In this document: positions 1 to 64,000 of the stretch, piece by piece | Layout: each line of letters begins with the position of its first letter | Position numbering within the stretch: the first letter of the stretch is position 1 | From: a virus | IMG/VR virus record: IMGVR_UViG_3300027631_000002 | Span: 1 to 64,000 of that record | Direction: 5' to 3' (one strand) | Length of the DNA: 64,000 nt | The notes under the pieces: model-generated | What the model was told of the DNA's origin: nothing | Seen by the model: only the letters and a program-made list of their open reading frames with translations | The model's database searches: none | Made by a program: the position numbers and the translations under genes

Positions 1-168
1 TCTTGGATTAGAAGGTGATGTTGCTGGTTTAACTGCATCAGTTCTTGGATTAGAAGGTGATGTTGCTGGTTTAACTGCATCAGTTCTTGGATTAGAAGGT
101 GATGTTGCTGGTTTAACTGCATCAGTTCTTGGATTAGAAGGTGATGTTGCTGGTTTAACTGCATCAGT
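1..168 (+). repeat. Perfect 42-bp tandem repeat, 4 copies
   Basis: The unit beginning tcttggattagaaggtg is repeated four times without a mismatch, in frame with the fibre-like gene, and probably continues left of the window. Perfect DNA identity implies recent expansion or ongoing homogenisation rather than only protein-level selection. Confidence 0.95.
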
Positions 169-298
169 TATTGATTTACAAAACACATTTAGTAATATAA
201 ATGGTAGTTTTAATTTCCTATTAAAAGTTGGTGGTGTTACACAGTCTGGAACATTTAGTTTTACAGATGGTATTTTAGCTACTTATAGTTTAGTATAA
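2..298 (+). CDS. 3' end of tail-fibre/adhesin-like protein (5' truncated by window)
   Basis: The reading frame is open from base 2 to a TAA at 296-298 and gives 98 residues. The first 56 residues are four identical copies of a 14-residue unit (GLEGDVAGLTASVL); at DNA level this is a perfect 42-bp tandem repeat. A short beta-rich C-terminal segment (NGSFNFLLKVGGVTQSGTF) follows. Heptad-like repeats ending in a small beta domain are typical of trimeric phage fibres or whiskers, so a virion surface role is inferred. The start lies outside the window. Confidence 0.7.
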   Translation, partial: LGLEGDVAGLTASVLGLEGDVAGLTASVLGLEGDVAGLTASVLGLEGDVAGLTASVIDLQNTFSNINGSFNFLLKVGGVTQSGTFSFTDGILATYSLV

Positions 299-320
299 TT
301 TTAAAAAATTTAAAAAATAA

Positions 321-347
321 AAAAGAGACTTTAAAAGTCTCTTTTTT
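321..347. terminator. Bidirectional intrinsic terminator
   Basis: Nine-bp stem aaaagagac/gtctctttt with A and T tracts on both sides, between the convergent fibre gene and RNase H gene. Confidence 0.85.
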
Positions 348-750
348 ATTTATATCCAAAGTCTGCTTCATTCTCACCCCATTTACCAGTTTCCCATTTA
401 TGAACTAACTTAAAATAACCAGGTAGTTTAGAAAGATGGTTCTCAGCTCTATTCATAAGATTTATTGAACGTTCCGTTCTAGCATTAGAAACTAATGTTG
501 ATTTTGATTTCTTATTTCTAACCCATGCAATTGCTGTTTGACTATCTGAATAAACATGTGTATATCCATTTTTAATTGCATAGTCAATTGCGTGAACTAA
601 ACCAATAAATTCTGCAATGTTATTAGTTGAGTCACCAATGTTTACATTGAAAATTTCTTTACCTGTTGCTAAATCTACTGCTTTATATCCAGCTGGACCT
701 GGATTACCACGACTAGAACCATCGACACAAATTCCTGATGTTGGTTTCAT
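346..750 (-). CDS. rnhA: Ribonuclease HI
   Basis: A 134-residue RNase HI fold protein that would cleave RNA in RNA-DNA hybrids, for example primers during phage replication. The acidic active site is visible: D10 in VDGSSRGNPGP, E47 in NNIAEF, D69 in YSDSQ, and D130 in ENEADFG near the C-terminus. The length is close to the minimal family size. It is the last gene of a minus-strand run and ends in the bidirectional terminator. The ATG sits 1-4 bases from the stop of the upstream gene, so the two are probably co-translated. Confidence 0.9.
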   Translation of the reverse strand: MKPTSGICVDGSSRGNPGPAGYKAVDLATGKEIFNVNIGDSTNNIAEFIGLVHAIDYAIKNGYTHVYSDSQTAIAWVRNKKSKSTLVSNARTERSINLMNRAENHLSKLPGYFKLVHKWETGKWGENEADFGYK

Positions 751-751
751 A

Positions 752-1114
752 TTATTCTTCTTCGTTTTTTAAAATTTCGTTAAGTTTCTTGTCTCTTATA
801 TATTCTAAGGTTGCTTCTTTAAATCTTGTTTCTGTGTATTCATATGGCTCCGCATGTGAAACTGAGTCCCAATCTGGAGAATCCCAAGAAGAGTATGAAC
901 CTTCTAAAAGAACATACATATTACACTCAATAAAGTGTAGTGCAATTGTCCATTCGTTTCCATCACCATAGTGTTGATCGTAAATAGTTGGTACTTCCTT
1001 ATGTAATTCCTTAATCCATTTACCTTCTACTTCCCCGTTATAAATTTCATAGAAAAAGTTTGTATCATTAGCTTTAACCTTTTCAATAATTTGTTCTCTT
1101 GTAAAAATTCCCAT
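752..1114 (-). CDS. Small protein with C-terminal RDKKLNEIL tag
   Basis: A 120-residue acidic protein that I do not recognise. The C-terminus IRDKKLNEILKNEEE matches a motif that ends about a dozen otherwise unrelated small proteins in this window (R-[DE]-x-K-[IL]-x-x-[IL]-L). It lies in a minus-strand run between the nucleotidyltransferase-like gene and RNase H. Confidence 0.7.
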   Translation of the reverse strand: MGIFTREQIIEKVKANDTNFFYEIYNGEVEGKWIKELHKEVPTIYDQHYGDGNEWTIALHFIECNMYVLLEGSYSSWDSPDWDSVSHAEPYEYTETRFKEATLEYIRDKKLNEILKNEEE

Positions 1115-1118
1115 TGTT

Positions 1119-1832
1119 TTAATCTTTTATTGTTTTATATTGTTCGTAAAATTTTGAGTTTGTTGCATTCCAGTAATAATTATCCCAATTTTCGATAATA
1201 AAGTCTGATAACCAAACTGGATGTAATCTTGTTACTAGATTTTGTTGTGCCATATTATAAGCTGCCTTTGCTGGTAAATGTCCTAATCTTTCCATTGCAA
1301 TTACAAATGCTTCTTCATAAAGAACTTCTTTTCTTTCATCTTCTGTTAAATCATAGAACTTTTCTGGACTTGGATTTAGATCATTGACAATCATTTTCAG
1401 ATAAGTTGGTACAGGATTTAACATCTTATGTAAATCATCGTGATTTACTTTTCTCTTAACTCTATCATCAAAGAACTTACCTGGTTTAACTTCAAAGTCT
1501 GTTCTATGTTGTTCTCCGTGTACACTTACCCAATGTTCTCTTAATTGTGTAAGAAAAGATGGTATTACTTTACAACCTTTCATTTGTAGAAATCTAATGT
1601 CAGACATAGTTTTCTTCCAATTGATGTCATAAATTGCGTGACTTACTTTCAAAGTGTAAATCTCGTCGGCAGTCATTTCTCTATCAGGTGTATTTGGGAT
1701 AAAATAGTATTCCTCTTTTCCAACAATAGATTTTTTTAATTTAGTTATATCATTGGTAACCCAATCAATATCTTTAGGTTCTCTAAAGTCACTAAATAAT
1801 TTTTTGATAAGGTGTGATCCAAATAAATACAT
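1119..1832 (-). CDS. Nucleotidyltransferase-fold-like protein
   Basis: A 237-residue protein. The N-terminus has FGSH at 4-7, then REPKDIDW with D21 and D23, which resembles the GS...DxD signature of minimal polymerase-beta-type nucleotidyltransferases. The rest is helical and unrecognised. Such proteins can transfer nucleotides to RNA or protein; the substrate here is unknown. It abuts the upstream gene with no gap (start 1832, neighbour stop 1833). Confidence 0.5.
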   Translation of the reverse strand: MYLFGSHLIKKLFSDFREPKDIDWVTNDITKLKKSIVGKEEYYFIPNTPDREMTADEIYTLKVSHAIYDINWKKTMSDIRFLQMKGCKVIPSFLTQLREHWVSVHGEQHRTDFEVKPGKFFDDRVKRKVNHDDLHKMLNPVPTYLKMIVNDLNPSPEKFYDLTEDERKEVLYEEAFVIAMERLGHLPAKAAYNMAQQNLVTRLHPVWLSDFIIENWDNYYWNATNSKFYEQYKTIKD

Positions 1833-2201
1833 TTATATTATGTTTGTTGTTATTCCAGACGTTGGAATATATTTTGTTTTAATTTGCTCTAAAGCCATAA
1901 AGTAAAGTTCTTCATAAACTTCTCTTACATTTTTACCACGATTTATCTCTTTGATAAAGGATAAAAATTCTGTATAAGGTAGTAAAAGTTTTCTACTACG
2001 GTGTGTGTCAAAATCATCTAAGATAGTAATAATCATTTCATACTTCATCTTCATATCAGCAGTTTCTAATAGGTATGAGATTCTTTCGTCAGAAGAGTTC
2101 TCTAAAGCTAGTTTAGTATCTTCAAACGTTTCACCTCTTACCCAATCTCTGTGAAGATTGATAATTTGATCTAATTCTTTCTGTCTATTTGTATCTAACA
2201 T
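1833..2201 (-). CDS. Hypothetical helical protein
   Basis: A 122-residue, mostly helical protein with no motif I recognise. Its ATG overlaps the stop of the upstream gene at 2201, indicating translational coupling within a minus-strand operon that runs from 2485 to 346. Confidence 0.65.
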   Translation of the reverse strand: MLDTNRQKELDQIINLHRDWVRGETFEDTKLALENSSDERISYLLETADMKMKYEMIITILDDFDTHRSRKLLLPYTEFLSFIKEINRGKNVREVYEELYFMALEQIKTKYIPTSGITTNII

Positions 2202-2485
2202 TATATTTTGCCTAAGATTGTTTGTTTCATTTCTCTAACTTCATCTTTGGTAAAACCATTGATTGTTAGACTGTCATTACCAGTAGTTTCAATTGTAATT
2301 GTTGAAAATCCAATTAGTGGACTATCAATATTTACTGATGCAATTTTAGAAAAAGGAATTGTTTTTTCTTTATTGTTGAATAATCCGGGTTCGATAATTG
2401 TAACAGAGCTATCAGTGATTGTAATTTTGTGTGGAAATACCTTACTTACTCCTGCCGCTAGTTTAGACGCTTGATATACTTTCAT
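2201..2485 (-). CDS. Small PH-like beta-domain protein
   Basis: A 94-residue protein made of alternating beta strands (KITITDSSVTIIEPG ... IPFSKIASVNID ... TITIETTGNDSLTINGF) followed by a C-terminal helix, a pattern like bacterial PH domains. The role is unknown. It is the first gene of the operon, with a TAnnTTTG promoter box at 2506-2513 on the minus strand. Confidence 0.6.
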   Translation of the reverse strand: MKVYQASKLAAGVSKVFPHKITITDSSVTIIEPGLFNNKEKTIPFSKIASVNIDSPLIGFSTITIETTGNDSLTINGFTKDEVREMKQTILGKI

Positions 2486-2505
2486 ATTTAGTTATTTTAT
2501 TTCTA

Positions 2506-2513
2506 CAAAGATA
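2506..2513 (-). promoter_or_regulatory. Bacteroidota-type -7 box
   Basis: Minus strand reads TATCTTTG about 20 nt before the ATG at 2485, between the end of mqo and the PH-like gene. Confidence 0.6.
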
Positions 2514-2516
2514 CGA

Positions 2517-3974
2517 TTATTTTTCTAATTTCAAAATTTCTGAACTATTTTTTCTAATCTCTTTACATAATTCTTTATTATTATTTAAAGATTGTCCATA
2601 AGAAGGAATCATTTCTTTTAATTTTTCTGTCCAATCTTCATTCTTAAAACATTTCTCAATTAGATCTAACATAATAGATGTTGCTGTTGATGCACCGGGA
2701 GAGGCACCCAATAAACCAGCAATTGTTCCATCAGCAGAGGTAATAACTTCTGTACCAAACTCTAATATACCTTTTCCTTCACCATCTTTTTTAATAACCT
2801 GAACTCTTTGACCCGCGGTTTCTAAAATCCAATCTTTTGATTTAGCAGTTGGAACATATTCTCTTAAAACCATCATTCTATCTGCTCTAGATTGACGAAC
2901 TTGGTCAATTAGATACTTTGTTAGTGGAATGTTTTTTAAGCCAGCACCCATCATTGGGATGATGTTATTCAATCTAATTGATGTAAATAGATCCCAATAA
3001 GAACCATTTTTAAGAAATTTTGTTGAAAATCCAGCATAAGGTCCAAATAGTAACTCTTTTTTACCATTTATCATACGACTGTCTATGTGAGGAACAGACA
3101 TCGGTGGTGCACCAACTCCGGCTTTACCATATACTTTAGCATTGTGTTTTTCGATAACTTCTAAATTAGTACAACGTAACCATTGACCACTAACTGGAAA
3201 TCCACCATAACCTTCGATTTCTGGAATACCAGATTTTTCTAATAAATGAAGTGAACCACCACCTGCACCAATAAATACAAAGTCTGATTCTATTTTTCTT
3301 TTTTCATTGGTAGATAAGTCTTTAACTTTAATTACCCATTTACCTTCTTTATTTTTTAATTTTTTTACTTCGTGATTAAAATGTAGTTCTACACCATCTT
3401 GTGATTTAAGATAATCAAACATACTTCTGGTTAGATTACCAAAATTCACGTCAGTACCAATTTCATTTTTAGTCGCTGCAACTTTTTGATTTTCTTTACG
3501 ACCTTCCATAACAAGTGGTGCCCAAGATTTGATTGTATCAAAATCTTCTGTGTATTCCATATCTTGAAATAAAGTATTTGGTTTTAAAGTGCTATATCTT
3601 GTTTTTAGGAAGTTTACATTTTCTTGACCCCATACAAAACTCATATGTGGACTTTGTTTAATAAAAAATTCTGGTTTAACAATTAGGTTATTCTTAACTA
3701 AATAAGACCAAAATTGTTTAGATACTTCATACTGTTCGGCGATTTGAATTGCTTTATCTGGATTTATTGAACCATCTGGATTTTGTGGTGTATAGTTTAA
3801 TTCACAGAACGCTGAGTGACCAGTACCTGCATTATTCCAAGCATCGGAACTTTCTGCGGCTGCAGAGTCTAATCTTTCAAAGATTTGTATATTTAATTCA
3901 GGATCTAATTGTTTAAGGATTGTTCCTAATGTGGCACTCATAATTCCAGCACCGATAAGTGTTATATTTTTCAT
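2517..3974 (-). CDS. mqo: Malate:quinone oxidoreductase
   Basis: A full-length 485-residue flavoprotein that oxidises malate to oxaloacetate and passes electrons to quinone at the inner face of the membrane. The N-terminal dinucleotide motif is LIGAGIMSATLG at 6-17. Family hallmarks NAGTGHSAFCELNYTP, FVFIGAGGGSLHLLEKSGIPE and GLLGASPGASTA are intact. No truncation or frameshift is seen, so it is likely active. A central-metabolism enzyme of this kind is unusual on a phage and would raise electron input to the respiratory chain during infection. It has its own promoter box at 3998-4005. Confidence 0.95.
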   Translation of the reverse strand: MKNITLIGAGIMSATLGTILKQLDPELNIQIFERLDSAAAESSDAWNNAGTGHSAFCELNYTPQNPDGSINPDKAIQIAEQYEVSKQFWSYLVKNNLIVKPEFFIKQSPHMSFVWGQENVNFLKTRYSTLKPNTLFQDMEYTEDFDTIKSWAPLVMEGRKENQKVAATKNEIGTDVNFGNLTRSMFDYLKSQDGVELHFNHEVKKLKNKEGKWVIKVKDLSTNEKRKIESDFVFIGAGGGSLHLLEKSGIPEIEGYGGFPVSGQWLRCTNLEVIEKHNAKVYGKAGVGAPPMSVPHIDSRMINGKKELLFGPYAGFSTKFLKNGSYWDLFTSIRLNNIIPMMGAGLKNIPLTKYLIDQVRQSRADRMMVLREYVPTAKSKDWILETAGQRVQVIKKDGEGKGILEFGTEVITSADGTIAGLLGASPGASTATSIMLDLIEKCFKNEDWTEKLKEMIPSYGQSLNNNKELCKEIRKNSSEILKLEK

Positions 3975-3997
3975 TTATATTATATAAAATTATTGTA

Positions 3998-4005
3998 CAA
4001 AGATA
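3998..4005 (-). promoter_or_regulatory. Promoter -7 box of mqo
   Basis: Minus strand reads TATCTTTG, with a TTG about 17 nt upstream. It lies about 24 nt before the mqo ATG. Confidence 0.6.
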
Positions 4006-4050
4006 CAAAAATTATCTAAAAACAACTAACTAATTTGGTATATAAGTGTT

Positions 4051-4320
4051 ATGAGTAAATTATTTAAAAAGTTAAGAAAATTCTTTTTTGGAGAAACATA
4101 TCAGGAGGTTCTAGATCGAAAATATGGTGGTTCAATTCCTACTAATATGTTTGTAAATGATAGAGAGTTAAGTAAGGCTGGAGAAAAAAGAACTTATAAG
4201 ATTACGATTACTAATACTCCTACTAGTACAGGAGCATCTCTATATAATGCTTTTTATCCACACTCTTTAAACAAACATATTTTTAGAAAAAGAAAAATTT
4301 CTAAATTATTTTCAATTTAA
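4051..4320 (+). CDS. Small basic hypothetical protein
   Basis: An 89-residue lysine/arginine-rich protein (MSKLFKKLRKFFFGET...) that I do not recognise. It starts a plus-strand run facing away from mqo. The basic, amphipathic N-terminus could bind membrane or nucleic acid, but that is a guess. Confidence 0.6.
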   Translation: MSKLFKKLRKFFFGETYQEVLDRKYGGSIPTNMFVNDRELSKAGEKRTYKITITNTPTSTGASLYNAFYPHSLNKHIFRKRKISKLFSI

Positions 4321-4349
4321 TTTTATATCTTTACTAAAATTATTTACAA

Positions 4350-4838
4350 ATGACACAAAAACAAATTTTCTTAAAAAATATAGTAGATTCAACTATGAGT
4401 ATTAGCTTAGATCAATCCGTTAGTGTTGAAACACTTGATGCATTTCATTTTAATAATAAAGCAATAAATGAGAAGTCTATTAAGTTTGAGTATATATTGA
4501 GAAATTCGGAGACAAAGTATTTTTTTAGTATTACTTTTTATAAGACAAGTAAAAAAGGTTTTTTCGGATCAGATAAAAGTCAATTTTATTTAAGAATCGA
4601 CACAAGAATGACTACACAGTATTCATCCTCTAGTGTAGGTACAGACTTCATTACTAATGAAACAGGTGATATTGAACTATTAAAAAGAATGTTTAATTTT
4701 TTAAATGATCGAATTGAAGAGAAGCGAATTAAGAAAGAAGAAGATTCATACTTATTAAGAAATAAAGAATTAGTTAAATTTATAGATAAAAGTTTAACTC
4801 GTGATGAGAAGCTAAAAGATTTACTACAAGATAAATAA
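4350..4838 (+). CDS. Hypothetical protein with C-terminal RDEKLKDLL tag
   Basis: A 162-residue protein with a beta-rich middle (ETKYFFSITFYKTSKKGFFG) and a helical C-terminal third ending SLTRDEKLKDLLQDK. This is one of the clearest copies of the recurrent C-terminal motif. Function unknown. Confidence 0.65.
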   Translation: MTQKQIFLKNIVDSTMSISLDQSVSVETLDAFHFNNKAINEKSIKFEYILRNSETKYFFSITFYKTSKKGFFGSDKSQFYLRIDTRMTTQYSSSSVGTDFITNETGDIELLKRMFNFLNDRIEEKRIKKEEDSYLLRNKELVKFIDKSLTRDEKLKDLLQDK

Positions 4839-4869
4839 AAACTTATCTCACAAAATTCATATAACTACT

Positions 4870-5013
4870 ATGAAAACACTAGTAATTTTAATAGGTATAG
4901 CAGTAGTTATAATGATAGTCACATTATGGGTTAGTGGAATTGATTATATGAAAAAAAATCATCCCGACTATAAAGGAAAAGATTTATTTGGAGAAGATGA
5001 TGAAGATGAATAA
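4870..5013 (+). CDS. Small single-pass membrane protein
   Basis: A 47-residue protein: MKTLVILIGIAVVIMIVTLW forms one membrane helix and is followed by a short acidic tail ending GEDDEDE. The stop overlaps the start of the next gene. Small phage membrane peptides of this type may act in lysis or exclusion, but nothing here settles that. Confidence 0.6.
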   Translation: MKTLVILIGIAVVIMIVTLWVSGIDYMKKNHPDYKGKDLFGEDDEDE

Positions 5014-5452
5014 GATACTAATTATATTCCTACTTGGAATAGTAACAACCTTTGCACAAACTACAAAGGTTATGGGAACAACTCTTACCTATAATAAAAA
5101 AACTAAAACAATGTTATTATCTATGTCAGATACTACTTTTTTAGTTTCAAATAATTCTGATTTAGATACAGAAGTAAAAATTGTTAGAGAGTATGATTTA
5201 ACAATGAAAATAAATGGTGTTGAATACTCTATGACAGAACCTTATTTCTGGACATATGGATATAGACATGATATGTTTTGGGCTTTTACAACTGAAAGAC
5301 CAGCGAATTGTAAAAGTATATCTAAGAGCGGAATTGATTATACTTATAAGTTTTCAAATGTAGTACCAGGTGAGTACATTCTTATAGTTACAAGAAGGTG
5401 TGATGAAAAATATGTACTTAAAAGATTATCAGGATCAATTATTGTAAGATAA
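5006..5452 (+). CDS. Secreted beta-rich protein
   Basis: The ATG at 5006 gives MNKILIIFLLGIVTTFAQ, a clean signal peptide ending in the A-Q cleavage context typical of Bacteroidota. The mature part of about 130 residues is beta-rich and contains two late cysteines (PANCKS, RRCDEK). A TTG further upstream also opens the frame but would spoil the signal peptide. Likely periplasmic or surface; function unknown. Confidence 0.7.
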   Translation: MNKILIIFLLGIVTTFAQTTKVMGTTLTYNKKTKTMLLSMSDTTFLVSNNSDLDTEVKIVREYDLTMKINGVEYSMTEPYFWTYGYRHDMFWAFTTERPANCKSISKSGIDYTYKFSNVVPGEYILIVTRRCDEKYVLKRLSGSIIVR

Positions 5453-5453
5453 T

Positions 5454-5849
5454 ATGGAAAAGAAACCTGATGCAGTCGTTTGGACTAGAGAGAATGGATA
5501 TGATGCTAAATTTAGATCATATCCAACCAGTGTTAGTGCACCATCTTTTGATTTACCAGATATACCAAAAATAAAAAATCTTGCAGCTAAAAAGATGTAT
5601 GATGTTTTTGATAGAGAACGTTTAGAACTTTTGGAAAAAGCAGAAAAATTATATGATGAATATAATATGTCTATAATGGTTTGGGAATCTAAGATTTCTT
5701 TTGAACCTGTTATAGGAGGTAAGTATCACTTATATGATTTTAGTGGCGAGAAAACTTTATCACTTATTGCACCAAATGAATGGAACAAAAGCGAGTATTT
5801 TATAGGTACTTTTATTCTAAACCATGATAATAAATGGATTAAAAAATAA
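5454..5849 (+). CDS. Hypothetical protein
   Basis: A 131-residue protein with a proline-rich N-terminal third (SYPTSVSAPSFDLPDIPKI), a central helix, and a beta C-terminus (GGKYHLYDFSGEKTLSLIAPNEW) that looks like a small tudor- or SH3-like barrel. It lies 1 base after the secreted-protein gene. Not recognised. Confidence 0.65.
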   Translation: MEKKPDAVVWTRENGYDAKFRSYPTSVSAPSFDLPDIPKIKNLAAKKMYDVFDRERLELLEKAEKLYDEYNMSIMVWESKISFEPVIGGKYHLYDFSGEKTLSLIAPNEWNKSEYFIGTFILNHDNKWIKK

Positions 5850-5880
5850 CTTTTTTGTTTTTTATAATATAAATTTTACT

Positions 5881-6336
5881 ATGAAAATAATTATTACACT
5901 AATACTTTTCTTGATTCTAGGTTGTTCTTCTGATTCAGAGATTATCCCACCTATTATGTCATATAATTACTCTAATAATGAGATTGGTCTTGTTGATTTA
6001 GTAAATAATTACAGAACTAATCAGGGACTTTCTACATTAGAAATAAATCAACATATTGGATATTTATGTTCTATACATAATCAAAATATGATTGAAACCG
6101 GTATTGTAGGACATCAAAATTTTGAATCGAGGACAAATAATTTAAAACTAACTATGCAAGTTACCTATGTTTCTGAATTGGTTGCAAAGAATTATTCTAC
6201 TAATCAATCTGTTTTAAACGCATTTTTAAATGTTCCCTCTTGTAAAGAAATACTTGATGGAGATAAAGATAGGATTGGACTCTCAATTGTAGAGTCTGGT
6301 GGTAAGAAATACTACACACTTATACTTATAAAATAA
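5881..6336 (+). CDS. CAP/SCP-domain lipoprotein
   Basis: The start at 5881 gives MKIIITLILFLILGCSSDSE, a lipoprotein signal with lipobox ILGC. The mature part has the CAP superfamily pattern LVNNYRTNQGL, an HNQNM helix and a GHQNFESR segment in place of the usual H-x-N-F. A second copy of the family lies at 41809-42276. CAP proteins are secreted and their functions vary; here membrane anchoring after infection is likely. An earlier in-frame start would destroy the signal peptide. Confidence 0.75.
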   Translation: MKIIITLILFLILGCSSDSEIIPPIMSYNYSNNEIGLVDLVNNYRTNQGLSTLEINQHIGYLCSIHNQNMIETGIVGHQNFESRTNNLKLTMQVTYVSELVAKNYSTNQSVLNAFLNVPSCKEILDGDKDRIGLSIVESGGKKYYTLILIK

Positions 6337-6363
6337 AAATCCACTCATTGAGTGGATTTTTTT
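6336..6363. terminator. Bidirectional intrinsic terminator
   Basis: Stem aaaatccactc/gagtggatttt with a very short loop and flanking A/T tracts, between convergent genes. Confidence 0.85.
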
Positions 6364-6739
6364 ATAGTATATTACTTTCTATTAAGAGTGCTTCCATTTT
6401 AACCCAGTCTATATAAGGATTTGTTGAATAACTCCAATTGTAGATTAAAGGGCAACCAATTGCAGTATCATCTATTATTAAATCGGCATGTGATTTAGGA
6501 GAATTGGTCCAAGATCTCTGTGTTGGATTACTATTTATTCCATAAAGTGTAATATCATTTTCTTTAAACCAATCAACTGCTTCTTTAAGATGTGAATTAT
6601 TACCTCTCATAGTAAATAAAATTAGTTGATGTCCTTTTTTAATCAATTTTTTTAATACAGGTACTGCACCTATGTCTTTTCCAACTAGTGGATAAGCGTG
6701 AGTTACAACAGAACCGTCAAAGTCCAGGTTTATAATCAT
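6362..6739 (-). CDS. HAD-like phosphatase
   Basis: A 125-residue haloacid dehalogenase fold protein. Motif I is NLDFDGSV near residue 5, motif II is LFTMRGN, and motif IV is ADLIIDDTAIG. The minimal size and absence of a cap domain match small phage HAD phosphatases that act on nucleotides or RNA ends. Its start overlaps the stop of the upstream membrane-protein gene (ATGA). Confidence 0.75.
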   Translation of the reverse strand: MIINLDFDGSVVTHAYPLVGKDIGAVPVLKKLIKKGHQLILFTMRGNNSHLKEAVDWFKENDITLYGINSNPTQRSWTNSPKSHADLIIDDTAIGCPLIYNWSYSTNPYIDWVKMEALLIESNIL

Positions 6740-7098
6740 AAGTAAAGTTTAATTAAATCTATTAAAACTAAGGATATTTTATATCCTGCAAATGCACCAA
6801 GTGCTGATGGTATTGGAAATACAATAAGTTTACCTAAGTCAGTTACATATTTTGGTCTATTTACAATTCTTCCCATAAAGAAGTAGTAAACTAGATAACC
6901 AATTAAAACTGCTATATCTGTTCTGGTTGCGATGAAAACTACTAGTGTAGCTCCTAAGAACCCAAATATAAAATTGTCCCTTAAACCTTCCCAAATCTCT
7001 TTATTGGTAGCATTTTTATACTCTTTGTATATTTTACTGTGTAATTTATGTTTTTTTGGTTTTGGTGTTACCGTACCGAAATCTGTTTTTTGTTCCAT
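6736..7098 (-). CDS. Membrane protein
   Basis: A 120-residue protein with a basic N-terminal segment of about 35 residues and three hydrophobic stretches (FIFGFLGATLVVFIA, IAVLIGYLVYYFFMG, VFPIPSALGAFAGYKI). Not recognised. It is coupled to the HAD phosphatase downstream. Confidence 0.65.
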   Translation of the reverse strand: MEQKTDFGTVTPKPKKHKLHSKIYKEYKNATNKEIWEGLRDNFIFGFLGATLVVFIATRTDIAVLIGYLVYYFFMGRIVNRPKYVTDLGKLIVFPIPSALGAFAGYKISLVLIDLIKLYL

Positions 7099-7101
7099 TT
7101 C

Positions 7102-7272
7102 TTATATATAAGCAAGTTGTGTCCTTTTACTAACATTCCTTTTGTGAATATATTTTAGTAAAGGTGTTTTAAAGTGTATTCTTTCTTTTTCTGTTTTTAC
7201 TTCTTTTTTTATTTCTGTTATTTTACTTGATGAACAAGAAGTTATCAAAAGTAATAAAATTATGTATTTCAT
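7102..7272 (-). CDS. Small lipoprotein
   Basis: A 56-residue protein: MKYIILLLLITSCSSSK is a short lipoprotein signal with a cysteine at 13, followed by a lysine-rich tail. It fits the lysis lipoprotein (spanin-like) size class but could equally be another envelope protein. It sits 3 bases from its downstream neighbour. Confidence 0.6.
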   Translation of the reverse strand: MKYIILLLLITSCSSSKITEIKKEVKTEKERIHFKTPLLKYIHKRNVSKRTQLAYI

Positions 7273-7273
7273 A

Positions 7274-7555
7274 TTATTTAATATTTTCTAGTTTCTCGTC
7301 TCTGTAATATGGAATTAAATCAACATTGAAGTTACCACTATAATCATAATCACCTGCACCATATTTATATTCTACACTAATTGTATTTTCATCAATGATT
7401 ACACACTTATCATAGTGATGCCAACCTTGGTCAAATTTTTTAGGATCTCTAGGAAAATTCTCATTATATCTTGCTTTTGCAAAATCATCGAGTTTTTTTC
7501 TATCTTCTTTAACACTAATTAAATTTTTTACTGATTTTTGTAATTCTGAACTCAT
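7274..7555 (-). CDS. Small protein with C-terminal RDEKLENIK tag
   Basis: A 93-residue protein: N-terminal helix (SVKEDRKKLDDFAKARYNE), then beta strands (YDKCVIIDENTISVEYKYG) and the C-terminus IPYYRDEKLENIK, a shortened copy of the recurrent tag. The start overlaps the stop of the upstream zinc-ribbon gene. Confidence 0.65.
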   Translation of the reverse strand: MSSELQKSVKNLISVKEDRKKLDDFAKARYNENFPRDPKKFDQGWHHYDKCVIIDENTISVEYKYGAGDYDYSGNFNVDLIPYYRDEKLENIK

Positions 7556-7761
7556 TATTCGTCTTTATATTTGGTTGTTAAGTGATAGTAATCACATTGT
7601 TCACATCTATATGCTACTAATATTGTATCTTTTTTAGGATATTTTTTATTTAAGTATTCTGAATTTACTTGTGCCAGTGTAAGAGTTTCCCATCTTACTT
7701 TGGAAGTTCTATTTGCAGACATACAAACAACTTCACCGTTATCGTTTATTAAGTAATTCAT
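7555..7761 (-). CDS. Small zinc-ribbon-like protein
   Basis: A 68-residue protein whose C-terminal half has YRCEQCDYYHLTTK, a C-x-x-C knuckle followed by an aromatic-rich strand as in short phage zinc ribbons. Only one C-x-x-C pair is visible, so metal binding would need the histidine or another cysteine. Overlaps its upstream neighbour by 23 bases. Confidence 0.6.
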   Translation of the reverse strand: MNYLINDNGEVVCMSANRTSKVRWETLTLAQVNSEYLNKKYPKKDTILVAYRCEQCDYYHLTTKYKDE

Positions 7762-8044
7762 TTATCTTTTCATTTCTTCGTTCATCTAAATGAATTTTAT
7801 CTCTCATCAACATTTCAACTGTTAAAGAAATAATACCTCTGTAGTATTCAATTCCTACGTCAGTATCATTTTTAAGTTCTTCTACTATCTGATCTGAGGT
7901 TAAACCTTGTCTACCAGTAATAAATATTCTATCTCCCACTTTTTCATAAGTAGAGATAAGTAAGTCTTTTAATTTTTGTTCTAATGTTATTTCTTCCATA
8001 TGTATTCTTGATTTCCTTGTAAAGACCAATTCATTTTTATCCAT
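7739..8044 (-). CDS. Small helical protein with C-terminal NEKINELL tag, near-leaderless
   Basis: With the start at 8044 (MDKNELVFTRKSRIHM) the protein has 101 residues and ends ERRNEKINELLNKR, a variant of the recurrent C-terminal motif. The start is chosen because TATCTTTG ends exactly 4 nt before this ATG, leaving no room for a ribosome site. An upstream ATG at 8071 would overlap the promoter. Function unknown. Confidence 0.65.
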   Translation of the reverse strand: MDKNELVFTRKSRIHMEEITLEQKLKDLLISTYEKVGDRIFITGRQGLTSDQIVEELKNDTDVGIEYYRGIISLTVEMLMRDKIHLDERRNEKINELLNKR

Positions 8045-8048
8045 GTAG

Positions 8049-8056
8049 CAAAGATA
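8049..8056 (-). promoter_or_regulatory. -7 box 4 nt before ATG (leaderless type)
   Basis: Minus strand TATCTTTG, spacer CTAC, then ATG at 8044. This arrangement recurs at six genes in the window. Confidence 0.6.
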
Positions 8057-8060
8057 ATAA

Positions 8061-8094
8061 AAAAATCCCAAAAGAACTAACTTTTGGGATTTTT
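8061..8094 (-). terminator. Intrinsic terminator of tRNA-Cys unit
   Basis: Stem aatcccaaaag/cttttgggatt with a minus-strand U tract (plus-strand A run 8059-8065). It ends the transcript that starts at the promoter near 8272. Confidence 0.85.
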
Positions 8095-8104
8095 CTTTCT
8101 AAAT

Positions 8105-8194
8105 GGTGGAGCTCAACCTTCCATTCGCGGGAAGGTCTATCCACCTCGGTTACGTTTCCACGAAGGAAAGAGGCTTGACCGGCACCTGAGATAG
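8105..8194 (-). ncRNA. Structured RNA abutting the 3' end of tRNA-Cys
   Basis: On the minus strand this 90-nt segment folds into an outer helix CTATC/GATAG enclosing CGGT/ACCG and TTTCC-TTCGT-GGAAA. Next comes a two-part hairpin, GGTGGA/TCCACC outside and CCTTCC-CGCGAAT-GGAAGG inside. It begins directly after the tRNA-Cys discriminator base and ends just before the terminator. I do not recognise the family. It could help 3'-end processing or be an independent small RNA. Confidence 0.5.
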
Positions 8195-8264
8195 AGGCGG
8201 AAAAAGGAATCGAACCTCTGTGTAGGAACTTGCGGTCCCTCGCCTAACACTCAGCCATTCCGCC
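8195..8264 (-). tRNA. tRNA-Cys (GCA)
   Basis: Acceptor GGCGGAA/TTCCGCC, T-arm AGAGG-TTCGATT-CCTTT, anticodon stem AGGGA/TTCCT with loop CCGCAAG, hence anticodon GCA. U73, the classical Cys identity base, is present. Odd points are C at position 33 instead of U, a three-pair D-stem and an overall length of about 70 nt. CCA is not encoded. A TATCTTTG box at 8272-8279 lies just upstream. Confidence 0.75.
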
Positions 8265-8271
8265 ATTTGTT

Positions 8272-8279
8272 CTACAAAG
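8272..8279 (-). promoter_or_regulatory. Promoter -7 box of the tRNA-Cys unit
   Basis: Minus strand reads TATCTTTG, then about 7 nt to the tRNA 5' end, so the primary transcript has almost no 5' leader. Confidence 0.55.
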
Positions 8280-8306
8280 ATAGAACTTTTTTTATATAAT
8301 AAAAAA

Positions 8307-8942
8307 TTATTTTGTTGTTAAAATCAATCTATCTATTCCAAGTGCGAAACCTATCCCAACATCATAGGAACCACCACCACAGATTTGTTTTTGTGCTCCT
8401 AACTCTGGACAAGCAATTTCAAATCCTTTACCACCAGTGTAGTAGTCAAGTCCTCTTGTTGCGTCTAAGTTTACTTCGTAGTTATCAGTTGCTAACTCAA
8501 TTAGTTTAGTTGCAATCTCTAACATTTCATCAGTCATATCTTCAGTTGGATTGATTACTTCAACACCAAATTGCGTGAATTCACGGTAACGCCCAGCTTG
8601 TGGTTTTTCTCCACGAAAACATTGTCCAATGTAAAATAACTTAACGTTCTTTGTCATTTTAAATGTTTCGTTAGCGAGCTGTTGTACGACTGCGGTATAT
8701 TCTGGTGCCAAACAGATGTCTCTGTTACCTCTATCGGTAAAAGTGTACATCATGTTGTTATTTTCTTCACCTACTTTACTAGCAAATGTTTCAGTTAGTT
8801 GAATAACTGGGATCATCATTTCTTGATAACCATAGGATTCCATAATATCAATCATTTGATTTAGTAATCTTCTTTTGTTTCTAGCTGTTTCACCAAAAAC
8901 TATCCTCGTACCTTTGTACGTTTTACTTGTCTTTATCTCCAT
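8307..8942 (-). CDS. hisS: Histidyl-tRNA synthetase catalytic core (minimal)
   Basis: A 211-residue class II synthetase core. Motif 2 is FRGEKPQAGRYREFTQF (about 109-125), the histidine-binding signature is RGLDYYTG (163-170), and motif 3 is GIGFALGIDR (197-206). Cellular HisRS has about 420-460 residues; here both the insertion domain and the whole C-terminal anticodon-binding domain are missing. The start at 8942 (MEIKTSKTYKGTRI) is preferred over 8981, which lies in the attenuator region. Upstream is a His-codon leader peptide and terminator. It could charge a tRNA independently of the anticodon or be a HisZ-like regulator; catalytic residues look intact. Confidence 0.85.
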   Translation of the reverse strand: MEIKTSKTYKGTRIVFGETARNKRRLLNQMIDIMESYGYQEMMIPVIQLTETFASKVGEENNNMMYTFTDRGNRDICLAPEYTAVVQQLANETFKMTKNVKLFYIGQCFRGEKPQAGRYREFTQFGVEVINPTEDMTDEMLEIATKLIELATDNYEVNLDATRGLDYYTGGKGFEIACPELGAQKQICGGGSYDVGIGFALGIDRLILTTK

Positions 8943-8968
8943 TTTAATAATATATTTTTTTAATAAAA

Positions 8969-8995
8969 AAGCCCAGATCATTATAATCTGGGCTT
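8969..8995 (-). terminator. Attenuator (terminator) hairpin upstream of hisS
   Basis: RNA stem GCCCAGAU/AUCUGGGC plus A-U extension, loop of 7 nt, then a run of six U. It lies between the leader peptide stop and the hisS ATG, where a constitutive terminator would make no sense. Confidence 0.85.
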
Positions 8996-9041
8996 ATGTT
9001 TAAATTAGCAATTTTTAAGACATATACTTACGACCCAGATT
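8985..9041 (-). promoter_or_regulatory. Antiterminator pairing for hisS attenuation
   Basis: RNA AAUCUGGG inside the leader-peptide codons (plus 9034-9041) is complementary over 8 bp to CCCAGAUU of the terminator 5' arm (plus 8985-8992). It is also identical to the terminator 3' arm core AUCUGGG. A ribosome stalled at the His codons leaves AAUCUGGG free to form the antiterminator. A ribosome reaching the stop codon covers it, so the terminator forms. Confidence 0.8.
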
Positions 9042-9084
9042 TCTCTGTGTGATGATGTAGTTTATATGTTGTTTTCATTTTCAT
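9028..9084 (-). CDS. hisL-like: His leader peptide
   Basis: An 18-residue open frame MKMKTTYKLHHHTEKSGS with three consecutive His codons (CAT CAT CAC), between a promoter and the attenuator hairpin of hisS. This is the classical layout of amino-acid operon leader peptides, in which scarcity of charged tRNA-His stalls the ribosome. The ATG is 4 nt from the -7 box, so the mRNA is nearly leaderless; a second in-frame ATG lies two codons in. Confidence 0.85.
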   Translation of the reverse strand: MKMKTTYKLHHHTEKSGS

Positions 9085-9088
9085 ACTG

Positions 9089-9096
9089 CAAATATA
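9089..9096 (-). promoter_or_regulatory. Promoter of the hisL-hisS unit
   Basis: Minus strand TATATTTG, with TTG 20 nt upstream; spacer CAGT to the leader ATG. Confidence 0.7.
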
Positions 9097-9151
9097 TAAC
9101 TTTTTATTTAATTATACAAGTAAAGTTTAATTTTTCATCAAATATTATTGT

Positions 9152-9856
9152 TTACTCTTTAATTTTATTATCAATTGCCCAATCATTATTAGCAGGGAAA
9201 TATAAATGTGTAGAAATCCCATCAAAGTATATACTACCACTTCCATCTGAAAATGGTGATTGAGAACTCCAAGTTCCACCTATTATAGATGCTATATGAT
9301 TACCTGTACTATCAATAAATGTAGTATTTGATGATGTTACTGATAATAGTAAGTTTGTTTCTGTGTAGCTCATTGGATTTAATGGTGTTGTTGATGGTGT
9401 AAAATTACCATTATATTTTGCAATACCTTTCAAAAAGTGGAAGTTAGTTAAGTAACCATTAAATTTTTGACCAACACCACCACCAATTTGTAAATCACTT
9501 GTATTATCTTCTATTAGTCTGTTATTATTAGCATTAATAACTCTTGTACCATTATAATAAAGTTGTAAAACATTGTTATTTCTAACTATTGCAAAGTGTA
9601 CCCAAGTATTATATAAATTTGATATAGTAGAGAATATATAATCTGGTGAGCCATCTGTCCAAACTGCTAGTACATTTCCTTGAAATTCCTCACTAAATCC
9701 AATTTGATCAGTTGGATTATCACCAACATTAAATAATCTATCAAAACTACCAGCACTTGCTGTCATTTTTTGCCACCATTCTACTGTAAAGTTATTTTTA
9801 GGTGTAGGTGGTGTACCACCACCAGTAAAACTACTTCCTATTATTGATTGTATCAT
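9152..9856 (-). CDS. LamG/concanavalin-like virion surface protein
   Basis: A 234-residue protein. After the N-terminus MIQSIIGSSFTGGG comes a laminin-G-like jelly-roll pattern: FTVEWWQKM ... TWVHFAIVRNNNVLQLYYNGTRV ... LQIGGGVGQKFNGYLTNFHFLKGIAKYNG. Such domains bind glycans on phage fibres. The first 9-12 residues are nearly the same as those of the protein at 10797-11909 (MIQSIIGTSFKGG), suggesting a common attachment peptide. Part of the adhesin module 9.1-16.3 kb. Confidence 0.75.
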   Translation of the reverse strand: MIQSIIGSSFTGGGTPPTPKNNFTVEWWQKMTASAGSFDRLFNVGDNPTDQIGFSEEFQGNVLAVWTDGSPDYIFSTISNLYNTWVHFAIVRNNNVLQLYYNGTRVINANNNRLIEDNTSDLQIGGGVGQKFNGYLTNFHFLKGIAKYNGNFTPSTTPLNPMSYTETNLLLSVTSSNTTFIDSTGNHIASIIGGTWSSQSPFSDGSGSIYFDGISTHLYFPANNDWAIDNKIKE

Positions 9857-10490
9857 AGTTTATTTTTTTCATAAAATATTTTTCAATTCTTTTACTTAAT
9901 CTAACATTAGGATCTTCATCAGTTCTTCCTAATACACTATATGGTGTTAAAAAACCCATACTTAGAAAAATTCTTCTTGATGTAAAAGGTTCTGTCCAAT
10001 GTTTATATAAAGAAGCTTCAAAACAATACATATCTGTAGCTTTTACTTCAAAAACATCTTTATCTATATAAAAGTTATAATCTTCTGCTAAAACACTTAT
10101 ATTACATTTATAGTTTATATATCCTTCTTTAGATACATCATAATGTGCATTTATTTTTCCGCCTTTATTCATATCAACAACTTGTACAAATGAATTATCT
10201 GTTGGTAAATTCATTTCATTGGCAACTCTTTTAATAATTGATTTTAAAAAGTCAGGTAATTCTTCTTTATGAATTTCTGATGCAGATTGAAATGTTGTAA
10301 TATAATTTGTTAGTGGTGTATCTGATATATCAAACATATGAGATTTACCTTTTAATTCTTTAGAAAGTTCAGTAATATAATAATTACTTTCTCTACTTTT
10401 GAAATCAATAGTATTAACCCATTCAGTTATTAATTTTACTTCTTCATTTGAAATAAAATTTCTTTTTATTTTATAATTTTTAGATTCCAT
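9831..10490 (-). CDS. 2-oxoglutarate/Fe(II) oxygenase-like protein
   Basis: A 219-residue protein with the facial triad of 2OG-Fe(II) dioxygenases: H116-x-D118 in NAHYDVS, H164 in LYKHWTEPF, and the 2OG-binding arginine R173 in SRRIFLSMGF. The fold order matches prolyl-hydroxylase-like enzymes. Because it sits between virion adhesin genes, it may hydroxylate a fibre protein or a host surface molecule (inference). It overlaps both neighbours by about 25 bases. Confidence 0.7.
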   Translation of the reverse strand: MESKNYKIKRNFISNEEVKLITEWVNTIDFKSRESNYYITELSKELKGKSHMFDISDTPLTNYITTFQSASEIHKEELPDFLKSIIKRVANEMNLPTDNSFVQVVDMNKGGKINAHYDVSKEGYINYKCNISVLAEDYNFYIDKDVFEVKATDMYCFEASLYKHWTEPFTSRRIFLSMGFLTPYSVLGRTDEDPNVRLSKRIEKYFMKKINYDTINNRK

Positions 10491-10780
10491 TTTGATAAAA
10501 ATTCTTTTGGTGATCCTTCTTCTATTACTGAATGTTCTTGAACAGATAATAACTTATCATAACCTGTTTGGTCAACATTAATAAAACAAAACCAATGTGT
10601 TGCAGGTAATTGACCTGTCTCAGAAACTGGAATACTTAAATGTCCTTTAGGTAATGTTTCTTTATATGCTTGTAAACCTGGATGTAATATAACAGGTTTA
10701 TTGGTAGTTACTAATACACCTTTACTATTTTCTCTTGCTAACTCTACTTTAGAGTCTTCACATAATATACATAACTTCAT
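10466..10780 (-). CDS. Hypothetical protein of the adhesin module
   Basis: A 104-residue protein with an N-terminal C-x-x-C (LCILCEDS) and no other motif I recognise. Its position between fibre-like genes suggests a small chaperone or accessory virion protein, which is inference from context only. Confidence 0.6.
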   Translation of the reverse strand: MKLCILCEDSKVELARENSKGVLVTTNKPVILHPGLQAYKETLPKGHLSIPVSETGQLPATHWFCFINVDQTGYDKLLSVQEHSVIEEGSPKEFLSKWNLKIIK

Positions 10781-10796
10781 ATTATTTTACTTATTT

Positions 10797-11909
10797 TTAT
10801 TTATTTATAATATTTGTATATAAATATTCACCTCCTTCAACAGCTAAAGCAACAGAATATAAGTAATCTGCTTCACCAGTTTCTACATTTAATTCTCCAA
10901 TACATTGAAGTGAATTATTTGTTTCTTTATCATTCACAATTAAATTACAATATATTCTACCATCAACATTTATAGCACTAATAATAAACCAAACTTTTGA
11001 CATACTAATACCTGGAATATCATTTATAAAAACTTCATTTGTTAATTCAGTATTAAATACTCCAGCATTAATATCATACCTACCTATAGATGACAGAAAA
11101 CCACCTGTTCCAGTACATACACCCCATGTATAACCATTATATTCAAATAAACTTGTTGGATAATAATCATCATCAACACTATGTACAGATAATAATGTTG
11201 TGGTTTGATTAAATGTATCTACCATATAAGTTTTGGGTAGAATAAAGTTATTTTGGTTATCTAAAAATAAAAATCTATCTAAACAAACAAATTGATTATT
11301 ACCTAAGTAATGCATGGATGTTGGTGATGATGATGCGTTAACACTATCTACTGTTATGGTAATACTTTGTGATGATGTACCACTAAAATTATCAGCACTT
11401 ATAGTAATTGTATCTCCAGATTTATATAAATCACCTGTATTATTAGTAGAAACACTTGAGACCGTTCCTCCACTAACAATAATATCAAAAATTGCAGCAT
11501 AACCAGAACTTGTTCCACTTCCTGTTAATCCAATATAAGTACCCGATTGCAAACCTGCAAGGCTAGTAAAACTGAAATCATCAATAGCACCTCCAATACT
11601 TCCTAATATATCAATATCTAAATATGTAAGATTTCCAAAATCATCCATCTTACCAAATAAAATTGAATTTGTTGGACCCGAAATATCTCTACTTGAAAAA
11701 TATTTGAATCCATCATTTGGATTATTTGCAAATACTGTAGGTCCATAAAAAATACCATTTGTTGTAAATGCAGTAACTGTATTATTGGATTGTAAGTTAA
11801 ATAACATATAATCATCTGGTGGTGTAGTTGGTGTACTTTTTAATCCAAATATTAAAAAGTCTGTTGTAAATCCTCCTTTAAAACTTGTTCCTATTATTGA
11901 TTGTATCAT
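10797..11909 (-). CDS. Virion surface/adhesin protein with shared attachment N-terminus
   Basis: A 370-residue beta-rich protein starting MIQSIIGTSFKGGF, nearly identical to the start of the LamG protein at 9152-9856. The middle has Gly/Ser/Thr-rich strands (SGTYIGLTGSGTSSGYAAIF, IIVSGGTVSSVST) and later propeller-like repeats (YNGYTWGVCTGTGGF). No signal peptide. Likely a tail-fibre or whisker component. Confidence 0.65.
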   Translation of the reverse strand: MIQSIIGTSFKGGFTTDFLIFGLKSTPTTPPDDYMLFNLQSNNTVTAFTTNGIFYGPTVFANNPNDGFKYFSSRDISGPTNSILFGKMDDFGNLTYLDIDILGSIGGAIDDFSFTSLAGLQSGTYIGLTGSGTSSGYAAIFDIIVSGGTVSSVSTNNTGDLYKSGDTITISADNFSGTSSQSITITVDSVNASSSPTSMHYLGNNQFVCLDRFLFLDNQNNFILPKTYMVDTFNQTTTLLSVHSVDDDYYPTSLFEYNGYTWGVCTGTGGFLSSIGRYDINAGVFNTELTNEVFINDIPGISMSKVWFIISAINVDGRIYCNLIVNDKETNNSLQCIGELNVETGEADYLYSVALAVEGGEYLYTNIINK

Positions 11910-11931
11910 ATATTATATATTATTTTTAATA

Positions 11932-11966
11932 AAGAAGCAATTGTTTAAATTAGACAATTGCTTCTT
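11932..11966 (-). terminator. Intrinsic terminator after the giant adhesin gene
   Basis: Stem agaagcaattgt/acaattgcttct with a short loop, directly downstream of the 1426-residue gene on the minus strand. The U tract is weak. Confidence 0.65.
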
Positions 11967-11988
11967 ATTTTATTACATTTTCTTATTT

Positions 11989-14900
11989 TTAATCAATGTT
12001 TAATCCTGCACCACTTACCATCCATTTATCTATACCAATTTTCAATAGTGTTGCCATTGAATTACTTGGAATATAGAAGTTAGTACTATAATCATCAAAT
12101 CCTGCACCCCATAATTTAGTAATATTGGAGTCATTTATATAGAAATATGTATTACTATTACCGCTAACAATAGTAATTGCAGTTCCGATAGGGAAAGCAA
12201 CATTTTCATTTGTAGGAATATAAATTCCATAACCATCACCATCATCTTTATAGATATGTTTCCCAATATCACTAAGTTGTAAGTAATAATCTTCATTGTG
12301 AGGTCTATAGTTTTGTGGAATTACTCCAGCACTTGATGTTTGTTTTGTTCCATCACCAAATATTATACAACTTTCTTCATTTATTTTATCTATATTATTA
12401 TCTATATAATAGTTATTTTCAAATATATATTTATCTCTAGTATATGTTATTGAGTGTGTTCCAGTTTGAGGTGTTATTGATTCATAAAAACTAGATGTTA
12501 CTGATTGTATTACATATTCTCCTTTTACATAACTTGTTATTCCACTAAATTCTTGATCATCGGTTTGTTCTAATGATAAAGTTCCATCGGTTGGTAGATT
12601 TGCAACAAACGCATTATAATAATTATCCGCCATTACATAGGTATAACCAGCAATAGCAATTCTTTCATTTTTAATAGAAATATTGTTTATATAGAAATTT
12701 TCTCTACCACCAATAGTATTATTCCAAACTATGACACCATCACTATTAAGTTTAAATAATCTAATTGAGGTTCTATTAAAATTATTATCATAATTATCTA
12801 CTGCTATATAAATACCCGTACTATCTGTAGCTACTGCAGAATTATTATTTATAAAAGTTCTTTTTTGCCATATCAAATTGCCACCAAATGTTAGTTTGGA
12901 AATAATAACTTCTTCATCATAATCACTATAGTGAGTTGTTATTACACTATTAGTTCCAAATATTGCAACTGATTCGCCATAACAATCATGTTCTAATTCG
13001 TTTAAAACTTTTGTCCATTGTTGAACACCATTTTGATTAAACTTAGTGATAATAGCTTTATCATAATTATAATTACCACCTTTATAACCAACACAATAAA
13101 TATTATTATTCTCATCTGTTATAACTGATTCAAATGTATCACCTTGTACATCACCGATAAGTGTTCTTTCCCAGTTTTCTGTGTAAATATAAGCTTCTCC
13201 ATTAAGAGATTTATAAATAGACCAAGTTCCTGATGCACTAAAATTAACATTTGTTGATATTGTAAAATGTAAGCTTGCTGTAGAACCTGTTCCAGATATA
13301 GATACACCTTGAATACCTCCACCAGTTACTTCAGTAACTGTTAAGATACAATTGTTTGAACTAGTTCCACCAAGTTTACTACCAGGTATAGTAATAATAT
13401 CATTTAAAACATAACTAGATTGTTGTCCCTGAATACTATTCATAAAGTAAGCACCGTTTCCTTGACCTTTGTAAATAATAAAGTTAGCACCGTTTCCTTC
13501 TATTATTGAACCAGTTACTCCTGAAAAACTTTGAGTTCCTGTTCCAACAAGTGCAGTACCCGTTATTTCTGCACTTACTATACCACCATTTAACACATCT
13601 GTTTGTAGAATTGTAGCATCATTATCAGGTGTAATACCACCTAAGCTTGTACCTGGTATAACTATTGGTTTAAGTACATTTATATTATATCCTGTACCAG
13701 GAGTATCTACACTAATAATTGTGTATGATTGATTATCATAGTCTGTTAAAATCGTAAATGATGCACTACTTCCTCCTGGTGTTAGTGATCCTGTTACTCC
13801 ACTAAAAGTATTTATATATTGTAAATTTTCATCTCCAATAATTCCTGTTCCTGCAATAGACCAATTATTTGTATTTAAAGGAATGTCGTTATTAATACTA
13901 CTAGGTGATATTACTAAAGTACTTACTGTACTACCTGCAAGAGCTAAAGAAGTTGTTATTGTCCAAGCTAAATAGTCTGTAGTTTTTTCACCAACTATAA
14001 TTAATTCATTATCAGAGTTAAAGGTCACATCATTTAGATAAATATCACCTTGTTCTGCCAAATCATTAATATCTTTTAGTCTATTTGATATTATAATACT
14101 ACCAGTTTCTGAATCAATTCTTACAATTAAACCTTCTGTGTATTCTGGATAAACTTCACATACAACTACTAAATCTCCATTTACTGGATCTATTGTTATT
14201 GATTTTGCCTCAGTATCATATCCATTATTTTGATAAATTGTTTTTGACCAAAGTTTATCTCCTGCTTTATTAAATTTTACTACAATTGCATCACCATCAT
14301 TGATTTGATAACCTGCAGCATATGTATTTCCATCATCATCTATTACAACTGATGTAAAAACAATATCATCATCATTATTATAAAGTGGTCCTAACACTGA
14401 CATCCATCCTAAAGTATCATTTTCTGGTAAAATTAAATCTTTATTAGATAGTTCTAATTTTTCCTCACCAAAAGATAATGAATTATCATCTGCAATTAAA
14501 ACATTTACTTGTTTTTTAGTATCACTATTCCCATCTGATCCAGAATCACCTGTATACCAAACTTTATCAATGTCAGTATTGATTGCAACCATTGCAAAAA
14601 TACTTTCATCATATAATGTAATATAACTACTTCCAGTACCAAATTTGTTATTTTCTACTACTTCACCACCACCATAATTAATACCATATATTGTGAAGAT
14701 TTGTTCAGATATATCATTATCATAAAAACTATTAATACTGTATGTTCCTACACCACCATTTGTTGTTCCTGTTAATATTTCATATTCACCTTGATTATGT
14801 CTAATTGTTTGACCAACTGATATTGTTCCTGATATAACTTCTGTTACTGTAAGAATATATTCATTTTGATTATTTAATTGGACTTGCTCAACTGAACCAA

Positions 14901-16269
14901 TAACTTTAGTAATACTCTTATCTGTTGTTATATAGTTACCATTATCATACTGATCATCACCACCATCTGATATTTTCATAACTGGCCATGTATTTTCATT
15001 ATTTCTATATGGACTATGATAATCTGGTTTTCCAACCATATCATATGAATTAATAACACCATTCCTTATAGATGTGACTAAAACTGATGCATTATCATTC
15101 CCGCCATCAATAATGTATCCTTCTCCTAAATCAATAGTATAATTTGTTCCACCATAAAGTAATTTTACACTAGTAACTGAACCTGTTGCACTTGTTGTTA
15201 TATAAACATTAGCCCAGCTTCCACCAGGACTCTGTACACCATAATATCCATCGGTATATCCAGTACCTGTACTAAAAAGTTCAAATGTTTTAATAACGCC
15301 ATTGTTGACACTGTTTACGTAGATTGTTGCATCATTATCTGGTGATTGCCCACCAAGAGCAGTACCTGAGATTGTAACTATTTCATCTACTTGAAATCCT
15401 TGTGTAAAATTAGTATTAGCAGGACCACCTTCGCCAAGACTATATCCATAATCTACTAATTTATAGAAACTAAATGTTCCAGATCCTGTTGCACTAGTTT
15501 CATATGGTACATTACTATATTCTATTGCTTTATCTTGAAATACAAAATTCTTATATAATGATCCTGATGGTAAAGAAGACGTTAATACTCCTATATTATC
15601 ATAGAATAAATCTCTTATTACTGTAAGATCTGTGTTAAGAGTGTTATCGGTATGTAATACAATATCAACAAACTTTTCAACAAAATTTCTAATGTCTTTA
15701 ATTTTTAATGGTCTTTTTGTATCAGCACCATATATATTTAAGATAACTACTGTATCACTACCACTAAGTCCAGTTACGTAAAAATCATCATTCTCAGTTT
15801 CTGTAGTTTCATTTTTATAAGAAGCATTTTTACTTTTACTTATAAATACTTGTGTTATATTAGCATCTTCTCCAGATAATCTGTTGATTCCAGCATAAAA
15901 CCCTTTATATCCACCACCATTTAATGTTAATTTGTTATTATCATCTGCAGATAAAATTAAAGGAGATGCAGTTGTTCCTAAATTAATACTGTTTATAACT
16001 AATGATCCATCATGAGTTGATATAGGAACACCACCAACGTAAATCGTTTGTCCAGAAACGTGTAAACTTTTCCATTGTGATGCACTTGATCCTAAGTTAT
16101 ATACACTATCCTCTGCAGGAATAATATCTGTTTCTAGTGTCGTTAAATCTATAGCACTTACTGTACCAGAAATTGCTAATTCTTCTAAATACAAGAAGTT
16201 ATTATCCATTTCTGCAATAGTTAATCTACTATTTTTTTCGCTTCTTAAAGTTAGTGAGTAAGTTGACAT
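11989..16269 (-). CDS. Giant tail-fibre/adhesin protein
   Basis: A 1426-residue structural protein. Residues 1-35 (YSLTLRSEKNSRLTIAEMDNN) match a head domain common at the start of T4-like tail-fibre proteins and shared with the gene at 22893. Next is a VYNLGSSASQWKSLHVSG segment known from cyanophage fibres. The middle carries repeated Gly-rich beta modules (SGTALGGQSPDNDATI, IPGTSLGGITPDNDATI, IPGSKLGGTSSNN). Around 690-1260 there are propeller-like repeats of the type DDDGNTYAAGYQ...KFNKAGDKLWSKTI, and near the end a small C-terminal domain. Probably the main receptor-binding fibre. Confidence 0.8.
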   Translation of the reverse strand: MSTYSLTLRSEKNSRLTIAEMDNNFLYLEELAISGTVSAIDLTTLETDIIPAEDSVYNLGSSASQWKSLHVSGQTIYVGGVPISTHDGSLVINSINLGTTASPLILSADDNNKLTLNGGGYKGFYAGINRLSGEDANITQVFISKSKNASYKNETTETENDDFYVTGLSGSDTVVILNIYGADTKRPLKIKDIRNFVEKFVDIVLHTDNTLNTDLTVIRDLFYDNIGVLTSSLPSGSLYKNFVFQDKAIEYSNVPYETSATGSGTFSFYKLVDYGYSLGEGGPANTNFTQGFQVDEIVTISGTALGGQSPDNDATIYVNSVNNGVIKTFELFSTGTGYTDGYYGVQSPGGSWANVYITTSATGSVTSVKLLYGGTNYTIDLGEGYIIDGGNDNASVLVTSIRNGVINSYDMVGKPDYHSPYRNNENTWPVMKISDGGDDQYDNGNYITTDKSITKVIGSVEQVQLNNQNEYILTVTEVISGTISVGQTIRHNQGEYEILTGTTNGGVGTYSINSFYDNDISEQIFTIYGINYGGGEVVENNKFGTGSSYITLYDESIFAMVAINTDIDKVWYTGDSGSDGNSDTKKQVNVLIADDNSLSFGEEKLELSNKDLILPENDTLGWMSVLGPLYNNDDDIVFTSVVIDDDGNTYAAGYQINDGDAIVVKFNKAGDKLWSKTIYQNNGYDTEAKSITIDPVNGDLVVVCEVYPEYTEGLIVRIDSETGSIIISNRLKDINDLAEQGDIYLNDVTFNSDNELIIVGEKTTDYLAWTITTSLALAGSTVSTLVISPSSINNDIPLNTNNWSIAGTGIIGDENLQYINTFSGVTGSLTPGGSSASFTILTDYDNQSYTIISVDTPGTGYNINVLKPIVIPGTSLGGITPDNDATILQTDVLNGGIVSAEITGTALVGTGTQSFSGVTGSIIEGNGANFIIYKGQGNGAYFMNSIQGQQSSYVLNDIITIPGSKLGGTSSNNCILTVTEVTGGGIQGVSISGTGSTASLHFTISTNVNFSASGTWSIYKSLNGEAYIYTENWERTLIGDVQGDTFESVITDENNNIYCVGYKGGNYNYDKAIITKFNQNGVQQWTKVLNELEHDCYGESVAIFGTNSVITTHYSDYDEEVIISKLTFGGNLIWQKRTFINNNSAVATDSTGIYIAVDNYDNNFNRTSIRLFKLNSDGVIVWNNTIGGRENFYINNISIKNERIAIAGYTYVMADNYYNAFVANLPTDGTLSLEQTDDQEFSGITSYVKGEYVIQSVTSSFYESITPQTGTHSITYTRDKYIFENNYYIDNNIDKINEESCIIFGDGTKQTSSAGVIPQNYRPHNEDYYLQLSDIGKHIYKDDGDGYGIYIPTNENVAFPIGTAITIVSGNSNTYFYINDSNITKLWGAGFDDYSTNFYIPSNSMATLLKIGIDKWMVSGAGLNID

Positions 16270-16336
16270 ATTTTTATAATAATTTTTTTTATAGAGTATA
16301 TATTTTTTATTAAAAATGTATTTTTGTTATAAAATA

Positions 16337-16364
16337 AAAAAAGAGAGCTAAAGCTCTCTTTTTT
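16337..16364. terminator. Intrinsic terminator after purA
   Basis: Stem aaagagagct/agctctcttt with A/T tracts on both sides, overlapping the purA stop. Confidence 0.8.
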
Positions 16365-22892: not shown

Positions 22893-23318
22893 ATGATATA
22901 TCCAGGAACACACTCACTAAAATTAAGGGAAGACAAAGAAACACGTCTTTCTGTATCAGAATTAGATGGTAATTTTAAATACCTAAATAATCTAGCTTCT
23001 TCATCTGCATCACAAGAGTCTTATAGAAATTTAACTTTATCTGACTTTGTTACTAATTCATTTACTGCATCAACTACAGATACTTATTTATTTGTAGAAT
23101 GTCCAATTGCACAATATTTAAACATTTATCTTCCTGATCCAGCGGATATGCCAGGGAAGAAGTTATCTTTTGTAAAAACTGATAATAATTATGAAAATGA
23201 GGTTACATTACACGGAACATTTAATGTTGAGACTTTTTATTCTTTATATGGTTCGGGTTCTACTGCGACATTTGTTAGTAATGGTATTGCTTGGTGGTTG
23301 GTGCATAACTGGGGCTAA
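22893..23318 (+). CDS. Small tail-fibre-type protein
   Basis: A 141-residue protein. The N-terminus HSLKLREDKETRLSVSELDG matches the head of the giant adhesin at 11989 (YSLTLRSEKNSRLTIAEMDN), a domain frequent in T4-like fibre proteins. The C-terminal half is a beta domain (PGKKLSFVKTDNNYENEVTLHG ... GIAWWLVHNWG). Likely a short fibre tip or decoration attached through the common head. Confidence 0.7.
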   Translation: MIYPGTHSLKLREDKETRLSVSELDGNFKYLNNLASSSASQESYRNLTLSDFVTNSFTASTTDTYLFVECPIAQYLNIYLPDPADMPGKKLSFVKTDNNYENEVTLHGTFNVETFYSLYGSGSTATFVSNGIAWWLVHNWG

Positions 23319-23346
23319 CAAAATTTAATTAAAAATAAATAGAATT

Positions 23347-23955
23347 ATGAAATACTATATAACACAACATTATACAATAGAACATAAAGAATTATATGAT
23401 TTAACAAGTCCTATAAATAAAAAGTATGCAGAGGATAACACATTTGAATATGTTTCAAGTGATATTAAAAGATGTCCTGAAAGAGCTGCTTGGTGGGAGA
23501 AAATTGCATGGTTGAAAGAATTTTTATCTTCAATTGAAGACGGTAGTTATGTTGTTTATCAAGATTGTGATAGTATTAGTGTAGGTGGTGATTTGAAATC
23601 TTTATTACACGAAGGTTCTGAATGGGGTCAAGTTGAACTTAGATCAGGTTTTGGTGGTAGAACACCAAATGGTTGGTTCAACGCAGGTGTTATTATTTTA
23701 ATAAACACGCAGGATGTTAGAGATTTTCTACAAAGAGTATGGGATAGAAATGATGATACCGATGAAACATCTATAAATAAAGAGATTAAGTCTCAAAATG
23801 GAACTATTGGTAGAGGTAAAAAAGTTACTAGTTTAGATGTTGAACTTAATTGTTGGAACAATAATAAACACTTAGCATCTGATATAATAATAAAATCTTG
23901 GCACGGTATAACATACCAAGATAAAATCAATTTAATTAGAGATTATATAAAATAA
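23347..23955 (+). CDS. GT-A-type glycosyltransferase
   Basis: A 202-residue protein with the pattern of galactosyltransferase-like GT-A enzymes: WWEKIAWLKEFLSSIEDG, then VVYQDCDSIS carrying the metal-binding DxD, then GWFNAGVIILINT. It would transfer a sugar from a nucleotide sugar to a protein, glycan or DNA. Placement after a fibre gene suggests virion or host-surface glycosylation (inference). Confidence 0.75.
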   Translation: MKYYITQHYTIEHKELYDLTSPINKKYAEDNTFEYVSSDIKRCPERAAWWEKIAWLKEFLSSIEDGSYVVYQDCDSISVGGDLKSLLHEGSEWGQVELRSGFGGRTPNGWFNAGVIILINTQDVRDFLQRVWDRNDDTDETSINKEIKSQNGTIGRGKKVTSLDVELNCWNNNKHLASDIIIKSWHGITYQDKINLIRDYIK

Positions 23956-23982
23956 AAAACCCCGTCAGAAGATGGGTTTTTT
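23955..23982. terminator. Intrinsic terminator
   Basis: Stem aaccccgtc-agaa-gatgggtt with A/T tracts between the convergent glycosyltransferase and phosphate-permease genes. Confidence 0.75.
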
Positions 23983-23988
23983 GTTTAA

Positions 23989-25053
23989 TTATCCTGAGAT
24001 ATATCTAAATAATAGAAATAATCCACAAGAAACTGCAATTGTTACTGGTAGTGTAAGAATCCATGCAGATAATATTGTTTTTATTGTTTTTGTTTTTAAA
24101 TTATTTACTCCTTTTGATGCAACCATTGATCCTGCAATACCAGAACTTAATATGTGTGTTGTTGATACTGGTAGTTTAAATGCGGTTGATAATCCAATTG
24201 TAATTGCTGCAACTAATTCAGAAGAAGCTCCTTGTGCATAAGTTAAATGTTGTTTACCAATTTTCTCTCCAATTGTAACTACAATTCTTTTCCATCCAAT
24301 CATGGTTCCTAATCCTAATGAAGTAGCAATCATCCACATAACCCACATTGGTGGATTAGAAACATTGTCTAATGTAAAAGTAAGTGGTAAGAAAGCCATA
24401 AGAATAATCATAGCTAAACCGATTCCTTTTTGACCATCATTTCTTCCGTGAAAGAATGAAACTAACGTACAAGTGGATATAAGTATTGTTCTAATCCAAA
24501 ATGGTGGTGGGTTATCTCCATTGGGTTCTTCAAATACGTCTTTTCTTTTAACAACCTTGTTCAAAAACCACATTAAAAGAATTACCATAGTAAATCCTAA
24601 TAAAGGTGAGAAAGCTAGAGCTTTTCCTATATCAATAATTTTGCCCCAATTAGTATAATCTACTCCTGTTATAATAGAATAACCAACAGAAACTCCAATA
24701 ATTGATCCAATTAAGGTATGAGAAGAAGAGGCAGGGATTCCTTTATACCAAGTTGCTAAGTTCCAAAAAATAGCAGTAATTAAGATTGACATAACCATAC
24801 CCATCGTATGATAGATGTTACTATCTGTAAGTATTTCTTTAGGAATAAGTGTTACGATACTTAATGCAACACCTACACCACCAGTAATGAGACCGAGGAA
24901 ATTCATAATTCCTGACCAAACAACTGCTTGTTTAGGCTTTAAAGATTTTGTATAGATTACAGTGGCAACTGCATTTGCGGTATCGTGAAATCCATTGACG
25001 AATTCAAAGATACAAACCGCGAGTAAAGCTAAAATTAGCAAAGTTGTTAACAT
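23989..25053 (-). CDS. pit: PiT-family inorganic phosphate transporter
   Basis: A 354-residue inner-membrane carrier of about ten helices. Both PiT signature repeats are present: FVNGFHDTANAVATVIYTKS near residue 14 and GASSELVAAITIGLSTAFKLPVSTTH near 270. It would import phosphate with H+ or Na+ during infection, when nucleic-acid synthesis is limited by P. Complete and apparently functional. Confidence 0.92.
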   Translation of the reverse strand: MLTTLLILALLAVCIFEFVNGFHDTANAVATVIYTKSLKPKQAVVWSGIMNFLGLITGGVGVALSIVTLIPKEILTDSNIYHTMGMVMSILITAIFWNLATWYKGIPASSSHTLIGSIIGVSVGYSIITGVDYTNWGKIIDIGKALAFSPLLGFTMVILLMWFLNKVVKRKDVFEEPNGDNPPPFWIRTILISTCTLVSFFHGRNDGQKGIGLAMIILMAFLPLTFTLDNVSNPPMWVMWMIATSLGLGTMIGWKRIVVTIGEKIGKQHLTYAQGASSELVAAITIGLSTAFKLPVSTTHILSSGIAGSMVASKGVNNLKTKTIKTILSAWILTLPVTIAVSCGLFLLFRYISG

Positions 25054-25093
25054 AATAGTTTTTTTAGTATAGTTTTAAAAAAATAAAAGTTAT

Positions 25094-26500
25094 TTATTTT
25101 TTGATCATATGACTACATATTTCATCCATCCAACCGAGTTTCTGTGCAACCTGTGCTCCACTACATCCTTTAATAAAATCATTTCTAGTATTATATTTAA
25201 GTGCCTCTTCTTGACATCTTTCTTTTGTCCAATACCCAACTGGTCTTTTTTTAACTATCATGTGTGAACATATTTCATCCATCCAACCATTTCTACCAGC
25301 TACTTGTCCAGAAGGAGATCCTTTAATATAACTACTTCTGGTATTATATTTAAGTGCTTCTTCTCTACATCTTTCTTTTGTCCAATATCCTCTAGGTTTT
25401 ATATCTCGTATTTCCATATGACTACATATTTCATCTATCCAGCCATTTCTTTGTGCCGCTGCTGCCGCACCACCAGCACTTGTTTTAAAATCATTTAAGT
25501 TATTGTATTTAAGTGCTTCTTCTCTACATCTTTCTTTTGTCCAAGAACCGGCAGGATTAGTTTGTTTATCCATATGTGCACATATTTCATCCAGCCAACC
25601 ATTTTTATATGCTGAACTTTGTGCACCCCTAGATCCTAATTTGAATTTATAACGTTTATCATATTTTAGTGCTTCTTCTCTACATCTTTCTTTAGTCCAA
25701 TAGAAATCTCTTATAACCTTATCATAATCTTTACATATTTCATCGATCCATCCATATTTATATGCTGCAGCTATTGCACCTGGTGAACCTTTAGTAAAAT
25801 CAATTTTATTTTTATATTTAAGAGCTTCTTCTTTACATTTCTCTTTAGTCCATATAAGATAGTTACCACCAACATCTCCACCATTAGAAGTATTTAAAAC
25901 CTTATAGTTTCTATCTCTATATTCTTTAATAAGATTAATTTCCATCTTCACAGCATCATCAAGAGGTATAGGTTCTGGTGTTAATAATTTAGAAGTTGGT
26001 ATAAGTCCTGTTAATTTGATATAATCATATACTGAGGATTTTCTACTATTTTCAAGGGTATGTTGTATATTTCTACGTTTAAAGTCAGATGTTAAACCTA
26101 TATATACTGCATTATCTGGAAATGTATATATATATACAAATCTCTTTACACGATTACCTAAATAGCTCATATGGTCACATACCTCTTTTAACCAACCTCT
26201 TATTCTTGCTATACTATATGCAGTAGGTTCATTATTTCCAAATTCACTTCTACTATTATATTTAAGAGCAATTTCTTGACATCTTTCTTTTGTCCAATAT
26301 CCTTTAAAGTTTCTAAGTGGAATCATATGACTACACACTTCATCTAACCAGCCGTTTAAACGTGATGAATTATATGCTCTCTCCGAGAGTTTACGAAATT
26401 CACTTCTACTAGAATATTTTAAAGCTTCTTCTTGACATTTTTCTTTTGTCCAAATTTTTTTACCTTCGTTTATCTCATTAAAATTTTTTAAATGCTTCAT
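25094..26500 (-). CDS. GIY-YIG nuclease embedded in seven 45-50-residue repeats, N-tagged
   Basis: A 468-residue protein. The start MKHLKNFNEINEG fits the recurrent N-terminal tag. Seven repeats of the form WTKERCQEEALKYNTRSxF...GW(L/M)DEICSHM occur, two before and five after a GIY-YIG domain (about 130-215) with VYIYTFPDNAVYIGLTSDFK and the catalytic-type R and E. The repeats have a helix-turn-helix-like rhythm and probably bind DNA. It could be a homing-type or virion-delivered nuclease. Confidence 0.75.
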   Translation of the reverse strand: MKHLKNFNEINEGKKIWTKEKCQEEALKYSSRSEFRKLSERAYNSSRLNGWLDEVCSHMIPLRNFKGYWTKERCQEIALKYNSRSEFGNNEPTAYSIARIRGWLKEVCDHMSYLGNRVKRFVYIYTFPDNAVYIGLTSDFKRRNIQHTLENSRKSSVYDYIKLTGLIPTSKLLTPEPIPLDDAVKMEINLIKEYRDRNYKVLNTSNGGDVGGNYLIWTKEKCKEEALKYKNKIDFTKGSPGAIAAAYKYGWIDEICKDYDKVIRDFYWTKERCREEALKYDKRYKFKLGSRGAQSSAYKNGWLDEICAHMDKQTNPAGSWTKERCREEALKYNNLNDFKTSAGGAAAAAQRNGWIDEICSHMEIRDIKPRGYWTKERCREEALKYNTRSSYIKGSPSGQVAGRNGWMDEICSHMIVKKRPVGYWTKERCQEEALKYNTRNDFIKGCSGAQVAQKLGWMDEICSHMIKK

Positions 26501-26518
26501 AGTATTATATATAAAGTT

Positions 26519-26553
26519 AAAGAGATTGATATTATAAATATCAGTCTCTTTCT
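26519..26553 (-). terminator. Terminator after RNase P RNA
   Basis: Stem agagattgatatt/aatatcagtctct, imperfect by one pair, with U-rich sequence on the minus strand. Confidence 0.6.
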
Positions 26554-26558
26554 TAAAT

Positions 26559-26757
26559 ATAAGTAAGTGAGCTTAGCCGCGATTTTGTTCTATCCCATCA
26601 TTTATCTTTGCATCAACCCGTTCTCAAAGGGAAACCGACACCCTCGAATTGTTTGACTTGCTACTTCCTTAGTACAATCGACATTAGTCTCCTAAGTTAG
26701 GTTTTGTAGTCGCGAACTTCCTCTGTTTCCAGCGATAGGTTCTCTGCTTACTTATTG
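26559..26757 (-). ncRNA. rnpB: RNase P RNA, very short form
   Basis: Minus strand, about 200 nt. Ends close as AUAAGUAAG/CUUACUUAU (P1). The 5' core GAGGAAGUUCGCGAC and the 3' core AUCGCGGCU form helix P4, with the hallmark bulged U. AGAUAAAUGA followed by AGAAC matches conserved region V, and GUAGCAAGUCAAAC matches the bacterial GAGCAAGGCCAAA segment. The specificity domain is almost gone, replaced by CCUA-ACU-UAGG. Bacterial RNase P RNAs usually have 350-400 nt. It would remove 5' leaders from tRNA precursors with a protein subunit, perhaps the host's. Confidence 0.85.
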
Positions 26758-26773
26758 TAAAAGTACAAGATAG

Positions 26774-27193
26774 TTATAAAATTTTACTATTTATTTTTAA
26801 ATAAATTTTTTCTATATCATATCCTGTATTATATAGTCTAATAATTTCGGTAATTTCGTCTTTTTTTATTCCACATATTTTTCTATTTGCTGAATTATCT
26901 CTTTTATCTAACCATCTTAAATTTTTATATCTATTATCATTTCTTATTTTATTTATATGGTCTACTTCCCATCCATGTTCTTTTGCACCAAAAAAAACTT
27001 CTGCAATAATTCTATGTGATCGAAATGTTTTATTTTTATTTTTATTTTCATCTAGCGGTATTTTTAAATCTATCAATAGATAACCTTCTTTTTGTTGACG
27101 TTGTTTTAGTATTCTATTAGTTTTTATATTTCTGATTTCTCCGTCAGAAGATACTTCATAGTTATAATCTCTAAATTGTTTCCATATTTTCAT
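26774..27193 (-). CDS. NUMOD4-HNH homing-type endonuclease
   Basis: A 139-residue protein: NUMOD4-like start YEVSSDGEIRNIKTNRILK, HNH core RSHRIIAEVFFG...WEVDHINKIRNDNRYKNLRWLD, then SANR and a short helix-turn-helix-like tail (EITEIIRLYNTGYDIEKIY). Such free-standing nucleases cut unmarked relatives to spread the region they sit in. It lies just upstream of the RNase P RNA. Confidence 0.85.
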   Translation of the reverse strand: MKIWKQFRDYNYEVSSDGEIRNIKTNRILKQRQQKEGYLLIDLKIPLDENKNKNKTFRSHRIIAEVFFGAKEHGWEVDHINKIRNDNRYKNLRWLDKRDNSANRKICGIKKDEITEIIRLYNTGYDIEKIYLKINSKIL

Positions 27194-27232
27194 ATATCAT
27201 ATTTAATTTTTATAATCTATATATAAAAATAT

Positions 27233-27253
27233 AAAACCGACATTGTCGGTTTT
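27233..27253. terminator. Intrinsic terminator
   Basis: Stem aaaaccgaca-tgtcggtttt between the Pnk gene end and the HNH gene. Confidence 0.65.
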
Positions 27254-27259
27254 ATTCTC

Positions 27260-28165
27260 TTAAAACTGATGATTTCCTTGGTTCACGTTAAATACGAATA
27301 TACCTTCGTCATACCACATATCAACAACACTTAATCTATCGTCATAAACACAAAGTAAGTTATAATTTGGTTTAATATGATTTTCATATATTTCTTTTTT
27401 GATTAAAGTATCTTTTCTATAATCATCTTTTGGTCTCATATACATTTCATCGAACTCAATACCATGAAAGTCTAACCATTCTTCGGTAACTTCTCTACAA
27501 ACTTCATCACGACCAGTTACGATAATTACTTTTCTACCTTTATCTTTATGAAATTGTAATTGTTCTGATACAATTTCGTTTAAATCATCTTTATAAACTT
27601 GCATCCAATCGAATGGACCTCTACGACCCATAAGTGCAAGTGTACCATCGATGTCAAATATAACTGCACCTTGTTTCACAGAGTTAAAGTTTGGAGTTAA
27701 GTGAGGTCTTGTCATTTTTTTGACTGGTTGAAAGTCGAAAGAATCCATTAAGATTTTATATTCTTTATACATTTTATTGATAACAACTGGACCTACAGAC
27801 TTGTCTCTTTGTCTGTCTCGTTCTATCGCTTTGTCTTTTGATATATCAAAAACTTGATAGTCTATATCGGCACTAAACTTAAACTTCTCGATAATATTTT
27901 GAATATATTTATCTTTTAAATTAGTATTATCGACAATAACATTCATTTTTTTAAGTAATGATTGTTCAATTGTTGCATCTACTAATTCATTGATTATATT
28001 CTCAACTTTATTTTCTACAACTCCGGAATTTTTTAACATTTCTCTAAAGTCGTCTCTACTTACTCTGGTCCAATTATCATTTGTTTTCACAAAATCTTTG
28101 GCCCACGTAGATTTGCCGGAAGCAGGTACTCCGATAAGTATTTTTATTTTTGGATTTGTCTTCAT
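27260..28165 (-). CDS. pseT: Polynucleotide kinase / 3'-phosphatase
   Basis: A 301-residue protein, the same architecture as T4 Pnkp. The N-terminal kinase has P-loop GVPASGKST at 12-20, RVSRDDFREM and DRQRD. The C-terminal HAD phosphatase has DIDGTLALMGRRGPFDW from 171, VTGRDE and YDDR. It converts 2',3'-cyclic or 3'-phosphate and 5'-OH ends to ligatable ends, the first step of tRNA repair after anticodon-nuclease attack. The partner ligase lies two genes away. Confidence 0.93.
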   Translation of the reverse strand: MKTNPKIKILIGVPASGKSTWAKDFVKTNDNWTRVSRDDFREMLKNSGVVENKVENIINELVDATIEQSLLKKMNVIVDNTNLKDKYIQNIIEKFKFSADIDYQVFDISKDKAIERDRQRDKSVGPVVINKMYKEYKILMDSFDFQPVKKMTRPHLTPNFNSVKQGAVIFDIDGTLALMGRRGPFDWMQVYKDDLNEIVSEQLQFHKDKGRKVIIVTGRDEVCREVTEEWLDFHGIEFDEMYMRPKDDYRKDTLIKKEIYENHIKPNYNLLCVYDDRLSVVDMWYDEGIFVFNVNQGNHQF

Positions 28166-28202
28166 GATTTTATAATTTTTACAAATGTAGTTATTTAAAA
28201 TT

Positions 28203-28232
28203 AAAAACCACTCATTATGAGTGGTTTTTTTT
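28203..28232. terminator. Bidirectional intrinsic terminator
   Basis: Stem aaaaccactcat/atgagtggtttt with flanking A/T tracts. Confidence 0.75.
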
Positions 28233-28440
28233 ATCCTCCGTAAGCGTCAACTATATAACCTTGTCTAACTCTAAAATTTATTCTATTAGGATTTGCGTCC
28301 ATTTCTAACATCTTTGACTGACCATCTTCTTCAGTTATTCTTACTGTAAATCCACCATCTTGTGCATACTTTGTTGCTTCTTCGATAGTTTTACCCTCAT
28401 ACTCTCCTTGAGTAATTAAGCCAAAATTTCTTAATGCCAT
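28231..28440 (-). CDS. I78-inhibitor-like small protein
   Basis: A 69-residue protein with GKTIEEATKYAQDGGFTVRITEEDG ... NRINFRVRQGYIVDAYGG, the layout of the potato-inhibitor-like I78 family (R-N-V/F-x-V near the end and terminal G). It may inhibit a host protease; only the fold resemblance is seen. Confidence 0.6.
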   Translation of the reverse strand: MALRNFGLITQGEYEGKTIEEATKYAQDGGFTVRITEEDGQSKMLEMDANPNRINFRVRQGYIVDAYGG

Positions 28441-28469
28441 AATTTTATTTTATTTTATTTTTTATACAA

Positions 28470-28497
28470 AAAAAGATAAACAAAGTTTATCTTTTTA
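28470..28497. terminator. Intrinsic terminator
   Basis: Stem aaaaagataaac/gtttatcttttt with a 3-nt loop. Confidence 0.7.
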
Positions 28498-29131
28498 TTT
28501 CTGCCTTTTCCCAATTTCTGGTCCAGTGAACATCCGTGCTAACGTGACCTTTTCTTACCCATTTCATTACGTTATCTGCAAAGTCGTCATTATGAAACAT
28601 TCCTGCCGTTCTTACTACGATACCTTCTCTTTGTCCACCTAATTCAGATGGTTTACTTACTAAATCTTCTACAATTTGTTGTAATTCTTTAGAAGAATTT
28701 ACGACTCCTTTGAATAAAACAGGTACAGTTGGTATATCTAATAGATAAGAATACTCTTCTACTTTTTCCCAAGGGATCCAAATATCATTATCTCTTATAC
28801 CAAAAATATAGAAGTATGATTCTAGGTTAGTGTATTCAATAGAGTGAATACCTTCCATATTTTCTCCGAATAAGAAAACACCGTCTCCTAATTCATCTTC
28901 AACTGATAATTTATGTAATTGTCTAACTTCTCTTGACCAAGGTGATGTAGTAAAAGTTGCATGACTTCTTGCATAAACCCCTTCATCTGTCATTCCACAA
29001 TTCTCACCATCTAACTTTTCAGTAATAACGATTTCAGTACCTAATAATGATTCTACACTATCAGATATTCTATCATCATTTGTTGATCCTGGTGACCAGG
29101 GTAAATGATATGTTCTGTTATACTTACTCAT
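28487..29131 (-). CDS. RNA ligase (covalent nucleotidyltransferase)
   Basis: A 214-residue ligase core. Motif I is EKLDGEN with nucleophile K39, motif III is FGENMEGIHSIEY, motif IV is EGIVVR near 169 and motif V is KWVRKGH near 189. This matches compact phage RNA ligases of the Rnl2/PF09414 type. Together with the Pnk/phosphatase at 27260 it forms an RNA break-repair pair beside the tRNA/RNase P region. Confidence 0.85.
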   Translation of the reverse strand: MSKYNRTYHLPWSPGSTNDDRISDSVESLLGTEIVITEKLDGENCGMTDEGVYARSHATFTTSPWSREVRQLHKLSVEDELGDGVFLFGENMEGIHSIEYTNLESYFYIFGIRDNDIWIPWEKVEEYSYLLDIPTVPVLFKGVVNSSKELQQIVEDLVSKPSELGGQREGIVVRTAGMFHNDDFADNVMKWVRKGHVSTDVHWTRNWEKAEIKR

Positions 29132-29179
29132 GATTTCTATTTTTTACAAATATATATAATAAAATTGATTATAAAAAAT

Positions 29180-29206
29180 AAAAGCCTTACTTTGTAAGGC
29201 TTTTTT
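29180..29206. terminator. Intrinsic terminator
   Basis: Stem aaaagccttac-aaagtaaggctttt type (aagcctta/taaggctt) with flanking A/T tracts. Confidence 0.75.
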
Positions 29207-29207
29207 A

Positions 29208-30044
29208 TTATTTATTGAACTCGTCAAATTTTAAAAGTTTTGATTCAACAACTACTTCTTTTGCAGTGTTACCTCTTCTTTCAATTGCTTTCCATTTCTT
29301 ATCTAAGAAAGCTAACTTAGCTTTATCAATTTTACAGTTTCTATCTGAAATGTTTCCTTCGTTAAAAAGTGAAATCATTTCGTCCATACTTAATGTAGGA
29401 TGTTTTTTATCAAACAAAGGATCTGGATGTGACCAACCAAATTTGAATAACCAGTTCAGCATAGCTGCTTTACTGAAGTCTTGATAGTCTGCAGTAGTAC
29501 CGTTACCTTTTCTCTTAGATAATTTAGCATTACCTTCAAAAAGTAAACCAGCATGTGTGATAACTGGAAATGTTTTATCTCCTTCTACTTCACAAATCTT
29601 ATCCCATATTAAGTGTTGCTTTACCTCATTTGCAATGTGGTCAACACCTCTGATGATGTTAGTTACATCATAATCGTAGTCGTCTAAGATTGAACAAAAG
29701 TTGTAAGTAGGGAATCCGTTATTTCTAAGGATAACCATTGAGTACTCTCCCATATCTAATTCATAACCGTTCTCAGTTTTAGTACCGATTTTCTCAGCAA
29801 CTTCTTTGTAACGGTCTAACCTTTCAGATTGTCTGAATGTGATGTCATGATCTAATCCAAAATCTGCCATCTGCTCATAGATATAATCAATCCATTCTGG
29901 TTTATTTCTTTCTTGGTCAGTATCATCAATTCTTAAAATGAATGTACCGTTATTCGCTCTTGCTTGAAGCCAAACAAGTAATGCTGTACGTAAGGTTCCT
30001 AAATGGAAGAAGCCCGTGGGGCTCGGAGCAACACGTGTTACCAT
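29208..30044 (-). CDS. gltX: Glutamyl-tRNA synthetase catalytic core lacking anticodon domain
   Basis: A 278-residue class I synthetase. HIGH-type motif PSPTGFFHLGTLRTALL (7-23), LRIDDTDQER, RGVDH, and the KMSKS-equivalent KLSKRKG at 174-180 are intact. It retains a remnant of the stem-contact fold (SMDEMISLFNEGNISD), then stops; full GluRS has about 470-500 residues with a C-terminal anticodon-binding cage. Its size resembles Glu-Q-tRNA(Asp) synthetase, which also lacks that domain. It could charge the Glu-scaffold tRNAs of this phage. Confidence 0.85.
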   Translation of the reverse strand: MVTRVAPSPTGFFHLGTLRTALLVWLQARANNGTFILRIDDTDQERNKPEWIDYIYEQMADFGLDHDITFRQSERLDRYKEVAEKIGTKTENGYELDMGEYSMVILRNNGFPTYNFCSILDDYDYDVTNIIRGVDHIANEVKQHLIWDKICEVEGDKTFPVITHAGLLFEGNAKLSKRKGNGTTADYQDFSKAAMLNWLFKFGWSHPDPLFDKKHPTLSMDEMISLFNEGNISDRNCKIDKAKLAFLDKKWKAIERRGNTAKEVVVESKLLKFDEFNK

Positions 30045-30207
30045 AGTTTAATTTTTTATTTTGTTTATATATTAAATTTCTTTTACAAAAATATATCATT
30101 TAATTCAAATAAACAAACTTACTCATACAAGTTTTTGTTATTTTTAATTCGTATAAATTAGGATTTTGATTATAAAATAATAATATATACTTAAAAATAT
30201 TTTTTTT

Positions 30208-32268
30208 ATGAAGAAATTAAAGCTTTATGAGTTATTTACTGGAGAAGAAGGTGAACAACCAAAAACTAAAAAGAAAACTCCATTCTTAGACGCATATGGT
30301 GTTGATATGACTAAACTTGCGGAAGATGATAAACTTGATCCTGTAATAGGTAGACAAAAAGAAATCGACCAAGTTATATGGATTCTATCTAGAAAAAATA
30401 AAAACAATCCAGTTATTATTGGTGAGCCAGGTGTTGGTAAAACTGCAATTATCGAAGGTATTGCTAGACTTATGGTAACAGAAGATTGTCCAGAAGCATT
30501 AGAAGGCAAAAGAATTGTATCTGTTGATATGGGTACTATTATGGCAGGACAAGGTGGTTTAGAAGCTAAAGTAAAAGCTTTAATGGATGAGCTTAGTGAT
30601 AATCCAGAAATTATTCTTTTTATTGATGAGATTCACTTAATGGTAAATAAAAGTGTACCGATTGATATGGCAAATCAAATTAAACCAGCTCTAGCAAGAG
30701 GTCAAATGCGTTTAATTGGAGCAACTACAAATAATGAATTTAGAAATTCTATTGAAAAAGATGGTGCATTAGAAAGAAGATTTCAAAAAGTAAATGTTGA
30801 AGAGCCATCAATTGAAGATACAATTGAAATTTTAATGAAAATTAAAAATAAATATGAAGACTTTCATAAAGTTTCATATAATGATGATGCGATCGAAGCA
30901 TGTGTTACCTTATCAGGTAGGTTTATTTCGGATAGATACTTCCCAGATAAAGCAATTGATTTAATGGATGAAGTTGGTGCAAAAATGCGAATCTCTGCTA
31001 AGAAAGATACTCCTGCAGAACTTATAGAAATAGAAAAAGAATTAGGTGAAATAAGGTTACAAAAATCAGAATTTTTAAAAGCGCAAAAATATCAGGAAGC
31101 TGGTGATTTAAGACCAAGAGAAAATGAATTAGTTGTTAAAGCTATTGAAATTAAGAAAGGTGCAAAAGATATGCCAAGAATTACAATTACTAAAGAAGAT
31201 GTTGAAAGAATACTTTCTTTAAAAACTGGTATTCCTACACAGGTAACTGGTGATGAAGGTAAAAGACTTTTAGGATTAGAAGGTGAATTAAAAATGCAAA
31301 TTATTGGACAAGATGAGGCAGTTACAAAAATTGCAAAATCTATTAGAAGAAACAGAGCGGGTTTAAAAGACCCTAATAGACCAGCCGGTGTATTTCTTTT
31401 CTTAGGTTCTACTGGTACTGGTAAAACACACACTGTAAAAACATTAGCAAAGAATGTATTTGGTTCTGAGGATGCAATGATTAGAGTTGATATGTCAGAA
31501 TATGCAGAAAAACACAATGTTGCTAGAATGATTGGTTCTCCTCCAGGATATGTAGGATATGGTGAAGGTGGTCAATTGACTGAAAAAGTAAGAAGAAAGC
31601 CTTATTGTATTATATTATTTGATGAGTTAGAGAAAGCACACCCTAGTGTAATGGATATAATGTTACAGATTTTTGATGATGGTCATTTAACAGATGGTGA
31701 AGGAAGAAAAGTGGATTTTAGAAATACTATTATCGTTATGACTTCTAATATTGGTGCAAGTGCAGTTAATCAAATGGTAACACCTGTTGGATTTGGTGCA
31801 GATAAACCAATGGTTAAAGAAGAGAATGCTAAAACTATCATTAAAACTGAGTTAAGTAAAAGATTAAAACCTGAGTTTATCAATAGAATTGATGAAATTA
31901 TTATATTCTCTTCTTTATCAAAGGAAAATATCTATAAAATTATTGATATTGAAATTAAGAAAGTTGAGAGTAAATTAAAATCAATGAATTTATCATTAGA
32001 GATTACTACTGCTTTTAAAGATTTATTGATTGATAAGGGATATGATGAAAAAATGGGTGCTCGTCCATTAAAAAGAGCTATTCAACATTACCTAGAAGAT
32101 CCACTTTCAGATGAGATATTAGGTGGTGAATTAGAAGGAAATGTTGTAGTTGATTATGATCCTTCTACTAATAAGATTTTACTTAATGGTAAACCATTTG
32201 ATGTAAATGAAAGTAAAAACTTCAAATATCTTAAACCATTAAATGAATTTTTTATAAATAATAAATAA
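30208..32268 (+). CDS. clpC: ClpC-like AAA+ unfoldase with N-terminal tag
   Basis: A 686-residue Hsp100 with two AAA+ modules: Walker A GEPGVGKT (72-79) and GSTGTGKT (400-407). A short UVR-type middle segment (AQKYQEAGDLRPRENEL) is present. The VGF loop that docks on ClpP is at 527-529. The usual N-terminal substrate domain is replaced by about 20 residues, MKKLKLYELFTGEEG plus a lysine patch, which fits the recurrent N-terminal tag. With the ClpP at 59241 it could form a phage protease delivered to, or acting in, the host. Confidence 0.9.
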   Translation: MKKLKLYELFTGEEGEQPKTKKKTPFLDAYGVDMTKLAEDDKLDPVIGRQKEIDQVIWILSRKNKNNPVIIGEPGVGKTAIIEGIARLMVTEDCPEALEGKRIVSVDMGTIMAGQGGLEAKVKALMDELSDNPEIILFIDEIHLMVNKSVPIDMANQIKPALARGQMRLIGATTNNEFRNSIEKDGALERRFQKVNVEEPSIEDTIEILMKIKNKYEDFHKVSYNDDAIEACVTLSGRFISDRYFPDKAIDLMDEVGAKMRISAKKDTPAELIEIEKELGEIRLQKSEFLKAQKYQEAGDLRPRENELVVKAIEIKKGAKDMPRITITKEDVERILSLKTGIPTQVTGDEGKRLLGLEGELKMQIIGQDEAVTKIAKSIRRNRAGLKDPNRPAGVFLFLGSTGTGKTHTVKTLAKNVFGSEDAMIRVDMSEYAEKHNVARMIGSPPGYVGYGEGGQLTEKVRRKPYCIILFDELEKAHPSVMDIMLQIFDDGHLTDGEGRKVDFRNTIIVMTSNIGASAVNQMVTPVGFGADKPMVKEENAKTIIKTELSKRLKPEFINRIDEIIIFSSLSKENIYKIIDIEIKKVESKLKSMNLSLEITTAFKDLLIDKGYDEKMGARPLKRAIQHYLEDPLSDEILGGELEGNVVVDYDPSTNKILLNGKPFDVNESKNFKYLKPLNEFFINNK

Positions 32269-32271
32269 TAA

Positions 32272-32298
32272 AAAAAACCACTCAAATGAGTGGTTTTT
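32272..32298. terminator. Bidirectional intrinsic terminator
   Basis: Stem aaaaccactca-tgagtggtttt type with flanking tracts, between convergent genes. Confidence 0.8.
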
Positions 32299-32302
32299 CT
32301 TT

Positions 32303-32719
32303 TTATGATTTGTAGAAGTTACCTTTTTCTTCTACATATTTTAATCTTGCTTCTTGGGCTTGAGATCTTAGTTTAACATATTCTTTTCTAAGTAATTGAA
32401 TTTGTTTTTCTTTTTGACTTGTTTCTAATACAACTTTAAAGTCAATAACGTTTTTAAGTTTTAAGTACCAGAAGAAATTATTTATTGACTTTTGTCCTGT
32501 TTTTTTACCAACAAGAAATAATCGTCTTGCTAACTTTTTCTTTCCGGTTTGTGTTAAGTGATCAATCTTAAAGTTTATCCACTCTAAGTGTTCGTTTATT
32601 TCACCGTCAACTTTTATTATATACTTTTTATCAATAGCAACTTGTGTTGCTTTTATCATTAGATTTTTCAAGTTTATATCTAATTCATTTACTCCTGTGT
32701 TTGTTTGTTTTGTGTCCAT
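32303..32719 (-). CDS. Hypothetical helical protein
   Basis: A 138-residue lysine-rich, helical protein ending in a likely coiled coil (EKQIQLLRKEYVKLRSQAQEARLKYVEEK). Not recognised. It lies alone between a terminator and the alarmone hydrolase gene. Confidence 0.6.
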   Translation of the reverse strand: MDTKQTNTGVNELDINLKNLMIKATQVAIDKKYIIKVDGEINEHLEWINFKIDHLTQTGKKKLARRLFLVGKKTGQKSINNFFWYLKLKNVIDFKVVLETSQKEKQIQLLRKEYVKLRSQAQEARLKYVEEKGNFYKS

Positions 32720-32829
32720 TTTTTTAATATTTTTTTTAGTTATTTTTTAATAATTTTAATCTTCTAAGTTAAAATATTAAGTTGGACCTCTGATTACAAT
32801 CTATCTCATGTTGTTTATTTATTTTTTGT

Positions 32830-33420
32830 TTATATTTCGTTTACTTTTTTTACTTTAAATAGTCTATTGATATTATCAAGTTTTGCTTTAATATCATCAA
32901 GTAATTGTCTTTGAACTTTTGTGAAGGTTCTGCCTTGTTCCATCGCATCAACTATTGCACAAGTTTCATTGTAATAGTTAGTTCTGAATCTTTCGGATGC
33001 AGTAAATGCGTCAGCAATGTTATTAAATCTATCAGATAGTTTAATAGTAAAAGCTTTATCAGACATATTTAACATTTTATTTATTAAATAGGTTACTTTA
33101 CTACCATTATATTTATGTTTAATTTCATCTGTATTAGAGGTTAGTTCTAACATAAGATCTGCAACTTCTTTACCAAAAAGTTCTTTTACATCGGCATAAG
33201 CATCCCAAATATCATCATAACAATCTTCTGCCACATCGTGTAGTAAAGCAGCGATTAAAGTTGCTTCATCAGTAGTATATAACTTTAATGTACCGTTTAC
33301 TTTTTGTACGTGTGCATCAAAGTAGGATTCTCCTGTAAATTTTCTTACTTGATCTTTATGAGCTCTTTGGGCAAATTCCCAAGCTAGTTTTTCTTTTGAT
33401 GTGATAGGTGCGTTCGCCAT
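32830..33420 (-). CDS. (p)ppGpp hydrolase-type HD protein (small alarmone hydrolase)
   Basis: A 196-residue protein with the RelA/SpoT hydrolase pattern: FAQRAHKDQVRKFTGESYFDAH (H21, R26, H37), then ALLHDVAED with the HD pair at 61-62, then ELTSN. It has no synthetase, TGS or ACT domain, so it matches small alarmone hydrolases such as MESH1. It would lower (p)ppGpp and keep host growth functions active during infection. Confidence 0.85.
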   Translation of the reverse strand: MANAPITSKEKLAWEFAQRAHKDQVRKFTGESYFDAHVQKVNGTLKLYTTDEATLIAALLHDVAEDCYDDIWDAYADVKELFGKEVADLMLELTSNTDEIKHKYNGSKVTYLINKMLNMSDKAFTIKLSDRFNNIADAFTASERFRTNYYNETCAIVDAMEQGRTFTKVQRQLLDDIKAKLDNINRLFKVKKVNEI

Positions 33421-33461
33421 AACTCTTTTCTTTTTATATATTATAATGCAAATATACGATT

Positions 33462-34337
33462 TTATTTTAATAAATTTAGTACTTGCTTTCCTCTTTTATC
33501 TAATTGTTTAAATTTAATTTTAAAAGAGGTACTCTCAATCCCACCAAACATTGCTGCGTTAGAGTGTAATTCACAAAGTGATGTTACTAATAATGTTAAA
33601 ACGGTTTCGATTGAATTACTTTTAACAAAATCTTCTACTTCATCTGATTTAATAGTATGAAATACCATATCTTTTAAGATTAAATCCGCAACTACTTTGT
33701 TATCAGAAATCTTTGAGAATGTATCAAATGAAACTTGTGCGTGGTTTGGAAAGTGTCTTTTACCTTCTTCGTCAATTATCATACAATAACTTTTCCCACA
33801 ATCGTGCATTACTTGATATTCTTTAATATCTTCTAATGAATGTAAGTTGTTAAGTAAAAACTCATTGTTATCGGTGAACCAAGTTGGTAATTTCCAGTTA
33901 TCGGTATCACCACTGATAAGTTTGTCAAAGTGTTTAGCAACAGATATACCGTGTTCTAATACGTTTTGAGTATCAGTTTGAGGTGTGGCTATCATATCAT
34001 AGATAACTTGTTGATAAGTAAGTTTTGGTTTTTTACCCAATAGTGGAAGATATGAAACTTTCTTTCTGACATCTTTATCTACATATAAGCAAATAGATGT
34101 GAGTTCATCGTTTAAATCTGGTTCGTAAAATTTTGTGACTGAGGTAAGTTTGGATAACTTTAAGTATAAGTCATTTAATTCTTTTTCATTGTTTACTTGT
34201 AAACAGATGATAGAGTTAGATGTGGTTTTCCATTCTTTAAATTGTTGTGGAAACTCGTATGCGAAGTCTGCAATTGAGTGACAACTTTGTTGACTTTGAT
34301 AACCGTAACTAAGATCTGATCTTGTTATAATTATCAT
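33462..34337 (-). CDS. HD-domain phosphohydrolase-like protein
   Basis: A 291-residue protein. The first 140 residues are unrecognised; the rest carries an HD set: NVLEHGISVAKHF, YQVMHDCGKSYCM, RHFPNHAQVSF, MVFHTI. These histidines and aspartate are spaced as in metal-dependent phosphohydrolases. The substrate is unknown. It is paired with the alarmone hydrolase gene downstream. Confidence 0.65.
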   Translation of the reverse strand: MIIITRSDLSYGYQSQQSCHSIADFAYEFPQQFKEWKTTSNSIICLQVNNEKELNDLYLKLSKLTSVTKFYEPDLNDELTSICLYVDKDVRKKVSYLPLLGKKPKLTYQQVIYDMIATPQTDTQNVLEHGISVAKHFDKLISGDTDNWKLPTWFTDNNEFLLNNLHSLEDIKEYQVMHDCGKSYCMIIDEEGKRHFPNHAQVSFDTFSKISDNKVVADLILKDMVFHTIKSDEVEDFVKSNSIETVLTLLVTSLCELHSNAAMFGGIESTSFKIKFKQLDKRGKQVLNLLK

Positions 34338-34381
34338 TTTTGTTTCTTCTTGTTTGTTTTTAATCTAAGTGTTCTTCATAA

Positions 34382-34573
34382 TTACTTGTTTTTATTTTTT
34401 AAAAATTTTTGTTCTTGTTTTGTTAGACTTTTCATACCTTTTTCTGAAATCTTTTCCAGTATTCGATTTAATTCGTCTTCACTTTCTTTTTTTAATTGAT
34501 TAAATTCATAATCATCTATAAATCGTTTTTCAACGTGTTTTGATTTGAATAGTTTTTTAAACCAATTTAACAT
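34382..34573 (-). CDS. Small charged helical protein
   Basis: A 63-residue protein (MLNWFKKLFKSKHVEKRF...) with an amphipathic, membrane-seeking N-terminus and a lysine/glutamate-rich helix. Not recognised. It may share a transcript with the tRNA-like element upstream. Confidence 0.55.
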   Translation of the reverse strand: MLNWFKKLFKSKHVEKRFIDDYEFNQLKKESEDELNRILEKISEKGMKSLTKQEQKFLKNKNK

Positions 34574-34600
34574 AAATATTATCTTTTATTCCTTTTGTTG

Positions 34601-34666
34601 TGGCGATGGAGGGAATCGAACCCTCGGTCTTTGGGTTTAGAATCCTAGAACTCACCTGACAAAGCC
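34601..34666 (-). tRNA. Truncated tRNA-like gene
   Basis: The 3' half is a perfect tRNA end: T-arm GAGGG-UUCGAUU-CCCUC then CAUCGCC. The 5' half reads GGCUUUG, so two of the seven acceptor pairs mismatch. Only 34 nt lie between acceptor and T-arm instead of about 40, so the D-arm is reduced, and the anticodon arm (around GGAUUCUAAACC) has no full stem. It is preceded by a tRNA cassette promoter. It could need repair or editing, or be decayed. Confidence 0.5.
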
Positions 34667-34684
34667 GTTTTCTTTATTGTTTGA

Positions 34685-34715
34685 CAAAGATACGACTAAT
34701 TTTTAATCTACCAAA
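34685..34715 (-). promoter_or_regulatory. tRNA cassette promoter g
   Basis: Minus strand TTTGGTAGATT..., 19-nt spacer, TATCTTTG; same family as the 22-kb cassettes, 12 kb away, again in front of a tRNA-type gene. Confidence 0.8.
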
Positions 34716-34720
34716 TAATT

Positions 34721-34960
34721 TTAGAAAAATTTTGGTTCAATAATTTCTGGACCGATTATTTTTATATCATCTTCATACAAACCCATTGAACTTCCGTCTC
34801 CCATTCCACCTGGTAAAAAATAAGGTTCGTCTTCTGGATCTCTTCTTGGTGAAAACCAACAAGGGGTTGGTGTTCTATATCCATTAATAAGTATCCAGTA
34901 CCAACCTTCTTCTGTTGACCAATTTAATTTTTCTTCATTTGATTCACTAAATCTCTTCAT
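34721..34960 (-). CDS. Tryptophan-rich small protein, N-tagged
   Basis: A 79-residue protein starting MKRFSESNEEK, a weak form of the N-terminal tag. The body has NWSTEEGWYWILINGYRTPTPCWFSPRR, which recalls small DUF551-like phage proteins. Function unknown. Confidence 0.6.
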   Translation of the reverse strand: MKRFSESNEEKLNWSTEEGWYWILINGYRTPTPCWFSPRRDPEDEPYFLPGGMGDGSSMGLYEDDIKIIGPEIIEPKFF

Positions 34961-34961
34961 A

Positions 34962-35171
34962 TTATTCTTGTTTTTTTAAATCATCAATTGCATATTGTTC
35001 TAATATCTCTGGATTATGTTTCCATTCTTTCCAAACTTCAAAATATTTTAGTCTTTCTAATGTTTCTTTTGGTATTAAAACAAATCCATCTGGTGCAACT
35101 GCACCAAATTTGTGATAGTGTGCGTTCTTAATTTTTTCTTTGATTTCTTCTGTAGTATTTTTTGGGTTCAT
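34962..35171 (-). CDS. Hypothetical protein
   Basis: A 69-residue, mainly helical protein (MNPKNTTEEIKEKIKNAHYH ... LIPKETLERLKYFEVWKEW). It overlaps the gene upstream by 44 bases in another frame. Not recognised. Confidence 0.55.
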   Translation of the reverse strand: MNPKNTTEEIKEKIKNAHYHKFGAVAPDGFVLIPKETLERLKYFEVWKEWKHNPEILEQYAIDDLKKQE

Positions 35172-35364
35172 CTTGTTTTTTAATATCTATTGTCTCAACT
35201 TTTTTAAATTTTAATAACCACCTATATAATTTAGGTGATATTATAAATACTACTTTCTCTATATTTGTTATCCATACATTTTCCCAAGTACCAATATTAC
35301 AAGTGTTACACTCTTTATCATATTGTTGATGAGCACTACATAGTGAGAACCATCTTTCTCTCAA
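35128..35364 (-). CDS. Small Cys-containing protein, TTG start
   Basis: A 78-residue frame with CSAHQQYDKECNTC, a possible four-residue metal site, then an aromatic segment. The only good start is TTG at 35364, which overlaps the TGA of the gene upstream (TTGA). A run of seven T at this junction could also allow frameshifting from that gene. Confidence 0.45.
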   Translation of the reverse strand: MRERWFSLCSAHQQYDKECNTCNIGTWENVWITNIEKVVFIISPKLYRWLLKFKKVETIDIKKQDEPKKYYRRNQRKN

Positions 35365-35471
35365 AAAAATCTACCTTTATCTCTCATATAATAGTTATCT
35401 AGAAATTTATTTATTCTTTCGTTTACTACTTTATCATTAGTAAAGTATGTTTTATTCTTATTACTCTGCAT
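35361..35471 (-). CDS. Small hypothetical protein
   Basis: A 36-residue protein (MQSNKNKTYFTNDKVV...) with a helix NERINKFLDNYYMRDKGRFF whose composition recalls the C-terminal tag. The stop overlaps the TTG start of the next gene. Confidence is limited by size. Confidence 0.5.
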   Translation of the reverse strand: MQSNKNKTYFTNDKVVNERINKFLDNYYMRDKGRFF

Positions 35472-35497
35472 TTCAAGTTATATCAAAAAAATGATAT

Positions 35498-36757
35498 TTA
35501 GTTTAATTTTGTTCGGATTCCAGGCATGTAAATCTCAATCAATTGTATCAATTCTTCTTTACATTCCGTAGTCAATGATTTATTTTTATTTTGGTTCATC
35601 AAAATCATAAATGAACTTACTACTTTATTAAATTTAAAAGCATCTGTAAAGTCAAATATAGTTTTCTTAAATGATTCTATATCAATAGTTTCTTCACCTG
35701 TTTTATCCAACCACGTTTTCATTCTATTTATAAATCTTCTAATTCCAATTATATTTTCATCAGACCAAGAACCACCATCAAAGTAGTGACCAATAAACAT
35801 CAAGTAAAATCTAATTTCATCTGGATCATAACCATCTAAACTAACTACATTTCCTTTAGACTTAGACATTTTTTCTCCTTCACTCAATATCATTCCTTGG
35901 TGTACCAATTTAGTAATTGGTTCTTCAAAGTCAATAAAGCCAATATCATACAAAAACATTGTAATAAATCTAATATAAATCAAGTGCATACAAGCATGTT
36001 CTGATCCACCAACATACAAATCAACTGGTTTTGGTTTGATACCTTTCATCAAGCAGTATATAATAGTGTAGATAGAACTATCTACGAACGTATCCATTGT
36101 ATCAGTTTCTCCTTCAATAGGAATAGGACAACCCCAACTTCTTTGTCTTGATACACACCAGTCGTGTTGGTTTTCCAACCAATTTCTTTGTGACTTTATT
36201 GTAGATTCTGGAAAGTCAATCTTATCCAAACCGGCAATCAATCTATCTTTATAGTCGGTAATTTTGAAATACCATTGATTCAATGTTTTCTTCTCTACTT
36301 CTGTAGAACATCTTTCACATTTACCTTCTTTTACTTGTTCTCTAGCCAATACAGTTTCACAACTATTACAGAAGTCAACTTCACCATCTTTTTTATAAGC
36401 CAAATCTTTATCATACAATTGTTTAAACAACCATTGTGTGTACTCAATATAGTTGGGATCTGAAGTAATCAACATTTCCTCATATTGAGTATTCATGTTA
36501 TCCATCTGTATTCTAAAATTTTCTATATTCTCGTAGGTAACTTCTCTTGGATCTCTACCTACTTTCTTAGCATAGTTTTCCGCTGGCAATCCAAATGAAT
36601 CATATCCAAATGGTTGAAAAACCGTTTCGCCTTTGTATCTCAAGTATCTGCAGTAGCTATCCATAATCGCATAGTTATACCAATGTCCACAGTGCAAACC
36701 ACTACCTGAAGGATATGGAAACATCACAGTTACATATTTATAGTTGTTATCATTCAT
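35498..36757 (-). CDS. leuS: Leucyl-tRNA synthetase core without editing and anticodon domains
   Basis: A 419-residue class I synthetase; cellular LeuRS has about 860. HIGH-type motif LHCGH at 21-25, zinc-type cysteines C130, C133, C147 and C150, DWCVSRQRSWGCPIPI at 199-214, and KMSKS at 296-300 are all present. The CP1 editing domain is cleanly deleted between RNWLENQ and DWCVSRQR. The helical anticodon domain is reduced to about 70 residues and the C-terminal domain is absent. Charging without proofreading is expected if it is active. Confidence 0.9.
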   Translation of the reverse strand: MNDNNYKYVTVMFPYPSGSGLHCGHWYNYAIMDSYCRYLRYKGETVFQPFGYDSFGLPAENYAKKVGRDPREVTYENIENFRIQMDNMNTQYEEMLITSDPNYIEYTQWLFKQLYDKDLAYKKDGEVDFCNSCETVLAREQVKEGKCERCSTEVEKKTLNQWYFKITDYKDRLIAGLDKIDFPESTIKSQRNWLENQHDWCVSRQRSWGCPIPIEGETDTMDTFVDSSIYTIIYCLMKGIKPKPVDLYVGGSEHACMHLIYIRFITMFLYDIGFIDFEEPITKLVHQGMILSEGEKMSKSKGNVVSLDGYDPDEIRFYLMFIGHYFDGGSWSDENIIGIRRFINRMKTWLDKTGEETIDIESFKKTIFDFTDAFKFNKVVSSFMILMNQNKNKSLTTECKEELIQLIEIYMPGIRTKLN

Positions 36758-36820
36758 CTTATTTATAGTCTTTATTATAGTTTAGTTGCAAATATAATAA
36801 TTATATTTAATATATAAACT

Positions 36821-37864
36821 ATGAAGTACATTAAAACGATAAATGATTATGATATTGTCAATGAAGAGTTAGATATTAGTTGGAGACAACTTTTAATTGG
36901 AATTGGAATTATGTGTACTTTGAGATATTATCTTAAAGATCATAAAATTACTACTAAGGAAACTGACAAGATTATTTATGATATAAGTAATAAACCAACT
37001 ACAAAAGAAGGAGTTTTAATAACTAAATTTAAACAAAATTTAATAGATGATATTTTATCAACTAATCAATTAGATTCAATAAAGAAAGATTTGATTGTAT
37101 CTAAAATTAAAGAGATTAGATTTGTGTGTGTTGATACCGAAACTATGGAGTTTATAGGTGGTGAGAAAGGTGTTATGGCATGTTATATGAGACACTTTGA
37201 TGAAAGAGGTAATAAGGTAAAGGCAATTATTGTTGATAAACAAAGACTTAATTCATTAGGATCAGAACAGGTTGTAAATCATGAACTTAGACACTTAGTT
37301 GATGATATTATGAGAGATTCTAATAGTTCATTACCATATAGTGAATTTACTAATATTGTTGATATTTTGGACAAGGATATAGTTCTTCAAAACGATAAAG
37401 GTAAGAAAAAACTACAAAGTAAGATAGATTTTTATTCAAAGCAATTAGTTGAAATAGCGATTAAAAATAAAATAAGTGATATTAAGAATCCCGAAGGTAA
37501 AAAAACTGCAATTGATGCGGTAGATAGTTTTAGAGATCAGTTTCAAAGTATGTTTGATGATAAACATACTACCGACTATTTAACTTCACCCGCAGAGGTT
37601 TATGTTAGATTTCACGGATTAAAAAGATGGATGATACAAAATGGTTATCTAATGGATATGAATGATGTTATAACTCAAGAGAAAATAATTCAAATTTTAT
37701 CAGATACGAAAATTATAACTACTGCTAATAAATATAATTTAGACTTTGTTGAATTACTTTTTTATTTAGATGTTGATTTTACTGGTAAAGAACCACATGA
37801 TTTCAAAAAAGTAAATTCAATAGTAGCAAACTATACAGATTATCTAAATAAACCTACAGTTTAA
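36821..37864 (+). CDS. Tagged HExxH metalloprotease-like protein
   Basis: A 347-residue protein. It starts MKYIKTINDYDIVNEE (N-terminal tag), then has one hydrophobic segment (LLIGIGIMCTLRYYL). A zinc-peptidase motif NHELRHLVDD (HELRH) lies near residue 151. The C-terminal half is helical with FHGLKRWMIQNGY. A protease packaged with the virion and acting early is one reading; the substrate is unknown. Confidence 0.65.
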   Translation: MKYIKTINDYDIVNEELDISWRQLLIGIGIMCTLRYYLKDHKITTKETDKIIYDISNKPTTKEGVLITKFKQNLIDDILSTNQLDSIKKDLIVSKIKEIRFVCVDTETMEFIGGEKGVMACYMRHFDERGNKVKAIIVDKQRLNSLGSEQVVNHELRHLVDDIMRDSNSSLPYSEFTNIVDILDKDIVLQNDKGKKKLQSKIDFYSKQLVEIAIKNKISDIKNPEGKKTAIDAVDSFRDQFQSMFDDKHTTDYLTSPAEVYVRFHGLKRWMIQNGYLMDMNDVITQEKIIQILSDTKIITTANKYNLDFVELLFYLDVDFTGKEPHDFKKVNSIVANYTDYLNKPTV

Positions 37865-38338
37865 TTACAAGATATATTTTTTTATCATATCTGGACCACC
37901 AAATTGTTCAATCTTTCTAATTGCAGAAGACGAAATATGTTCAAACTCTTGGTCACAAGTAATGTAAACTACATTTATATCTTTTTTAAAGTCATTTATA
38001 AATCTCATTTGATTTACTTCGTAATCTAAATCAACACCATTTCTTAAACCTCTAATTATAACTACATTATAACCTTCTTTTTCATAATCTTCTACAAGTT
38101 CGTGTAAGAATTTACTATAAGTTATTACAGTTCTGTTTATTTTTTGAGAAATAAGTTTTGCTTTATTATCTTGTTCAAATAGGTAAGTTTTATCGTTAGT
38201 ATTTACTTTATCTGGATTGATACCTATTGCAGTAATGACGTTTCCTCTTCCAAAAATACGCTCTGCTTTCTCTAAAATGTTTAAATGACCTACGTGCATA
38301 GGATTAAAAGAGCCTGGATAAATTGCGATTGTTTTCAT
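37865..38338 (-). CDS. coaD: Phosphopantetheine adenylyltransferase
   Basis: A 157-residue nucleotidyltransferase making dephospho-CoA from 4'-phosphopantetheine and ATP. PGSFNPMHVGHLN carries the T/HxGH motif (H15-H18); IIRGLRNGVDLDYEVNQMRFINDF and the C-terminal ISSSAIRKI are family hallmarks. Length equals that of bacterial CoaD. It is convergent with the metalloprotease gene, ending one base apart. Confidence 0.9.
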   Translation of the reverse strand: MKTIAIYPGSFNPMHVGHLNILEKAERIFGRGNVITAIGINPDKVNTNDKTYLFEQDNKAKLISQKINRTVITYSKFLHELVEDYEKEGYNVVIIRGLRNGVDLDYEVNQMRFINDFKKDINVVYITCDQEFEHISSSAIRKIEQFGGPDMIKKYIL

Positions 38339-38354
38339 AAGTTGAAATTATATA

Positions 38355-38362
38355 CAAAGATA
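38355..38362 (-). promoter_or_regulatory. Promoter -7 box of coaD
   Basis: Minus strand TATCTTTG about 17 nt before the coaD ATG, in a divergent promoter region with 38395-38402. Confidence 0.6.
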
Positions 38363-38394
38363 TAGAAATTATATTATATTTAATAAAATTGTTT

Positions 38395-38402
38395 TATATT
38401 TG
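38395..38402 (+). promoter_or_regulatory. -7 box 4 nt before ATG (leaderless type)
   Basis: TATATTTG, spacer TAGT, ATG at 38407. Confidence 0.65.
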
Positions 38403-38406
38403 TAGT

Positions 38407-38841
38407 ATGAATACACATAGTAAATTGCGAGAGATAGGTTTTACAAGAACTGATTTTCATAAACCTTATGAATACATGGATGGTGGTACTAATAATATGG
38501 TACTAGATAATGTTGTAAAAAAATGGGCTCAGAGAAAAGACGGCACTTATGGTTGGATAGAAATATCTAAGATACATCCAAAGTCTAATTCGTTTTGGAA
38601 ACTAGTTTTTAATGAAAGACATACAATTTGGATTTCTGTTGTGAATAATATTATAGATAAGGTTTGGTTAGAAGATAAAGAAATAAAAAGACCGATTGGT
38701 TATAGTAGTAGAGATGAAAGTCCATTGAAAACTATTTATACTTATGAAACTATAAATAAAATAACAAGCAAAAGACAAATAATCAATTTACTACCAGCTG
38801 CCATAAAAAGAGATTTTGTAATTAGAGATTTATTAAAATAA
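38407..38841 (+). CDS. Hypothetical protein, near-leaderless
   Basis: A 144-residue protein starting MNTHSKLREIGF; an upstream start would lie inside the promoter. The body is beta-rich (GWIEISKIHPKSNSFWKLVFN). It ends KRDFVIRDLLK, a divergent form of the C-terminal tag. Its stop overlaps the next ATG (TAATG). Confidence 0.65.
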   Translation: MNTHSKLREIGFTRTDFHKPYEYMDGGTNNMVLDNVVKKWAQRKDGTYGWIEISKIHPKSNSFWKLVFNERHTIWISVVNNIIDKVWLEDKEIKRPIGYSSRDESPLKTIYTYETINKITSKRQIINLLPAAIKRDFVIRDLLK

Positions 38842-39044
38842 TGAAAGATATAGTAATAGTTGATCATAACTCTGGTGTAAACCAAGCATATGTTGATAGA
38901 TTTGGACCAATCATCGGTACTGAATTAGATGAGGATACACAGAAATCATATCAGACTATGGCCAAACGACTTAAAGAATTAGCAAAACGAAATATGAGAG
39001 TACTTAAAAGAAAAGAAAAAATAAAAAGAATATGCCAGAATTAG
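38841..39044 (+). CDS. Small basic hypothetical protein
   Basis: A 67-residue protein with a strongly basic helical C-terminus (RLKELAKRNMRVLKRKEKIK), probably nucleic-acid-binding. It overlaps the glycosylase gene by 13 bases and so is translationally coupled to it. Confidence 0.6.
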   Translation: MKDIVIVDHNSGVNQAYVDRFGPIIGTELDEDTQKSYQTMAKRLKELAKRNMRVLKRKEKIKRICQN

Positions 39045-39832
39045 CAGAAGTAAGAATTATGAGTGATTATATAAATCATCACTCAAAGAAAAGAAAATTT
39101 ACAAAATTATATCATGTTCAGAAAGGTAATATTCCAATCGACTCTGAACTAATCGAAGATTTTGAAGTAATTGCAGAATCTTTTGGTAAAGAACTACAAT
39201 TAAAAACAACAAATGATACAAAAACATTAGACTTCTCTGTATTTATGGGTATGTCTGGTAATTGGAAGTTTGTTCCTACTGAAAACTGGAATGATACTAA
39301 GTTTGTTAGAATGAGAATTGACACGGATGATGGTAATTCCTTATTACTTTATGGTTCATATATGGGACCAAGATACCGATTAGGTGCATTCACTGGTGTG
39401 AAAAGAGGACCAGACCCTACAAAAGAGTTTGATAAATTTAAAAGTAATGTTTTAGATAATTTAAAACTGAAAGCATTTGATAAACCAATTTGTGAGGTTC
39501 TTTTAAATCAAAAATACTTTAATGGAATCGGTAATTACTTACGTTCTACTATTCTTTATTATATAAATGTAAATCCATTTGAATCTGCTAGAACCATTAT
39601 CCTAGAGAATCCAGATATATTAGATTTTTGTAGAGATGTTCCAATTAAAGCTTACACATTAAATGGTGGTCAGCTTACTGATTGGACTAATCCATTCGAT
39701 TCTGATTATGAAGAGTTTAAGAAGTGGGTATTTTATCAGAAAGGTTTATCTTGTAGAGATAATACTGGTAGAACTTTCTGGTATGATGAGAAATGGGATT
39801 CTTATTCCATATATAAAAGTAAAACTAAATAG
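39032..39832 (+). CDS. mutM: Fpg/Nei-family DNA glycosylase
   Basis: A 266-residue base-excision repair enzyme. The catalytic N-terminal Pro and Glu are present (MPELAEV). The helix-two-turn-helix segment KYFNGIGNYLRSTILYYINVNP is clear. The C-terminal zinc-finger cysteines are missing; the end (KGLSCRDNTGRTFWYDEKW) looks like a zincless finger. It would excise oxidised bases from phage DNA. Confidence 0.88.
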   Translation: MPELAEVRIMSDYINHHSKKRKFTKLYHVQKGNIPIDSELIEDFEVIAESFGKELQLKTTNDTKTLDFSVFMGMSGNWKFVPTENWNDTKFVRMRIDTDDGNSLLLYGSYMGPRYRLGAFTGVKRGPDPTKEFDKFKSNVLDNLKLKAFDKPICEVLLNQKYFNGIGNYLRSTILYYINVNPFESARTIILENPDILDFCRDVPIKAYTLNGGQLTDWTNPFDSDYEEFKKWVFYQKGLSCRDNTGRTFWYDEKWDSYSIYKSKTK

Positions 39833-40017
39833 TGAAGATTGAGTTTGATAAAAATCATTATGTTGTTTGTGAAGGAATTACTTTACCTTTAACAAGGGAA
39901 CAGATTATGGATATGCAATCATATGGTTATGATGCTCAAAATGTCATAGAAGATTTTTATAGAAAAAGTACTGCATATGTTAGGGATCAAAAGATTGATT
40001 TAATACTAAAAAAATAA
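39832..40017 (+). CDS. Small protein with C-terminal RDQKIDLIL tag, GTG start
   Basis: A 61-residue protein starting with GTG at 39832, which overlaps the glycosylase stop (TAGTG). It ends AYVRDQKIDLILKK, a clear copy of the C-terminal motif. Function unknown. Confidence 0.6.
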   Translation: MKIEFDKNHYVVCEGITLPLTREQIMDMQSYGYDAQNVIEDFYRKSTAYVRDQKIDLILKK

Positions 40018-40045
40018 AGAGAGACTTTCGTCTCTCTTTATTTTT
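40016..40045. terminator. Bidirectional intrinsic terminator
   Basis: Ten-bp stem aaagagagac-tttc-gtctctcttt between convergent genes. Confidence 0.85.
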
Positions 40046-40898
40046 ATACTACATCTTGCATTAATTCAAATGCTTCTTTTTCTATTTCTTTTTGAAGTAA
40101 CTCCATAGCTCTTGCTAATCTTGTTAAACCAATTCCTGCACCAAATCTTGGAAAGAAGTCAAATTTTAAGAAATCTTCTAATTCTTTTTCTACTCTTTCT
40201 TTTCCAAATAATTCAAATAGTTTTTCAGAATATCCACCATTTTCTATTGTATAAAACATTTTTCTCATAGAGTCAACTTCACAACTTCTTTCTGCCGCAC
40301 CTATTGTTTCTTGTCCATATAATATTACATCAACTTTGTTGAATAAATCATCTTGTTGATTTTTCATATTCCAAAATGGATTAGTTCTTAATGGAAAGTT
40401 TTGAAGAGAAACGCAATGACTTACTTCATTCCACATTTTACTTTCATGTTCATTTTCTAAAATTGATACGTCTCCATATTCTTTACAAGTTTTATTGTAA
40501 TCCATTTCAACAGGTGATCCAAATCCTAAATACTCAAGAAGTTCTTTTTCTAATAGAATTAAATCTTTATATTTACCTTTTGATTCAAACTCAAACATTG
40601 GAAAGATTAGTTCATGTCTTCCAGGAATTGGATTTTTTTCTGCTCTGTAGCTTGTAGATACACAGAAAACTCCTTCCCAAGTAGGATTTTTTAGAAGTTC
40701 ATACTCGAGCCACATTTGCCCTGTTTGTGGTAAAGGCCATATCTCACCATTGTATTCAAAGGTTGATACTGAGTGTGGGTTTTCACAAGCTGCTAAAATT
40801 GATAGTCTAGATTGTGTTGGTACTTCTACGAAGTTTTTTTCCAAAAAAAATTCTCTTAGTTTCTGAACTAGAGAATTGTACATTAAAGTGTTTGTCAT
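40044..40898 (-). CDS. Class II AsnRS/AspRS-like core (possible AS-AR-type asparagine synthetase)
   Basis: A 284-residue class IIb catalytic core without the N-terminal OB anticodon-binding domain. Motif 2 is SYRAEKNPIPGRHELIFPMF (83-102) and motif 3 is RFGAGIGLTRLARAM (251-265); QETIGAAERSCEVDSMRKMF lies between. Length and layout resemble archaeal AS-AR, an AsnRS-like enzyme that makes asparagine instead of charging tRNA. It may make Asn or charge a tRNA without reading the anticodon. Confidence 0.75.
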   Translation of the reverse strand: MTNTLMYNSLVQKLREFFLEKNFVEVPTQSRLSILAACENPHSVSTFEYNGEIWPLPQTGQMWLEYELLKNPTWEGVFCVSTSYRAEKNPIPGRHELIFPMFEFESKGKYKDLILLEKELLEYLGFGSPVEMDYNKTCKEYGDVSILENEHESKMWNEVSHCVSLQNFPLRTNPFWNMKNQQDDLFNKVDVILYGQETIGAAERSCEVDSMRKMFYTIENGGYSEKLFELFGKERVEKELEDFLKFDFFPRFGAGIGLTRLARAMELLQKEIEKEAFELMQDVV

Positions 40899-40961
40899 AT
40901 AAGATTTTTTTTTTAATCAAAGTATAAATACCCTGATTAAAATTTATTCTTGATATATATA

Positions 40962-40992
40962 AAAAAAATCCACTTTTGTTTAGTGGATTTTT
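40962..40992. terminator. Intrinsic terminator
   Basis: Stem aaaaatccact/agtggattttt with loop tttgttt. Confidence 0.75.
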
Positions 40993-41001
40993 AATTTTTT
41001 T

Positions 41002-41340
41002 TTATGTCAATAGATCAATTTTTAAATCTCTTCTATTTTCTATAGTATCATATGTAGCTTTTTGTGTAAACCAATCGTGTACCACATCAATGTCTGTTTT
41101 TTGGTAGTCTAACCAACAGTTATCCTGTGTACTATACTTCATAAACTTTGTAAGTTCTTCGCTAGTATATTTTTTAAGTTTCATTTCTCTGATACGGTTA
41201 CCTTCTAATGTAATTATTATACCATTATCGGTTATATCTAAAATTCCTAACCAAAATGTTAGCATTTCTTGAAAAATCATTCCTTTTTCAAATAGTCCAT
41301 TGAAAACTATTTCATTTGTTTTATCGTTTATCTTACTCAT
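41002..41340 (-). CDS. Hypothetical protein
   Basis: A 112-residue protein with a beta N-terminal half and helical C-terminal half (YTSEELTKFMKYSTQDNCWLDYQ). Not recognised. It is flanked by a terminator downstream. Confidence 0.6.
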   Translation of the reverse strand: MSKINDKTNEIVFNGLFEKGMIFQEMLTFWLGILDITDNGIIITLEGNRIREMKLKKYTSEELTKFMKYSTQDNCWLDYQKTDIDVVHDWFTQKATYDTIENRRDLKIDLLT

Positions 41341-41375
41341 ATCTATTTATATAAAACAAATATACAAAATAAATA

Positions 41376-41759
41376 TTAAACTCCAATAGAATTTAATTTT
41401 TCATTTCTAAAATAAGAAACAAGTTTTTCCGATAATATTTCAAATGCTTTTACTTCAAAGTCTTCAAGTCTAGAAACTTTGTATCTTAGTGAACTACCAG
41501 AATTTTTCTTTGAAAGAAGTTCTTGATAAATTTGTATCATTTCTTCTTCACTAGGTTCTAATTCCTCTTTAAAATTAGAGAAATCTAGTTGTGAAATATG
41601 TGTACTATTGTGGTATAAATCTTGTGTTAGTTCTGCGGATATTCTACCTGATAATGTAATAAATTGGTTCCTCGAATGCTCATAAAAAATTGCGGTTAAA
41701 GTGTTTTTAAGTGATTCTTGTTGATAAGTGATCTTGCAATTTATTAGTATGTTTTTCAT
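41376..41759 (-). CDS. Hypothetical protein, divergent C-terminal tag
   Basis: A 127-residue protein; the C-terminus SYFRNEKLNSIGV resembles the recurrent tag but lacks the final Leu-Lys. Function unknown. Confidence 0.6.
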   Translation of the reverse strand: MKNILINCKITYQQESLKNTLTAIFYEHSRNQFITLSGRISAELTQDLYHNSTHISQLDFSNFKEELEPSEEEMIQIYQELLSKKNSGSSLRYKVSRLEDFEVKAFEILSEKLVSYFRNEKLNSIGV

Positions 41760-41808
41760 CGTAGGAATTTATTTTTCATTATATATTCAATAGTGAAATT
41801 CCTTTTCC

Positions 41809-42276
41809 TTAAATTTTAACAAAAATAAAGGTATAGTACTTACGTCCAATAGAATCTTGTTTTATTGCAATACCAAAGTTAGTAAAATCACCTTCTATTA
41901 TTTTTTTATGTGATGGTGAATTTATCCACGCATTTAAAACAGACTGCGGATAATTATAATTATAAGCTAGAACTTCACCTACACGTTCTGCGTGTAATGT
42001 TCTAATTAGGTTATCTGATCTTTGTTGAAAATAGTCATGTGTCATTGTATCTTGTTCAATCATATAAATATTGTGTTCTTCACTTATATAACCAATATGT
42101 TGAATCTTTTTTAAAGTATCTAGTCCTATTTGATTTCTATAAACATTAGTAACATTCATTACATCAATCTCTTGTTGACTAAAATTATAAGGGTATTGTG
42201 GATATATTTCTTGATCTTTTGATTTTGAGCAAGATATGAATAATAATGATATAAGTAGAAATATTTTTACTTTCAT
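41809..42276 (-). CDS. CAP/SCP-domain lipoprotein (second copy)
   Basis: A 155-residue protein: MKVKIFLLISLLFISCSKSK is a lipoprotein signal with lipobox ISC. The CAP pattern follows: NVTNVYRNQIGL, EEHNIYMI, MTHDYFQQRSDN, ESVLNAW-type SVLNAWINSPSHKKIIEG. It is paralogous to 5881-6336 and keeps the H-x-x-Y/F elements better. Probably an anchored envelope protein. Confidence 0.78.
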   Translation of the reverse strand: MKVKIFLLISLLFISCSKSKDQEIYPQYPYNFSQQEIDVMNVTNVYRNQIGLDTLKKIQHIGYISEEHNIYMIEQDTMTHDYFQQRSDNLIRTLHAERVGEVLAYNYNYPQSVLNAWINSPSHKKIIEGDFTNFGIAIKQDSIGRKYYTFIFVKI

Positions 42277-42297
42277 TATTTATATATTAAGAGAGTA

Positions 42298-42573
42298 TTA
42301 TTCCTCTTTCAATATATTTTCTAACTTTTCTTCTCTTTTAACCGCAAGCTCCCACACCATGTAATCTTCTTCTGACATTAGTTCAGATTCTTTAAAAAGA
42401 CGCGCATTTCTATTATACTTTGTAACAACGTCAGCGAGGCAACCACTATACTCACAATCATATTGATTTTCTGTATCTGGTTCATCTAGGTTAGCTTCTA
42501 AATAACGTTGTATAGACATTTTACCATAAGATTTATGATAAACGGGTTTATTAAGGTCAAATTTATTTCTCAT
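42298..42573 (-). CDS. Small protein with C-terminal REEKLENIL tag, near-leaderless
   Basis: A 91-residue protein with QYDCEYSGCLADVV, two cysteines of unclear role, ending AVKREEKLENILKEE. A TAACTTTG box ends 4 nt before the ATG at 42573. Confidence 0.65.
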   Translation of the reverse strand: MRNKFDLNKPVYHKSYGKMSIQRYLEANLDEPDTENQYDCEYSGCLADVVTKYNRNARLFKESELMSEEDYMVWELAVKREEKLENILKEE

Positions 42574-42577
42574 ACTA

Positions 42578-42585
42578 CAAAGTTA
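42578..42585 (-). promoter_or_regulatory. -7 box 4 nt before ATG (leaderless type)
   Basis: Minus strand TAACTTTG, spacer TAGT, ATG at 42573. Confidence 0.6.
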
Positions 42586-42624
42586 CATTTAATTTTTAAT
42601 ATATACAAAAAAGTAATTTTTATA

Positions 42625-43323
42625 ATGAGATTTATTAAAGAGTTTAAAATATTTGAAGGAGTTGAAGCTATGCCAGAACTTGGTACTAAATGGATCAATG
42701 ATAAAGGTGAAAAGATATTTATATTAAAGTCAGACCAGTATAATGAATTTATTGGTTATTATAAGTTATCTGATCCAGGATCTAAAAAATATATCGAACC
42801 TAAGAAGTTTTATTCAGAGTATAAACCATTAGATAAACACATTTATAGAGATGATATTGAATTTGATTTTGATAAAGCTACTTATTTATCTGATGAAAGA
42901 GCTATAATTGGTGCCTATTTTATTACTAAACAAAATGAGAAGTCAATTGAAATCTTGAATATAAAAGAGTTTGCACCAGATACTGCAACTTTTGGTGATA
43001 ATGCAAGACCTTATTCTGTTACTTTCCACAAGGGTACTTTACCAACTTCACAAATTGAAATTTTAGGAGAAGTTCCTGAGAAAGAAGGATTTTTCTATGT
43101 TAAAGTTCCTTATTGGTTATACAAAGAAAATCCAGAGTTAAATATTAAAAGAATAGTTGGTGATTTTCATCATATGAAAAGATTAGATCTTAGAGATCAT
43201 AGTTTACGTAATAATGAATTGATGTCTAATTTCAAAAATCCTGATGTAATAAAATACTTTGCTGCTTCTGATAAAGATGATAGAACTCAACAACAAGTAA
43301 TAAATTATGGAAGACGTTCATAA
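42625..43323 (+). CDS. N-tagged hypothetical protein
   Basis: With the ATG at 42625 the protein has 232 residues and begins MRFIKEFKIFEGVEAMPELG, a full copy of the N-terminal tag. An earlier in-frame start would run through the divergent promoter. The body is a mixture of strands and helices with no known motif. It converges on and overlaps the DHFR gene end by 19 bases. Confidence 0.65.
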   Translation: MRFIKEFKIFEGVEAMPELGTKWINDKGEKIFILKSDQYNEFIGYYKLSDPGSKKYIEPKKFYSEYKPLDKHIYRDDIEFDFDKATYLSDERAIIGAYFITKQNEKSIEILNIKEFAPDTATFGDNARPYSVTFHKGTLPTSQIEILGEVPEKEGFFYVKVPYWLYKENPELNIKRIVGDFHHMKRLDLRDHSLRNNELMSNFKNPDVIKYFAASDKDDRTQQQVINYGRRS

Positions 43324-43796
43324 GTTAGATAACTAAAGTCATATTTGTGTCTTTCATCTACTGGATGGTATTCTTCTTTAACTAATTCCCACTCTTCCCC
43401 AATTTCTGGAAAGAAAGTATCTGCTTCAAACTCTGAATGAACTCTTGTTAGTTCAATTCTATCCGCAATTTCCATTGATTGTTTGTAGATTTCTCCGCCA
43501 CCTATTATCCAAATATTATTATCCGAATGTTCCAATACTTCATCTAATGCAGATTGAATACTATCAAATGTGAAACATTTTTCTGGTACTGAATAGTCAT
43601 TTTGTCTTGTTATAATTAGATGTGTTCTATTAGGTAAAGGTTTAGGGAATGTTTCAAACGTCTTTCTACCCATAAGTATATGATTACCTGATGTAAGTTC
43701 TTTAAATCGTTTAAAATCGTCTGGTAAGTGCCAGACTAAGTCATTGTCTTTACCTAAAGAATTGTTTTCTCCGGCTGCAGCTATAATTGTTATCAT
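43305..43796 (-). CDS. folA: Dihydrofolate reductase
   Basis: With the start at 43796 (MITIIAAAGENNSLG) the enzyme has 163 residues. DLVWHLPDDFKRFKELT carries the catalytic Asp equivalent, ILMGRKTFETFPKPLPNR the NADPH site, and WIIGGGEIYKQ the second glycine motif. It regenerates tetrahydrofolate for dTMP synthesis in phage DNA replication. An upstream ATG at 43856 would add 20 unrelated residues. Confidence 0.93.
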   Translation of the reverse strand: MITIIAAAGENNSLGKDNDLVWHLPDDFKRFKELTSGNHILMGRKTFETFPKPLPNRTHLIITRQNDYSVPEKCFTFDSIQSALDEVLEHSDNNIWIIGGGEIYKQSMEIADRIELTRVHSEFEADTFFPEIGEEWELVKEEYHPVDERHKYDFSYLTYERLP

Positions 43797-43825
43797 AAAT
43801 ATTTTATGAAAAAAAATTAAAAAGT

Positions 43826-44371
43826 TTAATCTTCTGATATTGGAGAAGTGTAACAATCATTACTAAATGTAAACTTAATACATTCGGTGGTTGTAAAGAA
43901 GTCTTCTTTATGTGCTCCACCACTAGGAATTGAATGTATTGATAAAGTTACATATTTATAATCGGTTAGTCTTAGTAATTTAATTGCAGATTCAAATCCT
44001 ATGTAACGAAGATACTCTTGTTCTTTAGGAATTTCATAGTTTTTCTTTCTCCAAACATTACCATATTGAAATCCACTATAGTCTCCATTTCTTTCGATAC
44101 CGGTCGCTTGTAAAATCCATCTTCCTTTATCACTTGGTACGTTAAATCTATCAGTTCTTTCATTTTTATTAGTATCACATCTTCTAACAAATGAAAGCAT
44201 ATTCACTGGTGTGCTCGAAAATCGCACTGTACTAGTAAAGTTAAAGTGTGCAATCATTTTAGAAAGATCTCCATTAAAAGTAAAACCTTCATCCAATATT
44301 TCTAATACTGAATAAGTTACATCATCTTCTGTAAGTCTTTTAGACTCATTAAATTTCTTCAAGTATATCAT
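43826..44371 (-). CDS. N-tagged hypothetical protein
   Basis: A 181-residue protein beginning MIYLKKFNESKR (tag form I-x-L-K-K-F-N-E). The remainder has FVRRCDTNKNERTDRFNVPSDKGRW and beta strands; not recognised. It follows the first cysteine-rich family member by 3 bases, suggesting one operon. Confidence 0.65.
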   Translation of the reverse strand: MIYLKKFNESKRLTEDDVTYSVLEILDEGFTFNGDLSKMIAHFNFTSTVRFSSTPVNMLSFVRRCDTNKNERTDRFNVPSDKGRWILQATGIERNGDYSGFQYGNVWRKKNYEIPKEQEYLRYIGFESAIKLLRLTDYKYVTLSIHSIPSGGAHKEDFFTTTECIKFTFSNDCYTSPISED

Positions 44372-44374
44372 AAT

Positions 44375-45772
44375 TTAGTTACATTCATAACAATCAACTC
44401 TACCACTACCTCCACATTCATCACATTCTGATGTTCCATCACCATCACATCTTCCACATTCTTCTAGACCACGACCTCCACATTCTTTACATTCTACTGT
44501 ACATTCTCCGTCACATTTATCACAAGTTGATCTACCATCACCATGACAATCATCACATGATTTTTTCCCATTTCCTTCACAGTCAGTGCATTCTTCACCT
44601 TCTTCATCAGTTCCGTCTCCATCACAAGTTTCACACTCTACTTCGCCATAACCATCACAATCACGACACTCTACTTCACCATCTCCATCACATTTTGGAC
44701 AGTTCTCTGTTCCATCACCTTCACATTCAGAACATTCTTGTTCTCCTTCTCCATCACATCTGTAACATTGTCTTTCTCCTGCATCACATTCTTCACATTC
44801 AAAACTACCTCTTCCACCACAATTATCACAAGAACCATCTCCACCATCGGTACTAGTTAGTTCTGCATCGTAGTTTGAGTTATAGTTTGTACTAAGTTGT
44901 CCTTTGTCTCTTAGAAGATATTTCAGTGTATCCATATAAGGATAATCATCAAAATTTGATTGTTCTAATGTAACATAAACCCAGCTATCTTCTCTTTCAA
45001 GTTGTTCTCCATTAAACATAATAGGATCACCTGTGTGGAATGTTTGATTCATTTTATAATAGAATTCGTTTTCTTTTGCAAAGTCTATAAATAATTCAGT
45101 ATCAGAATGGTTTATAATATAAACTCGGTCCATAAATTTTCTTCCTTTATCATCTAACCAAAGAAGTGCTCTAGCTGTAATTTTATCTGGATTCTCTACA
45201 GATCTTAATATAATAAGTGATACTCTATCCGGATTATCGGAATAGATTGATAAGAATTGTTGACATTTTGGATATCTCATGCAGGAAGAACCTAGTGTTC
45301 CTAATTCTTTATCGTAATTTTCTACGTGATACCATTTTTTAATATCGTTACCATTAACTATTTCAAATCTTGTAAAAGATTCTTTCTCTATTAAGATAGT
45401 TGCTTTATATTTACTTACAAAATCTTCAAGATCTTTTGGTTTAACTTCGATGCCTGCTTTGGTTAGAATTGCTCTTACAAATCTACCAACATTCATGTCA
45501 GATTTTTTAATTGTTTTAGGATCTTCTACTTTTTTTGCTTTATCATCTGGTGTAAAGAATACTTTATCTTCTTTATCTACATCATATGAGATATAGTTAT
45601 AGTTAGTATCTACCTCTTCACCGTCTAATTTTAATAATTCAGATGCAACTGGAGATTTTATTTTTTTCAATAAGTCATAAAACTTATCATCTAGTACAAT
45701 TGTTGCTTCTAATAAAAGCATCATGTCTTTTTCTAGTAAAAATTCGTCGTATTTTGATATTTTATTATTCAT
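44375..45772 (-). CDS. Cysteine-rich protein, DnaJ-type zinc-knuckle repeats (copy 1)
   Basis: With the start at 45772 (MNNKISKYDEFLLEKD, tag-like) the protein has 465 residues. The N-terminal domain has SPVASELLKLDGEEV and VGRFVRAILTKAG. The middle has GSSCMRYPKCQQFLSIYSDNPDRVSLIIL, then ARALLWLDDKGRKFMDRVY. The C-terminal third carries about a dozen CxxCxGxG-type knuckles as in the DnaJ zinc centre. Two paralogues lie at 55738 and 57360. It may be a chaperone-like or RNA-binding virion protein. Confidence 0.75.
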   Translation of the reverse strand: MNNKISKYDEFLLEKDMMLLLEATIVLDDKFYDLLKKIKSPVASELLKLDGEEVDTNYNYISYDVDKEDKVFFTPDDKAKKVEDPKTIKKSDMNVGRFVRAILTKAGIEVKPKDLEDFVSKYKATILIEKESFTRFEIVNGNDIKKWYHVENYDKELGTLGSSCMRYPKCQQFLSIYSDNPDRVSLIILRSVENPDKITARALLWLDDKGRKFMDRVYIINHSDTELFIDFAKENEFYYKMNQTFHTGDPIMFNGEQLEREDSWVYVTLEQSNFDDYPYMDTLKYLLRDKGQLSTNYNSNYDAELTSTDGGDGSCDNCGGRGSFECEECDAGERQCYRCDGEGEQECSECEGDGTENCPKCDGDGEVECRDCDGYGEVECETCDGDGTDEEGEECTDCEGNGKKSCDDCHGDGRSTCDKCDGECTVECKECGGRGLEECGRCDGDGTSECDECGGSGRVDCYECN

Positions 45773-45830
45773 AATGTATATATTATTTTTTTTTATGTGA
45801 AAAGTCAATTATTTTTTTAATATATAGTTT

Positions 45831-47555
45831 ATGAGAGTTTTAAAGTATCTTAAATTTTTTGAAGAAGTTGAACTTAACCTAGGTGAGTTAGAAAAGAGTA
45901 GAGGTGGTGAAAAGAGGGGTAATGCTTTAATAAAGAAATTACAAGAGCCAGAAGTTAAATTAACTATAAAAGGAGAAGGTGAACGAACTATTGATCATAT
46001 AAAAGTTGATGGTGAGGATGTAGTTCCTAGTATTGCAGCAAATGCTATTAAGAAAGGAAATACTAATACTTATGATGATATTAAAGGTGCTAAGTTATTC
46101 GGTAAGCCTAGATATAAAGATGTTTTTGTTTCTGGTAAAGAAGAATTTAGACTAAATCAAATAAAGAAAACTACAGAATTTGGTGCAGTTGGTCCAGGTG
46201 TTTTAACTAGGGAATATGAAGCAATTCAATGTTTATTTATAGCATATAAGTTAAAGTATCCTGAAAAACCTATCCTTATTTCTGAAGTTTTAGATTTTTG
46301 GGAAAGTTATTGTAACAAAGATGCGGAAGCATTAAAAAGAATTCATATTTATTTAGATAGTAATGTTGTAATCACAGAAGATATGTTAGATAGTTTATCT
46401 TCTAATAGAGATTGGTTCAATACTTTTGTTAAAGTACCTGAGGAGTTATTAAAATTTAGAGGTAAGTTTTCAACGGGAAAGAGTTATTCTGTTTTTCATG
46501 AGTCTAATAATGATAAACAGTCACCTGTTCGTTTATTGATAGAAAAGTTCAATGAGTTAAAAAATAAAAAAGTGGTTGGTAAAAATAAAAATGGTTCAAA
46601 TAAGACAGCTTCTATTAATTTTTCTAAATTTTGTCCAGCAGATGTTTATATTATACAGACAGACTTTATTACAGAATTAAATAAAGCAATTGAGGATTGT
46701 AAGATTAGTATAGATTCTTTGAAACCCTTAGAGAATTTAATAAATATTATGGATGATTATTTTGATCGTAATATTTTAATACCAATATCACTTAAAAAGA
46801 TAAAATCTGGTAAGGAAACATTTCAAATAATTGTAAATAAAGAAAGAAATAAAAAACTACCTGATTTTGATATTAAATATTTTAGAATAACACAAGATCC
46901 TACTAAAGGAATTGGGTCAAAAATTTCTACCATATCTAAATGGAGTGAAGAACGTACTACAGATGGAGAAGAAAATACAATTAGAAAAAATAGAGATATT
47001 ACTATTGACTCATCAAATACTGGCAACTCTGTAAATGTTGATGGTGAGGTAATTGGTTCTTCGTCGAGACATGGAAAAATATCTTTTACTGCAATAAAAT
47101 CTATATTAGATATTTATAAAGATGATAAAAGGTTTAATTTAGATGAGATAGAGAAGCATTCTGAACTTAAAAAAAGAACTCTTATGGATTTAAGAAATTC
47201 TATTAGTATTTTATACAATGAATTACTTAGTCTAAGAGAATTTGCAAATGGTGTTGATATTATGGAAATGCCTTCTACTCAGCAAATTCCAAATATTAAA
47301 AAAGGTGAATTTACTGGTACTTCTTGGGATAAAGTTATTAAATATACTGATTTATCTAAAACTGAAGAGGAAGATGGTAATATTAAAAATAAATTAATAT
47401 CCAAATTACAATCTTTACAAATATTAGTTTCTATCGCAACGATATATAAAGTGGATCCAAATTTAGGTAATGATATTATTACCAAAATGATGAGACACGC
47501 CCTTTCTATTCAAACTTATGATTTTGAAACTCCTAGATATTTAAGAATAATTTAA
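45831..47555 (+). CDS. N-tagged large hypothetical protein
   Basis: A 574-residue protein beginning MRVLKYLKFFEEVE. Near residue 100 it has QIKKTTEFGAVGPGVLTREYEA, a Lys-rich loop followed by acidic residues, a composition seen in some phage nucleases; this is not enough for a call. The rest is helical with basic patches. It diverges from the cysteine-rich gene. Confidence 0.6.
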   Translation: MRVLKYLKFFEEVELNLGELEKSRGGEKRGNALIKKLQEPEVKLTIKGEGERTIDHIKVDGEDVVPSIAANAIKKGNTNTYDDIKGAKLFGKPRYKDVFVSGKEEFRLNQIKKTTEFGAVGPGVLTREYEAIQCLFIAYKLKYPEKPILISEVLDFWESYCNKDAEALKRIHIYLDSNVVITEDMLDSLSSNRDWFNTFVKVPEELLKFRGKFSTGKSYSVFHESNNDKQSPVRLLIEKFNELKNKKVVGKNKNGSNKTASINFSKFCPADVYIIQTDFITELNKAIEDCKISIDSLKPLENLINIMDDYFDRNILIPISLKKIKSGKETFQIIVNKERNKKLPDFDIKYFRITQDPTKGIGSKISTISKWSEERTTDGEENTIRKNRDITIDSSNTGNSVNVDGEVIGSSSRHGKISFTAIKSILDIYKDDKRFNLDEIEKHSELKKRTLMDLRNSISILYNELLSLREFANGVDIMEMPSTQQIPNIKKGEFTGTSWDKVIKYTDLSKTEEEDGNIKNKLISKLQSLQILVSIATIYKVDPNLGNDIITKMMRHALSIQTYDFETPRYLRII

Positions 47556-47845
47556 AAATATCTTTTAATATTTCCTACTTTATCTATAAGAACATTTTTA
47601 CCATCTTTCTTACGAACTAGAATATCTGTTCCTGAAAATCTTGCTTCTAATACACCGTGTGATAAAACTCTTATCGGATTACCACCAATATCTTTAGTTT
47701 CTAATTTACCATCTATACTGGTTATTAAAAAAATATTCTGTGATTCATCATATGTACCAAAGGCAACATTTTCAGATATTTTTCTACCAAGATTCCCCAT
47801 AGTATCACATATGTATAATGATTGATTTAGTATTTTAAACATCAT
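47552..47845 (-). CDS. Small beta-repeat protein
   Basis: A 97-residue protein made of short strands (IFLITSIDGKLETKDIGGNPIRVLSHG ... DILVRKKDGKNVLIDKVGNIKRYF), possibly a small beta-propeller-like or WG-type repeat. It overlaps the convergent gene end by four bases. Not recognised. Confidence 0.55.
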   Translation of the reverse strand: MMFKILNQSLYICDTMGNLGRKISENVAFGTYDESQNIFLITSIDGKLETKDIGGNPIRVLSHGVLEARFSGTDILVRKKDGKNVLIDKVGNIKRYF

Positions 47846-47879
47846 AACTTTTATATAATTTTATTATATATATAATAAT

Positions 47880-48026
47880 ATGGAAAAGAAAAATATATTT
47901 CTTTTATTAGATGATGAAATTGTTACACGTTACAAAGAACATCTAGATAAGGTAGGATATGATAAAAATAAGTTATTTGAAAGAATAATTATTGATTTTT
48001 TGAAGAAAAACACAATAAAGTCTTAA
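47880..48026 (+). CDS. Small hypothetical protein, RHH-like
   Basis: A 48-residue protein (MEKKNIFLLLDDEIVTRYKE...) with a strand followed by two helices, the size and order of a ribbon-helix-helix DNA-binding protein. The call is weak. It diverges from the gene at 47552. Confidence 0.5.
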   Translation: MEKKNIFLLLDDEIVTRYKEHLDKVGYDKNKLFERIIIDFLKKNTIKS

Positions 48027-48077
48027 AAAGGTACTTTTAGGTAATTTTTATTTATATATAGCATAAGGAAAATAATT

Positions 48078-48287
48078 ATGAGGTACTTGAAAGAATTTAA
48101 CGAAAATAAGGATGTATTCATGGAATACCTACTTGAGTTTACTGAGAACGGTAAGCCAGAGGAGTTGTATAGTAGTAGATTAACTAAATTACTTAGATTT
48201 GTGAGAATGGAAGGCCTTAAAGATTATACTATAAAAGGAATAACTCGTTCAGCAGAACATAAGATAATTTTAAAAATAGGAAAATGA
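48078..48287 (+). CDS. Small N-tagged protein
   Basis: A 69-residue protein beginning MRYLKEFNENKDVF, one of the best tag copies, followed by only about 55 residues of helix and strand. It is useful as the smallest tagged protein here. Ends in a terminator. Confidence 0.65.
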   Translation: MRYLKEFNENKDVFMEYLLEFTENGKPEELYSSRLTKLLRFVRMEGLKDYTIKGITRSAEHKIILKIGK

Positions 48288-48289
48288 AG

Positions 48290-48313
48290 AACCCACTCGA
48301 AAGTGGGTTTTTT
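48290..48313. terminator. Bidirectional intrinsic terminator
   Basis: Stem acccact-cgaa-agtgggt plus T tract between convergent genes. Confidence 0.8.
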
Positions 48314-49281
48314 TAGTTCATATACTCTGTGAAAAATTGTTCAAAGATAGCTTGCATTACTGGAACACATATTGAATTTCCAGCTAGTGCTACGTGTTGT
48401 TTAGTTGTTAAACTTGTAGTTAGTAAATTATCAATATCCTCATCTTTAACTCCCATAAAACGATAACCTTCTCTTGCAGTTAAAGTTCTAATTTTCTTAT
48501 CATCTAACATAATTTGTGGTGAACCTGATGTAGTTAAACAAGGTGAACAACCATCTATTGAGTAGATTCTTCTTGTTTGATCATATTTTATATCACTTCT
48601 TCGAGCAATCATTCTACAAACAGAGTTTAGTTTAGGCGTATTTATTTCATAAGGTGGTGTAATAAATAAACTATTATCCGCAGTTGTATCAATAAATGGT
48701 TTCATTGGAACTCTAGTTTTTTTATGATTGTGAACACTCATCATTTTATTAGAAACATCTAAAGAAGATTCTCCTAATACTGAAAACATGAAAACTCTTT
48801 CTCTATTTTGAGGACAGCCGAAGTCGGCACCATTAAGTACCATCCAAGCTGAACCATAACCTAAAGAGTTAAGTTTTTCAATGTAATCATTAAATTTTTT
48901 GATGTGATTTTTTGAAACTAAATTTTTCACATTTTCCATTAGTAGATACTTTGGTTTATTATGTTCTACGATTCTTTCTACTTCGTATAATAAACCACTT
49001 CGTGTTCCTTTTTCAATACCACGTTGTACACCAGAGATAGATATATCTTGACAGGGAAATGAGTATGTTAAAAAATCACAATGTGGGAAAGTTTTTTCAT
49101 CAACTTTAGATACATCACCTAAATTACCTTGTTCGGTAGTGTGTAGTGAGTCGTACGCTTCGTTTGCTGATTTAAGAATGTCACAATTTGCGACGTTACG
49201 GTATTTAATACCACTATACTTTAGTGCTAGTTCTTGAGTGCCATACCCTGAGAATAGGCTTATAATTTTTAATTCTTCCAT
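48313..49281 (-). CDS. dcm: DNA (cytosine-5) methyltransferase
   Basis: A 322-residue C5-methyltransferase. Motif I is LFSGYGTQELAL, motif IV is YSFPCQDIS with the nucleophile C77, motif VI is LLMENVKNL, motif VIII is CPQNRERVF, and the C-terminal motifs TAREGYRFMG and LAGNSICVPV are present. No restriction partner is visible nearby, so it is probably an orphan that protects phage DNA. The target sequence is unknown. Confidence 0.93.
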   Translation of the reverse strand: MEELKIISLFSGYGTQELALKYSGIKYRNVANCDILKSANEAYDSLHTTEQGNLGDVSKVDEKTFPHCDFLTYSFPCQDISISGVQRGIEKGTRSGLLYEVERIVEHNKPKYLLMENVKNLVSKNHIKKFNDYIEKLNSLGYGSAWMVLNGADFGCPQNRERVFMFSVLGESSLDVSNKMMSVHNHKKTRVPMKPFIDTTADNSLFITPPYEINTPKLNSVCRMIARRSDIKYDQTRRIYSIDGCSPCLTTSGSPQIMLDDKKIRTLTAREGYRFMGVKDEDIDNLLTTSLTTKQHVALAGNSICVPVMQAIFEQFFTEYMN

Positions 49282-49311
49282 ATTAGATTATATGTGAGAA
49301 TTAAAAAATGT

Positions 49312-49785
49312 TTAGTCTAAGTGTCTAATATCTTTATGTGAAGATTTTTCGTTACCGTTGTGAGACCACAATCTTGCAAATGGTGTAGTAAAGTAATCAT
49401 TATAACATAAAGTATCATCAATATGAAGGTCTATATTATTTTCTTTACAATATTCTGCTTTTGTTGAATCCCATAAAACATCATCGAATTTTTTCTGAAT
49501 AGTTCCATCCGGAAATTCAATCTCACCTAAGATTTCTGCGGTTTTTAATAGGTGATCATAAACTGAGAATTTATGAGTATAGTTTATACCGTGTAGTTGT
49601 TTTTCTAATTTATCTGTCCATTCCCCTCCAGTGATTACATGCACTTCACCACCATTTTTTATAACAGAGTCTGCTAAAAATACAAAGAATTCTGGAATTG
49701 CATCGATTACTCCGTGTATATCGATACCAATTTTGAATTTTGCTGTTGAACTTTCGTTCACTATACTACTAAATTTTGTTATCAT
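49312..49785 (-). CDS. N-tagged HAD-like phosphatase
   Basis: A 157-residue protein starting MITKFSSIVNESSTAKF (tag-like), then KIGIDIHGVID with the HAD D-x-H/D motif, HVITGG as motif II, and DLHIDDTLCYNDYF as motif IV. The second Asp of motif I is replaced by His, as in some phosphatase subfamilies, so activity is uncertain. Confidence 0.65.
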   Translation of the reverse strand: MITKFSSIVNESSTAKFKIGIDIHGVIDAIPEFFVFLADSVIKNGGEVHVITGGEWTDKLEKQLHGINYTHKFSVYDHLLKTAEILGEIEFPDGTIQKKFDDVLWDSTKAEYCKENNIDLHIDDTLCYNDYFTTPFARLWSHNGNEKSSHKDIRHLD

Positions 49786-49795
49786 AATTTATATA

Positions 49796-50188
49796 TTAAA
49801 TTATTTCTTCAATTTTCTTATCTCTCATTTCTGCAGTAGATAAAATTTCTTTTACAAAGATATGAAAATTACTCGTAAAAGTAATCAAGTTGAATGAAAT
49901 ATTTGTACTCATTCCGGCACCACTTGATTGACTATCTAAAGTTGGATTTGTCTTTGTAATACTTCCCCAATAGTTAAATCCAAATGATGGTTCATAAATA
50001 GCACTATTACTACTTCTTTCATTCCAAAATTCTATTACAAATGTTTTGCTTTCTGTTTCGTTACTGTCATATTCATATAAAATTGTAAATTGATCATTGT
50101 CATAAAATATATTTAAAATCTTACTGTAAGCAGGTAAATGAAAGCTTGCTTGATTATAACTGGTGTGTGTTGATTGTGTTGTTATCAT
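49796..50188 (-). CDS. Small protein with C-terminal RDKKIEEII tag
   Basis: A 130-residue beta-rich protein (QFTILYEYDSNETESKTFVIEFW) ending STAEMRDKKIEEII. Its start overlaps the stop of the upstream gene. Function unknown. Confidence 0.65.
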   Translation of the reverse strand: MITTQSTHTSYNQASFHLPAYSKILNIFYDNDQFTILYEYDSNETESKTFVIEFWNERSSNSAIYEPSFGFNYWGSITKTNPTLDSQSSGAGMSTNISFNLITFTSNFHIFVKEILSTAEMRDKKIEEII

Positions 50189-50550
50189 ATTCCTAATTTA
50201 CTTAAAATTTTATCTCTATAGAAACTTATATCATCAACAATAAAAAGGTTTGAATCTGTAATAATTAGATCATCAATAATCTCAATAATCTTTGATGTTT
50301 TTTGTAGTGACATAATTCCTACATTTTGATTACTTGTAACTATTTGATCTATTTCTAATAAATCTACATTAGCTGGTTCTTGATTTACAATACCTTTACA
50401 TCTTTGTATAGAATACTTATCTATAAATTCTTTATTATTTAATATTTTTTTATAGAATTTATTTTCAGTATCTACCATAACATAGGAAACCTCGGTAGAT
50501 TTCCCACCGAGGTGATTATGAATTAAATCTCCTACCTTAATTAGTTTCAT
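50185..50550 (-). CDS. Hypothetical protein, divergent C-terminal tag
   Basis: A 121-residue protein with a beta N-terminus (LIKVGDLIHNHLGGKSTEVSYVMV) and C-terminus SFYRDKILSKLGI, a shortened relative of the tag. Start and stop overlap both neighbours, so it belongs to the operon of the HAD/tRNA-binding fusion. Confidence 0.6.
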   Translation of the reverse strand: MKLIKVGDLIHNHLGGKSTEVSYVMVDTENKFYKKILNNKEFIDKYSIQRCKGIVNQEPANVDLLEIDQIVTSNQNVGIMSLQKTSKIIEIIDDLIITDSNLFIVDDISFYRDKILSKLGI

Positions 50551-51383
50551 TATAGTATTTTAGTGCCTGGTTTGGCATTTACCACAAATACTGGTGTACC
50601 ATTTTCTAATTCACCTGGCATAATCATCGCGTGTGACTCAATCCCCATCATCTTAACAGGTTTTAAATTTGTTATGAACAAGAAAGAGTACCCTTCTAAT
50701 TTATCAACGTAGTTCTCACCTAAAGAAGGTTTAATGTTTGTTACAACAACTCTCGGTGTATCTTCACCAAAATCAACTTCTAACTTAATAAGTTTATCTG
50801 ATTTAGGTACATCTGTTACTGATATAATCTTACCTGTTTTAATTTCTAATTTAGATGAAGCATCTAAAAATTCCGAAAATTCTATTTTATCTTTCATGTT
50901 TAATATATTTATTGCTTTAATTTTACATTCTTCTTTTAGTCCTGGAATTCCTAATTTCCAAGGTTTTACTGGTTCTCCTGTTGAACAATTTACAAAATAA
51001 TCTTGTTGTTCGTCCAGGAAATCTTGTATATCATCAAATATAACATACTGGGTTACTTCTGGGTGTCTATCTAACCAAAGTTTAATTTCATGACCTCTTT
51101 TTACTTGGTCATAATAAACTATATTGGTTGATTCACATACATCTACACAATCTGGTGTTACATCAATAATTTCACCTGGTAGTTGACGTTCTTTCCATAG
51201 ATCTAACATTCTTTGAATACCTTTATCTTTCCAAGTGGAAGAGATAACGATTTTCGCACCTGTTTTTTCAATAATTTCCTTTAAGTTCTGGACGTATTCA
51301 TCCCTGAAGATATGACCGAATTGGTCTTTATCATCATAATCTACGTTTAGAACGCCGTCTATGTCAAGAAATATTGTTTTCAT
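50550..51383 (-). CDS. HAD phosphatase fused to a tRNA-binding OB domain
   Basis: A 277-residue fusion. Residues 1-150 are a HAD domain of the RNA-repair type: FLDIDGVLN with D7/D9, IVISSTWKD, IFDDIQDF. Residues 167-277 are an EMAPII/CsaA/MetRS-C-type tRNA-binding OB fold: LEIKTGKIISVTDVPKSDKL, VVVTNIKP, LFITNLKPVKMMGIESHAMIM. The combination predicts a 3'-phosphatase brought to tRNA. TATCTTTG ends 5 nt before the ATG. Confidence 0.85.
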   Translation of the reverse strand: MKTIFLDIDGVLNVDYDDKDQFGHIFRDEYVQNLKEIIEKTGAKIVISSTWKDKGIQRMLDLWKERQLPGEIIDVTPDCVDVCESTNIVYYDQVKRGHEIKLWLDRHPEVTQYVIFDDIQDFLDEQQDYFVNCSTGEPVKPWKLGIPGLKEECKIKAINILNMKDKIEFSEFLDASSKLEIKTGKIISVTDVPKSDKLIKLEVDFGEDTPRVVVTNIKPSLGENYVDKLEGYSFLFITNLKPVKMMGIESHAMIMPGELENGTPVFVVNAKPGTKIL

Positions 51384-51388
51384 AATAG

Positions 51389-51396
51389 CAAAGATA
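51389..51396 (-). promoter_or_regulatory. -7 box 5 nt before ATG (leaderless type)
   Basis: Minus strand TATCTTTG, spacer CTATT, ATG at 51383. Confidence 0.6.
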
Positions 51397-51400
51397 AGAA

Positions 51401-51643
51401 TTATTTTTGATTTATTAGAGAAATTTTTTGAATTCTTGTTAGTTGTTTAATTCTCCACTCTTCTTTTGCTGCCAAAGATTTTGTTTCAAATTCACACTGA
51501 TACATCAGTTTTACTGGTGTTCTTGTCTTGGTGTATTTAGCACCTTTCTTCTTATTATGTGTATCAATTCTCTTTTCTACGTTATTGGTTATACCGGTAT
51601 ATAACGTCAAATCACTACACTCTAAAATATAAACATACCACAT
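51401..51643 (-). CDS. Single-domain GIY-YIG (UPF0213-like) nuclease
   Basis: An 80-residue minimal GIY-YIG domain: WYVYILECSDLTLYTGITNN, KRIDTHNKKKGAKYT, and the catalytic Glu region AAKEEWRIKQL. It resembles the YhbQ/UPF0213 proteins common in Bacteroidota. Possibly a DNA or RNA structure-specific nuclease. Confidence 0.85.
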   Translation of the reverse strand: MWYVYILECSDLTLYTGITNNVEKRIDTHNKKKGAKYTKTRTPVKLMYQCEFETKSLAAKEEWRIKQLTRIQKISLINQK

Positions 51644-51730
51644 TATCTATATATTCACTTTCATGCAACATCATGATATATAACTAAATAATAATATAAT
51701 TTTTGTTTTTAAAATTTAATATATACTCTT

Positions 51731-52168
51731 ATGAAATACATAAAATTATTTGAGAATGCTATACCTCTACGACAGCCTTCTTATAAGAAAGGTGAGATAA
51801 TAATTTGGTCGGATCAGATTAAAAATAAAGATGTTGATTATGATTTTGCTAAGAAATTGCTTGATCGAGTAGGTCTTAAATTAGTAGGAGAACCTTATGA
51901 TGGTGGATTTTTAGTAGAATGTGAACCAGGTAAAGAAGTAGAAAGTGCAGAAATGGCAATTTCTAGGTTTCCTGAATTTTTTGATAGTTACCAAAGAGAA
52001 GATATAAGAATGCCATTTATTTGGGATAAAATGGAAGAAATAACCGATAAAGTTGCGGGTATAGAAGATTTCTTTGAAAGAATTGATAAGAAATTTGTAA
52101 ATATTAAAAAGTATAATGATTATCTTGATGATATAATAAGTGAACTTGATAATTTAAAAATAAAATAA
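51731..52168 (+). CDS. N-tagged hypothetical protein
   Basis: A 145-residue protein beginning MKYIKLFENAIPLRQPSYKK. Residues 20-80 look like a small alpha/beta domain (GLKLVGEPYDGGFLVECEPG), and the C-terminal 60 residues are a likely coiled coil. Function unknown. Confidence 0.65.
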   Translation: MKYIKLFENAIPLRQPSYKKGEIIIWSDQIKNKDVDYDFAKKLLDRVGLKLVGEPYDGGFLVECEPGKEVESAEMAISRFPEFFDSYQREDIRMPFIWDKMEEITDKVAGIEDFFERIDKKFVNIKKYNDYLDDIISELDNLKIK

Positions 52169-52170
52169 AA

Positions 52171-52204
52171 AATGAAACCCTTACTCTTTCAAGTAAGGGT
52201 TTCA
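52171..52204. terminator. Bidirectional intrinsic terminator
   Basis: Twelve-bp stem atgaaacccttac/gtaagggtttcat between convergent genes. Confidence 0.85.
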
Positions 52205-52348
52205 TATAATAAGTAAAGTTGTGTTACTCACTAACCATCGCTTCACGAATTTTTCTTTTTCATAATTATCTACATTCACCAATTTTAGGAATTTGCGAAG
52301 CAACTGTTGTCGTATGATTTCTTTCCCTCTGAACTCCTGTACAGTCAT
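52202..52348 (-). pseudogene. Small ORF, frameshifted relative of the 53.4-kb gene
   Basis: A 48-residue frame starting MTVQEFRGKEIIRQQ. Its last ~45 bases are almost the same as the 3' end of the gene at 53356-53673, but read in another frame; in that other frame they would encode KREAMVSE-like residues ending at the same stop context. This suggests a decayed duplicate whose frame was changed by a small indel. It may still be expressed. Confidence 0.45.
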
Positions 52349-52449
52349 TAATTGTTATATAATAAGTAGAAAAATTCATCGCTGGATTCTGTGGTGTACC
52401 CACAACATTGAAGGTAGTTGCCTAAATATATCTGAGTATCGTTATACAT
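52348..52449 (-). CDS. Small hypothetical protein
   Basis: A 33-residue frame (MYNDTQIYLGNYLQCC...) whose TAA overlaps the next ATG (TAATG). Supported only by this coupling and by gap-filling; function unknown. Confidence 0.35.
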   Translation of the reverse strand: MYNDTQIYLGNYLQCCGYTTESSDEFFYLLYNN

Positions 52450-52456
52450 AATATTT

Positions 52457-52891
52457 TTAATTATTACTATACCAAATTTTTTCTATTTCTTCGATATCAT
52501 TAAAAGGTATTATAAATGCAAATGAATTTTTGTTTTTACTTCTATCAAAAAATAGTCTATGATGTCCATCCATTATCCACAAATTCTGATGTTTATCCTC
52601 AACTAAAATTATATCAGACTTTTTGTATGTTTGGTCATCTAAACTATCGATAAAATTTTTAGATAGGTATTTTTGTGTAGTGAGTAGTGGTATTGATTTA
52701 TCTATTTCTTCTTTTTCATAAGGAAACGCTTCTAATGTATCATCCCAATAGTTTATTGAAGTATCACGAATATTGTATAGGTAATCTGGTAATCTCTCAA
52801 GAAAGATTATGTTATGATATTTTTTAGATAAATCTATTTTATCATCTGAGATGTTTTCATTGAAACTAAAAAATTTTTTTATTAAACTCAT
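52457..52891 (-). CDS. N-tagged ParB/Srx-like protein
   Basis: A 144-residue protein starting MSLIKKFFSFNENISD (tag-like). The C-terminal part has SDIILVEDKHQNLWIMDGHHRLFFDR, the DGHHR signature of the ParB-N/sulfiredoxin fold that binds nucleotide. It may be a phage nuclease or nucleotide hydrolase. ATGA overlap with the upstream gene. Confidence 0.65.
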   Translation of the reverse strand: MSLIKKFFSFNENISDDKIDLSKKYHNIIFLERLPDYLYNIRDTSINYWDDTLEAFPYEKEEIDKSIPLLTTQKYLSKNFIDSLDDQTYKKSDIILVEDKHQNLWIMDGHHRLFFDRSKNKNSFAFIIPFNDIEEIEKIWYSNN

Positions 52892-53058
52892 AAAATATTA
52901 ACTTTTTTATAATCCCCATATACTAAAAGTTTTCCCGTTAGAGTTTCATACCAGAATCTCAATTTTTTGTTGTTCTCATCATAACATTGAAGAATCATTT
53001 CTTTTTTAACATAAAAAATAGATGTTGCATTGATAAAATTTGTTCTCTTTATTTCCAT
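52888..53058 (-). CDS. Small hypothetical protein
   Basis: A 56-residue beta-rich protein (ATSIFYVKKEMILQCYDENN, LRFWYETLTGKLLVYG). It overlaps the start of the ParB-like gene by four bases. Not recognised. Confidence 0.55.
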   Translation of the reverse strand: MEIKRTNFINATSIFYVKKEMILQCYDENNKKLRFWYETLTGKLLVYGDYKKVNIL

Positions 53059-53188
53059 ATCTTATATATATTAAAAACTGAATATAACAAATGATAAACA
53101 ACATTAAAACGATTGTTTATCATCAGACGTTATACACAATACTACATTAGTGTTTCAAATTAAGTTCCGTGTAAAAAACTTTTAAAAA

Positions 53189-53269
53189 TTATGGTTTAAT
53201 CGTTCTTTGATACCAACTTTCCAAAATAACAACATCTTCTTTTCTTGCTTCAACTTCACCACCAAACAT
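53189..53269 (-). pseudogene. Short coding remnant
   Basis: A 26-residue frame MFGGEVEARKEDVVILESWY... whose open frame extends eight codons upstream of the ATG (IGDFTWIR) without a start. It looks like the C-terminus of a lost gene. The remainder of 53060-53300 shows no other credible gene. Confidence 0.35.
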
Positions 53270-53305
53270 TCTAATCCAAGTAAAATCGCCAATCTAAAAA
53301 TAAAA

Positions 53306-53333
53306 TAAAAAGTCCTCATATGAGGACTTTTTA
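53306..53333. terminator. Bidirectional intrinsic terminator
   Basis: Stem aaagtcctcat/atgaggacttt with flanking tracts. Confidence 0.8.
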
Positions 53334-53355
53334 TTAAACAATAAGTGAAGTTGTG

Positions 53356-53673
53356 TTACTCACTAACCACAACTTCACGAATTTTTGTGAATTCACCATT
53401 ACTTACAGCTTTGCTGATCCACCTGTTTAAATCTGAACCTTTCATTTCTGACTCGAATGTAGTTGTGCCTAAATCAGAAGATAATCTGGTTTCTAATACT
53501 TCGTCACCTTTATTATCAAATCCACAATTTCCAACTTCAACAGTAGCGATAGGAAATTGATAAACACCGTCAGCTAACTCTACTGTATAGTAAAGATTAC
53601 CACTAACATAGTGACTTAATTTTGCCATTGCTTTAGATTTGTATAAATCTTTTTTAATATCGTTTAATTCCAT
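53356..53673 (-). CDS. Hypothetical protein
   Basis: A 105-residue protein: N-terminal helix, then strands (YYTVELADGVYQFPIATVEVG), then a helix (DLNRWISKAVSNGEFTKI). It is the intact relative of the decayed copy at 52202. It lies directly downstream of tRNA-Met on the same strand. Confidence 0.65.
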   Translation of the reverse strand: MELNDIKKDLYKSKAMAKLSHYVSGNLYYTVELADGVYQFPIATVEVGNCGFDNKGDEVLETRLSSDLGTTTFESEMKGSDLNRWISKAVSNGEFTKIREVVVSE

Positions 53674-53695
53674 TTTGAATTTTTATTTTTAATTG

Positions 53696-53774
53696 TGGTG
53701 GCGATTGAGGGATTTGAACCCCCGACCTTCTCGTTATGAGCGAGCTACTACTTACCAGACTGAGTTAAATCGCC
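53696..53774 (-). tRNA. tRNA-Met (CAU) with encoded CCA
   Basis: Acceptor GGCGAUU/AAUCGCC is fully paired, so elongator-like. D-arm ACUCAGUCUGGUAAGU, anticodon loop CUCAUAA on a GCUCG/CGAGA stem, T-arm CGGGG-UUCAAAU-CCCUC, then A73 and an encoded CCA. It is the only clear tRNA here with a genomic CCA and the most conventional one. tRNA-Ile with lysidine cannot be excluded. Confidence 0.88.
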
Positions 53775-53877
53775 TATCATTCTACAAAGATATATATATA
53801 TACTTGTATTTCGTATTTGTTTTACAAAAGTACAAAAAATAATTGAAAAAAAAATTAAATAAATAGGAAAAATATAC

Positions 53878-53885
53878 TATCTTTG
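53878..53885 (+). promoter_or_regulatory. -7 box 4 nt before ATG (leaderless type)
   Basis: TATCTTTG, spacer TGAA, ATG at 53890. Confidence 0.65.
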
Positions 53886-53889
53886 TGAA

Positions 53890-54255
53890 ATGGAAATTAT
53901 ACAGCGACATGGCATTGCCTTTAAAGTAATAGAAAGAAAGATGAATTTCCCTTTCATAACTGATTGTGATGATATGTTATGTGAAGATATAAGTTCATTT
54001 TATTCAGACCCAAACACACAATCTATTGTTCTAATTAGAGATAACTATTCTAAACCTATTATGACTTATCAAGATGTTCTTGATGAGATAGAGTATCTAT
54101 ATGATAATAGTATTCGTTGGAGAAGTGAAGAAAGAAGAGATAGTTTAAGAACTTACTATCATAAAGTCTCTAATATAATGAAAACTTACAAAAGACAAGA
54201 ACAAATAAATAAGGTATTAAATAGTAACGAATGTACATTTCACCTAGCATGTTAA
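53890..54255 (+). CDS. Hypothetical helical protein, near-leaderless
   Basis: A 121-residue protein; central acidic segment (TDCDDMLCEDISSFYS) and C-terminal helices with KTYKRQEQINKVLNS, a tag-like stretch followed by 10 extra residues. First gene of a plus-strand operon reaching 55707. Confidence 0.65.
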   Translation: MEIIQRHGIAFKVIERKMNFPFITDCDDMLCEDISSFYSDPNTQSIVLIRDNYSKPIMTYQDVLDEIEYLYDNSIRWRSEERRDSLRTYYHKVSNIMKTYKRQEQINKVLNSNECTFHLAC

Positions 54256-54767
54256 AAAACAAATTATACTTATTCGATAAGTGGTTATACAAAGATAGAA
54301 ACTCATTACTTGTTTTACTATTAGTTGTTGGTTCTACATTTATGATTAGTTATGAACCTACTATTTTTTATGGTATTGGATTATTATCTATCATATGTTT
54401 TTATGTTGTCTTTATAAAAGCAAAAATTTTAGGTCAAGATTGGAAACTAGATAAGTCAGTATATGATGTACCACAAGAACAAGAAATTATAGTAACGACA
54501 AAAGATTTTTATTGGGATGGTTATGTCAAATCAAATCACATACATAGTCATACTAGTAAACCTAATACACTTTTTGTAAAGAAAGGAACAGAATTTAAGA
54601 TTATTGATTTAAAAGAAGAGAAAGAAGATTGGAGACTAATGCTAAAAAAAGGTAATGGTGAAATGATTATTACGGTAGGTTACTTTGAATCAAGAAAGTA
54701 TTATAAAACAAAGTCTCAAATTAGAGAAGAAAAATTAAAGAAATTATTAAGTAAAAAAATATGGTAA
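54249..54767 (+). CDS. Membrane protein with C-terminal REEKLKKLL tag
   Basis: With the start at 54249 (ATGTTAA overlap with the previous stop) it has 172 residues: two adjacent membrane helices (LLVLLLVVGSTFMI, IFYGIGLLSIICFYVVF), then a soluble domain of about 110 residues ending QIREEKLKKLLSKKIW. An ATG at 54231 is also possible. Function unknown. Confidence 0.65.
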   Translation: MLKNKLYLFDKWLYKDRNSLLVLLLVVGSTFMISYEPTIFYGIGLLSIICFYVVFIKAKILGQDWKLDKSVYDVPQEQEIIVTTKDFYWDGYVKSNHIHSHTSKPNTLFVKKGTEFKIIDLKEEKEDWRLMLKKGNGEMIITVGYFESRKYYKTKSQIREEKLKKLLSKKIW

Positions 54768-55471
54768 AATTACTACCCGCAACATTCAAATGGGTTCCCA
54801 AATTAGATGATGTTATCAAGATTTCCGGTCTACATCCAAGTCGAGTATTTAACGTAACTATTTTTGGTTCACGTGTTTATGGTAATTATGATTCAGCATC
54901 TGACTGGGATATTATTATAGTTGCAAATAATTCAGTAGAAGCAATTGAGTTAAAAGAAACTGTGCAAGACGAGTATTCTTATAATATGAATCATAGATTT
55001 ATTACATATAACATTCACATTTATACACCAGATAGATTTCAAAAGGATTTAGATTGGCATCGTATGAATAATCTTGAATGTATCTTTGCACCAGACTGGG
55101 CTAAGTTAAAAGAAGATAAAAAATATGAGTTTAACTTAGACTTAAAAAAATTAAGACATGCTTCATCACATATTAGTTCTAATTCTTGGATAAAATGTAA
55201 GAAAAAACTATTGATTGATGATCAGTATCGTACTGCTATAAAATCATTCTATCATTCTATAAGAATACCTATGTTTGCAACACAAATTGCTAGAAGTGGT
55301 AGAATAACTGACTTTACAACTGCTAACTTTATTTGGAGAAGACTTATGTTTGATGAAGTTCCTAGTTATCAAAAGAAAGATAGTAAATGGGATTGGGATT
55401 CTTTAAATTTAGAGTTTAAAATTACATATAATCTAATGTTAAGTTTATTTAGAAAAGTAACTGATAAATAA
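54761..55471 (+). CDS. Nucleotidyltransferase (MNT-like)
   Basis: A 236-residue protein with FGSRVYGNYDSASDWDIIIV at 36-55, the GSxxxG...SDxD signature of polymerase-beta-type nucleotidyltransferases. The C-terminal half is helical. Relatives adenylate proteins, RNA ends or antibiotics; the target here is unknown. Its start overlaps the previous gene. Confidence 0.8.
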   Translation: MVKLLPATFKWVPKLDDVIKISGLHPSRVFNVTIFGSRVYGNYDSASDWDIIIVANNSVEAIELKETVQDEYSYNMNHRFITYNIHIYTPDRFQKDLDWHRMNNLECIFAPDWAKLKEDKKYEFNLDLKKLRHASSHISSNSWIKCKKKLLIDDQYRTAIKSFYHSIRIPMFATQIARSGRITDFTTANFIWRRLMFDEVPSYQKKDSKWDWDSLNLEFKITYNLMLSLFRKVTDK

Positions 55472-55707
55472 TGGAAGAAGAATTAGAAAAATTATATCAA
55501 GATTTACTTACAAATAGACAAACCTATAGAGGTCAAGGTTTATTACAAGTTAGTCCGCCACAACCACATCAGAATTTAATTGATAATCCAACGGTTATAA
55601 ATTATGATTTTGCTTCTTTGTATCCAAGTGTTCAGAAAAAGTATTATTATAAAATAAGTATGAAAGTTTCTATTAGAAAAAGAAAGATTAGAAATATATT
55701 ACAATAA
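55471..55707 (+). CDS. Small protein with PolB motif-A-like sequence
   Basis: A 78-residue protein containing NPTVINYDFASLYPSVQ, strikingly like motif A of family B DNA polymerases (D-x-x-SLYPS), in an otherwise tiny protein with a basic tail. No polymerase domain surrounds it. It could be a polymerase relic, a mimic or chance. Coupled to the nucleotidyltransferase gene (TAATG). Confidence 0.6.
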   Translation: MEEELEKLYQDLLTNRQTYRGQGLLQVSPPQPHQNLIDNPTVINYDFASLYPSVQKKYYYKISMKVSIRKRKIRNILQ

Positions 55708-55735
55708 AAAAACACATCGTTAAGATGTGTTTTTT
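55705..55735. terminator. Bidirectional intrinsic terminator
   Basis: Stem aacacatc-gttaa-gatgtgtt with flanking A/T tracts. Confidence 0.8.
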
Positions 55736-55737
55736 GT

Positions 55738-57291
55738 TTAATTACATTCTGGACATCCAACTTCACCTCGTCCATTACATATATCACAAGATTCTTCACC
55801 TCGTCCATCACAGTTATAACATTCTCCTCTTTTCTCACCTTCACAGGTTTCACATTCATTTTTACCTGTTCCCGAACAAGTAGCACATTCTACTTCACCA
55901 GATAATAATTCTATTGTTCCGGTTCCAGAACATTCATTACAATCTACTTCACCATGTCCTTCACATTCAGAACAATCTGATTCACCAGTACCATGACAAA
56001 CACGACAATTTGTAGTACGTTCTCCTTCACATTCAGGACAATCAACTATTCCACTACCTTCACATATATCACAACCTTGTCCATTAGAACCATTAGTTTG
56101 AGTTAGTGTATAATATGTTGTGTGATTCGACCAGGGGAACTCTCTATTAGAGATTATACCAAGATCTGGGCTATAATACTTCATAGTATCCATATAAGGA
56201 TAATAGTCATAATATTCTCTTCTAAGTTTGACTGTTACTACACTTTCTTTACCATATACTTCATTTCCGTTAAAAACTAAACTAGAATCTTCTTCATAGC
56301 TTTGTTCTGATTTGTGATAATAATCATGTTTATAACAATACTCTTTGAATAGAAGTATATCAGAATTTCTAATAGTGTATATTCTGTCCATAAATCTTCT
56401 TCCTTCTTCATCTAACCAAAGAATAGCTCTACCAGAAATTTTAGTAGAATCTTCTTCACTTATTAAAATAATCATTGATACTTTATCAGAATTTTCAGTA
56501 TAAATATCAAAATATTTTTGACATTCTGAATGTCTCATACAAGATCCACCTAATGGTCCTCCAATTTTTTCATAATTATCTTCTAAATACCACTTTTTTA
56601 TTTCATCACCTTTAACTTCTTTAAATCTTTTAAAAACATTCTTTTGTAATTCTAATACTTTTTTATATTTATCAACAAAGTCTTCAATCTCTTTATCTTT
56701 ATATTCTAATCCTAAATTTTTTAGAAAGGCTCTAACAAATCTTCCAACATTTACCTCAGTAGGGGTAATTTTAGAAACATCTTTCACAAGATAATTGTCT
56801 AAGACTATTGCTTCATAGGTTTTACCTCTTTCTTCAAATTGAAAAACAAATAATTGTTGGTTATTATCGTACATATAAGACCAAACACCTGGATTATTTG
56901 GTGAAATTTTTAGAACTTCTTCTAAAGTAAACTTTTTTATAACCGTCCCGGTTTGACCATCAGATGGCTCTTTCCAACCGTGTATAATACCCATATTATC
57001 TGCTACCTTAGATAGATTATCATAAACACCTCCATTACTACGTAATGTGTATATAGCTTTATCAATTTTATCTTGAGGTTTAAAAAATATACTATCAGTT
57101 TTATCTCTATTTATATCAATATAGTTTCTGGTAACATCCATATCTCTACCCTTATATGATAAAATTTGAGCGGCTATATTAGAATCTATCTTATCTAATA
57201 CATCTAAAAATTGTTGTGTATAAACTATTTTAGCTTCTAAAAGAAGTTCTAGTTTACTTTCTGTAATAAAATCTAAGTAATTTGAAATCAT
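55738..57291 (-). CDS. Cysteine-rich protein, DnaJ-type zinc-knuckle repeats (copy 2)
   Basis: A 517-residue paralogue of 44375 and 57360. It begins MISNYLDFITESKLELLLEAK (tag form Y-x-x-F-[IL]-x-E). Conserved parts: IAAQILSYKGRDMDVTRNY, VGRFVRAFLKNLG, GGSCMRHSECQKYFDIYTEN, SGRAILWLDEEGRRFMDRIY, YPYMDTMKYYSPDLG. The last ~110 residues carry about ten CxxCxGxG-type knuckles. The invariant SCMR cysteine could be catalytic or metal-binding. Confidence 0.75.
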   Translation of the reverse strand: MISNYLDFITESKLELLLEAKIVYTQQFLDVLDKIDSNIAAQILSYKGRDMDVTRNYIDINRDKTDSIFFKPQDKIDKAIYTLRSNGGVYDNLSKVADNMGIIHGWKEPSDGQTGTVIKKFTLEEVLKISPNNPGVWSYMYDNNQQLFVFQFEERGKTYEAIVLDNYLVKDVSKITPTEVNVGRFVRAFLKNLGLEYKDKEIEDFVDKYKKVLELQKNVFKRFKEVKGDEIKKWYLEDNYEKIGGPLGGSCMRHSECQKYFDIYTENSDKVSMIILISEEDSTKISGRAILWLDEEGRRFMDRIYTIRNSDILLFKEYCYKHDYYHKSEQSYEEDSSLVFNGNEVYGKESVVTVKLRREYYDYYPYMDTMKYYSPDLGIISNREFPWSNHTTYYTLTQTNGSNGQGCDICEGSGIVDCPECEGERTTNCRVCHGTGESDCSECEGHGEVDCNECSGTGTIELLSGEVECATCSGTGKNECETCEGEKRGECYNCDGRGEESCDICNGRGEVGCPECN

Positions 57292-57317
57292 AGGTTATAT
57301 ATTAAATTAGTATCATG

Positions 57318-57347
57318 AAAAAATCCCTTTAGAAAGGGATTTTTTTT
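57318..57347. terminator. Intrinsic terminator
   Basis: Stem aaatccctt-tag-aaagggattt between two paralogous genes on the minus strand. Confidence 0.8.
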
Positions 57348-57359
57348 AATTTTTATTTG

Positions 57360-58787
57360 TTAGTAATCACCTTCACAGTCTGGACAAGTAATCTGATCAT
57401 CACCATCACATTGTGAACAAGTTTTCTTACCTTCACCACCACATGTTTCACATTCCATATCATCTATTTCACCATCTCCATTACATTCAGTACAAACTTC
57501 TTCACCATCTCCATTACAAGTTGGACAAGTAATAGTACCATCTTGTTCACAAGTTGCACAAAGTTTATCATAATAACCTTCAGTTGATTCACAATAATAA
57601 ACTACTCCACTTTCTGAATTTTCATTTGATATAATTCCAGTTTCAGGACTATAGTATTTTAAAGTATCCATATAAGGAAAATTTTCATGTCTTTTATGTA
57701 ATTGAACTTGTGCAGTAAAATAGTTTTCCTGTTGACCTTCTGGTCCAATAGCATTTATAGTTGAAGAACTATTATTATTTGATTTATACCACCAACCACT
57801 ATCTTGTGCAAATTGTTTGAACAGTTCAACATCAGAATCAGAATTAGTATAAACCCTATCCATTAATTTTTTACCATTTAAACATTCCCAAAGAATTGCA
57901 CGTCCAATAATTTTACTATCATCATCTTGTGATTTATAAATAATTAAAGATACAGTGTTGTTTTCAGTATATGGATCTAACCAACTAGATTCAGCTTCTG
58001 CCATACAAGAATTTGCTAATGTACCACTTGGATCATAGTAATTATCATACTGATATTTATAATAAATATCATCACCTTGAACAACATCAAAGAATGAGAA
58101 TTTATCATTGAATTTATCCATCTGAGCTTTATATAAATTCACAAAGATTTCAATATCTCTTGCTGTAAATTTGGCAGTATCATCTTCTCTAGCAGCTAAA
58201 GTTAAAAGAGCATTCATTGATCTACCAACTCTAACATCTTGACGATTTTTTGACCAAACCAATTTGTTTCTATCATCAACTGGTCTCAATTTCTCTAAAT
58301 TAAAAACACCTTGACCATTTGCAAATTTTAACCAAATCCAAGTTTTACCAGATTTTTCAGAAACTATCTTTTCAACAACTTCACCAACTTCTGCTGATGT
58401 AGGTTTATAAACATCTCCTTCTGGTACATATCCTAATCTACCAAAAATTCCATTATTTGCTTCACCGTGAGTTAGCCATCCACCATTATTTCCTACAAAA
58501 CGATATAATTCTTTTGGATCATTTAAAATCTCTTGAGCTTTTCTATCTGCAGTAAAGTACAAATAATCATTTCTTACTGGATCTATATCAAAGTAGTTAG
58601 CAACTACTGGTAAGTCTTTCTTTTCTAATCCTAGAATCTTTTTAGCAACAGGACTATCAATTTTACCTAATACTTTCTTAAAATTATCTGAAAACATTAC
58701 ATCCGACTCTAATAAAAGTTCAATCAATTGAGATTCTGTTATTAAATCATGTGATTCTGTTATAAAATCAATATATTTTTTTAACAT
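57360..58787 (-). CDS. Cysteine-rich protein, DnaJ-type zinc-knuckle repeats (copy 3)
   Basis: A 475-residue paralogue starting MLKKYIDFITESHDLITESQ, where the tag core FITES is repeated after six residues. Same domain order as copies 1 and 2: SPVAKKILGLEKKDLPVV, VGRSMNALLTLA, ANSCMAEAESSWLDPYTEN (second Cys replaced), IGRAILWECLNGKKLMDRVY, FPYMDTLKYYSPETG, then seven or eight zinc knuckles. The most divergent member. Confidence 0.75.
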   Translation of the reverse strand: MLKKYIDFITESHDLITESQLIELLLESDVMFSDNFKKVLGKIDSPVAKKILGLEKKDLPVVANYFDIDPVRNDYLYFTADRKAQEILNDPKELYRFVGNNGGWLTHGEANNGIFGRLGYVPEGDVYKPTSAEVGEVVEKIVSEKSGKTWIWLKFANGQGVFNLEKLRPVDDRNKLVWSKNRQDVRVGRSMNALLTLAAREDDTAKFTARDIEIFVNLYKAQMDKFNDKFSFFDVVQGDDIYYKYQYDNYYDPSGTLANSCMAEAESSWLDPYTENNTVSLIIYKSQDDDSKIIGRAILWECLNGKKLMDRVYTNSDSDVELFKQFAQDSGWWYKSNNNSSSTINAIGPEGQQENYFTAQVQLHKRHENFPYMDTLKYYSPETGIISNENSESGVVYYCESTEGYYDKLCATCEQDGTITCPTCNGDGEEVCTECNGDGEIDDMECETCGGEGKKTCSQCDGDDQITCPDCEGDY

Positions 58788-58842
58788 TATTATAATATAA
58801 TTTTTTATTATATATTATTATTTCATTCTCATAAATTATACT

Positions 58843-58850
58843 TATATTTG
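58843..58850 (+). promoter_or_regulatory. Promoter -7 box
   Basis: TATATTTG, 15 nt before the ATG at 58866. Confidence 0.55.
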
Positions 58851-58865
58851 TTCAAATTATATAAA

Positions 58866-59222
58866 ATGAGTACATTCGGTAAGAAAGCGTTAGTTTTTTG
58901 GAATTACGATTCTAATGAAACAAATCGTTTTAGTAAAACACCAATAGAAATACAACTAAAGATACTAGAGAAATGGTATCCAATTGGATATATGTGTAAA
59001 TTTTTTCCACCGACTTATCCTTCTGATCGAGTCTATCAAATAAAAGACTACTTATTACATGTAGGTGGTTTTTATACAGTACTTATAGAGCAAAAGATTA
59101 CAGAAGGATATTCATCGATGATAGTAAAGAATGGATATAATCCTTTAAGATTAGATATGATAGATAAACAGATACTATTAAGAGATTATAAATTAGAGAG
59201 AATATTAAAAAACCCATCTTAA
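58866..59222 (+). CDS. Small protein with C-terminal RDYKLERIL tag
   Basis: With the ATG at 58866 (MSTFGKKALVFWNYD) it has 118 residues; an earlier TTG frame start lies inside the promoter. It ends ILLRDYKLERILKNPS. The N-terminal part has RFSKTPIEIQLKILEKWYPIGYMCKF. Function unknown. Confidence 0.65.
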   Translation: MSTFGKKALVFWNYDSNETNRFSKTPIEIQLKILEKWYPIGYMCKFFPPTYPSDRVYQIKDYLLHVGGFYTVLIEQKITEGYSSMIVKNGYNPLRLDMIDKQILLRDYKLERILKNPS

Positions 59223-59236
59223 TTAAGATGGGTTTC
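59209..59236. terminator. Bidirectional intrinsic terminator
   Basis: Stem aacccatcttaa/ttaagatgggtt between convergent genes. Confidence 0.8.
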
Positions 59237-59240
59237 TTTG

Positions 59241-59981
59241 TTATGCTTTTCTTAAAACTTCTTTAGTATAGTAATCTTCAAAACCATCTAGGTAAGTAGT
59301 AATCGGTGTTGATTTATCAGTGATAATGATTTCATCAATAAATCCAAAGTCTAAAGCTTCTTGTGAGTTTAACCAATTATCTCTTCTAGCACTTTCAAGT
59401 ACATAATCAAAATCTCTACCACTATTCTCTGCAAGCATCTTGAATAATATATAGTTGTATTTTTCTGATTCCATTTGAGAAATACGATTATCTTCAACGT
59501 GTCCTGATGCACCAGAAGAAACTTGATGTATCATTACTTTAGAGAAGTTTAATGATGCTCTTTTACCTTTAGTTCCTGATGATAATAAGATAGAACCCAT
59601 TGATGCTGCCATACCTGTATTGATAGTTTCAACATCCGAATTGATATATCTCATAACATCAACCATACCTAATCCAGCTAAAACTGAACCACCTGGTGAG
59701 TCAATGTGCATCTTAATATCTTTTTTCTCAACAGAGTCTAAATACATCAATTGAGCTTGAACAACGGTTGACATTTGTGTGTTTACAACACCAGCAACCC
59801 ATAATATACGATCACGCATGAGTCTACTAAAAATGTCCATCTGCGTTACTCTCATTTCTCTTTCTTCAAGAATATATGGTGTCATACTATTCTCTACTAA
59901 ACCTTTTTCAAAGTAGTCTAAGTTTAAAGAAGAAATTCCTTCACTTAAAGCATACTTTTTAAAATCTTTTCCAAAATCCAT
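59241..59981 (-). CDS. clpP: ClpP-like serine protease
   Basis: A 246-residue protease with the ClpP triad: Ser127 in GMAASMGSILLSSG, His152 in VMIHQVSSGASG, Asp201 in RRDNWLNSQEALDFGFID. IDSPGGSV is the oxyanion-strand motif. The N-terminal 40 residues replace the usual axial loop. It could pair with the ClpC-like unfoldase of this phage (VGF loop) or process virion proteins. Confidence 0.92.
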   Translation of the reverse strand: MDFGKDFKKYALSEGISSLNLDYFEKGLVENSMTPYILEEREMRVTQMDIFSRLMRDRILWVAGVVNTQMSTVVQAQLMYLDSVEKKDIKMHIDSPGGSVLAGLGMVDVMRYINSDVETINTGMAASMGSILLSSGTKGKRASLNFSKVMIHQVSSGASGHVEDNRISQMESEKYNYILFKMLAENSGRDFDYVLESARRDNWLNSQEALDFGFIDEIIITDKSTPITTYLDGFEDYYTKEVLRKA

Positions 59982-60069
59982 TTTTTATAATTTAAAGTTA
60001 TTAAACTGATATGTCAAAAAGTGATAAAAGTTTATCAATAATAATTTTTTAGTTTCACTTATTTATACA

Positions 60070-60077
60070 TATCTTTG
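60070..60077 (+). promoter_or_regulatory. Promoter -7 box of the 60-63.9 kb operon
   Basis: TATCTTTG, 22 nt before the ATG at 60100. Confidence 0.55.
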
Positions 60078-60099
60078 TCTTTTAAACTAAAAAATATAT

Positions 60100-60717
60100 A
60101 TGAAAAACGCTTTTAAGTTATTTGACTTTATGGGAACTCCAGTTTATTTGAAATACTGGTTCTTTATCTTACTTCCTTTATTTATGTTACAATCTGGTGG
60201 ATTTACAGAACAAGGATTTCTAACTGGGTTAGATTGGTTCTTATCAATCTTTGCCGCAGTCTTATTACATGAATTGGCACATACTGCAGTTGCTAAAAAA
60301 TTGAATCATCCAGTAGATCATGTTTATTTAGATGTGTTTAATGGTGCGGCCGCAATTGATACAACCTACTCTTCTTATAAAGATACTATTCTTATTGTAT
60401 TGGCCGGCCCACTCTCAAATTTAGTATTATGGATTATTGGTTCTTATTTAGGACTGGATATATTTGTACAAGTGAATATGTTTTTATTCATATTTAATAT
60501 TTTACCTATTTATCCAATGGATGGTGGTCGAATTTGTAAAGCAATTTGTCAATGGATGACTAAACCTTCGCTCGGAAGAAAAATAAATGGATATATCTCG
60601 ATCATTTTTAGTTCATTACTATTTATTGCATCGATTATGACTACTAATGTTATTATGGCTATATTTGCAGTCTTTTTTATCTTTCTTTCATATAAGGAAA
60701 TAGAACAAAAATATTAA
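60100..60717 (+). CDS. M50/site-2 intramembrane metalloprotease
   Basis: A 205-residue membrane protein with HELAH (57-61) in LLHELAHTAVAKKL and the third zinc ligand in NILPIYPMDGGRICK. About six hydrophobic segments and no PDZ or CBS domain, as in SpoIVFB-type proteases. It would cut membrane-embedded substrates, for example an anti-sigma factor; the target is unknown. Confidence 0.88.
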   Translation: MKNAFKLFDFMGTPVYLKYWFFILLPLFMLQSGGFTEQGFLTGLDWFLSIFAAVLLHELAHTAVAKKLNHPVDHVYLDVFNGAAAIDTTYSSYKDTILIVLAGPLSNLVLWIIGSYLGLDIFVQVNMFLFIFNILPIYPMDGGRICKAICQWMTKPSLGRKINGYISIIFSSLLFIASIMTTNVIMAIFAVFFIFLSYKEIEQKY

Positions 60718-60719
60718 AA

Positions 60720-61238
60720 ATGTTAGACATTGGTAAAACAAATCTTTTCCTAAATGACAAAGCTAAATATGTTGTTAGTAAACTAATAGACGATTATGAT
60801 CTTATGGGTCAAAATTGTTTGTTTTTAACTCATAAGAATGACACGTTACAACTTAAATGTGCTTCTTGTACTTATACTACTTATGATTCAATACCAGATA
60901 TTTTATCTGAGAATTTATTTAGAGTAAATATTATTATTGTCGAGTCAAATAGAAAATTTAATTTTTTACTTGATTCTATAAGAGAAGTAACAGATTTACC
61001 AGTTATTGTAGTTACTGATGATTTATCATATGATTATCCAGATTATAGATTTGATTATATTTATAAACTTTATAGACAAGAAAGAGATATAAATTTCCCA
61101 TTAAATATAGATAGATTTGAAGAAGAATTTTTAAATAGTTCACATATAACAGATGTTAAAAATAATTGGAGCACATCTTTGGCAGATTTAAGAACACAAT
61201 ACATTAGAGATAAAAAAATTAACGATTTATTAAAATAA
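60720..61238 (+). CDS. Protein with C-terminal RDKKINDLLK tag
   Basis: A 172-residue protein that ends TQYIRDKKINDLLK, the best copy of the C-terminal motif. The body resembles a response-regulator-like alternating alpha/beta order (NIIIVESNRKFNFLLDSIREVTDLPVIVVTDD). It starts 2 bases after the protease gene. Confidence 0.7.
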   Translation: MLDIGKTNLFLNDKAKYVVSKLIDDYDLMGQNCLFLTHKNDTLQLKCASCTYTTYDSIPDILSENLFRVNIIIVESNRKFNFLLDSIREVTDLPVIVVTDDLSYDYPDYRFDYIYKLYRQERDINFPLNIDRFEEEFLNSSHITDVKNNWSTSLADLRTQYIRDKKINDLLK

Positions 61239-61240
61239 AA

Positions 61241-61666
61241 ATGAAAGCACACGTAATTGTAAAAAAAGGTTATGAGTATGATGATAGCATCTATACTGAG
61301 TCAGAGGGTGGAAATCCTGAATTGATTTGTTTCTCAAAAGAGGATGCGGATAATAAAGTAAATGAATTAAATAAACAGGAGTTTAAAACAACTTCACTTA
61401 GTTATTATTCATATGAATTAGAAGACATATTAAATGTTGATATTGAAGAATATGAAAAGTTCAATCAATCCTTGGTTGAAAAGTATGGTAAGATAGCGAA
61501 AAAAGATTCTTGGAATGATGTTGAAAATACTTTACATCCAATGGCAAATGATGAAGAGATTGAGAAATATATAAAGATGGTTAGTATAAGTTTTTATGAA
61601 GTAAAACCGACAGACATTGATGTTCAAAGTTTTAGAGATTATAAAATTGATGAAGTATTAAAATAA
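61241..61666 (+). CDS. Protein with C-terminal RDYKIDEVLK tag
   Basis: A 141-residue acidic protein ending QSFRDYKIDEVLK, directly after another tagged gene. The N-terminal part has VIVKKGYEYDDSIYTESEGG and FSKEDADNKVNELNKQEF, like a small host-takeover protein. Not recognised. Confidence 0.65.
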   Translation: MKAHVIVKKGYEYDDSIYTESEGGNPELICFSKEDADNKVNELNKQEFKTTSLSYYSYELEDILNVDIEEYEKFNQSLVEKYGKIAKKDSWNDVENTLHPMANDEEIEKYIKMVSISFYEVKPTDIDVQSFRDYKIDEVLK

Positions 61667-61692
61667 GAAAATGAAGAAAGAATATATATGTT

Positions 61693-62571
61693 ATGAGATA
61701 TATATTCTTTCTTTTTCTATTTATATTATTTTCTTGTAAAACTACAAAGAATACAATTGTGTTACCTACACCTTTAGAAACTTTTTGTGATAGTGATGAG
61801 GATGGTGTTGATGATATGTATGATAAATGTCCTGATATAAAAGGTAGAGTAGAAAATATGGGTTGTCCTGATATTGAGGAAAATGAAAAGTATTCCGGAA
61901 CAAAAGATGATATTGAAATTGTTGGATCACCAAAAGAGCCAGTTCCTGTAATAGTTGCTAAAGATAGAAATACTAAAACTGGTACAAAAAAAAATGATCC
62001 ACTGGTAATTAAACCTAAAGAGGTTAGACCTAGAGGTTTAATAGCTTATTCTGTACCAAATGAAATGCAAGTTGGTGATGATTATTTAGTAAAAGTTAGA
62101 ATAAGTAAACTGAATGATAGAACTGTTTTATTAGTTGGTGATAGAGAGATTCCTATATCTGATAATTTAGAGGATGTTAAAGTTGAATCAATTACAGTTT
62201 CTCCAATAATGTCTGCGAGTTTATTATCAAGTAAAAGAGATTTTGAGATAACTACATTATCAACAGAAATTCAAAATATAGATGATGAAGGATATACTGA
62301 ATGGAGTTGGAGTGTAATTCCTTTACAAGGTGGTGAAAATAATTTAAAACTTAATGTAAAAATTAGAATACAAGAAGAAGGTAAAGACTATTATAAGGAT
62401 ATTACCGTCTTTGAAAGAAAGATAAAAGTCAAGTCTAATATTGGTTCCAGTATAAAAGACTTCATATTCAAAAACTGGGAGTGGTTTATGGGAGTGGTTT
62501 TTATCCCGATTTTTCAATGGTTTTGGCTATTGTGGAAGAGGAAAAAAGAAGATAAAAAAGAAGATGTTTAA
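61693..62571 (+). CDS. Lipoprotein with thrombospondin type 3 repeat and C-terminal membrane anchor
   Basis: A 292-residue protein: MRYIFFLFLFILFSCKTTKN is a lipoprotein signal; DSDEDGVDDMYDKCPDIKG is a calcium-binding TSP3 repeat, followed by GRVENMGCPD. A beta domain lies at 110-250 and a C-terminal helix FMGVVFIPIFQWFWLLW ends in lysines. Lipid and helix anchors at opposite ends could bridge the outer and inner membranes, like a u-spanin (inference). Confidence 0.72.
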   Translation: MRYIFFLFLFILFSCKTTKNTIVLPTPLETFCDSDEDGVDDMYDKCPDIKGRVENMGCPDIEENEKYSGTKDDIEIVGSPKEPVPVIVAKDRNTKTGTKKNDPLVIKPKEVRPRGLIAYSVPNEMQVGDDYLVKVRISKLNDRTVLLVGDREIPISDNLEDVKVESITVSPIMSASLLSSKRDFEITTLSTEIQNIDDEGYTEWSWSVIPLQGGENNLKLNVKIRIQEEGKDYYKDITVFERKIKVKSNIGSSIKDFIFKNWEWFMGVVFIPIFQWFWLLWKRKKEDKKEDV

Positions 62572-62588
62572 TTACATCTTTTTTTATT
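62560..62588 (+). terminator. Weak intrinsic terminator
   Basis: Stem aagatgt-ttaatt-acatctt with T tract overlapping the gene end. Confidence 0.6.
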
Positions 62589-62638
62589 TTATAAACATAA
62601 TTGTATAATTTGAATACAAATAAAAATAAAAAAATATT

Positions 62639-63871
62639 ATGGATAATATAAATCTAGTAGAGTCTTTTACTGAGTTAAAAGATGTTAAAAACATTGATAA
62701 ATCATCAATGATTAAAATAATGCAAGAAGTTTTTCAAACTATAATCATAAAGAAATATGGTTCTGCTGATAACTTTGATATTATTGTAAATCCAAATAAA
62801 GGAGATTTAGAGATATGGAGAAATCGAACAATTGTAGAAGATAATTATGAAGAGTTTGATGAAAACTTACATATTAAATTGACTGATGCGCATAAAGTAG
62901 AATCTGATTTTGAAGTTGGAGAAGACTTAACTGATGAAGTTAAGATTGCGGACTTTGGAAGACGTTCAATTTCATCAATTCGTCAAATACTTAAATCTAA
63001 AATTATTGATTTAGGTAAAGAATCTTTATATAAAAAATATAAAGATAGAGAAGGTGAAATTTTTACTTGTGAAGTATATCAAATTTTAAGAAAAGAAACA
63101 ATTGTTATTGATGATGAAGGTAATGAATTTGTTTTACCTAAAACAGAACAAGTACCTGGTGATTTTTATAGAAAAGGAGATTCAATTAGAGCTATTTTAC
63201 AAACTGTTTCTATTGATAATGGTAAACTTTTTATGACACTATCAAGAACTTCTAATAGATTCTTAGAAAAATTATTTGAACTTGAAATACCTGAGGTATT
63301 TGATGGTTTAATTACCGTTAAAGCAGTTGTTAGAGAGCCTGGTTCTAAAGCAAAAGTTGCGGTTGAGTCTTATGATGATAGAATTGATCCTGTTGGAACT
63401 TGTGTTGGTGTTAAAGGTAGTAGAATACATAGTATTGTAAGAGAACTTAACAACGAAAACATTGATGTTATTAGTTACACTACAAATAAATCATTATTTG
63501 TTACAAGAGCACTTGGTCAAAGTAAGGCAACTGTAGAGTTAGATGAGGAAAAGAAAACCGCTAATGTGGTTATACCTTCTGAAAACATTTCATTGGCAAT
63601 TGGTAAAGGTGGTATGAATATTAAACTAGCAAGTAGAATAAGTGGATATAAAATAAATGTATTCTCTGATGTTGAACATAATGAAGATGTTTTATTAGAA
63701 GATTTCTCTGATGAAATTGATGGTTGGATTATCGATGAGTTTAAGAAAGTTGGATTTGATACTGCCAAAAGTGTTTTAAAAGCAGACTTTAACTACATTG
63801 TAAAACAAACAGATTTAGAAGAAGAAACAATAAGAGAAGTTATTAAAATTTTAGAAATCGAATTTAATTAA
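62639..63871 (+). CDS. nusA: Transcription factor NusA
   Basis: A 410-residue full-length NusA. The N-terminal RNAP-binding domain (INLVESFTELKDVKNIDKSS, GDLEIWRNRTIVED) is followed by the S1 domain (GEIFTCEVYQILRKE ... ALILQ-type GDSIRAILQTV). KH1 contains KAVVREPGSKAKVAVESYD and VGVKGSRIHSIVREL; KH2 has ENISLAIGKGGMNIKLAS. A short C-terminal extension of about 60 residues follows. The sequence is close to Bacteroidota NusA. It would alter pausing, termination and antitermination of host polymerase on phage templates. Confidence 0.95.
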   Translation: MDNINLVESFTELKDVKNIDKSSMIKIMQEVFQTIIIKKYGSADNFDIIVNPNKGDLEIWRNRTIVEDNYEEFDENLHIKLTDAHKVESDFEVGEDLTDEVKIADFGRRSISSIRQILKSKIIDLGKESLYKKYKDREGEIFTCEVYQILRKETIVIDDEGNEFVLPKTEQVPGDFYRKGDSIRAILQTVSIDNGKLFMTLSRTSNRFLEKLFELEIPEVFDGLITVKAVVREPGSKAKVAVESYDDRIDPVGTCVGVKGSRIHSIVRELNNENIDVISYTTNKSLFVTRALGQSKATVELDEEKKTANVVIPSENISLAIGKGGMNIKLASRISGYKINVFSDVEHNEDVLLEDFSDEIDGWIIDEFKKVGFDTAKSVLKADFNYIVKQTDLEEETIREVIKILEIEFN

Positions 63872-63900
63872 AAAAAGAGACTCAAATGAGTCTCTTTTTT
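63870..63900. terminator. Bidirectional intrinsic terminator
   Basis: Stem aaaagagactca/tgagtctctttt between nusA and a convergent gene. Confidence 0.85.
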
Positions 63901-64000
63901 ATTTTATTAAGTAAAGTTTGAAATTACTAAATTTTGGTTTTTCATTTAGAAAGTAATACTTTTCTGTTATACCATTATATTTTATAATCTTTAAGAAAGC
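63899..64000 (-). CDS. C-terminus of an unknown protein (truncated by window)
   Basis: The minus-strand frame is open from the window edge to TAA at 63899-63901 and gives 33 residues ending NFKLYLIK. Too little for a family call; the start is outside the window. Confidence 0.5.
   Translation of the reverse strand, partial: AFLKIIKYNGITEKYYFLNEKPKFSNFKLYLIK

What the first reader, a model, noticed from the sequence alone, without database searches (positions are those of the whole stretch)
8307..9096. Complete ribosome-mediated attenuator controlling a phage histidyl-tRNA synthetase core
Seen: promoter, an 18-codon leader with three consecutive His codons, a perfect 8-bp terminator hairpin with a U run, and an 8-nt leader segment (RNA AAUCUGGG, plus 9034-9041) that can pair with the terminator's 5' arm (plus 8985-8992), then hisS. 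Known: his-type leader peptides sense charged tRNA through ribosome stalling. Inferred: the phage senses host His-tRNA charging and makes its own HisRS core when it falls. I know of no described amino-acid attenuator in a phage. The leader mRNA also looks nearly leaderless.
Basis: partly seen in the sequence, partly recalled or inferred. Interest (0 to 1): 0.95.

Follow-up and report, generated by a model that had tools for sequence, protein, structure and literature searches.

The report
Phage leader-peptide switches for translation genes
A phage of Bacteroidota-type bacteria appears to turn on its own histidine-tRNA charging enzyme when ribosomes stall on three histidine codons in a tiny leader gene, and related giant phages carry dozens of matching switches in front of their tRNA and tRNA-charging genes, a way for a virus to sense which codons are running short.

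Summary
On the minus strand a TAnnTTTG promoter fires almost at the AUG of an 18-codon leader (MKMKTTYKLHHHTEKSGS). An intrinsic terminator follows; an 8-nt antiterminator segment lies at the end of the leader ORF; then comes a 211-aa HisRS core. It is the only such element in the 179.6-kb record (150 shuffles: mean 0.007). A 65% identical hisS relative has a different leader (MNMSTHTHQRTHYM) with a different but again complementary terminator/antiterminator pair; another has HFHFHF.

Scanning related huge phages showed the window element is one member of a large set. Leaders of the same build precede tRNA arrays and other aaRS genes, and their codons match the downstream specificity: QQQQQQQ before tRNA-Gln/GlnRS, LSLSLSLSLSLS before Leu/Ser tRNAs, NNRNR before AsnRS+ArgRS, VVV before ValRS. 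In 71 leaders the match beats within-record permutation (0 of 100,000), vanishes in other reading frames, concentrates upstream of the antiterminator, and is partly codon-specific.

Best explanation: classical ribosome-mediated attenuation, used by phages to ration tRNAs and synthetases by need. The mechanism is a known kind; its use in phages and on tRNA arrays seems undescribed. No transcript or starvation data exist.

The parts
9117..9119 (-). -33 element TTG of the predicted Bacteroidota-type promoter
   Evidence: sequence; 20 nt from the -7 box
9089..9096 (-). -7 box TATATTTG (TAnnTTTG consensus), 4 nt before the leader AUG, so a predicted (nearly) leaderless mRNA
   Evidence: consensus and its -12 to -5 position from PMC9723704
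9028..9084 (-). leader ORF MKMKTTYKLHHHTEKSGS, 18 codons plus stop
9049..9057 (-). three consecutive His codons CAU CAU CAC (codons 10-12), the sensor
   Evidence: first His codon lies 16 nt upstream of the antiterminator
9034..9041 (-). antiterminator segment AAUCUGGG, inside codons 15-17, masked by a ribosome at the stop codon
8969..8995 (-). intrinsic terminator hairpin AAGCCCAGAUUA-UAA-UGAUCUGGGCUU; 5' arm 8992-8985 is the antiterminator's partner
8965..8970 (-). U run of the terminator
8307..8942 (-). HisRS catalytic core, 211 aa, motifs kept, insertion and anticodon-binding domains absent

Best explanation
The element is a ribosome-mediated transcription attenuator of the his/trp/pheST build. 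RNA polymerase starts at or next to the leader AUG and a ribosome follows. If His codons are read at normal speed the ribosome runs to the stop codon, covers AAUCUGGG, the terminator hairpin forms and transcription ends before hisS. If ribosomes stall at His codons 10 or 11 (low charged His-tRNA from starvation, tRNA loss or high phage demand), AAUCUGGG stays free, pairs with CCCAGAUU as it emerges, and transcription runs into the HisRS core. Shown here: the anatomy, the geometry, the two mutually exclusive pairings, the independent relatives with re-matched pairings, and the codon-to-gene match across a family of sibling leaders before phage tRNA arrays and aaRS genes. Inferred: that termination and antitermination occur in infected cells, that His-codon stalling is the signal, and that the truncated HisRS charges tRNA-His.
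For: Only such site in the record, 0.007 expected. Nascent RNA up to 8981 folds the antiterminator (-13.1 kcal/mol) with the ribosome at His10 and essentially nothing (-0.2) with the ribosome at the stop; terminator alone -16.6. L005 hisS leader MNMSTHTHQRTHYM with AUCGGG/CCCGAU; G011 hisS leader with HFHFHF; LR745206, LR756502, L242 hisS leaders with 1-2 His. In the 5 distinct hisS leaders, own antiterminator-arm pairing -14.4 against -9.4 kcal/mol for swapped arms, the best of all pairings. Sibling leaders: 71 in huge phages, cognate residue fraction 0.295 against 0.156 in within-record permutations, 0 of 100,000; other frames 0.113 and 0.103; codons whose stalled ribosome leaves the antiterminator free are cognate in 445/1123, codons at or after it in 85/589. 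Cognate aaRS confirmed by NCBIfam for Val, Ile, Asn, Asp, His, weakly Arg. Arg leaders use CGN 12/12 before CGN-reading tRNAs though LR745206 genes use CGN for about 10% of Arg. PMC9723704 reports strong clues for leader-peptide attenuation in a flavobacterium.
Against: No transcript, 3'-end or starvation data. At equilibrium the terminator still wins even with the antiterminator free, so the switch must be kinetic. The window's own leader is known only in this phage and a 96% identical twin (L001). Distant hisS relatives (L006-L013, L246, L249) lack it; L014 has a terminator but no recognised His leader. In LR745206 and LR756502 the hisS leader holds one His codon and a small gene lies between. 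No conserved pause or protector helix was shown. In some array leaders the antiterminator is well upstream of the stop (16 of 71 not under a ribosome at the stop).
Confidence: 0.9

Rival explanations
1. The hairpin is an ordinary terminator of the upstream tail-fibre-like gene (ends 9152), and the short ORF and repeated AAUCUGGG are chance.
For: A coding gene on the same strand ends 157 nt upstream of the hairpin, and phages often place terminators between genes. Most hairpins in the record have no leader (1 of 104 does).
Against: A promoter lies between; shuffles almost never give the combination; independent relatives rebuild it with other sequences; sibling leaders match downstream genes beyond permutation.
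Confidence: 0.04
2. Translation-dependent switch without amino-acid sensing: any loss of leader translation (poor initiation on a leaderless mRNA, ribosome shortage, host shut-off) sets readthrough; the His codons are incidental.
For: Leaderless starts are unusual (5.5% of F. psychrophilum mRNAs, PMC9723704); antiterminator masking only needs a ribosome.
Against: Codon identity follows the downstream gene in dozens of leaders, in frame 0 only and upstream of the antiterminator, and partly at codon level for Arg and Ile.
Confidence: 0.05
3. The leader peptide is a functional small protein, or the element regulates translation of hisS rather than transcription.
For: Some sibling leaders are up to 44 codons long.
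Against: Leader peptides share little between targets beyond a common start (MKT/MNT) and codon content; the hairpin with its U run ends 26 nt before the hisS AUG and does not cover it.
Confidence: 0.01

Closest known systems
E. coli/Salmonella his operon attenuator (Rfam RF00514 His_leader)
   Same: short leader ORF with a run of His codons, mutually exclusive antiterminator and intrinsic terminator, His-related gene downstream
   Different: phage; controls a HisRS core, not biosynthesis; three rather than seven His codons; no RF00514 match at this element; nearly leaderless
E. coli pheST attenuator (leader pheM), from my own knowledge
   Same: ribosome-mediated attenuation of an aminoacyl-tRNA synthetase gene by cognate codons
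   Different: bacterial; full-length PheRS; here several aaRS types and tRNA arrays in phages carry separate leaders
Leader-peptide attenuation inferred in flavobacteria (PMC9723704)
   Same: same promoter type (TAnnTTTG); leader peptides upstream of amino-acid operons
   Different: that paper reports biosynthetic operons of a bacterium, and structured 5'UTRs of aaRS; nothing on phages or tRNA arrays in the passages read
Huge phage tRNA arrays and aaRS (Al-Shayeb et al. 2020, PMC7162821)
   Same: same class of records (634 and 642 kb genomes, predicted Bacteroidetes hosts) and same genes
   Different: no occurrence of 'attenuat' in its main text; no leaders described in the passages read

Membership tests
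Ribosome-mediated transcription attenuators (his/trp/pheST type) | short leader ORF with cognate sensor codons | tested here: met
   HHH in 18 codons; hisS relatives with H.H...H and HFHFHF; translation itself not shown
Ribosome-mediated transcription attenuators (his/trp/pheST type) | intrinsic terminator between leader and structural gene | tested here: met
   12-pair stem plus U run
Ribosome-mediated transcription attenuators (his/trp/pheST type) | antiterminator that competes for the terminator's 5' arm, exposed by stalling and masked at the stop codon | tested here: met
   geometry and nascent folds; re-matched in relatives
Ribosome-mediated transcription attenuators (his/trp/pheST type) | sensor codon identity follows the downstream gene | tested here: met
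   permutation 0 of 100,000 over 71 leaders
Ribosome-mediated transcription attenuators (his/trp/pheST type) | pause or protector (1:2) hairpin in the leader | tested here: inconclusive
   an ACAUAUA/UAUAUGU helix is predicted but no relatives test it
Ribosome-mediated transcription attenuators (his/trp/pheST type) | readthrough rises when the cognate charged tRNA falls | not testable with these tools
   needs reporter or transcript data
Rfam His_leader RF00514 | score above the gathering threshold | tested here: not met
   gathering search found none; no match even below threshold at 8969-9096 on the minus strand
T-box riboswitch | T-box sequence and specifier loop recognised by Rfam | tested here: not met
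   no T-box match in the window
Histidyl-tRNA synthetase | class II motifs 1-3 and RGLDYY histidine motif | tested here: met
   TIGR00442 1.7e-49, PDB alignments, AlphaFold model nearest E. coli HisRS
Histidyl-tRNA synthetase | C-terminal anticodon-binding domain | tested here: not met
   protein ends after motif 3 at 211 aa; below the TIGR00442 cut-off. A catalytic core of a HisRS, not a full-length one

The most novel reading that the evidence does not exclude
Huge phages of Bacteroidota run a codon-resolved supply-and-demand system: each tRNA array and synthetase has its own attenuator whose leader spells the codons that array serves, so any tRNA shortage, including tRNA cleavage by host anti-phage nucleases, switches on exactly the replacement tRNAs and enzymes. 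It would then also work as an inducible counter-defence against tRNA-depleting immunity.
Probability: 0.35. Interest if true: 0.97.

Novelty: new variant of a known kind. Interest (0 to 1): 0.92.

Why it matters
It would be, as far as the searched literature shows, the first amino-acid attenuator in a phage and the first attenuators on tRNA gene arrays. It changes the view of phage tRNAs from a constitutive supplement to a regulated supply and makes testable why phages carry tRNAs (codon demand, host decay, or defence by tRNA cleavage). It implies that transcription and translation of these genes are coupled, so they should not be enclosed in a phage nucleus. The leaders also predict specificities of unassigned enzymes, such as a Phe-rich leader before a 'PheS-related mystery ligase'.

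Tried and rejected
Rfam: no leader family fits; sub-threshold matches (SpF36, Thr_leader) reflect the hairpin only. T-box rejected. Chance terminator plus ORF rejected by shuffles and relatives. IleRS and SrmL scans of IMG/VR found nothing. A scan of bacterial and archaeal genomes with the HisRS core returned only archaeal HisRS, so host attenuators could not be compared directly. T5 and Lak-B8 tRNA regions as controls: no leaders before tRNA clusters. LeuRS relatives: 24 of 27 have no hairpin within 300 nt upstream; of the three that have one, the two with it 32-34 nt before the gene have Leu-rich leaders, as in LR745206, and the third (L272, 222 nt upstream) has not, so the feature is mosaic. 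The stop-anchored pairing test fails for Glu/Tyr, Phe/His/Lys/Trp and Asp/Pro families, whose antiterminators lie further from the stop. The Ser codon match alone is not significant.

Full report
What is there. On the minus strand, a Bacteroidota-type promoter (TTG 9119-9117, TATATTTG 9096-9089) stands 4 nt before the AUG (9084) of an 18-codon ORF, MKMKTTYKLHHHTEKSGS, whose stop is 9030-9028. The His codons occupy 9057-9049. The segment AAUCUGGG (9041-9034) is the exact complement of CCCAGAUU (8992-8985), the 5' arm of a 12-pair hairpin (8995-8969) with a run of six T (8970-8965). A 211-aa histidyl-tRNA synthetase core starts at 8942. In flavobacteria the TAnnTTTG box lies at -12 to -5 (PMC9723704), so the predicted transcript starts at or next to the AUG. 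The coordinates of the finding are right; its hairpin is longer than stated.

Chance. A scan for promoter, leader ORF of 6-45 codons, antiterminator of at least 6 pairs and terminator finds one site in the whole 179,626-nt virus record, this one. In 150 dinucleotide shuffles the mean is 0.007 and none has three His.

Mechanics. By the usual ribosome footprint (my assumption: leading edge about 11-12 nt beyond the first A-site base), a ribosome with its A site on His10 or His11 ends just before the antiterminator; a ribosome at the stop codon covers it. With RNA made up to 8981, the free leader folds the antiterminator helix at -13.1 kcal/mol when the ribosome is at His10, and nothing (-0.2) when it is at the stop; the terminator alone is -16.6. 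At equilibrium the terminator wins in all states, so the switch has to be kinetic, with the antiterminator forming first. That order is inferred, not shown.

Relatives of hisS. The twin phage contig L001 (96% identical HisRS) has the same leader. L005 (65% identical HisRS) has MNMSTHTHQRTHYM, the same 4-nt promoter spacing, and a different terminator (CCCGA...UCGGG) again matched by its antiterminator AUCGGG. G011 has MKTLNINTHFHFHFENLELGVH. LR745206, LR756502 and L242 have LHTYK leaders with one or two His and other genes between leader and hisS. With the antiterminator region taken only by its position at the leader stop, own pairing averages -14.4 kcal/mol against -9.4 for swapped arms, the best of all possible assignments of five. 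Not all relatives carry it: L006-L013, L246 and L249 have neither terminator nor leader near hisS, and L014 has a terminator without a recognised His leader.

The wider set. Looking beyond hisS, the same scan was run over nearly all of LR745206 (634,780 nt) and LR756502 (642,428 nt) and over other related contigs. Most strong hits sit before tRNA arrays and aaRS genes, and the leader spells the specificity of what follows. Before aaRS: NLVVVNVSV-ValRS; NTIIIIRYSI-IleRS; NNRNR-AsnRS then an ArgRS-like gene; DDR..D-AspRS; NILLLPLT-LeuRS; TFNFFF-a PheS-related ligase; H leaders-HisRS. Before tRNA arrays: MTTSFQQQQQQQINRTD-four tRNA-Gln and GlnRS; MKTTLSLSLSLSLSLSGWTNRAM-Leu,Ser,Ser,Ser,Leu,Leu; MRFNNNNQQQYQQNNY-Asn x3,Gln,Tyr,Gln; ASYESYYEE-Glu,Tyr; SSSRSSS-Arg,Ser; TADCADEQ-Asp,Cys,Asp,Glu,Ala,Glu,Glu; HKNFSKSHKWFS-His,Phe,Trp,Lys. 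NCBIfam supports the Val, Ile, Asn, Asp and His enzymes and gives a weak ArgRS match; LeuRS and GlnRS were assigned from their sequence and relatives only.

Statistics. In LR745206 alone, 14 leaders have a mean cognate fraction of 0.334 against 0.123 when targets are permuted, 0 of 200,000; LR756502 gives 0 of 200,000 on its own. Seventy-one leaders taken by a fixed rule (including overlapping frames; aaRS targets assigned by hand) give 0.295 against 0.156, 0 of 100,000 within-record permutations; the other two frames give 0.113 and 0.103. Cognate codons fill 445 of 1123 positions from which a stalled ribosome leaves the antiterminator free, and 85 of 589 positions at or after it. Related leaders are not independent, so these P values are optimistic, but each of five records shows it alone (0, 0, 2, 3 and 36 of 100,000). 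The record with different array groupings, G013, still has matching leaders. At codon level, leaders before CGN-reading tRNA-Arg use CGN 12 of 12 times although LR745206 genes use CGN for 322 of 3258 Arg codons; Ile(tat) arrays use AUA 8 of 11, Ile(gat) arrays AUY 6 of 7; Ser alone is not significant; combined P = 7e-4.

Limits of distribution. Most tRNA clusters of two or more in the five best-scanned huge phages have a leader at their head: 4/6, 5/8, 6/7, 5/8, 6/9. About 100 kb around the tRNAs of Lak-B8, a Prevotella phage (Lak phages are placed in the same clade as the largest huge phages, PMC7162821), has none at its four clusters, and the T5 tRNA region has none. Of 27 LeuRS relatives only the two with a terminator 32-34 nt upstream have leaders, and those are Leu-rich: MKQNAKSLLLLLL, MITTMNTNLLLLADS. 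The feature is mosaic.

The gene. The HisRS core keeps class II motifs and the RGLDYY motif but lacks the insertion and the anticodon-binding domains. The AlphaFold model (pLDDT 70.9, pTM 0.73; three weak stretches) is nearest to E. coli HisRS. From my own knowledge, HisRS recognises tRNA-His largely by its acceptor end and a catalytic fragment of the E. coli enzyme is active, so charging by the core is plausible but untested.

Known or new. Ribosome-mediated attenuation of amino-acid operons and of pheST is classical; a flavobacterial transcriptome reports strong clues for leader-peptide attenuation. Eight literature searches in open-access papers found no amino-acid attenuator in a phage and none on tRNA arrays; most subscription papers and preprints were not searchable. 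I therefore call it a new variant of a known kind: known mechanism, new carrier and new class of target. What stalls the ribosome in infected cells (starvation, phage demand, host tRNA decay, or tRNA cleavage by defence systems) is open.

Noticed in passing
window 20403-20809 (-): Full-length GOLLD RNA (Rfam RF02032, 323 bits), with a tRNA-Met at 21749-21822 and a further tRNA match at 22489-22593 on the same strand.
   Followed up: no
window 8090-8196 (-): About 100 nt of G+C-rich, strongly folding sequence right after tRNA-Cys, nearly letter-identical in the twin phage L001, with its own terminator at 8096-8059 and no Rfam match: a possible unknown small RNA.
   Followed up: partly
L057:18-1097 (-), LR745206 about 613.8-614.9 kb: Gene matching NCBIfam NF051887 'PheS-related mystery ligase SrmL' sits behind a leader with FNFFF, which suggests a phenylalanine-related role.
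   Followed up: partly
L027, L045, L046 (LR745206): Phage synthetases are much shorter than typical cellular ones (ValRS-like 443 aa, LeuRS-like 422 aa, IleRS-like 735 aa, HisRS 211 aa), as if reduced towards catalytic cores.
   Followed up: no
L004:1518-1610: tRNA-like gene with an ambiguous anticodon (ARAGORN '???(tt)') and a long variable arm at the head of a Lys tRNA array behind a Lys-rich leader.
   Followed up: no
window 8307-8942 (-): In a pattern-based scan of bacterial and archaeal genomes the only cellular relatives found were archaeal HisRS, not Bacteroidota HisRS.
   Followed up: no
W04 (MK250027, Prevotella phage Lak-B8): A Bacteroidota huge phage with 31 tRNAs in the scanned parts but no cognate leaders before its tRNA clusters.
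   Followed up: partly

What the first reader, a model, noticed from the sequence alone, without database searches (positions are those of the whole stretch)
50550..51383. HAD phosphatase fused to a tRNA-binding OB domain
The fusion joins an RNA-repair-type HAD domain with an EMAPII/CsaA-type tRNA-binding domain. I know of no described protein with this architecture. It predicts an end-healing or modification enzyme aimed at tRNA and fits the Pnk, ligase, RNase P and odd tRNA content.
Basis: partly seen in the sequence, partly recalled or inferred. Interest (0 to 1): 0.75.

Follow-up and report, generated by a model that had tools for sequence, protein, structure and literature searches.

The report
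Phage phosphatase fused to tRNA-binding-type domain
A group of large bacteria-infecting viruses has joined two genes, one for an RNA-repair-type phosphatase and one for a small domain whose known relatives grip the end of transfer RNA, into a single protein; the joining is real and seems unreported, but what the protein acts on, and whether it still holds tRNA, is unproven.

Summary
Window 50550-51383 (-) is an intact 277-aa ORF: HAD_SAK_2 (PF18143, E 3e-26, catalytic residues intact) followed by a Trbp/MetRS-C/EMAPII OB domain (PF01588, E 1e-16). It is no frameshift: eight IMG/VR loci carry the same fusion, at 85-100% protein identity and under purifying selection. Outside this clade the domains are separate genes. 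The closer HAD relatives stop at residue ~162; phage stand-alone OB proteins start where Met163 lies. No fusion turned up in 50,697 phage records, 72,556 plasmids or 395 Bacteroidota genomes. The stand-alone OB genes form a phage family, often in an operon with another HAD phosphatase, Nudix, Smr and GIY-YIG genes. One contig (L122) has an unfused HAD_SAK-OB-HAD_SAK array. The tRNA reading is only partly supported: the Trbp111 residue whose loss nearly abolishes tRNA binding (Arg75) is Val here and never Arg/Lys in the phage family, though the A76-pocket Ser and Met are invariant. The phage also encodes a canonical PNK/3'-phosphatase and RNA ligase. Best guess: a capless Mg-dependent RNA-end phosphatase, dimerised and steered by an altered 3'-end-binding OB module. 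New domain combination of known families; substrate untested.

The parts
50550..51383 (-). HAD-OB fusion gene, 277 aa
50898..51383 (-). HAD_SAK_2 phosphatase domain, residues 1-162, ending at the native C-terminus of stand-alone relatives (KAINILN)
   Evidence: PF18143; alignment A7 with 24 stand-alone HADs
51357..51365 (-). HAD motif I, Asp7-x-Asp9 (nucleophile and acid/base)
   Evidence: invariant in A7
51234..51242 (-). HAD motif II, Ser48-Ser49-Thr50
   Evidence: Ser48 and Ser49 invariant in A7, Thr50 Thr/Ser
51021..51035 (-). HAD motif IV, Asp117-Asp118-x-x-Asp121 (Mg binding, inferred)
   Evidence: invariant in A7
50895..50897 (-). Met163, the junction: aligned with the start Met of stand-alone phage OB genes (vestigial or possible internal start)
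50553..50897 (-). Trbp/EMAPII-type OB domain with its N- and C-terminal flanks (the flanks form the dimer interface in Trbp111)
   Evidence: PF01588, PDB profile alignment, fold Z 11.9 to Trbp111, PMC11286949
50625..50669 (-). 3'-end-binding loop NLKPVKMMGIESHAM: Ser250 and Met253 (A76 pocket) kept, Val243 in place of Trbp111 Arg75, Met246 in place of Phe78
   Evidence: PMC11286949
50185..50550 (-). next gene downstream, 121 aa, start overlaps the fusion's stop by one base; unknown
   Evidence: kept in all eight loci
51401..51643 (-). GIY-YIG gene directly upstream; homologue of the GIY-YIG gene of the stand-alone OB operons
   Evidence: PF01541; 65% identity to L118:4015-4263

Best explanation
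Shown: two phage genes, a stand-alone HAD phosphatase of the Swiss-army-knife family and a stand-alone Trbp-like OB protein, were joined in frame at their native ends in the ancestor of one clade of large phages (host not determined; Bacteroidota suspected), and both halves have been kept. Inferred mechanism: the OB half dimerises through its flanks as Trbp111 does and holds a single-stranded RNA 3' end (tRNA or a tRNA fragment the first candidate) in a pocket that keeps the A76-binding Ser and Met but has lost the Arg of cellular Trbp. The tethered HAD then removes a phosphate from an RNA end, most likely a 3'-phosphate left by host tRNA-cleaving defences or by processing, so that the end can be ligated, matured or charged. 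The enzymatic step and the RNA partner are not shown.
For: Both domains far above curated cut-offs and modelled as the expected folds. HAD catalytic motifs invariant with 24 relatives. Fusion kept in eight loci with purifying selection on both halves. Exact junction between native ends: HAD relatives end at residue ~162, stand-alone OB proteins begin at the Met163 position. HAD-OB association is recurrent: fused here; side by side and overlapping in L122; a BT0820-type HAD gene just upstream of most stand-alone OB genes. K197, S250 and M253, matching tRNA-contact residues of Trbp111, are kept in the fusion clade (PMC11286949). The same phage carries PNK/3'-phosphatase, RNA ligase, four short synthetase-like proteins, a PTH2-like gene and tRNAs.
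Against: Arg75, the residue most needed for tRNA binding by Trbp111 (R75A nearly abolishes it), is Val here. A 3'-phosphate itself lowers Trbp111 binding (PMC11286949), so a 3'-phosphorylated tRNA would be a poor ligand unless the pocket has changed. The OB half is less constrained than the HAD half (dN/dS up to 0.42). The phage already has a PNKP-type 3'-phosphatase beside its ligase. The HAD_SAK phosphatase role is a family prediction (PMC7824862). Net charge of the OB half is -2. The fusion gene lies about 21 kb from the PNK-ligase pair.
Confidence: 0.42

Rival explanations
1. The OB half is mainly a dimerisation or scaffold module, as in MetRS dimers, and no longer binds tRNA; the HAD acts on a nucleotide, metabolite or protein phosphate.
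For: Trbp-type OB domains dimerise very tightly through flanks that are present here (PMC11286949). Arg75 is lost, and Lys33 is lost in some stand-alone relatives. OB half less constrained. The closest solved HAD fold is MDP-1, a small phosphatase.
Against: Ser82- and Met85-equivalents of the nucleotide pocket are invariant across the phage family. The setting is rich in RNA-processing genes.
Confidence: 0.28
2. The gene gives two products: the full HAD-OB protein and, by internal initiation at Met163, a stand-alone OB protein like that of relatives; the two mix in heterodimers.
For: Met163 is invariant and matches the start of stand-alone relatives. The upstream DNA is A/T-rich like theirs. 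Codons 152-168 have 1 variable synonymous site where 5.5 are expected, P 0.007. L122 also keeps a Met at this place within a longer protein.
Against: The region was chosen after looking; a scan of the whole gene gives P 0.15. The LR745206 OB protein lacks a Met there.
Confidence: 0.12
3. The pair acts on other RNA ends, for example 5' ends or caps together with Nudix and Smr partners, rather than on tRNA.
For: Stand-alone OB genes often lie beside a Nudix gene with weak likeness to RNA pyrophosphohydrolase, and an Smr gene.
Against: No copy of that Nudix or Smr gene was detected in the 64-kb window, and the OB fold is a 3'-end reader in the cases read here (Trbp111, Arc1p).
Confidence: 0.1
4. 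Artefact: frameshift, misassembly or chance similarity.
For: None found.
Against: Eight contigs from several metagenomes carry the same frame; both domains are highly significant.
Confidence: 0.01

Closest known systems
HAD_SAK_2 (PF18143), the Swiss-army-knife HAD phosphatases of RNA repair and jumbo phages
   Same: Family membership, catalytic motifs, size of the domain
   Different: Described in phages as usually stand-alone (PMC7824862); here a C-terminal OB domain is added
Trbp111 / MetRS C-terminal / Arc1p-EMAPII OB domain (PF01588)
   Same: Fold (Z 11.9 to Trbp111), length, dimer flanks, A76-pocket Ser and Met, Lys33
   Different: Arg75 to Val, Phe78 to Met; belongs to a phage family; fused to a phosphatase instead of a synthetase or standing alone
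CsaA chaperones
   Same: Same superfamily fold (Z about 11)
   Different: Sequence match much weaker than to Trbp/MetRS
T4-type polynucleotide kinase/3'-phosphatase
   Same: HAD phosphatase proposed to heal RNA 3' ends
   Different: Different HAD family (PF25109) and no kinase here; the phage encodes a separate PNKP at 27260-28165

Membership tests
HAD_SAK_2 phosphatases | Profile match above the curated cut-off | tested here: met
   92.7 bits against 27.5
HAD_SAK_2 phosphatases | Intact catalytic motifs: DxDGVL, Ser/Thr motif II, DD motif IV | tested here: met
   invariant or conservatively varied in 31-row alignment A7
HAD_SAK_2 phosphatases | Phosphatase activity on RNA ends | not testable with these tools
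   needs an enzyme assay; itself a prediction for the family (PMC7824862)
Trbp/EMAPII tRNA-binding OB domains | Profile match and fold | tested here: met
   60.9 bits against 27; Z 11.9 to Trbp111
Trbp/EMAPII tRNA-binding OB domains | Arg75-equivalent needed for tRNA 3'-CA binding | tested here: not met
   Val243; V/S/T/M/A/F in the 15 stand-alone phage relatives and LR745206 tabulated
Trbp/EMAPII tRNA-binding OB domains | Other 3'-end contacts: Lys33, Ser82, Met85 | tested here: met
   K197, S250, M253
Trbp/EMAPII tRNA-binding OB domains | Phe78 stacking on C75 | tested here: not met
   Met246; the MetRS domains tabulated also lack Phe here, so this is not diagnostic
Trbp/EMAPII tRNA-binding OB domains | tRNA binding and dimerisation | not testable with these tools
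   needs protein
CsaA | CsaA profile above cut-off | tested here: not met
   TIGR02222 22.9 bits against a cut-off of 119.65

The most novel reading that the evidence does not exclude
Phages have evolved their own branch of the Trbp OB fold, with the cellular Arg replaced, that reads an altered or damaged RNA 3' end (for instance one bearing a phosphate or lacking CCA), and repeatedly pair it with HAD phosphatases, in operons and here as one protein: a dedicated tRNA 3'-end quality-control or repair module distinct from PNK-ligase.
Probability: 0.15. Interest if true: 0.72.

Novelty: new variant of a known kind. Interest (0 to 1): 0.5.

Why it matters
A natural HAD-OB fusion links a widespread but functionally untested phage phosphatase family (Swiss-army-knife HAD) to an RNA-end-reading module, so it gives a concrete substrate class to test for the whole family. 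It also brings out a phage family of Trbp-like proteins set in operons with phosphatase, Nudix and Smr genes, for which I found no description, in viruses that carry their own translation and RNA-repair genes.

Tried and rejected
Local frameshift or assembly error: rejected, same frame in eight loci. CsaA-type domain: rejected in favour of Trbp/MetRS-C. Fusion elsewhere: none in phage records, plasmids or 395 Bacteroidota genomes (HAD hits in short stand-alone frames, OB hits mostly in frames of MetRS size). Recombination as the cause of the diverged OB half in L006/L008: not supported, its dS resembles that of the HAD half, so only constraint differs. Conserved synonymous sites at the junction as proof of an internal start: suggestive (P 0.007 for a region chosen after looking), not significant over the gene (P 0.15). 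The first structure model (8 close sequences, pLDDT 58) was discarded for one with 31 sequences. A joint 66-sequence alignment (A6) misplaced the HAD C-termini and was not used. A 29-base junction pattern scan had a codon error in it and says nothing. No solved or predicted viral structure matched clearly over both domains. The OB-domain tree supports the fused clade (100/97) but not firmly its nearest stand-alone relatives (83/87, L122 and L130).

Full report
What was checked. The ORF at 50550-51383 on the minus strand is intact and encodes 277 aa. Pfam places HAD_SAK_2 at residues 3-134 (E 3.3e-26) and tRNA_bind at 181-263 (E 1.3e-16), both far above their curated cut-offs. The PDB search finds Trbp111, MetRS C-terminal domains, Arc1p and EMAPII for the C-terminal half. 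An AlphaFold2 model built on 31 aligned sequences (mean pLDDT 81; only the loop 137-144 and the tail 258-277 under 50) matches MDP-1 phosphatases with the HAD half (Z 10.4) and Aquifex Trbp111 with the OB half (Z 11.9).

It is not a local accident. Eight IMG/VR loci carry the same fusion at 85-100% protein identity, with the same neighbours: GIY-YIG upstream, two unknown genes downstream, then a HAD-like gene and, where the contig reaches it, a cytosine methylase. L005 is identical to the window and L006/L008 share one fusion sequence, so distinct variants number seven, the window's included. Pairwise dN/dS is 0.02-0.09 for the HAD half and 0.05-0.42 for the OB half. Both are kept, the OB half under weaker constraint.

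How it arose. The best HAD relatives in IMG/VR outside the clade (up to 56% identity) are stand-alone proteins that end at the residue matching 162 of the fusion. Stand-alone phage OB proteins of 110-118 aa begin, in most, with a short Met-led stretch followed by IEFSEFLE or a close variant, which aligns with Met163-KDKIEFSEFLD. The fusion therefore joins two phage genes at their native ends, and Met163 is most simply read as the old start codon (inference). L122 shows a possible precursor order: a HAD_SAK gene whose end overlaps an OB gene (168 aa, with a 56-aa extension), whose end overlaps a second HAD_SAK gene. In the 634-kb phage LR745206, which shares GluRS (86%) and ClpP (83%) with the window, HAD_SAK and OB are separate genes far apart.

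An OB operon. Stand-alone OB genes mostly lie in a recurring array: metallophosphoesterase - BT0820-type HAD - about 60 aa - OB - Nudix - Smr - GIY-YIG, with gaps in some contigs. The window has a homologue of the GIY-YIG gene (51401-51643, 65% identity) next to the fusion and of the BT0820-type HAD at 6362-6739, but no copy of the Nudix or Smr gene was detected in its 64 kb. HAD-OB pairing thus recurs in three settings: this operon, L122 and the fusion. I did not test how often HAD genes would lie beside OB genes by chance in these HAD-rich phages.

Does it bind tRNA? [quoted passage not shown] a 3'-phosphate also weakens binding (PMC11286949). By alignment the phage protein keeps K33 (K197), S82 (S250) and M85 (M253) but has Val for R75 and Met for F78. 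None of the phage OB domains tabulated has Arg or Lys at 75, while five of the six MetRS domains compared do. Ser82 and Met85 are invariant in the set. So a nucleotide pocket is probably kept, but tRNA binding as in cellular Trbp should not be assumed. Relatives of this fold can also deacylate Ala-tRNA (PMC12021450), which needs conserved Lys, Arg and Ser residues of the 3'-end site.

What it most likely does. The HAD half should be an active, Mg-dependent phosphatase without a large cap (motifs invariant; mechanism from the HAD family in general, not tested). For jumbo phages this family is proposed to remove linear phosphates left on cut RNA (PMC7824862). With an OB half that by descent reads RNA 3' ends, an RNA 3'-end phosphatase is the best-supported guess. 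Against it stand the missing Arg75 and the phage's own PNK with a HAD_PNKP 3'-phosphatase next to an RNA ligase. Dimer-scaffold, dual-product and other-RNA-end readings remain open.

How far it is from the known. Both halves are members of known families by profile and fold; the combination was not found in 50,697 phage records, 72,556 plasmids, 395 Bacteroidota genomes or the held literature. These collections are not exhaustive, and the literature library lacks many subscription papers. I rate it a new variant of a known kind.

Noticed in passing
window 26563-26751 (-): Weak Rfam match to archaeal RNase P RNA (26.1 bits, gathering 84; E 0.0013 window-wide) with GAGGAA and AGCAAGU-like conserved blocks; possibly a small phage RNase P RNA.
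   Followed up: partly
window 20403-20809 (-): Full-length GOLLD RNA (322.7 bits) about 0.9 kb from the tRNA-Met gene at 21749-21822.
   Followed up: no
window 22489-22593 (-): tRNA-like gene of 105 bases found by Rfam but not by ARAGORN; perhaps an intron or a long variable arm.
   Followed up: no
window 34598-34656 (-): Short match to tmRNA, E 4.8e-7 but below the gathering score (27 bits against 47).
   Followed up: no
window 8307-8981, 29208-30044, 35498-36757, 40044-40898 (-): Four short aminoacyl-tRNA-synthetase-like proteins (His, Glu, Leu/Met-type, Asp/Asn/Lys-type), 224-419 aa, apparently lacking anticodon-binding domains.
   Followed up: partly
L111-L134, e.g. L118:801-4266: Recurring phage operon: metallophosphoesterase, BT0820-type HAD, stand-alone Trbp-like OB, Nudix, Smr, GIY-YIG.
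   Followed up: partly
window 44375-45808, 55738-57291, 57360-58787 (-): Three paralogous proteins with long C-terminal CxxC-rich repeats; homologues in LR745206.
   Followed up: no
window 33462-34337 (-): PTH2-like peptidyl-tRNA hydrolase domain at the N-terminus of a 291-aa protein.
   Followed up: no
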